Assembly (NCBI GenBank): GCA_023248955.1
Contig: JAHFDP010000047.1
Location: forward strand, 1-33,605
Origin: Deltaproteobacteria bacterium
GTDB lineage: Bacteria; Myxococcota; Myxococcia; Myxococcales; JAHFDP01
Length of the DNA stretch: 33,605 nt
Direction of reading: 5' to 3'
Position 1 is the first letter of the stretch; each line of letters starts with the position of its first letter. This document shows, one piece after another, positions 1 to 33,605 of this stretch. The notes beneath the pieces are model-generated. The model saw only the letters and a list, made by a program, of their open reading frames with translations, did not search any database and was not told where the DNA came from. Both the position numbers and the translations under genes were made by a program.

Positions 1-362
1 GACACCGGACGTCCCACGATGCGTCCGACGCCGCAGATAAACGCGTCCTGCTCGCCGGTTTTCTTGACCGCCGCTTTCACGCGATCGCGGTAGCGTTTCT
101 GATCGAAAAAATTCAGCGGATCGCGCGGCGTCAGTTGCGTGTCTTCCTCGACGAACGTCCCCTGATCGAGAACCAGAGCCAACCGGTGGCGCGCGGGCAT
201 TGCGAAATGGTGCTCGCAGCTCGCACACACATCGAGGTTCAACTCCACATCGCGCTTGAGCGCCGTCGCGCCGCACGAATCACACTTTGACCACAAGCCT
301 TCCATGCGACCGCGACTGGCCGCCGGTTTTCGCGCCGCTTTTTCTTTGTGGAACCATGCCAC
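1..362 (-). CDS. accD: Acetyl-CoA carboxylase carboxyltransferase subunit beta, N-terminal part (runs off the window)
   Basis: The subunit transfers the carboxyl group from biotin to acetyl-CoA to make malonyl-CoA, the first committed step of fatty acid synthesis in the cytoplasm. Only about 120 N-terminal residues are inside the window. They show the AccD zinc ribbon, with cysteine pairs in WSKCDSCG and VCASCEHH, and then the family stretch FFDQKRYRDRVKAA with the TGEQDAF block after it. A GTG start at 362 gives the usual N-terminus MAWFHKEK; the first ATG in frame (residue 20) would remove it. A GAGAAGG stretch overlaps the stop of the upstream cyclase gene, about 20 nt away, so the two are probably co-transcribed. 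The identity is secure from the zinc ribbon and following block; the start codon is inferred from family similarity. Confidence 0.93.
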   Translation of the reverse strand, partial: MAWFHKEKAARKPAASRGRMEGLWSKCDSCGATALKRDVELNLDVCASCEHHFAMPARHRLALVLDQGTFVEEDTQLTPRDPLNFFDQKRYRDRVKAAVKKTGEQDAFICGVGRIVGRPV

Positions 363-382
363 GGAGCGTTCTTAGCGCCTTC

Positions 383-2776
383 TCACTTGTGCGTCATCTT
401 CATCACACCATCCCAATCGGCGCCCGGAGGATTGTCGCGCATCGCTTCGCACCGCTCGACGTAAATCGGACTCGTTCGATCGTCAGCGTTCATCGCCGCG
501 CAGGTTCGAAACATCTCCATCGCCTCGTTCCAAAGTTGGCCGCGGTAAAGCGCCAGCGCTTCGTTCCATTTCGCGAGCCACTCCACTTCGGCGGCAGGAA
601 CATTTCCGATGCCACGCAGCTCGTAAATCCGCACCGGTTCTTCTTTTCCTTTCACGCGCACGAGGTCGAGTTTTCGCGTGTGAATCGCGCCATTCTTCTG
701 CGCGCGCGACAACGTGAATTCACTAATAATGATGTGCGTGCCGTACTCTTTGTTGAGCCCCTCGAGCCGCGATCCCAGGTTCACGTTGTCGCCCATCACC
801 GTGTAGTTGAAGCGCTGGGTGCTGCCCATGTTGCCCGCAACCATCGAACCCGCGTTGAGACCGATTCCAATGTCGATGGGCGGATATCCGGCCTCGCGCC
901 AACCGAGCTTTAGTTGCTCGAGCGTGCTCATCATTTCCACCGCGCACTGACAGGCCTTGAACGCGTTGTCGGGCCGCTCCAACGGGGCGCCAAAAAAAGC
1001 CATCACCGCATCTCCAATATATTTATCGAGCGTGCCGTTGTGCTTGAACACCAGATCGGTCATCGGCGACAGGTATTCGTTCAAGAGCTGCACCAACTGC
1101 TGCGCGGTGAGTTTTTCCGAAATCGTGGTGAAGCCGCGGATGTCGGAAAAGAGCACCGTGATGTCGACTTCCTTGCCGCCGAGTTGGAGCTTCGCAGGAT
1201 CGGCGAGCATCTCCTCCATCACTTCTTCATTGAGGTAGAGCTGGAAGGCCTTGCGCAATTTGCGTTTGTCCTTCTCCTCGGTGGCGTAGCGAAAGACCGT
1301 GACCAAAACGAAAATCACACCAAGCTCGAAGAGCGGCAGAAAGCTCGTCACTTCGTACCCGGCGCGGAAAAGCGCGTAGTCGAGCCCGTGGTAACCGAGA
1401 CCGGTGAGCGCCATCACGGGAAGGCCGATGCGCACGTTCACCTTCGAAAAGATGAATCCAAAGAGCACGGCCAAGAGCACGATAACGCCGAGCTCAACCA
1501 GGTTGGTCCACAACGTACGCTGCAGAAATCGCCGTTCGAGAATGTTCTCGACCGCGCTGGCATGCGTCTCTACGCCGGCCGCGATCTTGTCGAACGGCGT
1601 CACGCGCTGATCGAAGGTGCCCTGCGCAGTAGCGGCGACGATAACGACTTTGTCCTTGAGATAACCGGGAGCAACTTGTCCATCGATTAGGTCCGCTGCA
1701 GACACGCGCTCAATCGCGCCCTCCGGCCCGTAGTAGACGATGGACATCGCACCGTGGTGCACAGGTACGCGAACGTTCGCCTCTTTGAGCTCGACAAACT
1801 CGATGTAGGGATTAGATCCCGCCGGCGTGTAGGGCGTGAGCGTCGAGCTCTTGAGCGCCATGGCGGCAGCGGCCAACTCGAGACTCGGAACCATGTGGCC
1901 GTCGATCGTGCTCACCAGCGGTGCGCGACGGATCACCCCGTCCTCATCGGGCTTGGCGTTGAAGGCGCCGAAAGACGCACTGGCAGCCGCGATTTCGGGA
2001 AGCGCCGATTCGACCGAAACGAAATGAGCGACGTCCACCTTCACGCCTGGATCCAACGGAAACGCCGCGTTGCCACCTGGGATCTCATAGTAAGGATCGT
2101 CGATGAACGATCTCGAGACGCGCGACACGAGACCCCGAAGCTCATTGGTGGATTGGCCGGCCGCATCCCGCTTGGTAAGCCCGATCATGCCCATCACCAC
2201 GTGGCCGTTTTTCGCGATGGCCTGCGCCAAAGCGTGGTCAGGCCCCGACTCCGCATTAGAAGCCAACGCCGCCTGTTGCTCAGCCCGAAGCTTCAAGAGC
2301 AGATCGACCGCCCCACTCACGGGCGGGTTCGACTTGAGCTTCGTTAGCGCTTGAACGACTTCATCGCCGCGCGGAGAGAACAACGCCGACGGCTTGAGCA
2401 GAGCGTTGTAGTGTTCGGACGCAGACTGCGCCGCACTATCGACGTCGGAGAACGTCATGTCGAACGCAACCACCGCGGCACCCTGGTCTGTCAGCGCGTC
2501 GACCAGCCGCGCTATCCGCGAGCGATCCCAAGGGAGCCGCCCATATTTCTCAATTGACTTTTCATCAAGTGCGGCGATCGCCACACGCCGCGGTGATTGC
2601 AACACACCACGCTCGTGAAATTTGATGTTCTTAAAAAGCATCTCCACGCGGCCGAGCAACGGCAGATCGCCCGCGTGGTTGATCGATTGAAAGTCGAGCC
2701 CCAGACACAGCAGTCCAACGGCGAGCGCGATGCGATACGCCGAGAGCTGAAAGAGAAACGACGCGAGCTTTTTCAT
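383..2776 (-). CDS. CHASE2-domain class III adenylate cyclase, membrane-bound
   Basis: A 797-residue sensor cyclase. Residues about 13-30 form a membrane helix. Residues about 45-415 are an extracytoplasmic CHASE2 sensor (VAIAALDEKSIEKYGRLPW, then AVVAFDMTFSD). Three more helices follow at about 422-444, 448-470 and 478-497. The class III cyclase domain spans about 535-720: metal-binding D545 in VLFSDIRGFT and D589 in KYIGDAVMAFFG, K585 and D663 as expected for ATP rather than GTP, and N666 and R670 as transition-state residues. The last 70 residues (WNEALALYRGQLWNEAMEMF) resemble the helical tail of other CHASE2 cyclases. All catalytic residues are present, so it should make cAMP in response to an unknown external signal. 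It starts 9 nt after the GNAT gene and ends 20 nt before accD, so these three probably form an operon. Confidence 0.93.
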   Translation of the reverse strand: MKKLASFLFQLSAYRIALAVGLLCLGLDFQSINHAGDLPLLGRVEMLFKNIKFHERGVLQSPRRVAIAALDEKSIEKYGRLPWDRSRIARLVDALTDQGAAVVAFDMTFSDVDSAAQSASEHYNALLKPSALFSPRGDEVVQALTKLKSNPPVSGAVDLLLKLRAEQQAALASNAESGPDHALAQAIAKNGHVVMGMIGLTKRDAAGQSTNELRGLVSRVSRSFIDDPYYEIPGGNAAFPLDPGVKVDVAHFVSVESALPEIAAASASFGAFNAKPDEDGVIRRAPLVSTIDGHMVPSLELAAAAMALKSSTLTPYTPAGSNPYIEFVELKEANVRVPVHHGAMSIVYYGPEGAIERVSAADLIDGQVAPGYLKDKVVIVAATAQGTFDQRVTPFDKIAAGVETHASAVENILERRFLQRTLWTNLVELGVIVLLAVLFGFIFSKVNVRIGLPVMALTGLGYHGLDYALFRAGYEVTSFLPLFELGVIFVLVTVFRYATEEKDKRKLRKAFQLYLNEEVMEEMLADPAKLQLGGKEVDITVLFSDIRGFTTISEKLTAQQLVQLLNEYLSPMTDLVFKHNGTLDKYIGDAVMAFFGAPLERPDNAFKACQCAVEMMSTLEQLKLGWREAGYPPIDIGIGLNAGSMVAGNMGSTQRFNYTVMGDNVNLGSRLEGLNKEYGTHIIISEFTLSRAQKNGAIHTRKLDLVRVKGKEEPVRIYELRGIGNVPAAEVEWLAKWNEALALYRGQLWNEAMEMFRTCAAMNADDRTSPIYVERCEAMRDNPPGADWDGVMKMTHK

Positions 2777-2785
2777 TGTTCGACA

Positions 2786-3325
2786 TCATCCGGCATCGGC
2801 CGGAGTCGACGCAACGAGCGCCCGCGCGGACAGTCCGTAGGCCACTTCCACGAGCTGCGCGCCCCCGATGTCGATCGACATTTCCCGAATCAGGGTTCCG
2901 CCGAGTTGCTCGTAAAACCGACGGGCCGAATGGTTGTCGCGAAGAACCCAAACGATAAATCGATCGCAACCCTGTTCGACGAAACGTGTGGCCACAAAGC
3001 GCACGAGGGCAAGTCCACAACCGCGCCGCTGAAAGGCGCGCAAGAGGTAGATGGCGTACAGCTCACGCGGACAGGAAGGATCACTCGAGCGGCAGGGTCC
3101 GCCCAATGCAAAGCCAGCAATGCTTCCGTTACGCTCAACGACGGCGCTGACGATGTCGCGCCGCAGCAGTAAAGCACGACGCTGCTCCACGCGGATCGTC
3201 GCGTCCAGTGCCTCAAGATACGATTTCGGTACCAATTCTGCGTAGGTCTCGCGCCATGCCGCCACATGGAGTCGCGTCATCGCCTCGGCGTCATTCAACG
3301 TTGCTGCTCTGATCATCGATTTCAT
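2786..3325 (-). CDS. GNAT-family N-acetyltransferase
   Basis: A 179-residue protein of the GCN5-related N-acetyltransferase fold, which moves acetyl from acetyl-CoA to an amine. It has the N-terminal IRAATLNDAEAMTRLHVAAW segment, the beta-4/alpha-3 acetyl-CoA loop in YLLRAFQRRGCGLALVRF (RRGCG in place of the usual R/Q-x-x-G-x-G/A) and the C-terminal NHSARRFYEQLGG block. The AAWRETYAELVP start resembles GNATs often annotated as acting on small molecules, but the substrate cannot be read from sequence. The start at 3325 (MKSMIRAA) or three codons later is uncertain, as neither has a clear ribosome binding site. It lies 14 nt from the divergent start of the next gene, so its promoter must lie within that neighbour. 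Confidence 0.9.
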   Translation of the reverse strand: MKSMIRAATLNDAEAMTRLHVAAWRETYAELVPKSYLEALDATIRVEQRRALLLRRDIVSAVVERNGSIAGFALGGPCRSSDPSCPRELYAIYLLRAFQRRGCGLALVRFVATRFVEQGCDRFIVWVLRDNHSARRFYEQLGGTLIREMSIDIGGAQLVEVAYGLSARALVASTPADAG

Positions 3326-3339
3326 CGTAGACTATCGCG

Positions 3340-3843
3340 ATGGATGCTTTCCGAAAGGCAGCCGACAACTTTGCGGCTTATGGCCACGCGTTACTTCTTT
3401 TGGTCCGCCGAGAGACGAACAAAGGCCTTGCTTACTACAACAACCAGACCAACTGGCGCCGCTGGCGCATGTGGGTAATCGGATCTTACGCGCTGGCGGC
3501 AGCGGCCACGGCGTTGGCGGCGCTCCCCGCGCGAAACTTCATCCATGCGCACATCCTGCTTTACGAAATCGCCGAGCCGCATTCGTTGCAAGTCTTCGTC
3601 CGCAATGACGCCCAGGCAGCTTGGCATAACATCAAGATTACGCTTGATGGTCGCTACCAATACGAGTTGCCAAAACTTGACGCCACCGAGCACCTGCAGC
3701 TCACGCTTGATCGGTTCGCGCGCACCGACGGAAATGGGCTAAGCACGCGACCGCCGCTCAACATGCGGCCGCAACGACTGAAGGTAAGTTGCGACGAGGG
3801 CGCGTATGAAGAAACGCGCCCTCAGGTTCAGCAGATGAACTAA
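3340..3843 (+). CDS. Hypothetical single-pass membrane protein
   Basis: A 167-residue protein I do not recognise. It has a basic, aromatic N-terminal cytoplasmic segment (residues 1-44, with NNQTNWRRWRMW just before the membrane). One hydrophobic helix follows at about 46-64 (VIGSYALAAAATALAALPA). The rest is an exported or periplasmic domain with alternating beta-type segments (LQVFVRNDAQAAWHNIKITL). Codon use is like its neighbours and there are no frame breaks, which supports a real gene. Its TAA stop (3841-3843) overlaps the TAG stop of rplQ on the other strand (3840-3842), so the two genes converge with a few bases shared. A perfect 10-bp hairpin sits in its last codons. No function can be assigned. 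Confidence 0.75.
   Translation: MDAFRKAADNFAAYGHALLLLVRRETNKGLAYYNNQTNWRRWRMWVIGSYALAAAATALAALPARNFIHAHILLYEIAEPHSLQVFVRNDAQAAWHNIKITLDGRYQYELPKLDATEHLQLTLDRFARTDGNGLSTRPPLNMRPQRLKVSCDEGAYEETRPQVQQMN
3796..3823. terminator. Perfect 10-bp hairpin at the rplQ/hypothetical convergence
   Basis: The stem GAGGGCGCGT pairs perfectly with ACGCGCCCTC around an 8-nt loop. It lies 17-44 nt beyond the rplQ stop on the minus strand and inside the last codons of the plus-strand gene. There is no U-tract on either side, so it is not a classical intrinsic terminator. It may mark the 3' end of the ribosomal operon by pausing polymerase or protecting the RNA from exonucleases. Confidence 0.45.
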
Positions 3844-4286
3844 GCGGAAGCCGCAACCGCCGCTGCCGCTTCCTTCTTCGCTTTCTTCGCCTTGACCGGC
3901 TCTTCGGCCTTCGGCTCGACTACCTTCTCCGGGCGATCAACCAGCTCCAGCATCGCCATCGAAGCGTTGTCGCCCGGGCGATTGGCCAAGCGAAGAATGC
4001 GCGTGTATCCACCTGGCCGCGCGCTGTAACGCGGTCCCAGCTCCGCGAAGAGCTTGTTGAGCACCTCAAGATCATGGAGATGTACATGCACGAGCCGCCG
4101 GTTATGCGTCGAATCCTTACGGGCTCGGCTAATCAGCTTCTCCGCATACCGGCGAACTTCCTTCGCCTTCGGAACGGTCGTCCGAATCGCCTCATTGCGA
4201 AAAAGCGCTTCGGTCAAATTCATCAGCAAAGCGCGCCGATGTTCATGATCGCGATTTAGACGACGGTACGAATGAAGTTTACGCAT
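3840..4286 (-). CDS. rplQ: 50S ribosomal protein L17
   Basis: L17 is a large-subunit protein near the peptide exit tunnel. The 148-residue product opens with MRKLHSYRRLNRDHEHRRAL, followed by TTVPKAKEVRRYAEKLI, the standard L17 signature. It is longer than the usual length of about 120-130 because of a charged and alanine-rich tail (from about residue 122, KVVEPKAEEPVKAKKAKKEA and then mostly alanine). GGAG lies 5 nt before the ATG. It is the last gene of the alpha operon, 24 nt after rpoA, and ends against the convergent hypothetical gene. Confidence 0.98.
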   Translation of the reverse strand: MRKLHSYRRLNRDHEHRRALLMNLTEALFRNEAIRTTVPKAKEVRRYAEKLISRARKDSTHNRRLVHVHLHDLEVLNKLFAELGPRYSARPGGYTRILRLANRPGDNASMAMLELVDRPEKVVEPKAEEPVKAKKAKKEAAAAVAASA

Positions 4287-4310
4287 ACGTGCTCCAATGA
4301 GTTCGAAACT

Positions 4311-5339
4311 CTAGTGCGCCGCGGCGGCGATACCAACACCGCTTGACGGCGGTTTCGGCGGCCAATTCTCAAGCTTCATCCCAAGACCAAGGCCCATCTC
4401 GGAGAGAAGTTCTTTGATTTCCTTGAGCGACTTGCGGCCAAAGTTCTTCGTCTTGAGCATCTCTTGCTCCGACTTCTGGACCAAGTCGCCGATGGTGCGA
4501 ATATTGGCGTTCTGCAGGCAGTTGGCCGAGCGAACCGACAGTTCCAGCTCATCGACGGAGCGGAAGAGATTGTCGTTGAGCGCTTCCTCGACCTTCGCCA
4601 TCGGCATAGGCGCAGCCTCTTCAGCCTCGTCGAAGTTGATGAAGATGGAAATCTGCTCCTTCACGATCTTCGCTGCATAAGCCACGGCGTCCTGCGGCGA
4701 CACCGATCCGTTGGTCCAAACCTCCAACGTCAACTTATCGAAGTCGGTCACCTGTCCTACGCGAGCATTGGTAACCTGGTAGTTGACCTTTTTGATGGGG
4801 CTGTAAAGCGCATCGATGGGAACCACGCCAAGCGGCTGACCCGCGACCTTATTGCGCTCCGCAGGAACGAACCCACGGCCTTTGCGACTCTGCAATTCCA
4901 TTCGCAACCGGCCGCCCGCGGAAACCGTAGCAACGTGGTGACCCGGGTTCAGAACCTCTGTCTCGTGATCAACAACGATATCTCCGGCCTTCACTTCCCG
5001 CGGACCCTCAACATCGATCTTGAGCGTCTTAATCTCGAAGGTGTGCATGCGAAGGAGCACTTCCTTCAGGTTCAAAATGATGTCAGTAACGTCCTCAGCA
5101 ACTTCCGGAATCGTCGTGAACTCATGCTCAACGCCCTCAATCTTAACGTTGAAAATTGCGGCACCTTGCAGCGACGCAAGCAACACGCGGCGGAGCGCGT
5201 TGCCGAGCGTGATGCCAAAACCGCGCTCCAGGGGCTCCGCAACGAACTTGCCGTACGTGCTTGTGAGGGACTCGTGATCGACCTGCAGCCCACGGGGCTT
5301 GATGAGATCACGCCAATGCTTCGAAACGCCGTTTTCCAT
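4311..5339 (-). CDS. rpoA: DNA-directed RNA polymerase subunit alpha
   Basis: The alpha subunit nucleates RNA polymerase assembly and contacts upstream promoter DNA and activators. The 342-residue product has an N-terminal dimerisation domain (about 20-235), with [20 protein letters not shown] as the hallmark, then an acidic linker ([18 protein letters not shown]). The C-terminal domain (about 258-330) has [20 protein letters not shown], which carries the UP-element-binding arginine region. GAGGAG precedes the ATG (MENGVSKHW). Length is close to that of other proteobacterial alpha subunits. It sits between rpsD and rplQ, the standard alpha operon position. A short CCGGCA-aaa-TGCCGG inverted repeat lies in the 68-nt gap before it. 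Confidence 0.98.
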
Positions 5340-5407
5340 GATTCTCTCCTCGCGCTGCCCTACTCCGGCAAAATGCCGGCACCATTGGGTCAGCCGTGAA
5401 TAGATGA

Positions 5408-6034
5408 TTACTTCGAGTACAACTCGACGATGAGCTGCTCCTGAATCGGCATCGTGATATCGTCACGTGCCGGAGTAGCCTTTAGGACGCCCTTGAATGC
5501 CTTCTTATCGAGATCGACCCAACCCGGAACGCCACGCCGGTCCACGGTCTCGAGCGCCTCGCTGATGCGCACGACCTTACGGCTCTTCTCGCGAACTTCA
5601 ATCACGTCGCCCGCGCGGCACTGGTAGCTCGGAATGTTGATGCGCTTTCCGTTCACGATAAAGTGGCCGTGGCGTACCAGCTGTCGGCTCTCCGCGCGTG
5701 TATCGGCGAAACCACAGCGAAACGCAACGTTGTCCAAGCGCTTCTCGAGCGAGACGAGAAGGTTCTCGCCCGTCTTTCCCTTTCGCGCCGATGCCGCGCG
5801 ATAATAACCGCGGAACTGACTCTCGAGGAGACCGTAGAGACGCTTAACTTTCTGTTTCTCGCGAAGTTGAACGCCATACTCCGAAAACTTGGTCCGTCCT
5901 TGACCGTGTTGGCCAGGAGGATAGGGACGACGCTCGATGGCACACTTGTCCGTATAGCAACGGTCGCCCTTAAGGTACATCTTCAGGTTTTCCCGCCGGC
6001 AGATGCGGCAGGCGGAACCAGTATAACGTGCCAT
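5408..6034 (-). CDS. rpsD: 30S ribosomal protein S4 (zinc-binding form)
   Basis: S4 binds the five-way junction of 16S rRNA early in assembly. In some bacteria it represses its own operon. The 208-residue product keeps the four-cysteine zinc site at the N-terminus (C9, C12, C26, C31), which is missing in zinc-free S4 paralogues. It also has the S4 RNA-binding domain ([20 protein letters not shown], then [10 protein letters not shown]). It is preceded by an unusually long 89-nt gap from rpsK that holds a terminator-like hairpin, and followed by rpoA. Confidence 0.98.
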
Positions 6035-6070
6035 AATTGCCCCTTCTCGAGATACAGCGTTATCGGACCA

Positions 6071-6111
6071 TAAAAATCAAAGCCGACCGCGTCCGCTGCG
6101 GGTTCGGCTTT
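6071..6111 (-). terminator. Terminator-like hairpin between rpsK and rpsD
   Basis: In the transcribed (minus) direction an 8-bp outer stem, AAAGCCGA paired with TCGGCTTT, encloses an inner GCGG/CCGC-type stem and is followed at once by a T-rich run (GATTTTTA). This has the form of a rho-independent terminator or attenuator, but it lies in the middle of the alpha operon, just ahead of rpsD. It could set the ratio of S13/S11 to the downstream S4, alpha and L17. Pairing and T-run are read directly; activity is inferred. Confidence 0.55.
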
Positions 6112-6123
6112 GCCAACAAAATT

Positions 6124-6543
6124 CTAGACGCGTCGCCGCTTCGGTGGACGGCAACCGTTGTGTGGAATCGGCGTGACATCCCGAATCAGCGTTACCTTCA
6201 ATCCCGCCGCAGCCAACGCCCGCAACGCCGATTCACGACCCGCGCCTGGCCCGGTCACCAACACCGAGACCTGCTTCAAGCCATGCTCCATCGCCTTGGC
6301 CGCCGCATCACCCGCCGCAACCTGCGCGGCAAACGGCGTCGATTTGCGCGACCCCTTGAATCCACGCGCGCCAGCCGAAGACCAAGAAAGCACATTGCCA
6401 GTCGGGTCGGTGATAGTGATCAATGTGTTGTTGAAGGTCGAAGCGATGTGCACGATCCCCGTCTGCACATTCTTCTTCTGCTTCTTCGACTTCTTCTTTT
6501 TTTCGACGGGAGCCGGTGCTCCAGCGACTTGCTCTTCGGCCAT
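6124..6543 (-). CDS. rpsK: 30S ribosomal protein S11
   Basis: S11 sits on the platform of the small subunit near the mRNA exit. The 139-residue product has the core [18 protein letters not shown], then [17 protein letters not shown], and ends in [13 protein letters not shown], the universal S11 terminus. The first 24 residues are an added Ala/Pro then Lys-rich segment ([17 protein letters not shown]), a little longer than in E. coli. It lies between rpsM and rpsD as in most bacteria. Confidence 0.98.
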
Positions 6544-6585
6544 GGTGTTTGCCTTGTCTTATAGGAAAAGACGGAAAGGTTCGAT

Positions 6586-6981
6586 TTACCGTTTGGCGGG
6601 CGCCGCGGCGGGAGCTGCAGCTTTGCGAATAAGGCCGCGCTTCGGGCCCTTGCGTGTACGCGCGTTGGTGTGCGTCCTCTGTCCACGCACCGGCAGGCCT
6701 TTCCGGTGACGCAGACCGCGGTAACAGCCAAGGTCCATAAGCCGCTTGATGTTCATGGAAATCTCGCGACGAAGATCGCCTTCAACCTTGGTCGTGCTTT
6801 CGATCACTTCACGAATCTTATGAACGTGGTCGTCGGTAAGGTCTTTCACACGAACGTCCGAAGCGATGCCAGCCTTGGTGACGATGTTCTTCGCCGTCGT
6901 CCGACCGATGCCGTAGATGTAGGTCAGCGCGATCTCAACACGCTTCTCCCGGGGGAGATCAACGCCTGCAATGCGAGCCAT
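6586..6981 (-). CDS. rpsM: 30S ribosomal protein S13
   Basis: S13 lies in the head of the small subunit, contacts the P-site tRNA and forms intersubunit bridges. The 131-residue product starts [20 protein letters not shown] and has the helix-two-turns-helix region, then [19 protein letters not shown] and [12 protein letters not shown]. The C-terminus carries an extra Ala/Pro/Lys tail ([12 protein letters not shown]). It is 13 nt downstream of rpmJ. Family length is usually about 118-125, so the tail accounts for the excess. Confidence 0.98.
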
Positions 6982-6994
6982 GGTTTAGTTCCCT

Positions 6995-7111
6995 CTATCC
7001 TTGCCGCTGCTTGTGGCGGGGGTTGGCGGCGCAAATAACGCGCACGACGCCCTTGCGGCGAATGACCTTGCACTTCACGCAAATCTTCTTGACTGACGCC
7101 CGAACTTTCAT
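6995..7111 (-). CDS. rpmJ: 50S ribosomal protein L36 (zinc-binding form)
   Basis: A 38-residue gene read directly from the minus strand: ATG at 7111, TAG at 6995-6997. The product begins [20 protein letters not shown] and continues to a PRHKQRQG terminus. C11, C14, C27 and H33 form the C-C-C-H zinc ribbon typical of L36. It sits between map and rpsM, where L36 is expected. infA, which often lies between map and rpmJ, is not here: only 58 nt separate the two genes. Confidence 0.97.
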
Positions 7112-7169
7112 CCTAAATTCTCCATACGTTCCCTGCATCTCTGGGGAGCCGGCCCACTTATCACACTCT

Positions 7170-7925
7170 TTACGGTCGGGTCAACACCATTGGACCATTG
7201 TCCGTGATGGCGATGGTATGCTCAAAATGTGCCGAGAGTTTGCGATCCGCAGTGAGTACGGTCCATCCGTCGTCGAGAACCTCGACGTCCGGAACTCCAA
7301 GGTTCACCATCGGCTCTACCGCGAGCACCATCCCGGCCCGGAGCCGCGCCCCTTGCCCGCCTGGTCCGTAATTCGGAACCTGCGGCTCCTCGTGCAATTT
7401 CTTGCCGATACCGTGACCGACAAAATCGCGCACCACTGAATAGCCACGCGGAACGACATAGTCCTCGACGGCCGCACCGATGTCGCTGACCCGGTTTCCC
7501 GGCACCATCCTGGCGATGGCATGCTCGAGACTCACCCGCGTCGCGTCAACGAGCGCCTTCGCGGCCGCACTGATCGTACCCACGGGAATCGTCGTCGCGC
7601 TATCTCCGTACCAGCCATCCTTCACAACGCCGTAATCGAGACTTACGATGTCGCCGTTGACCAACGTTCGACGGGTCGGAATACCGTGTACGACGACTTC
7701 ATTTGGCGAAATACAAAGCGCGTGCTTGTAGCCACGGTATCCCAAAAATGCGCACGTGGCCCCACGACGTCGCGTTTCGCTCTCCGCCAGAGCATCGAGA
7801 TCAAGCAGCGTAACGCCGGGAAGGGCCGCTGCCTTGAGCGTCTCCAAAACCTCGTAGACGATCAGGCTCGCATCGCGCATGCGAGCGATTTCGTCTTTGC
7901 TCTTGAGCTCGATACCGCCTGGCAT
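7170..7925 (-). CDS. map: Methionine aminopeptidase, type I
   Basis: It removes the initiator methionine from new proteins co-translationally. The 251-residue product has the pita-bread fold with the five metal ligands in place: D97 (SLDYG), D108 (WYGDSA), H171 (FVGHGIG), E204 (AVEPM) and E235 (AHFEHT). H80 is the conserved substrate-side histidine. It lacks the N-terminal SH3-binding extension of type Ic enzymes. Its ATG directly abuts the TAG stop of adk (no intervening base), which suggests translational coupling. The order secY-adk-map is standard for the spc operon in many bacteria. Confidence 0.97.
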
Positions 7926-8573
7926 CTACCGCTCTCCGAGCGCCTTGAGTATGGTCGAAAAAATGCCGTCCGGACTCCCAACGCCCTCGATAGCGGCAAG
8001 CAAACCACGCTCGGCGTAAAAAGCTCGCACCGGCGCAGTTTGACGCGCGTAGGTGAGCAAACGCTCTTGAACTTTTTCCGCCTTGTCGTCTTCACGCTGC
8101 ACAAGCACGCTTCCACACTTGTCGCATACGCCACTGCGAGCCGGCGGTGCGGACTGAACATGAAAAACCGTACCGCAAGAAGGGCAACTTCTTCGCCCGC
8201 TGGCACGCTCGACAACGAGCGAATCGGGAACATCGAGTGCGATAACCTTGTCGAGTTTGCGATCGAGGCGCGTGAGCAAGGTCGCAAGTGCTTCAGCTTG
8301 CGGAACCGTCCGGGGGAAGCCGTCAAGAATAAAACCACGCGACACCGAAGACAGGCCAAGGACCGACCCAATCAGGTCGATCACGAGAGCGTCCGGAACC
8401 AGTTTGCCAGCATCCATCAGCGATTTGGCTTGCTGACCCAACGGCGTCTGTTCAGCAACGGCCTTGCGGAGCATGTCACCGGTAGAGAGATGAACAGCAC
8501 CGTAGTGCTCAAGCAAACGCTTGGCTTGGGTGCCTTTACCCGCTCCAGGGGGCCCTAGCAAAACTAGATTCAT
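7926..8573 (-). CDS. adk: Adenylate kinase with zinc-binding LID domain
   Basis: It interconverts ATP + AMP and 2 ADP in the cytoplasm. The 215-residue product starts MNLVLLGPPGAGKGTQAKRL, with the P-loop at residues 7-15, and has GFILDGFPRT in the AMP-binding region. The LID carries four cysteines (C130, C133, C150, C153), as in zinc-containing long-form kinases. The ATG at 8571-8573 fits the family N-terminus; an in-frame upstream ATG at 8609 would add 12 unrelated residues. The start codon is the last three bases of the first 74-bp repeat unit, lies in the 3' arm of a perfect 11-bp hairpin and overlaps the stop of a 25-codon mini-ORF as ATGA. Its translation is therefore probably coupled to that leader. 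Confidence 0.97.
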   Translation of the reverse strand: MNLVLLGPPGAGKGTQAKRLLEHYGAVHLSTGDMLRKAVAEQTPLGQQAKSLMDAGKLVPDALVIDLIGSVLGLSSVSRGFILDGFPRTVPQAEALATLLTRLDRKLDKVIALDVPDSLVVERASGRRSCPSCGTVFHVQSAPPARSGVCDKCGSVLVQREDDKAEKVQERLLTYARQTAPVRAFYAERGLLAAIEGVGSPDGIFSTILKALGER

Positions 8574-8647
8574 GCGGCCCTCCGTTGAAAGGGCCGCATG
8601 GACCCGCAAGGGGGCGCCAGTGGCGCCTTGCAGGAAACCGGGTTCAT
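8570..8647 (-). CDS. Leader mini-ORF 3, 25 codons, ATGA-coupled to adk
   Basis: ATG at 8647-8645 and TGA at 8572-8570, with the TGA sharing bases with the adk ATG (ATGA). The peptide begins MNPVSCKAPLAPP and ends RPFQRRAA; it is identical to mini-ORF 2. A GGAGGG ribosome binding site lies inside its last codons, 4-6 nt before the adk start. It is part of the first 74-bp repeat unit (8571-8644). The peptide resembles nothing I know; the role may be in the act of translation rather than in the product. Coding status is inferred from the exact start, ribosome binding site and stop arrangement repeated three times. Confidence 0.55.
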   Translation of the reverse strand: MNPVSCKAPLAPPCGSMRPFQRRAA

Positions 8648-8792
8648 GCGGCCCTCCGTTGAAAGGGCCGCATGGACCCGCAAGGGGGCGCCAGTGGCGC
8701 CTTGCAGGAAACCGGGTTCATGCGGCCCTCCGTTGAAAGGGCCGCATGGACCCGTAAGGGGGCGCCAGTGGCGCCTTACAAGAAACAGGGGG
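8571..8792 (-). repeat. Three tandem 74-bp units with paired hairpins, between secY and adk
   Basis: Units are 8571-8644, 8645-8718 and 8719-8792. The first two are identical; the third differs at six positions (8755, 8778, 8781, 8787, 8791, 8792). On the transcribed strand each unit holds two hairpins. One is a perfect 11-bp stem, CATGCGGCCCT paired with AGGGCCGCATG around an 8-nt loop, with half of the ribosome binding site and the following ATG in its 3' arm. The other is GGCGCC-act-GGCGCC extended by a six-pair stem with a three-base bulge. The units have no spacers, so this is not a CRISPR array. A degenerate fourth start of unit (8793-8805) runs into the secY stop. Confidence 0.97.
8644..8721 (-). 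CDS. Leader mini-ORF 2, 25 codons, ATGA-coupled to mini-ORF 3
   Basis: ATG at 8721-8719 and TGA at 8646-8644, overlapping the next ATG as ATGA. The encoded peptide is identical to that of mini-ORF 3, because the two 74-bp units are identical base for base. Its own ribosome binding site is the GGAGGG at the end of mini-ORF 1. It contains an internal ATG (codon 17), in frame, that would yield only nine residues. Confidence 0.55.
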   Translation of the reverse strand: MNPVSCKAPLAPPCGSMRPFQRRAA

Positions 8793-8795
8793 CAT
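8718..8795 (-). CDS. Leader mini-ORF 1, 25 codons, first after secY
   Basis: ATG at 8795-8793, 10 nt after the secY TAA, with AGAGGG just upstream as ribosome binding site. TGA at 8720-8718 overlaps the next ATG. The peptide begins MPPVSCKAPLAPPYGS and ends RPFQRRAA; it differs from copies 2 and 3 at residue 2 (P for N) and residue 14 (Y for C). The unit differs from the others at six bases, two of which compensate each other in a stem. Having a different ribosome binding site from the repeats supports entry of ribosomes here after secY. Confidence 0.55.
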   Translation of the reverse strand: MPPVSCKAPLAPPYGSMRPFQRRAA

Positions 8796-8805
8796 ACGAC
8801 CCTCT

Positions 8806-10152
8806 TTACCCAGCGGCCATGGTGGCTTCACGGCGTGCACGGATGCGCGGCCCGCGTGGACCAGTGAAGCCTTCGTAGTGGCGCGTAATGAGGTGGCTCT
8901 CGATCTGGTTTACGGTGTCGAGCGCCACACCAACGACAATCAAGAGCGCTGTTCCTCCGAACTGGAACTGCACGCCAAACCACTTGGTGATAAGGCCAGG
9001 CAAAATGCAAATCACGGAAAGATAGAGCGCACCGCCAAACGTAATACGGGTAAGAACACCGTCGATATACTCTGCGGTTTTTTTCCCGGGACGTATGCCC
9101 GGAATATAACCACCGTACTTCTTCATATTGTCCGCAACATCAACTGGATTAAACGTTACTGCCGTATAAAAATAGGCGAAGAAGATAATCCCCACGATAT
9201 AGAGGCCGTTGTACATCCAGTTATCTCCGCCACGTGCACCAATAGCGTCCGAAACCTTTTTGAGCGGGGGGAACCAGCTGGCGAGCATTCCAGGGAAAAG
9301 CAATATCGACGAAGCAAAAATGGGTGGAATAACGCCCGCGGTGTTCACTTTTAGCGGAAGGTGCGTGGCCTGACCGCCCATCACACGTCTGCCGATCACG
9401 CGCTTCGCATATTGGACAGGAATGCGCCGCGACCCACTCTCGACAAAAACGACCACTCCGACTGTCACCACCATGAGCGCTGCAAGTACGAGAACACCAA
9501 GCTCGTTACCGCCCTGGTTATCCTTGAAGGTTGCAAAAGTTTGCGCAATGGCACTTGGAATGCGCGCGACGATACCGGCGAAAATGATCAGCGAAATACC
9601 GTTGCCGATGCCACGCTCGGTGATCTGCTCACCAAGCCACATGATGAACGCAGTACCGCTGGTCAGCGTCAAAACGGTGAGAAGCCGGAAGCTCCATCCA
9701 TGGGCCTCCTCGGGAACGACTAGCTCATTGCCAGCTTTGAGGCCCTCCAGGTAAACCGCGATGCCAAATCCCTGCACACAGGAGAGAACGACGCTGCCAT
9801 AACGCGTGTATTGCGTGATCTTCCGACGTCCCATTTCGCCCTCTTTGGAGAGCTTTTCCAGTGCCGGGATGACGACCGTCATGAGCTGGAAAATAATGGA
9901 CGAGCTCACGTACGGCATGATTCCGAGTGCGAAAATGGATAGCTGTTCGAGCGCACCACCCGTGAACAGGTTGAAGAGCCCGAGCAGGCCCGTCGAGCTG
10001 TCCATGACTTTCTTCATCACGGCGCGATTGACGCCAGGCGCGCTGACAAAGATGCCAAGCCGATATATGGCGAGGAGTGCAAGCGTAAAACCTAAGCGCT
10101 TGCGCAGCTCCTGCACCCGAAAGAGATTCGAAAACCCGCTGGCTAGGGACAC
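8806..10152 (-). CDS. secY: Preprotein translocase subunit SecY
   Basis: SecY is the channel of the Sec translocon in the inner membrane. The 448-residue product has about ten hydrophobic helices. Typical blocks include [20 protein letters not shown] in helix 1, [18 protein letters not shown] in the plug and helix 2 region, [12 protein letters not shown], and [10 protein letters not shown] in the ribosome-binding cytoplasmic loop. A GTG start (10150-10152) is preceded by GGAGA at a good distance and gives MSLASGFSN; no ATG lies nearby that would keep helix 1. The stop is followed after 10 nt by the chain of three mini-ORFs that leads to adk. Confidence 0.98.
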
Positions 10153-10208
10153 TTAGCTAGTCTCCGTTGAACGAAAACTTCATGCCTAACGCCATTGGGC
10201 GCTAAGCG

Positions 10209-10775
10209 CTACTTCTTTTTGGCAGCGAACTTCGCCTTGCCCGCGGCGAGACGTTTGACGTGCGCTTCCTGCGAGGTCTTGTAAGCCGCCTTGGCCATTT
10301 GCTTCTTGGTCTCGACTGCTACGATGGACACCGCAATCACTTCCGCTTTTCCACCGGCCGATTCGATCTTCTGTTTGGCGCTCTCAGAAAAACGATTCGC
10401 GCGCACGGTCAACTTGGTCTTAAGCTCGCCGTCGCCGAGAATCTTCAAACCATCTTTGTGGTCCGTGACAACGCCTGCCGTCTCTAGTGCGGCCGCATCG
10501 ACAATCGATCCATCCGGGAACTTCGCCAACGACTCGACGTTCACTACGGCGTACTCGGTCCGGAACGGATTCGAGAAACCATATTTCGGCAACCGGCGCT
10601 GCAGCGGCATCTGGCCACCTTCGAAACCACCGAAGTTCATGTTACCGGTGCGGGCCTTCTGACCCTTACCACCACGCCCTGCGGTCTTACCCTGCCCGGA
10701 CGCCTGGCCACGACCAACGCGCTTCTGAGGGCGACGGCTATTGGCAGGGGCTTTGAGTTGCGTAAGCTCGTTCAT
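10209..10775 (-). CDS. rplO: 50S ribosomal protein L15
   Basis: L15 is a late-assembling large-subunit protein. The 188-residue product has the glycine-rich N-terminus (KRVGRGQASGQGKTAGRGGK, then GFEGGQMPLQRRLPKYGF) and the C-terminal globular domain with KLTVRANRFSESAKQKIE. Residues about 154-188 form an extra Lys/Ala-rich tail (KAAYKTSQEAHVKRLAAGKA), making it some 40 residues longer than E. coli L15. GGAG lies 7 nt before the ATG. It sits between rpmD and secY as in the spc operon. Confidence 0.98.
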   Translation of the reverse strand: MNELTQLKAPANSRRPQKRVGRGQASGQGKTAGRGGKGQKARTGNMNFGGFEGGQMPLQRRLPKYGFSNPFRTEYAVVNVESLAKFPDGSIVDAAALETAGVVTDHKDGLKILGDGELKTKLTVRANRFSESAKQKIESAGGKAEVIAVSIVAVETKKQMAKAAYKTSQEAHVKRLAAGKAKFAAKKK

Positions 10776-10793
10776 ATCGATTCTCCAAAATTC

Positions 10794-11039
10794 TTAGGCG
10801 CGCGCGGATTTTGCGCGAGCGAGCGCCCGGGCCTTGCGGCCGAAGGGCTTGAAGGGTTCCGTCGATCGCGACCAGGTCACCAAAAATTCAACCTTCTTGA
10901 TGGCGCCAAAAATCGCCGGAGTGTCCTGCAACACGCGCTCATGCCCAACGCGAGTCAGTCCCAGCCCACGAAGCGTCGCGCGCTGATCCTCGGGATGCCC
11001 GCTCATACCGCGGACCAATTTAACTTTGATGGAAGCCAT
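10794..11039 (-). CDS. rpmD: 50S ribosomal protein L30
   Basis: The 81-residue product has the L30 pattern IKVKLVRGMSGHPEDQRATL, then GLGLTRVGHERVLQDTPAI, with a short beta-alpha-beta fold. It is longer than the usual 58-65 residues because of a basic Ala/Arg/Lys tail (FKPFGRKARALARAKSARA). It lies between rpsE and rplO, the standard place. A GAGAGGA ribosome binding site precedes the ATG. Confidence 0.95.
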   Translation of the reverse strand: MASIKVKLVRGMSGHPEDQRATLRGLGLTRVGHERVLQDTPAIFGAIKKVEFLVTWSRSTEPFKPFGRKARALARAKSARA

Positions 11040-11057
11040 TTAAGTTTCCTCTCTCCG

Positions 11058-11567
11058 CTAAGCGCGGAGCTGTTCCTCGTCCTTGCCGCGCAGCTTGGCA
11101 ACGTCCGCGAGAGAACGTAGCTGCATAAGTCCATTGATTGTCGCGCGAACGACGTTGTGCGGATTGCGGCTTCCTTGGCTCTTGGTCAGAATGTTGCGAA
11201 TACCGACCGCTTCCAAAACCGCACGCACGCTGCCGCCAGCGATTACACCCGTACCTGCGCCGGCCGGCTTGAGAAGAACGCGGCCCGCGCCAAACTCGCC
11301 GATGATCTCGTGCGGAATCGTGTCATTCACAATGGGTACGCGCATTAGGTGCTTCTTGGCCTGCTCGCCGCCTTTGCGAATCGCTTCCGGAACCTCATTG
11401 GCCTTGCCAAGGCCAACGCCAACGTGGCCTTCACCATCACCAACGACGATGAGTGCGGAGAAGCTGAAACGACGGCCGCCTTTGACCACCTTCGCCACGC
11501 GGTTGATGTGGACGACGCGGTCGTTGAGCTTGTCGGCGAAGTCGTTCGGATTAATCGGTGCAGGCAT
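11058..11567 (-). CDS. rpsE: 30S ribosomal protein S5
   Basis: S5 takes part in decoding fidelity and mRNA unwinding at the entry channel. The 169-residue product carries the double-stranded RNA-binding-like N-terminal domain ([20 protein letters not shown], then [20 protein letters not shown]) and the C-terminal domain ([20 protein letters not shown]). Length is normal. GGGAG precedes the ATG by 8 nt. It is placed between rplR and rpmD. Confidence 0.98.
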
Positions 11568-11586
11568 TCAATAACTCCCGTTGAAC

Positions 11587-11940
11587 TTAGAATTTCAATC
11601 CGGCTTCGCGTGCGCCTTCGGCAACAGCGGCTACGCGACCGTGATAAAGGTTACCGTTGCGGTCGAAGACCACTTTTTCGATCTTCTGATCCAAAAGCCG
11701 CTTAGCGACCAGCGCGCCAACTTTCTTGGCTGAATCCTTCTTCTTCGCTTTCTCGCCCTCGGCCTCCAGCGACGAAGCGTACGCCAGCGTTGCACCCTTG
11801 GTATCGTCAATCGCTTGCGCATACACGTGCTTGAGCGTCCGGCGAACAGAGAGCCGTGGACGCTCTGGTGTGCCTTCCACGGTCTTGCGAATGTGCGCCT
11901 TGCGCTTGTTGCGACGTTCGAATTTATCTGAGTTCAGCAT
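11587..11940 (-). CDS. rplR: 50S ribosomal protein L18
   Basis: L18 binds 5S rRNA with L5. The 117-residue product has RRNKRKAHIRKTVEGTPERP, then RLSVRRTLKHVYAQAIDD and the C-terminal FDRNGNLYHGRVAAVAEGAR and EAGLKF. Its ATG overlaps the TAA of rplF by one base (TAATG), which points to coupled translation. Length is normal for bacteria. Confidence 0.98.
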   Translation of the reverse strand: MLNSDKFERRNKRKAHIRKTVEGTPERPRLSVRRTLKHVYAQAIDDTKGATLAYASSLEAEGEKAKKKDSAKKVGALVAKRLLDQKIEKVVFDRNGNLYHGRVAAVAEGAREAGLKF

Positions 11941-12479
11941 TAGGCCGCTCCCGTCTTGCCGACCTTACGGCGGATGGTTTCTTCCTGGTACTTGATACCC
12001 TTGCCCTTGTAGGGCTCAGGCTTACGCAACTTGCGGATCGCGGCGGCAGTCAATCCGAGCATATGCTTGTCGGAACCCCGCAGCGTCACCTTGACCTGCT
12101 TCTCTACTTCCGCGGTCACTCCGTCAGGGAGCGGAAAAGCAATCGGGTGCGAATAGCCGAGCGCGAAGTTAATGACCTTGCCCTGGAGGTCGGCACGAAA
12201 ACCGACGCCGGAGATATCCAAGACCCGCTCAAAACCCTTGGTCACGCCTTCGATCGCGTTAGCGACCAGAGTCCGGGACAGGCCATGGAGGCTCCGTGCT
12301 TGACGGCTTTCGTCGGGCCGCTGCACCGTGACCAGGTTCTTCTCCACCTTTACGGCCATCAACGCCGGAATCTTGACCGAGGTCTTCCCTTTCGGGCCTT
12401 CCACGGAAATCAGCTGTCCCTGAACGTTAACTTTCACTTTTTCGGGGAGCGTAATGGGCTTTTGACCAATGCGTGACAT
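11940..12479 (-). CDS. rplF: 50S ribosomal protein L6
   Basis: L6 lies near the sarcin-ricin loop and the factor-binding site. The 179-residue product begins MSRIGQKPITLPEKVKVNVQ and ends with the YKGKGIKYQEETIRRKVGKT block, the classic L6 terminus. The ATG at 12477-12479 was chosen for its family N-terminus; the frame stays open for 54 more codons upstream, but those overlap rpsH and have no family similarity. Order rpsH-rplF-rplR is conserved. Confidence 0.98.
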   Translation of the reverse strand: MSRIGQKPITLPEKVKVNVQGQLISVEGPKGKTSVKIPALMAVKVEKNLVTVQRPDESRQARSLHGLSRTLVANAIEGVTKGFERVLDISGVGFRADLQGKVINFALGYSHPIAFPLPDGVTAEVEKQVKVTLRGSDKHMLGLTAAAIRKLRKPEPYKGKGIKYQEETIRRKVGKTGAA

Positions 12480-12504
12480 GGGAAATCTCCGCTTCCTGAG
12501 CCGA

Positions 12505-12903
12505 TTACCAAATCGTGGCGAGAAGTTCGCCGCCGACGCCCTGCTTGCGAGCATCCCGATCGACAAGAACGCCCTTCGACGTCGACAAGATCGAAACACC
12601 GAGGCCGTTGCGAACCTGCACGATATCGCGGCAGGCAACATAGCGGCGAAGTCCAGGCTTCGAAATCCGGCGAATGTCCGTAATCACCGGCATTCGCTCC
12701 GCGCCATACTTCATCTGAAGCGTGAGCATACCTTGGAGGCCGTCCTCTTTATAGACGACGCCCTCGAGGTAGCCCTCTTCTTTGAGAACCTCGGCCAACG
12801 CGCGCTTGAGACGCGAAGCGGGCACCGTGACAGTTGCCAGACGAGCCCGCGACGCGTTGCGGAGACGGGTAAGAAGATCAGCGATTGGATCGGTCATCGA
12901 CAT
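12505..12903 (-). CDS. rpsH: 30S ribosomal protein S8
   Basis: S8 is a primary 16S rRNA-binding protein and, in E. coli, the translational repressor of the spc operon. The 132-residue product has MTDPIADLLTRLRNASRARL at the start and VLVDRDARKQGVGGELLATI at the end, a standard S8. GAGG lies 6 nt before the ATG at 12903. The 57-nt gap upstream can fold into a nested stem-loop, which might be regulatory. Confidence 0.98.
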   Translation of the reverse strand: MSMTDPIADLLTRLRNASRARLATVTVPASRLKRALAEVLKEEGYLEGVVYKEDGLQGMLTLQMKYGAERMPVITDIRRISKPGLRRYVACRDIVQVRNGLGVSILSTSKGVLVDRDARKQGVGGELLATIW

Positions 12904-12912
12904 GCGTTACCT

Positions 12913-12948
12913 CGGTACCGGCCGTATCCGCTTTTTGCGGACGTACCG
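12913..12948 (-). promoter_or_regulatory. Nested stem-loop in the rpsN-rpsH gap
   Basis: An outer 6-bp stem (CGGTAC with GTACCG) encloses an inner 5-bp stem (TCCGC with GCGGA) with a homopolymer loop, separated by an asymmetric internal loop of 8 and 1 nt. It lies between the S14 stop and the S8 ribosome binding site. It could be a protein-binding or translation-control element, but pairing alone is weak evidence. Confidence 0.3.
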
Positions 12949-12960
12949 ACACAAAAAGAT

Positions 12961-13146
12961 TTACCAGCTCGACTTAATCACACCCGGAACTTCACCCTTC
13001 AGCGCCCGCAAGCGAAAGCAGATGCGGCACATCGCAAATGCGCGCAGAAACCCGCGACCACGTCCGCAAATGCCACAACGGTTGTACGCGCGCACCTTGA
13101 ATTTCGGCTTGCGCGTGGCCTGCACCATTTTTGAAATTTTCGCCAT
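12961..13146 (-). CDS. rpsN: 30S ribosomal protein S14, zinc-binding short form
   Basis: A 61-residue type Z S14 of the 30S head, with C24/C27 and C40/C43 as two CxxC pairs ([11 protein letters not shown] and [12 protein letters not shown]). This is the zinc form; the 101-residue zinc-free form of E. coli lacks these cysteines. An AAGGA ribosome binding site overlaps the rplE stop region 6 nt before the ATG. Placed between rplE and rpsH as usual. Confidence 0.98.
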
Positions 13147-13155
13147 CGATTTTCC

Positions 13156-13869
13156 TTACGCCCGGAAGGGCATCCCAAGGTGTTTCAAAAGCGCTCGGCC
13201 TTCGTCATCGGTCCGTGCGGACGTGACGATGGTGATGTTCATTCCCTTGACCTTCTCAATGCGGTCGTAATTGATTTCCGGGAAGATGATCTGTTCGCGC
13301 AGGCCGAGCGTGTAGTTGCCCTTGCCATCGAAGCTCTTGGGCGGCACACCCTTGAAGTCACGCACACGCGGCAGCGCGACGTTCACGAGACGATCGAAAA
13401 ACTCCCACATGTGAGCCTTGCGCAAGGAGACCATCACGCCAATGGGCTGCCCTTCGCGCAGCTTGAAGTTGGCGATGGCTTTACGGGCGTGCGTGACCAT
13501 CGGCTTCTGACCAGTGATAGCCATAATCTGCTCGACAGCCGCGTCGATGATCTTGCCGTTGGTCAACGCCTCGCCAAGTCCCATATTCACCACAATCTTC
13601 TTAAGACGTGGCGCCTGCATCGGATTGGTCCAGCCGAATTCCTTCATTAAGGCCGGCAGCGTCTCCTTTTCGAAACGCACAGCAAGCCGCGGAGGACCGG
13701 CCTTCTCGGCCTCGCCCAACTCCATCGCCGGACCTTCGGCAGCCTTGCCGCGCTTGCCCTTCGGGGCCTTCTCACCCTTCGCAGACGATGCTGCCGCCGC
13801 CTTAGCGGATGCCGCCTTTTTTTGTTCGCGTTCTTCAGCTGCTTTTTCTGCTTCTTTTTTATCGGCCAT
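13156..13869 (-). CDS. rplE: 50S ribosomal protein L5 with a charged N-terminal extension
   Basis: L5 binds 5S rRNA and contacts P-site tRNA. The conserved core starts near residue 60 ([20 protein letters not shown], then [20 protein letters not shown]) and runs to the end ([20 protein letters not shown] and LGMPFRA). Before it lie about 58 residues of Lys/Ala/Glu-rich low complexity ([20 protein letters not shown]), absent from E. coli L5 (179 residues). The ATG at 13869 has GGAG 6 nt upstream; a TTG four codons earlier lies on top of that site and is unlikely. Total 237 residues. The extension has no frame break and is likely real. Confidence 0.97.
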
Positions 13870-13920
13870 ATCCAACTCCAAAATTCAATGATCCGAAGGC
13901 TGCGCCCTCAGAGCCCTGCC

Positions 13921-14247
13921 TTAACCCTTAGCAACCTCGAGAATCGCGCCACTCTTCTTCGCGAAACGAACCTTCTTGTCGCCGTCCATGCGCGTTCCGA
14001 CGCGCGTGGGCTTGCCAGATTTGGGATCCACCGGCATTAGGTTGGAAACGTGAATACTCCCGTTCTTTTCGACAATGCCGCCCTCGGGCATCGACGGATT
14101 CTTACCGCGCTTCACGTGACGCTTGACCATCATGACCTTTTCGACGCGCGCACGCATCGTCTCCTGGTTGATCTCCAGGACGCGGCCTTGCTTGCCCTTC
14201 TCTTTGCCGGCGATCACGGCGACCAGGTCGCCTTTCTTGATATGCAT
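13921..14247 (-). CDS. rplX: 50S ribosomal protein L24
   Basis: L24 is an assembly initiator of the large subunit. The 108-residue product has the KOW motif (KKGDLVAVIAGKEKGKQGRV), then VEKVMMVKRHVKRGKNPSMP and EGGIVEKNGSIHVSNL. Its ATG overlaps the TGA of rplN by one base (TGATG), implying coupled translation. Length is normal. Confidence 0.98.
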   Translation of the reverse strand: MHIKKGDLVAVIAGKEKGKQGRVLEINQETMRARVEKVMMVKRHVKRGKNPSMPEGGIVEKNGSIHVSNLMPVDPKSGKPTRVGTRMDGDKKVRFAKKSGAILEVAKG

Positions 14248-14615
14248 CAGAGCACCTCAGGCGCGAGCGAAATAATCTTCATAAACTTCTTGCTGCGCAG
14301 CTCGCGAGCGACGGGCCCGAAAATGCGCGTTCCAACCGGCTCGCCCTCTTTGTTGATCAAGACGGCGCTATTGGTATCGAACTTGATGTAGCTACCGTCC
14401 TTGCGACCCACTTCGCGCTTGGTGCGCACGATAACGGCGCGAGCAACTTCGCCCTTCTTCACTTTGCCGTTCGCAATAGCTTCTTTGATCGACACGACAA
14501 TGGTGTCGCCAAGCGACGCGTACTTGCGACGTGATCCGCCCAGCACCTTGATGCACATCACGCTCTTGGCGCCGCTGTTGTCGGCGACATCGAGCAAGCT
14601 CGTTGTCTGAATCAT
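14247..14615 (-). CDS. rplN: 50S ribosomal protein L14
   Basis: L14 lies at the subunit interface. The 122-residue product starts [20 protein letters not shown] and ends with the conserved [19 protein letters not shown]. This is the standard length and sequence pattern. It starts 3 nt after the rpsQ stop and overlaps rplX by one base. Confidence 0.98.
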
Positions 14616-14618
14616 GGC

Positions 14619-14915
14619 CTAGACCTCGCTCGCCTTCACCAGCGTCTCGACCACGCGCCAGCGCTTATCCTTGGACATTGGCCGCGTTTCGCTGATGCGA
14701 ACGCGATCGCCAATCTTGCAAGCGTTCATTTCATCGTGCGCCTTGTACTTCTTGCGCTCGGTCATAATTTTTCCATACTTGCCATGGCGCACGCGGCGCT
14801 CGACCTGCACCACCACCGTCTTCTGCATACGGTTGCTGGTGACAAGGCCCACGCGCGTTTTAGGACGGCCGCGTTCGGTGGAGGTGGAAACGGTTTCGGA
14901 AGTCACGTCGGTCAT
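14619..14915 (-). CDS. rpsQ: 30S ribosomal protein S17
   Basis: S17 is an early 16S rRNA-binding protein. The product (98 residues from the ATG) has [20 protein letters not shown], then [20 protein letters not shown] and [20 protein letters not shown], an OB-fold S17. The ATG at 14913-14915 shares its first base with the TGA of rpmC (TGATG). A GTG one codon earlier is possible. The first 18 residues are Ser/Thr-rich and not part of the core. Confidence 0.97.
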
Positions 14916-15127
14916 CACGACACCTTTTGTTTCTGGTTGAACCCCTGCTTTTGCGTGAGCACGGTCAGTGCGCGCGCGAGGTTACGCCGCTCATTCTTCA
15001 CATCAGCCGACGAATCCAGCGTGCGCGCAGCCAAGCGCAGCTTCAAGTTAAAGAGGTTCTCCTTGAGCTCGGAGATTTTCCGGGTCAGGTCCTCAACATT
15101 CATTTCGCGCAATTCGCCGGCAGTCAT
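14915..15127 (-). CDS. rpmC: 50S ribosomal protein L29
   Basis: L29 lies beside the tunnel exit and helps dock SRP and trigger factor. The 70-residue product has the helical hairpin [20 protein letters not shown], then [15 protein letters not shown] and [17 protein letters not shown]. The ATG at 15125-15127 has GGAG 6 nt upstream; the frame extends four codons to a TTG, which lies on the ribosome binding site. Its stop overlaps the rpsQ start by one base. Confidence 0.97.
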
Positions 15128-15139
15128 CAAAGTCTCCAA

Positions 15140-15562
15140 TTAGGCGCCGAATTCTTCAGCGCGCTTCACAATGCGGCAAGCCAACGGGAGCTTGTGCTGA
15201 GCAAGCGTAAATGCCTCTCCAGCGATCTCGTTGGTCACGCCTTCCATCTCATACAAAATGCGGCCCTGCTTGACGACAGCGACCCATTCTTCGACGTTGC
15301 CTTTGCCCTTACCCATTCGAGTTTCGAGCGGCTTCTTGGTAATCGGCTTGTCGGGAAATACCCGGATCCAAACGCGGCCACCGCGCTTAATAAAGCGGGT
15401 CATGGCAATACGGCCCGCTTCGATCTGGCGCGCAGTGAGGCGGCCCGACTCTAGCGACTGAAGCCCATACTCGCCGAAATTCAGGTCGCCGCCACGGTAC
15501 GCCTTGCCCCTCATGCGGCCCTTTTGCTGCTTGCGGTATTTTGTGCGTGAAGGCTGAAGCAT
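15140..15562 (-). CDS. rplP: 50S ribosomal protein L16
   Basis: L16 supports the A-site tRNA and the peptidyl transferase centre. The 140-residue product starts [20 protein letters not shown] and has [20 protein letters not shown], then [20 protein letters not shown]. The GKGKG loop contains the arginine that is beta-hydroxylated in some bacteria. It is 12 nt after rpsC and before rpmC. Normal length. Confidence 0.98.
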
Positions 15563-15574
15563 GGCGGTCCTCGA

Positions 15575-16273
15575 CTAAGCGGGAGAAGGGCGATTGGGAC
15601 GCTGGCCCGAGGTTGAAGCGGCAAGGGCCTGCGCGGCGATGGACCCCTTGGGGAGCACCTCGCCTTTGAAAATCCAGCACTTCACGCCGATTTTTCCATA
15701 CGTGGTGTGCGCTTCGGAAAAGCCAAAATCAATGTCCGCGCGAAGCGTGTGCAAGGGCACGCGACCTTCGCGGTACCACTCGTAGCGCGCCATTTCCGCG
15801 CCACCGAGACGGCCGGACGACGCCACGCGAATTCCCTTGGCGCCAAACTTTAACGCGGTCTGTACTGCCTTTTTCATGGCGCGACGGAAAGCGATACGAC
15901 GCTCAAGTTGCGTGGCGATGTTCTCGGCAACGAGCTGCGCGTCGGTCTCAGCCTTGCGCACTTCAACGATGTTGAGAAACAGCTCGTTTCCCGTCAGATC
16001 CTGCAACTCTTTCTTCACCGTCTCGATGCCGGCACCGCGCTTGCCGATCACGATTCCCGGACGCGCCGTGTGCACGTTGATCTTCACTTTGTTGCCCGTG
16101 CGCTCGATCTCGACCTTCGAGATACCCGCGTGGCCGAGCGCCTTCTTGATGTGCTCGCGAAGGTGAATGTCCTCGTGCAGCCACTTGGCGTAATTCTTGG
16201 TCTCGAACCACTTCGAGTCCCAAGACCGAATGATACCGAGACGTAGGCCGATTGGATTTGTTTTTTGACCCAT
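15575..16273 (-). CDS. rpsC: 30S ribosomal protein S3
   Basis: S3 lies at the mRNA entry site and has helicase-like activity with S4 and S5. The 232-residue product begins [23 protein letters not shown] domain has its GxxG loop at 77-80 (GKRG), and the C-terminal domain includes [20 protein letters not shown] and [19 protein letters not shown]. The last 20 residues are an Ala/Ser/Pro-rich tail. It follows rplV by 9 nt. Confidence 0.98.
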
Positions 16274-16282
16274 GGTTTGTCC

Positions 16283-16714
16283 TTAGGCGGTAGCGGGTGC
16301 AGCAGCTGCGGCCTTCTTCGCGGCGGCGCGCTTTTTCATCATGGTCTTCGAAACGGCGGGCTTCTTCGGCGGCGGTGGCGCTAGCGTCACCGAGATGTGG
16401 CTCGTCTTCTTGTTGATACGAAAAGCGCGGCCCATGGCGCGCGGCATGAAGCGGCGCAGCGTCGGCCCCTGCCCACACTGAATATCGGCAACGACCAGGC
16501 GATCCACGTCGATCTCTTTCACCTGCGCGTTGGCCAGCGCGCTCTGGATCAGCTTCTGCACCGGCAACGCCGATCGCTTCTCGACGAACGAGAGCATATG
16601 CAGTGCCTTTTCCACGGGCTGACCACGCACCATATCGATCACCGCGCGAACTTTGCGCGGCGCGATGCGTAGGTAGCTAAGGTGCGCAGTAGCTTCGGTC
16701 TTGGAAGTCGCCAT
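16283..16714 (-). CDS. rplV: 50S ribosomal protein L22
   Basis: L22 lines the exit tunnel through a long beta hairpin. The product has LRIAPRKVRAVIDMVRGQPV at the start, and CGQGPTLRRFMPRAMGRAFR then INKKTSHISVTL in the hairpin, the macrolide-relevant region. It has 143 residues, about 30 more than E. coli, because of a Pro/Lys/Ala tail (PPPPKKPAVSKTMMKKRAAA and more alanine). Located between rpsS and rpsC. Confidence 0.98.
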   Translation of the reverse strand: MATSKTEATAHLSYLRIAPRKVRAVIDMVRGQPVEKALHMLSFVEKRSALPVQKLIQSALANAQVKEIDVDRLVVADIQCGQGPTLRRFMPRAMGRAFRINKKTSHISVTLAPPPPKKPAVSKTMMKKRAAAKKAAAAAPATA

Positions 16715-16727
16715 CGCTCAAGTCTCC

Positions 16728-17057
16728 TTACTTCTTCGCCGGGGCAGCGGCAGCCGGAGCAGAAGCCGGCGCGCCACCTGCAGGCGCCGCGACTTTCTTC
16801 TCGCCAGTGTGGCCGTGAAAAGTCCGCGTGATCGAAAACTCGCCCAGTTTGTGGCCGACCATATTTTCGGTCACGAAGACCGGAATGAACTTGCGGCCGT
16901 TGTGCACGGCAAACGTGTGTCCCACTGCGTCGGGGATAATCGTTGAACGCCGCGACCAGGTCTTGATGACCTTCTTCTGATTGGTCCGGTTCATCTCCTC
17001 GACCTTCTTGGCGAGGTGCTTATCGACGAACGGGCCCTTCTTAATTGAACGCGCCAT
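16728..17057 (-). CDS. rpsS: 30S ribosomal protein S19
   Basis: S19 sits in the 30S head next to S13. The 109-residue product begins [20 protein letters not shown] and has [20 protein letters not shown], then [20 protein letters not shown], an ordinary S19 core. The last 20 residues are an Ala/Pro/Gly extension ending in KK. It lies 12 nt after rplB. Confidence 0.98.
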
Positions 17058-17069
17058 TTTCTCTCCTGG

Positions 17070-17894
17070 CTACTTGCGCCGCTTGACGATGAACTTGGTC
17101 GTCGATTTGTTGGTGCGGGTCTTAAGGCCCTTGGTCTTCTTGCCCCAAGGCGAAACCGGATGCGGGTTGCCTTGACCGGACTTGCCTTCGCCACCGCCGT
17201 GCGGGTGATCGACCGGGTTCATCACAACGCCGCGTACCGTCGGGCGAATGCCCAACCAGCGCGACCGACCCGCCTTGCCGATGCGAACGATTTCGTGTTC
17301 CGCATTGCCGAGCTGACCAACCGTGGCTTTGCAATCCTGCATCACCATGCGGACTTCGCCGGACGGCAAACGGATCTGGGCGTACTTGCCTTCCTTCGCC
17401 ATCAGCTGACCGAAACCGCCGGCCGAGCGGATCATTTGGCCACCGTGGCCGAGTTTCAGCTCGATGTTGTGAATCACGGTACCAAGCGGAATCGACTTGA
17501 GCGGGAGCGTGTTACCCGGACGAATGTCGACGTTGTCGCCGGAAACAAGCGTATCGCCCACTGCAACGCCGACCGGCCAGAGAATGTAGCGCTTCTCGCC
17601 GTCCGAGTAGTTGAGCAGCGCAAGCCGCGACGAGCGGTTTGGATCGTACTCGATGGAAACGACCTTCGCCGGAACGCCGTCTTTGTCGCGCTTGAAATCG
17701 ATGATGCGGTAACGGCGCTTGTGACCACCGCCGTGGTGCCGCGTGGTGATGTGCCCGTGAACGTTGCGGCCGCCCGTCTTCGACTTCGACTCGGTAAGCG
17801 ACTTCTCGGGCCGGTTGGTCGTGATTTCCGCAAAGTCCGGCGACGTCATGTTGCGACGGCCGGGGCTGGTCGGTTTGTAGGTAATGAGTGCCAT
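17070..17894 (-). CDS. rplB: 50S ribosomal protein L2
   Basis: L2 is needed for subunit association and peptidyl transfer. The 274-residue product starts [20 protein letters not shown]. It has the two RNA-binding domains and [20 protein letters not shown] near the C-terminus; this holds the conserved histidine near the peptidyl transferase centre. The end is basic (FIVKRRK). It starts 3 nt after rplW. Normal length. Confidence 0.98.
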
Positions 17895-17897
17895 GGC

Positions 17898-18185
17898 TTA
17901 CTTGCCCTCGAAGAGCGAAATGGCGTCGCCCTCTTTCAAGGTGACGAGCGCCTTCTTCCAATTCGGCCGGCGACCTTCGCTGCGGCCAATCTTCTTCTCT
18001 TTGCCGCGGATGATCGCGGTACGCACACTGAGCACTTTCACTTTGAAGTACTGCTCAACCGCGCGCTTCACGTCCAGCTTGGTGGCCTCGCGGTGCACTT
18101 CGAACGCGTACTGATTCTGTGCATCGCGCTGTTTGTCCAGCTTTTCCGTGTCGAGCGGACGGCGAATGATATCGAGCTCCATCAT
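17898..18185 (-). CDS. rplW: 50S ribosomal protein L23
   Basis: L23 forms the docking site for trigger factor and SRP at the tunnel exit. The 95-residue product has [20 protein letters not shown], then [20 protein letters not shown] and [20 protein letters not shown], the usual fold. Its ATG overlaps the rplD TGA as ATGA; a second ATG follows directly (MM). Overlap implies coupled translation. Confidence 0.97.
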
Positions 18186-18799
18186 GACAGGCGAGCCTCC
18201 AGCGCCTTCGCGGCACTTTGCGTCAGCACGATGGTCTTGTGCTTGAGCACGTCGTACACGTTGGCGCCCGCGGGCGGAACGTAGGTCACCTTGGGCAGGT
18301 TGCGCAGCGAGAGTCCGAGTTTCTCATTGCCAACGTCGATCACGATCGCGCTCTCAACTCCGAGCTTGCCGAGCGTCTGCGCGGCCTGCTTGGTCTTAAT
18401 AGCTGCCAGGTCCCACTTGTCGACGATGATGAGGTTTTGCTCTTTCGCACGGAGCGAGAGCGCCGAGCGCAGCGCGCCCTGGCGAACCTTCCTCGGCACG
18501 CGGTAGCTGTAGTCGCGCGACTTCGGCGCCATCGCCTTGCCGCCGCCAACCCAGTGCGAGGCACGGATTGAACCCTGGCGAGCGCGGCCGGTGCCCTTCT
18601 GCTTGTAGGGCTTCTTGCCGCCGCCGGATACGAGCGAGCGGTTTTTCACGCCGACCGTTCCGGCGCGCCGCGAAGCGAGCTGCGACTTCACGACCTCGTA
18701 AAAGAGGTTCTCATTCACTTCCGCCGCAAACACGGCGTCGGCAAGGTCGACGGTGCCGACCTTCTTCTTTTCGATGTTGAAAACGTCAAAAGTGGCCAT
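18182..18799 (-). CDS. rplD: 50S ribosomal protein L4
   Basis: L4 lines the exit tunnel and in E. coli autoregulates the S10 operon. The 205-residue product starts [20 protein letters not shown]. It has the long tunnel loop with [20 protein letters not shown], then [20 protein letters not shown]. It begins only 2 nt after the rpsJ stop, so the gene that normally lies between them, rplC (L3), is absent. The ATG has only a weak AAGAGC-like site upstream, so translation is probably coupled to rpsJ. Confidence 0.98.
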
Positions 18800-18801
18800 G
18801 A

Positions 18802-19110
18802 TTAGCTCTTAATCTCGACGTCGACGCCGGCCGACAGATCCAGCTTCATCAGCGCGTCGAGCGTCTGTTGCGTGGGCTCGAGGATGTCGAGCAGACGCTT
18901 GTGGGTGCGGATTTCGAACTGCTCACGCGACTTCTTGTCCACGTGCGGGCTGCGTAGCACGGTGTACTTGTTGATGCGCGTGGGAAGCGGAATCGGTCCC
19001 GCCACCTTGGCGCCCGTGCGCTTCGCGGTCTCCACGATCTCCCCGGCCGATTGGTCGAGAAGGCGGTGATCGTAGGCTTTGAGCCGAATCCGAATCTTTT
19101 GTGCCGCCAT
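18802..19110 (-). CDS. rpsJ: 30S ribosomal protein S10
   Basis: S10 belongs to the 30S head and also acts with NusB in transcription antitermination. The 102-residue product has [20 protein letters not shown], then [20 protein letters not shown] and [20 protein letters not shown], an unremarkable full-length S10. GGAGG precedes the ATG. It follows fusA by only 33 nt, so no tuf gene lies between, and is followed after 2 nt by rplD. Confidence 0.98.
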
Positions 19111-19143
19111 GAAAACGCCTCCGCTACTTCGCTAACAAATTGA

Positions 19144-21222
<2,079 letters not shown>

Positions 21223-21318
21223 GATAATTTTCCGTGAACGAGAGACAGCCCCTCGTCAGGGATCTCCAAAAAATCAGCGAATTGAGAAAGAACGGCTAGA
21301 GAGCTTCTACTTTTCCTT

Positions 21319-21789
21319 TTACCAGCGGTAGTGCGCGAAAGCCTTGTTGGCTTCCGCCATCTTGTGAGTGTCCTCGCGCTTTTTCACCGCATTGCCACGG
21401 TTGTTTGCGGCATCCATCATTTCACCGGCGAGCTTTTCTCGCATGGTCTTCTCGCCGCGCTCCTTCGAATACTCGATCAGCCACCGCATGCCAAGCGCCA
21501 TGCGGCGATCTGGCCGCACTTCGACGGGGACCTGGTAGGTCGCACCGCCTACGCGCCGGCTCTTCACTTCGAGCACCGGCTTCACGTTGTCGAGCGCCTT
21601 TTTGAAGGTCGGCAGCGGATCGCCGGCCGTCTTCTCCTGAATGATCGCCATCGCCCCGTAGCAAACCTGCTCGGCGGTGGACTTCTTGCCCTTGCGCATC
21701 AGGTCATTGATGAACTTCGCAAGAACACGATCGTGGTACTTCGGGTCGGGAAGCAGAACGCGTTTGGGCACGTCTCGGCGGCGGGGCAT
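21319..21789 (-). CDS. rpsG: 30S ribosomal protein S7
   Basis: S7 starts 30S head assembly and in E. coli represses the str operon. The 156-residue product begins [20 protein letters not shown], with [20 protein letters not shown], then [20 protein letters not shown]. Its C-terminus is [14 protein letters not shown]. Full length. It follows rpsL by 12 nt. Confidence 0.98.
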
Positions 21790-21801
21790 TGTCGATTCTC
21801 C

Positions 21802-22173
21802 TTAGCTCGGCCGCTTGGCGCCGTACTTCGAACGGCTCTGCATGCGGCCCGCAACGCCGACGGCGTCGAGTGTTCCGCGAATGGTGTGGTAGCGAACGCC
21901 CGGCAGGTCTTTCACGCGGCCACCACGAATCATGACCACGGAGTGCTCCTGCAAGTTGTGTCCGACGCCCGGGATGTAGCTCGTCACTTCCATCCCGTTG
22001 GTGAGGCGAACGCGGGCGACCTTGCGAAGCGCGGAGTTCGGCTTCTTGGGCGTAGTCGTGTAGACGCGCGTGCAAACGCCACGCTTTTGCGGGCAGCCGG
22101 TCATGGCCGGAGCCTTGCCCTTGTAACGGACCTTTTCACGGCCCTTGCGGATGAGTTGATTAATCGTCGGCAT
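21802..22173 (-). CDS. rpsL: 30S ribosomal protein S12
   Basis: S12 is part of the decoding centre. The 123-residue product starts [20 protein letters not shown]. It contains [20 protein letters not shown] with K43, and [20 protein letters not shown] with K88 and D89, the positions tied to streptomycin response and aspartate methylthiolation; both lysines are wild type. The frame extends five codons further upstream, but MPTINQL is the universal start. It is the first gene of the cluster, with a promoter and a leader hairpin upstream. Confidence 0.98.
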
Positions 22174-22186
22174 TCCAATTCCGGGC

Positions 22187-22209
22187 AAAAAGCGAGCAAC
22201 ACCTCGCTT
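22187..22209 (-). promoter_or_regulatory. Leader hairpin with T-run just ahead of rpsL
   Basis: On the transcribed strand AAGCGAG pairs with CTCGCTT around a 6-nt loop and runs into five T residues, ending about 13 nt before the rpsL ATG. The form is that of a small intrinsic terminator. It begins under 10 nt from the start point predicted from the promoter boxes, however. So it may instead stabilise the mRNA 5' end or act in S7/S12-type translational control. Confidence 0.45.
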
Positions 22210-22223
22210 CAGAGGAGCCGCGC

Positions 22224-22252
22224 GTTGTATGAAAAAGGAAGCGTGGTGTCAA
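22224..22252 (-). promoter_or_regulatory. Sigma70-type promoter of the rpsL translation cluster
   Basis: On the minus strand a perfect TTGACA -35 box (22247-22252) is followed by a 17-bp spacer and a TACAAC -10 box (22224-22229), which matches TATAAT at four of six positions. The predicted transcript starts near 22217, giving a leader of about 44 nt. The position directly upstream of the first gene of the cluster supports it. Confidence 0.7.
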
Positions 22253-22425
22253 GCGAGGCGTGGTTTTATTCGCTTCGCGCAGGACGTGAACAGTCCATCT
22301 GGAGTGCGGCAACTCCATTATTTGGGCTCTGTCCATCGGATCATTGACCGATTGCGCTGGCGTATTTTTTGCTCCGAGCAAACTTGAAACGCTGCACTTT
22401 CGCAGTGTAGGAAATGGAGAGCAAA
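22253..22425 (+). other. Divergent intergenic region
   Basis: About 170 nt lie between the rpsL promoter and the start of the plus-strand small gene. It should hold that gene's promoter, but no pair of boxes is convincing; TTGAAA near 22384 has no good -10 at the right distance. A GGAG ribosome binding site 6 nt before the ATG at 22426 is clear. I see no RNA gene here. Confidence 0.4.
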
Positions 22426-22677
22426 ATGACACAGAAGCATCGCGTGCGAAGTTACAAGGCTCGGTCACTACTTGCGGCCGGCGCGGCGACAGCGCTTTTG
22501 GGAACCGCGGGGGTAAGCGTTGCCGCAAACAAGGGGCCCGCGAAGATCACGAAGAGCGAGCTTCCCGTTCAGGGCTTGCCCATGCATCCGCCAAAGCCGC
22601 CGAAGAAGCATCACCACAAAAAGGGCCACGGGAGCACCAGGCCCTTCACCGGCACGGCCGTCTGGCCCGGCAAGTAA
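22426..22677 (+). CDS. Small exported-looking His/Pro/Lys-rich protein
   Basis: An 83-residue protein I do not recognise. The first about 15 residues are basic (QKHRVRSYKARS). A hydrophobic Ala/Leu/Gly stretch follows (LLAAGAATALLGTAGVSVAA), like a signal peptide with a possible AxA-type cleavage site. The mature part is short and unusual: LPMHPPKPPKKHHHKKGHGS, then RPFTGTAVWPGK, with five histidines and many lysines and prolines but no cysteine. The ATG at 22426 was chosen because GGAG lies 6 nt upstream; an ATG four codons earlier has a site too close. Its TAA is followed with no gap by the ATG of the diiron protein gene. It might bind metal or be a substrate of its partner; this is inference. 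Confidence 0.7.
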   Translation: MTQKHRVRSYKARSLLAAGAATALLGTAGVSVAANKGPAKITKSELPVQGLPMHPPKPPKKHHHKKGHGSTRPFTGTAVWPGK

Positions 22678-23520
22678 ATGGCACGTGAGGCTCTTGGTGA
22701 AGCCTTCTGTGAGGAACCACCGCTCGCTCGCGCGCGGGGTGAGCTATTCGAGCTGAGCCTCCTCGGAAGCTCCATCGAGCGTCGATATCGCCGCTTCCGT
22801 CCTGAGGTGGGAAGGTTGCCGTGGGGATCGCTCGCGGCGGCCAAGATTCCCGCCAATTTTGCCATGCGCGCCGCCGGTGTTTGGACGCGCATGGCTTATT
22901 TTGAATATCGAGCAGCCGTCGGCATCACCATGGCCATCGACGCGTTACTCGCCGCGCGCGCACCCGTCGACTTGGTTGCCGTGGGTTCGCGTTTTATCCA
23001 GGACGAGCTTTCTCACGCCGAACTCTGCGCGCGCGTTGCCGCGGAGCTCGGCGGCGCCGCTCCGATGGCGTTTCCATCTCGGATGGTGGCAATACCGCCG
23101 CAGCGACTGCGGCCAATCATGCGCGCCGCAGACCTGGTCACTCGCGTTTTCTGTCTCGGTGAAGCATTCTCGCTCCCTATGGCCCATGCTGCGGCGAAGA
23201 AGAAAGCGCCGCCGCTTGTCGCTGCCGTCTTGCGGCGCATCGCCAAAGACGAGTCCGAGCACGGGAGCTTCGGTTGGATCTTTCTCGACTGGGCTGCCGA
23301 TCAGTTTAGTGACGAAGATCGCGCGTACCTTTCCGGGCTCGTGAAAGACGCCCTCGGTGCGTACCGCGACCTTATCGCGGAACAGATTCCGTCCGACGAA
23401 GGAACGCTGGGGTGGATGACCGCAGAAGAGTTCCGACACCATGCCGAAATGACGTTGGAAAACGATCTCATCGCGCCACTCGCTGCGCGTGGACTCTACG
23501 CGAGTAGTCAAACCATTTGA
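22678..23520 (+). CDS. Ferritin-like diiron-carboxylate protein
   Basis: A 280-residue helical protein with a complete set of possible diiron ligands in ferritin-like spacing: E76 (YFEYRAA), E110 and H113 (QDELSHAE), E162 (GEAFSLP), E192 and H195 (KDESEHG). The two ExxH motifs identify the ferritin-like superfamily of oxygenases, oxidases and rubrerythrin-type proteins. It lacks a signal peptide and a membrane helix, so it is probably cytoplasmic. The start ATG directly follows the stop of the His-rich small gene, which acts as its leader, so the two are probably coupled. The SNF2 gene begins 38 nt downstream. The reaction cannot be inferred from sequence. Confidence 0.85.
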   Translation: MAREALGEAFCEEPPLARARGELFELSLLGSSIERRYRRFRPEVGRLPWGSLAAAKIPANFAMRAAGVWTRMAYFEYRAAVGITMAIDALLAARAPVDLVAVGSRFIQDELSHAELCARVAAELGGAAPMAFPSRMVAIPPQRLRPIMRAADLVTRVFCLGEAFSLPMAHAAAKKKAPPLVAAVLRRIAKDESEHGSFGWIFLDWAADQFSDEDRAYLSGLVKDALGAYRDLIAEQIPSDEGTLGWMTAEEFRHHAEMTLENDLIAPLAARGLYASSQTI

Positions 23521-23558
23521 GTCTGGCGGGGCACGCGCACGCTCGCTAGAACAGGTGC

Positions 23559-26500
23559 GTGGCAATTCTCCCATTGGATGACGAACGTGGTGCCCCCCTT
23601 GCTCAGTTAATCTCCTCCGCCCCTGCGGGTTCTCCCGCCGAGGCTGCACTCAACGAACCGCCCGGCTTTTTCATGGCCGAGGCCAACCTTTCGCACCGGG
23701 CCTCCGTCTTACTCAATTCAGTCATCTCTCTTCGTGAAGTGACCACTTTGCGGGAGGCGCTAACCCTCGATCATGCACGGCTAGCGCGCTGGGTCCACCG
23801 ACTCGATCTTCCTCAGGTCGCCGACGAAATCGCCCGGTCGGCGACAAGCCATTTGCAGCGAGCGCAATCCCTACCGAACGTTCCGGAAGATCCGGAAGCC
23901 GTCGAGGCCTGGGCCGCCGAACAACAAATCACCGCGGATCTCGACACACCGATCGACGAGCTCCTTCCCTTCGTGGATCAGCAAACTCGCGCATCTCTTT
24001 ACGGTGCGCACCTGACCGTGCGGGAGATCCTGATCTACGCGACAACACCTTCGCGTGTTCCTTCGATGCACGCCACGCGTGTACGAGCGGTGGCGCGGGC
24101 GTGGCTTGCACGTACCGCGCGCGCAGCGTCCGTCCCACCAACGGCGCTGCCGCAAAATGAGCGGCTGGCGAAGTTGGTTCGGCAGATCGATCGGGAGCAT
24201 AACCGTCAGCACAAACGCAACACGCGCAGCTCGCAGCAGGTCAAAATTTCGTTCCAGAAAGACCCGCCTCTTTTTCGTTTGAACGTTCAGGGTGATTGGC
24301 AGCGCGGCCTCTATCCAGCAACGGTTTCGTTCGACGCCGTGGAGCCGACACCAAGCACGTGCAGCTGCAATCACCCCGCTGAGCGCTGTCCGCACCGCGC
24401 CCCTGCACTGACGGCACTGCGCTCGCTGCTTTGCGAAGCGGGAAATCCAGCGGTGGTGGAAATGGCCGACTGGCTGGCGCTCCCAACCTGGGAGCGGGCA
24501 TTGCGCGCGCTGGAAAGAGTGACGATCAGCGCTGACGACACCGAAGCCGTTCTCTCGTGGCGAATCCGCGATGACGTGCTGCTTGCTGTCGAGCCCTACC
24601 TTCATGTTCCGCGCAAGAACGGCAAGCTGTCGGCCGGCAGCCGAATTGGCGCGGAGAAGCGGCAAAGTCTCGTCCTTCCTGACCACGAGCGGCGCGTGAT
24701 GGAGCTGCTCGAGCGTGATTCGCATCCGAATCATGCCCTGCAGACCTACCGTGCGTTGGAGCTTCTGATCGGACACCCACGGCTGGTGCTGGCAGATGAA
24801 CCAGACATGACGGTCGTGGTACGCCGCGCGCGGCTTGAGCTGGCGCTCGTTCTGGATGAAGACCGCAACGTTCGGGCCGTCCCCACGCTTGACGGCGACG
24901 AAGCCGCCGCACAGGAATTTCTGCGCGCCACCCGCACCAGAAACGGCCGCCTGATCGGCTGGCTTCGTCGCGAGAAGCGCGAGTGTCTCCTCGTGGAGAT
25001 CTCTGAATCGCAGTTCGAGATTCTGGCGGTGCTGGCGCGATCGAATCCGATTTTTCCGCCCGAAGCACAGCCCGCACTGCTGGAACGTCTGGGCGCGCTC
25101 GAGCGAATGATAACCGTTCGACTGCCGGCGGAGCTGGCCGGCGAAACGGTGGCGGCCGATACGCGGCTGCTTTTGCGTCTGCGGCTGCGGTCGCCGGGGG
25201 TGAGCTTCGACGCCTTCGTGCAGCCGCTGCGGGGAGGCCCAATCTTTCCACCGGGGGAAGGCCCTTCGCGAACGACCGCGCTTTACAACGGCGGGCGACG
25301 GAGCGCGGAACGCGATCTCGACGCGGAGAAGTCGCGCGCGCGGGAAATTTTGACGTCGCTTCCTTTGGCGACCGCGCTGGAACAGAAACCCTTTTCCTTC
25401 GACCTGATGTCGGACGAGGCTGCGCTCGATCTGGCCGCGCATCTCCGAGACCATCCGCGCGAAGATCTCGTCGTTGAGTGGCCGGCGGACCGTGAGCGAC
25501 TTTCCGTCACACGCGCGGCGTCGTCGTCGGATTTGCGCGTCGTCGTTGAGCAGGGACGCGACTGGTTTGGGCTCAAAGGCGACGTGAACGTCGACGGCCA
25601 AAAGGTTGCGTTGGCGGATCTGTTGGCCGCGGTCCGGCGGGGCGAGCGGTACGTCCGCATTGGCGAACGTGGATGGATGGCGCTCTCGGCCGAGCTGCGG
25701 CAGCGGCTGGCACCTGCGGCGGAGGCCGTTTACGAGAGTCGCGCCGGACTCGAAGTTGGACCTACCTCGGCGGCGGCGGTCGAGACGCTGGCTGAGGGCG
25801 CCGGCGAATTTGAGGCATGCAAGGCGTGGCGCGTTTTGCAAAAGCGATTCGCCACGGCGCAAACGTTTGAACCGAAAGTGCCGACCTCGCTGCGCGCCAA
25901 GTTGCGGCCCTACCAGCGCGACGGATTTTTATGGCTGATGCGGCTCGCAGAATGGGGAGTCGGCGCGTGCCTCGCCGACGACATGGGCCTTGGCAAAACC
26001 GTGCAGGCGCTGGCTGTGCTGCTTGCCCGCGCCAAGCTGGGCCCCGCGCTGGTAGTGGCGCCCACGTCCATCGGCTTCAACTGGGTGCGCGAGGCTCAGC
26101 GCTTTGCGCCGTCACTCAACGTCCGTCTCTATTCCGAACGCGACCGCGCTGGTGCCATGAAAGCCATGGCAGGCGAAGTCATCGTGATGAGTTACGGATT
26201 GCTGGCGCGCGATGCGGCGCAACTTTCCGCCGTGCGTTTTGCGACCCTGGTTCTCGATGAAGCGCACGCCGTAAAGAACGCCGGCACCCGACGAGCGCGA
26301 GCGGCGCGCGACCTGAATGCCGATTGGCGATTCGCGCTCACCGGCACGCCCATGGAAAATCGACTCGGCGAATTGTGGAGCCTCTTTCGCGTGCTGACAC
26401 CAGGACTTTTGGGAAGTTGGGAGCAGTTTCGCGAGAGGTACGCCGCACCCATCGAGCGGGAGAAGGATTCGGCGCGGCGTGCGGCGCTGGCGAATATGAT

Positions 26501-27293
26501 TCGTCCCTTCATTTTGCGCCGCACCAAAGATCAGGTCGCGCCGGAGCTGCCTCCGCGAACGGAGATCACGGTCGGCGTGGATCTCTCCGCAGACGAGCGC
26601 AAACTTTACGAAGATGCGCGCCTGCTGGCCGCGGCCCGCGTGGCTGGACTGGTGGACGGCGGAAGCGATCAGGCCCGTTTTCAGGTGCTCGCGGAAATCC
26701 TCCGATTGCGGCAGCTGGCTTGCCATCCGCGGCTGCTCGATCCCGAAAGCACGGTGACATCCTCAAAATTGACCGAATTCGAGGAGCTGCTCGAAGAGCT
26801 CACCGCCGAGGGCCACCGTGCGCTGGTCTTCAGCCAATTCACGAGCCACCTGGCGCTGGTGCGGCAGGCGCTCGATGCGCGCGGCATCGATTACCGCTAC
26901 CTCGACGGCGCGACGGCCCCCGAAGAACGGGAGCGACAGGTCGACCGCTTCCAGCGCGGCGAGGGCGCCTGCTTTTTGATTTCGCTCAAGGCGGGCGGCA
27001 TGGGCCTCAATCTGACCGGCGCCGATTACGTCATTCATTTAGACCCTTGGTGGAATCCGGCGGTCGAGGATCAGGCCACGGGCCGCGCGCATCGCATCGG
27101 GCAGGACAAGCCCGTGACAGTGTATCGCCTGGTGGCGCGCGGGACGATCGAAGAGGGAATTCTCGCGCTGCACAACGAGAAGCGGGATCTGGTGGCCGGA
27201 GTGTTGGATGGAGCTGACTCGGCAGGGAAGCTGACGACGGCGCAGCTGGCGGCGTTGATTCAAGGAGGGGAGACGGGGCCTCGAGAAGCTTGA
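23559..27293 (+). CDS. SWIM zinc-finger SNF2-family helicase/ATPase
   Basis: A protein of up to 1244 residues, related to HepA/SNF2 DNA translocases. Residues 1-250 are unassigned. A SWIM zinc site lies at 268-279 (C268, C270, C277, H279 in TCSCNHPAERCPH). A long middle domain of unknown fold follows (about 300-770). The SNF2 motor starts near 775 (LRPYQRDGFLWLMRL). Its Walker A is DDMGLGKT (807-814), its DEAH box 900-903, and its C-terminal lobe has GLNLTGADYVIHLDPWWNPA, then ATGRAHRIGQ. All motor motifs are intact. The start is uncertain: GTG at 23559 gives the whole frame, and ATG at 23673 is an alternative; neither has a strong ribosome binding site. The 3' 263 nt overlap the Bax1-like gene on the other strand. 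Its likely role is DNA remodelling or repair. Confidence 0.93.
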   Translation: MAILPLDDERGAPLAQLISSAPAGSPAEAALNEPPGFFMAEANLSHRASVLLNSVISLREVTTLREALTLDHARLARWVHRLDLPQVADEIARSATSHLQRAQSLPNVPEDPEAVEAWAAEQQITADLDTPIDELLPFVDQQTRASLYGAHLTVREILIYATTPSRVPSMHATRVRAVARAWLARTARAASVPPTALPQNERLAKLVRQIDREHNRQHKRNTRSSQQVKISFQKDPPLFRLNVQGDWQRGLYPATVSFDAVEPTPSTCSCNHPAERCPHRAPALTALRSLLCEAGNPAVVEMADWLALPTWERALRALERVTISADDTEAVLSWRIRDDVLLAVEPYLHVPRKNGKLSAGSRIGAEKRQSLVLPDHERRVMELLERDSHPNHALQTYRALELLIGHPRLVLADEPDMTVVVRRARLELALVLDEDRNVRAVPTLDGDEAAAQEFLRATRTRNGRLIGWLRREKRECLLVEISESQFEILAVLARSNPIFPPEAQPALLERLGALERMITVRLPAELAGETVAADTRLLLRLRLRSPGVSFDAFVQPLRGGPIFPPGEGPSRTTALYNGGRRSAERDLDAEKSRAREILTSLPLATALEQKPFSFDLMSDEAALDLAAHLRDHPREDLVVEWPADRERLSVTRAASSSDLRVVVEQGRDWFGLKGDVNVDGQKVALADLLAAVRRGERYVRIGERGWMALSAELRQRLAPAAEAVYESRAGLEVGPTSAAAVETLAEGAGEFEACKAWRVLQKRFATAQTFEPKVPTSLRAKLRPYQRDGFLWLMRLAEWGVGACLADDMGLGKTVQALAVLLARAKLGPALVVAPTSIGFNWVREAQRFAPSLNVRLYSERDRAGAMKAMAGEVIVMSYGLLARDAAQLSAVRFATLVLDEAHAVKNAGTRRARAARDLNADWRFALTGTPMENRLGELWSLFRVLTPGLLGSWEQFRERYAAPIEREKDSARRAALANMIRPFILRRTKDQVAPELPPRTEITVGVDLSADERKLYEDARLLAAARVAGLVDGGSDQARFQVLAEILRLRQLACHPRLLDPESTVTSSKLTEFEELLEELTAEGHRALVFSQFTSHLALVRQALDARGIDYRYLDGATAPEERERQVDRFQRGEGACFLISLKAGGMGLNLTGADYVIHLDPWWNPAVEDQATGRAHRIGQDKPVTVYRLVARGTIEEGILALHNEKRDLVAGVLDGADSAGKLTTAQLAALIQGGETGPREA

Positions 27294-28368
27294 GCACAAC
27301 CGCGGCATCGACGCGTCGCTTGAACTTGACGATTTGCGTTCCCAACAGCACGTCGGCCTCCCCGCAATTTCGCTCTTCGTCAACGCAGAGAATGAGATTC
27401 GTGAGGTTGGCATCTCTGAGGGTCGCGCACTTTCTCTCCAAGTAATCGGGCGTCCAGAATCCCGCGATCTCAAGGAACCACCGTCGACCTCCTAGGCGAT
27501 GCACCAGCGCAAAATCCGGAAAGATTAGTTTTCCGTTCGCATCGATCGGCTCGGGCTCGCGCACAAGATCCCACTGCGGAGCAAGCCGGCCGAAATCCTT
27601 GGCAAAACGTTCCTCCAAGCGGCTGTCGTAAACGTTGGGGCTCGCGGACGGAAAAATCGGATCACCCGATTGGACCTGAAACGAGAATCGCTGTCGTCCC
27701 AGCACGCACTCGGCCTCGAGCACAAACCGGTGGCACCAGGCGAGCATCGGCACCAACTCCGCCAGTGCCCGCCCGTACAAGAGCGTCCGGCGAAAGAGCG
27801 AAAAGGGACCGGAGAGTTCGAGCATGGCACCACGGCCATCCAGCCGCGACGAAACAGTTCCGATGAGACCACGAAGTTTGGTGTGGCGAACGATGTGGCG
27901 CGTATTGCCCTCGAGCTCAAGCCGCACCGACGTCGACCGAGAAAGAAAATGCTGGACCAGAATTAAGTTCGCGCGCAAAGCGAGCTCTACCGGAGAAATG
28001 GGTGCATTCGGCGGCGCAACTTTCCGCTCGCCGGGAAGATCGGCGAAGAGAGATTCCGAGAGCGCTTCTTCCGTCACGCCGAGCGCCCTGGCCACTCCCT
28101 TCAATGCATCCATTGGATTCTGCGTGGCGGCGGCCATAAACAACGCCGCACGCGCCTCTTGCGGAGGTACCGCAGCGCCACTGTGGCTCCGCCAGAGCTT
28201 GTCCAGCGCGCGCATGGCAGCCAGTCGCTTCGCTTCCGGGCTGACGCATGGCAGCGGCTGTTTCAGGCGCTCATCCAGCTCGCGACGCGTCCGTCCGGAG
28301 AAGCGTTCGTACTCGTCCAGAAGGACCCGAATCCAAGGGTGGTCATGCTCGGCAAGAAAGTGCGGCAC
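27031..28368 (-). CDS. DUF790 / Bax1-like nuclease partner of XPB helicase
   Basis: A 445-residue protein of the DUF790 family, known from archaea as Bax1, a nuclease that binds XPB helicase. Seen here: SLFRRTLLYGRALAELVPML, the SRLEERFAKDFG block with E252, and the PDF-x(14)-E arrangement D285 to E300 (LIFPDFALVH, then WFLEIAGFWTPDYLERK). These are typical PD-(D/E)xK-like positions. GTG at 28368 is chosen because AAGGGAG lies just upstream; it is 19 nt after the helicase stop, and a longer frame would overlap the helicase. The family-like core ends near residue 363. The remaining 80 or so residues are Pro/Ala/Arg-rich and encoded opposite the SNF2 3' end, so the true tail may simply be read-through. 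Confidence 0.85.
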   Translation of the reverse strand: MPHFLAEHDHPWIRVLLDEYERFSGRTRRELDERLKQPLPCVSPEAKRLAAMRALDKLWRSHSGAAVPPQEARAALFMAAATQNPMDALKGVARALGVTEEALSESLFADLPGERKVAPPNAPISPVELALRANLILVQHFLSRSTSVRLELEGNTRHIVRHTKLRGLIGTVSSRLDGRGAMLELSGPFSLFRRTLLYGRALAELVPMLAWCHRFVLEAECVLGRQRFSFQVQSGDPIFPSASPNVYDSRLEERFAKDFGRLAPQWDLVREPEPIDANGKLIFPDFALVHRLGGRRWFLEIAGFWTPDYLERKCATLRDANLTNLILCVDEERNCGEADVLLGTQIVKFKRRVDAAVVLKLLEAPSPLLESTPPAAPSSASLPSQLHPTLRPPDPASRCAAREFPLRSSRAPPGDTLSRACPARCDARGPWPDPRPPDSTKGLNE

Positions 28369-28387
28369 GATCGCTCCCTTCTGAATG

Positions 28388-29797
28388 CTAAAGGGCTGCT
28401 GCCGTAGGGGAGCCAAGGGCCTCACGCCTCCTTTCCGCTTGCCGCACTTCGATCGTTCCACGGGAAACCAACTCGTAAACCCTCGCGCGCTTGCCTGGCG
28501 CCGGCCGCAAAAGCCGCCCCACGCGTTGCACATGCTCGCGATTCCCCAGCGTTCCGCCGACGACAATGGCCACCTCGGCATCGGGAACATCGAGCCCTTC
28601 GTTGAGGACGCGGGCGGAAACTAGAGCACGCAGCTCGCCCGAACGAAATCGCGTCAGCGCCGTTTCGCGTTCCCGCCGGCCGATATGACAGGTGATCGGC
28701 ATGATGAGATGCCTCCTGGCCACGGCGTAGGCGGTCTCGTTATCGGCGGTGAAGACGATCACCCGAGCATCCCGGTGGCGCGAGAGAAGCGTCGAGACAG
28801 CTTCAGCTTTGGCTTTCGTAAAAGCGATTCGACGCCGCAAGGAACGCCAGGCTGCGAGCGCCCTCCGGCCCTCGTCCGTGCGAGCGGCGCCGCGCGCGAA
28901 CTCTTCCCACGTTGCCCCCGGCATCGACCGTTCGGAAAGAGACCGATAGTTCCGGAACGTATTCAGCTCGGCTTCGTAAGCACGCCGTTCTCCCGGATCG
29001 AGATCGAGGTTCATCACCACCGTTTCAAAATCGGACAAAAATCCGCCCGCCAGATCGCCGATCGCAAGCCCATAGACGACCCCCCCGATCAGCTCGGAAA
29101 GCCGCTCCATGCTGGCCGACGGTGTGGCCGTGAGCCCCAAGCGCGCAGGCGCCGTGCACATCTCCAGCGCCTCATCTCGCAAGCCGTTTCCAAAGTGGTG
29201 CGCCTCATCGACAACCAGGAGCCCAAATCGATTCCCGATCTGCGGCATCTGCCGGAAGGCGCTCTCGAAGGTGGAAATGGTCACCTGCGCCAACTCATGG
29301 TGACCATCGCCAAGCCGCCCGATCGTTTTGGGATAAGCCACGCCCAGCGCTGCATGCCACTGGTCGAGAAGCACCCGCGTCGGAACGAGACACAACGTGG
29401 AAAGTTTCGTTTGCGCCATCGCGCCAATGGCGACGCGGGTCTTGCCGCTTCCGGTGGGAAGGACGACGAGCCCGCGCGCACACGCTCGTTCCCAAGCGGC
29501 CAACGCCTCGGCCTGATACGGCCGCAGAGAAGAATCCGCCCAGCCCGCGGTTGCGGGCAGTAGTGCTTGAACTCGACTCTCAACGGCGATCGCCTGCGCG
29601 GTAAGGTCCCGCTGCAAGGATTCGTGCCGGTATGCCGGGGCACGGAAAGCCTTGACCCGCGCGTCCCAGAGAACGCCCGGCAAGCGTGCAACGACCGACG
29701 CGAGATCGTCACGATACTCAAAAAGAATGGTGCCTCTGTCGAACTTCATCGCCAGCGGCGCACCCGCTGGAGATGTTGCTGCTGCCTTCGTCGTCAT
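28388..29797 (-). CDS. XPB-like superfamily 2 DNA helicase
   Basis: A 469-residue DEAH helicase. The N-terminal segment (ILFEYRDDLASVVARLPGVL) resembles the damage-recognition domain of archaeal and bacterial XPB. The motor has LRPYQAEALAAW (motif Q-like), Walker A GSGKT (116-120, K119), DEAH (197-200), TATPS (223-227), and in the second lobe SARVLNEGLDVPDA and QRVGRLLRP (Q424, R425, R428). All catalytic motifs are intact. The ATG at 29797 is chosen because GGAGGG lies five nt upstream. It is followed after 19 nt by the Bax1-like gene; helicase plus Bax1 is a known functional pair for opening and cutting DNA at lesions. An archaeal-type repair role is inferred. Confidence 0.92.
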   Translation of the reverse strand: MTTKAAATSPAGAPLAMKFDRGTILFEYRDDLASVVARLPGVLWDARVKAFRAPAYRHESLQRDLTAQAIAVESRVQALLPATAGWADSSLRPYQAEALAAWERACARGLVVLPTGSGKTRVAIGAMAQTKLSTLCLVPTRVLLDQWHAALGVAYPKTIGRLGDGHHELAQVTISTFESAFRQMPQIGNRFGLLVVDEAHHFGNGLRDEALEMCTAPARLGLTATPSASMERLSELIGGVVYGLAIGDLAGGFLSDFETVVMNLDLDPGERRAYEAELNTFRNYRSLSERSMPGATWEEFARGAARTDEGRRALAAWRSLRRRIAFTKAKAEAVSTLLSRHRDARVIVFTADNETAYAVARRHLIMPITCHIGRRERETALTRFRSGELRALVSARVLNEGLDVPDAEVAIVVGGTLGNREHVQRVGRLLRPAPGKRARVYELVSRGTIEVRQAERRREALGSPTAAAL

Positions 29798-30198
29798 TGC
29801 GCCCTCCCCGCCCTTCAAGCAAGGAGGACGCTAGCACCGGGGTCTGACATCGAGATTTTCGCTTATTCACCGAGGGGTCGGGGCAGCGTGAACAGAAGGA
29901 AGAGCTGTCGATTAATCGGCAGCTCTTCAGCCCGACGCGCAATCATGCGCGCGACGGCGGGTGGGGTGAGCCCGGGATCCGACGGAGCGCTTCCAGCGCC
30001 TCCGCCCGGGCCGGCGGCGCTTCCAATATGCGCCGATTCACTCGGCTTAAGCCGGAAAACCACAGTTGCCCTTACCTGCGACGGCCGAGCGCGGCCCGTC
30101 TACTTCGGGCAAAGGACAGGTAACGGCAAGGCTGGGGATTTTTCGAGTCGTAGGTCAGAGCGCACGTCTCCGCGGGCGTCGGCGATCTTTTCAATAGA
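29798..30198 (-). other. Region upstream of the XPB operon with a possible gene remnant
   Basis: About 400 nt between the helicase start and the insertion sequence. The minus strand has an open stretch, with no clear start, from an in-frame TAG near 30102 to TAA at 29863, encoding a fragment with AVARMIARRAEELPINRQLF. I do not recognise it. It could be the end of a gene cut off by the insertion sequence, or chance. The operon promoter must lie here but I cannot point to it. Confidence 0.3.
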
Positions 30199-30229
30199 TG
30201 GGAAGGTGGGCAGGTCGGCCTGGCGGGCC
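30199..30229 (+). repeat. Left terminal inverted repeat of the insertion sequence
   Basis: Begins TGGGAAGGTGGGCAGGTCGG and ends in CTGGCGGGCC. It pairs with the reverse complement of the right end (TGGGAAAGAGGGCGAGTCGG, then CTGGCGGGCC with a one-base gap). Confidence 0.8.
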
Positions 30230-30270
30230 GACCCACCCCATGCAACCACACGTTGAAAAGGAGATACCGC

Positions 30271-31524
30271 ATGTCGTTGACGAAATCGAGGGCCCGACGC
30301 GCAGTGCGACGGGCGGAGCACGTGGACTTCGAAGGAGTGAAGGACCCGCGGGAGCGTGGTCGTCACAATCATCAGGGCCTGCTGCGGCTCTTGGTCGTGG
30401 CGCTGGCAAGCGCCAAGCGGGCGTTGCGGGCGGTGGAGAGCGTGGGCGACGATCTGTCGCGGACGACGTTGCGCAAGCTGGGCCTGACGAAAGCGCCGTC
30501 GGACACGCTGCTCTACCAGTTGCTTGCGACGCAGCCGCTGGTCGGATTTGCGCAGGTGCTCGTGCGGCAGGTCAAAACGGCGCTGTTGCACAAGCACATC
30601 GAGAACGACCTGTTCGAGGAGGGCGTCGTCGCCATCGACGGCAAGGCGGTTTGGAGCGGCATCTTCGCCGCGGACCCGCACTGCCGCGAGCAGACTGAAA
30701 ACGGGCGCACCTACCACGTGCTGATGGCGCAGCGAGCGTGCCTGGTGTCGTCGTCGGCGCGACCGTGCGTCACGCAGCGTTTGATCGCCAAGAGCGCCGG
30801 TGAGGCGGACACGTTCAAGCTCACCTTCGGCTTTCTGATGAAGAATTTCCGTCGGTCGTTCGAGGTGATTACGCACGACGCTGGTGGCGTCTCGCGGGAA
30901 AACGCGCGGCTCGTCAACGAGGCGGGCAAGGCCTACGTGTTTGCGGTGAAAGGAAATCAGCCGCGCGTGCACATGGCGGCGCAGTCTCGCCTCGGTTGCA
31001 AGGAAAACGACGGGGACGCCGCGCGCATCGGCGAGACCTTCACACAGGAGCGTGTCGACGGCGCTCTGCTGCGCCGTGAGATCTGGCGCTGCTCTGTGCA
31101 GGCCGACGACCCAGAGATCGAATTCGCCGGCGCACGGCAACTCTGGCGCGTGCGGCAGACGGCGACGCGGACGCTTCCGGGCGGGAGTGTCGAGCACACG
31201 GTCGAGGATCGCTACGTCATCAGCAATCGAGTCTTTTCGGCGCAGAAGGCGCTCACGCTCCTGCGCCTCCACTGGGGAATCGAGAACGGCCCGAACTGGA
31301 CCATGGACGTGGTCCACGGCGAAGACGCCGGCTCTCCTTGCCGCAACGGCCGCGGCGTCGCCGTGACCAGCTGGCTGCGATTGCTCGCGTACAACCTCGT
31401 CTCGATGTGGAGGCGCAAACTGCCGCCGCGACGCGACGAGGGCGTCGCTACCTGGGAACGGGCTTGCGCCACCCTTGAACGTGCGCTGTACTTCGACCGG
31501 ATGGATCTCGTCACGCTCGCTTAA
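30271..31524 (+). CDS. ISAs1-family-like DDE transposase
   Basis: A 417-residue transposase that moves the surrounding element. The N-terminal part (DPRERGRHNHQGLLRLLVVA) matches the transposase-associated domain of ISAs1 elements. The catalytic acids are D123 (VAIDGKAV), D203 (ITHDAG) and E338 (LHWGIENG), followed by the family block WTMDVVHGED. The frame is intact, so the protein may be active. The ATG at 30271 has GGAG at a good distance; a TTG six codons earlier lies upstream of that site. The sequence is diverged from textbook ISAs1 members, so the family call is by motif only. Confidence 0.9.
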   Translation: MSLTKSRARRAVRRAEHVDFEGVKDPRERGRHNHQGLLRLLVVALASAKRALRAVESVGDDLSRTTLRKLGLTKAPSDTLLYQLLATQPLVGFAQVLVRQVKTALLHKHIENDLFEEGVVAIDGKAVWSGIFAADPHCREQTENGRTYHVLMAQRACLVSSSARPCVTQRLIAKSAGEADTFKLTFGFLMKNFRRSFEVITHDAGGVSRENARLVNEAGKAYVFAVKGNQPRVHMAAQSRLGCKENDGDAARIGETFTQERVDGALLRREIWRCSVQADDPEIEFAGARQLWRVRQTATRTLPGGSVEHTVEDRYVISNRVFSAQKALTLLRLHWGIENGPNWTMDVVHGEDAGSPCRNGRGVAVTSWLRLLAYNLVSMWRRKLPPRRDEGVATWERACATLERALYFDRMDLVTLA

Positions 31525-31525
31525 C

Positions 31526-31555
31526 GGCCCGCCAGCCGACTCGCCCTCTTTCCCA
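31526..31555 (-). repeat. Right terminal inverted repeat of the insertion sequence
   Basis: Starts directly after the transposase stop. It is the imperfect inverse of 30199-30229 (25 of 30 aligned positions match). Confidence 0.8.
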
Positions 31556-31897
31556 AAGACAACCGGCGTTTCTCGACACACGTCGGAGATCGTGTGCCCT
31601 CAGCACCTCTCCGATTCCGATTCCACTGCGCGACACGCGCCACGACCGGAATGCAAGAAACAGACCCGATCAAATCTGCCGTTTGAACCTTCACGGGAGT
31701 TGTATAGCTACTCCCTGATTCATAGACAAAAACCTGGTTCCCATCGGCATTTGGTACACGCCAGCGGGTGGTCCCCATCTTCTAACAAGCTCATTCGCGT
31801 CGCCGTTTTCCCACGATCGAAGCATCATCCGGTATCCAGCTTCCGTGGCGCACCCGAGGCAGACCGCCGCCGACAGCGTCAGTAACCGCCTTAGCAT
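31556..31897 (-). pseudogene. Frameshifted small lipoprotein gene
   Basis: The start is MLRRLLTLSAAVCLGCATEA, a lipoprotein signal with a cysteine after LG, followed by a WGPP motif (ELVRRWGPPAGVYQMP). Just after that, near 31740, the frame runs on to a stop. But the -1/+2 frame continues a sensible sequence (DGNQVFVYESGSSYTTPVKV), and a later frame holds ARVAQWNRN. Restoring one base near 31740 rejoins the first two. The 3' end then runs into the insertion sequence. This looks like a small WGPP-type lipoprotein family gene, broken by one or more indels and possibly truncated by the insertion. A sequencing error at the first shift cannot be ruled out. Confidence 0.65.
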
Positions 31898-31926
31898 TTT
31901 ATTTTTTTCTCCCTCAATTTTCTGTA

Positions 31927-31960
31927 CGGGGCTGTGCCGGATAGAACCGAAACAGCCCCG
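31927..31960 (-). terminator. Hairpin directly after rpoC
   Basis: A 9-bp perfect stem, CGGGGCTGT paired with ACAGCCCCG, around a 16-nt loop, begins 6 nt after the rpoC stop in the direction of transcription. The sequence after it is A-rich rather than T-rich, so it is not a textbook intrinsic terminator. Position suggests the end of the rpoBC transcript. Confidence 0.5.
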
Positions 31961-31966
31961 CGCGTT

Positions 31967-33605
<1,639 letters not shown>

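Follow-up and report, generated by a model that had tools for sequence, protein, structure and literature searches.

Mycobacterial MIRUs are the described repeats closest to the element reported here. They are seemingly mobile and insert at start codons, with an inner ORF coupled at -4 nt (2025 review, PMC12548453, citing Supply et al. 1997), and their insertion is likely to have minimal impact on the target gene (PMC12548453). At senX3-regX3, MIRU units of 77-bp and 53-bp occur, and H37Rv has three identical tandem 77-bp units (PMC4213456). The Rickettsia palindromic elements (RPEs) are palindromic selfish repeats of about 150 bp that are compatible with translation and fuse inside genes (PMC10969869).

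In this study, we analyzed a 33,605-nt stretch of DNA (the window; contig JAHFDP010000047.1, assembly GCA_023248955.1) from a bacterium of the order Myxococcales, in which three short tandem repeats lie between secY and adk. The array very probably represents three tandem copies of a dispersed, MIRU-like mobile repeat. The element shares with MIRUs its short length, its occurrence at many loci, singly or in tandem, its insertion at start codons, and an inner ORF that overlaps the target by 4 nt. Both MIRU lengths, 77 and 53 bp, likewise equal 2 mod 3, and three tandem units are found in H37Rv as well. DTGA coupling sites were reportedly proposed as the MIRU target by Supply et al. in 1997. The phylum, in contrast, is unrelated, and the likeness is one of described anatomy, not of sequence. 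The best reading of this anatomy is that the element would work like a MIRU, and we place it as a variant of the MIRU kind rather than as a MIRU. We know of no MIRU report of a terminal hairpin that covaries with the start codon or of a 57-bp in-frame form at 8-nt overlaps, and we found no earlier report of MIRU-like repeats in the phylum of the window. The original prediction, made from the letters of the window, knew of no described leader of this type for adenylate kinase; the arrangement has a published precedent in the MIRUs (PMC12548453).

Results

All features of the array lie on the (-) strand. Between secY (8806-10152, TAA stop at 8808-8806) and the adenylate kinase gene adk (7926-8573, start codon 8573-8571) stand three repeat units with a period of 74 bp, each a mini-ORF of 25 sense codons, ATG included, followed by TGA: unit 1 (8718-8795, MPPVSCKAPLAPPYGSMRPFQRRAA), unit 2 (8644-8721, MNPVSCKAPLAPPCGSMRPFQRRAA) and unit 3 (8570-8647), the last two being identical and differing from unit 1 at 6 of 78 positions. 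ORF coordinates and TRF (3.2 copies, score 416, the sole tandem array in the window) agree with the original prediction of tandem 25-codon units whose TGA and ATG overlap as ATGA, as at 8721-8718 between units 1 and 2, and in which the TGA of the last mini-ORF overlaps the ATG of adk. The GGAGGG expected ahead of each following start is also present, 4 nt 5' of the ATGs at 8721, 8647 and 8573. The proposed ribosome path from secY through the mini-ORFs to adk holds in part: the overlap geometry accommodates it from the mini-ORFs to adk, whereas mini-ORF 1 begins with ATGC 10 nt after the secY TAA, a junction that is close but without overlap. A native-looking candidate SD for mini-ORF 1, AGAGGG, is located at 8805-8800. 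The RNA fold of the array is far more stable than those of shuffled sequences (z -9.0).

Sequence searches of the window genome, as the original prediction had suggested, located the 74-bp unit immediately 5' of purA and, as an array, of nrdR, ending exactly at the start codon in both cases, and a single copy within a broken tRNA gene; with the 57-bp form included, the short repeat is found at 5 loci. The search for a 65-bp (22-codon) version, by a pattern and then by a covariance model, took in 145 genomes from the order and 195 from the phylum. This version is present in one other family of the order (f7), with about 18 to 20 copies in G044 (about 15 full-length loci), 4 in G035, and one copy each in G018, G047 and G029. 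Units also occur in arrays of 2-3. Within these 145 and 195 genomes, families of the order beyond f7 and that of the window gave no convincing match, and the sole weak match outside, in G017 (E 0.003), is without the anatomy of the element. Rfam held no match to the repeat at gathering score. A phage or plasmid origin was set aside, as no match was found in plasmids, phages or viral contigs, and a pattern scan of a contig collection gave one match only, in Pseudomonas, probably by chance.

The 22-codon copies terminate precisely at the start codons of rplW, aroC, aroQ, murD, pheT, nrnA, cvpA, smc, truA and adk, and likewise at those of a SpoVR-like gene, a CoA-transferase subunit, an RND pump, an epimerase, an ExeA-like ATPase, a YihY-like gene and a CcmD-like ORF, the names in relatives being assigned by reading translations. 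All full-length copies at protein genes whose right end is present (the G047 copy, interrupted by the contig end, was left out of this tally) lie in sense orientation and end exactly at the NTG that opens either a real gene or the following unit.

Several copies have features of their own. The nrdR array (L002 1660-1780, G000:C70) contains a run of N, and its true copy number is therefore probably above the assembled one. At L005 1100-1230 (G000:C31), a 74-bp copy interrupts a truncated fragment of a tRNA gene within the T-arm, near an intact gene for a tRNA of that kind. The 5' arm of this copy duplicates 8 nt from the 3' end of the tRNA, and no other copy was seen away from the start of a protein gene. 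A repeat-like stretch bounded by inverted repeats of about 25 bp (ctagggcgtgtcccgaaattcgcac), possibly a MITE, is weakly similar to the element (L249, G000:C32:12900-13900). The 74-bp protein-gene sites of the window genome (adk, purA and nrdR) are all nucleotide-related; those of the relatives are not.

The last observation bears on the proposal of a dedicated leader for adk, or for nucleotide metabolism, in which the array would sense translation or the nucleotide state and its copy number would set adk expression. The coupling of the mini-ORFs by overlap and the stable hairpin around the adk SD and start are also in line with this proposal. However, the search of related genomes, which the original prediction had likewise called for, placed the identical type of cassette before about 20 genes of unrelated function in sister genomes, and the adk cassette is absent in most order-mates, a comparison that covers order-mates of other families only. 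Moreover, the peptide sequence is without codon selection, as described below. The distribution of copies thus leads us to reject an adk-specific leader, and the proposal as a whole appears improbable.

Junctions that are filled in one genome and empty in another demonstrate precise insertion after the NTGA. At the rplD-rplW junction, sister genomes read gctggc|ATGAACCGC, and G044 reads gctggc[ATGAACCCG ... GACCATGA]atcga with ATCGATTC as the downstream flank; the aroC, murD, pheT and aroQ junctions follow this pattern. Where the two ends differ, the left NTGA is usually that of the empty site. The left ATGA at aroC, murD and aroQ is the empty-site sequence and the right GTGA is the element's own, with pheT as an exception (GTGA on the left, ATGA in the empty sites). 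Since the left and right NTGA often differ, a classical target-site duplication was rejected, and insertion without duplication fits better. The left flank at purA and adk in the window genome resembles the 3' arm (AGAGGTCCCCGTGA / AGAGGGCGCCGTGA), a likeness that a longer duplication may explain, although both are ribosome-binding sites. For most sites in f7, the upstream gene terminates at the TGA of the left NTGA, implying that the target is the stop/start overlap.

The distance from NTGA to NTGA is 2 mod 3, with the frame open, in 33/36 units, and the original inference that a unit length of 74 bp sets the stop/start overlap thus extends across loci. Of 14 units that depart in length from 65 and 74 bp, 11 retain the frame (P = 7e-4 vs one third), truncated forms with 3 to 10 codons among them. 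The P value is approximate, as truncated forms were identified by visual inspection, mostly anchored on the upstream stop. Two more of the 14 stay open through in-frame fusion to the next ORF or gene. At the ExeA-like ATPase locus, the G029 copy is full, diverged and open, and the G044 copy is truncated. Because the overlap geometry is conserved across loci and indels, passage of ribosomes from the mini-ORFs to adk is well supported by the anatomy, and the mini-ORFs are probably translated and coupled to adk.

The same observations weigh on another explanation, that of a plain palindromic (REP-like) repeat in which the ORF and the overlaps would be incidental. The element is indeed a short dispersed palindrome, several relatives encode many RAYT-type Y1 transposases, and one copy lies within a tRNA gene. 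The genome search, in which the original prediction would have recognized a plain repeat by intergenic copies without overlap, found instead that the protein-gene copies with a right end all keep the sense orientation and lie exactly at a start codon, though wholly intergenic NTGA is common (74/935 NTGA sites in the window), and the 2 mod 3 length persists even in truncated copies. We therefore consider incidental overlaps very unlikely.

With regard to how the element might move, it resembles REP/RAYT and IS200/IS605-type elements in being palindromic, in its insertion after a tetranucleotide apparently without target duplication, and in an end tetranucleotide that presumably pairs with internal sequence. 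Unlike them, it is without a linked transposase, and the window genome (95.6% complete) gave no match to the Y1/RAYT transposase family (PF01797). Matches to PF01797 number about 20 each in G044 and G035 and 4 in G013, which is without a full-length 65-bp copy, and relatives with few or no copies encode several Y1/RAYT transposases. No clear link to RAYT as the driver emerges, given the window genome without a Y1 match and the copy-poor relatives with several. A RAYT-like Y1 transposase gene is located about 1 kb from one copy in G044 (L048 2428-3027, G044:C266).

A 57-bp form (0 mod 3) has TGARCCYGRTC-GACGCGCCGAAGGCGC in common with the main element and follows a CTGA bearing the upstream stop, within an 8-nt gene overlap (ATGNCTGA). 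In G013, it inserts 19 in-frame residues near the N terminus of NuoD, where relatives have an empty site. In the window genome, three tandem 57-bp units (L248 678-848, G000:C91:24176-24346) extend a BKACE-like protein at its N terminus by 3 x 19 in-frame residues; they follow the upstream stop in ATGGCTGA. These two loci are those known for the 57-bp form, and for this reason it is suggestive only that the form may be matched to the overlap length, i.e. 65/74 bp at 4-nt and 57 bp at 8-nt overlaps. In adding in-frame peptides to NuoD and the BKACE-like protein, the 57-bp form is comparable to the RPEs; the main form, unlike RPEs, is a separate mini-ORF between genes, and the array of the window is not in-frame within a protein gene.

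The terminal hairpin of unit 3 (8571-8600, 13 bp, -24.3 kcal/mol, z -6.2) holds in its 3' arm both the SD GGAGGG (8583-8578) and the adk start codon, and equivalent hairpins are located at 8645-8674 in unit 2 and 8719-8748 in unit 1. An inner hairpin, GCGCC-act-GGCGC (8614-8626 in unit 3), is kept in nearly all copies. The terminal stem pairs the next start codon and the preceding bases with CCAY.., and 98.8% of cells are paired with changes on both sides, a covariation score reached by 0/500 shuffles. In the window genome, the 10-bp arms of 5 sequences from 4 loci (adk, nrdR, purA, tRNA) differ and yet are complementary; the copy in the tRNA gene ends in ATCA, and its opposite arm carries the matching change. 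By energy alone, the f7 form, whose arms are short (5 bp), is not unusually stable (z -0.7).

These stems also account for the apparent conservation of the peptide. The minimum changes at the three codon positions among the 17 intact 65-bp copies are 13, 20 and 17, with a pN/pS of 0.82 in the mini-ORF frame vs 0.76 and 0.75 in the remaining two forward frames, and no codon-level selection on the peptide was detected in these copies. The original prediction suggested small peptides as one possibility. A functional peptide family of 22-25 residues (M-N-P-x-x-x-A-P-x-A-P-P-x-G-S...), seemingly conserved between families of the order, was rejected on these codon statistics and is given hardly any credence, the more so as forms cut down to 3 to 10 codons have survived.

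Discussion

The mobile-repeat interpretation draws on the anatomy, dispersal, empty sites, frame conservation and hairpin covariation described above, with the one copy in a broken tRNA gene, away from a start codon, counting against it. Mobility itself, as a process, we infer from these observations. The repeat would insert directly 3' of an NTGA at a gene junction, typically one whose ATG or GTG starts the downstream gene and whose TGA ends the upstream gene. The mini-ORF within the element would then begin at the native start codon, and the element's end would supply its own SD and a new NTGA, serving as the stop of the mini-ORF and the new start of the downstream gene; a length of 65 or 74 bp (2 mod 3) would preserve the stop/start overlap. 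Tandem copies may arise by repeated insertion or by slippage.

A ribosome that ends on the upstream gene, or is bound at the native SD, would initiate the mini-ORF, whose translation would open the terminal hairpin. It would stop at the TGA and restart at the overlapping start with GGAG(G) just 5', and the terminal hairpin probably ties the downstream gene to ribosomes completing the mini-ORF. An effect on the adk level may follow. Presumably, the target gene remains expressed, and the element would thereby be tolerated and spread without silencing essential operons.

It is conceivable, although we hold it only tentatively, that the mobile repeat is specific for stop/start junctions, its NTGA end being selected by pairing to a guide inside the element (CCAY with RTG), and that its form is fitted to the reading frame (65/74 bp at 4-nt overlaps, 57 bp at 8-nt overlaps). 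If true, such an element would be transparent to translation and would follow a targeting rule of its own.

The present findings extend the idea behind MIRUs, i.e. mobile DNA hidden at start codons through rebuilt coupling, to an unrelated phylum. We had not previously met descriptions of empty sites at orthologous junctions, of truncations that preserve the frame, of a covarying start-codon hairpin or of a related form suited to 8-nt overlaps. Insertion into start/stop overlaps thereby becomes testable outside a pathogen. The findings also call for caution, in that conserved ORFs of 20-25 codons ahead of genes may be repeats rather than regulators.
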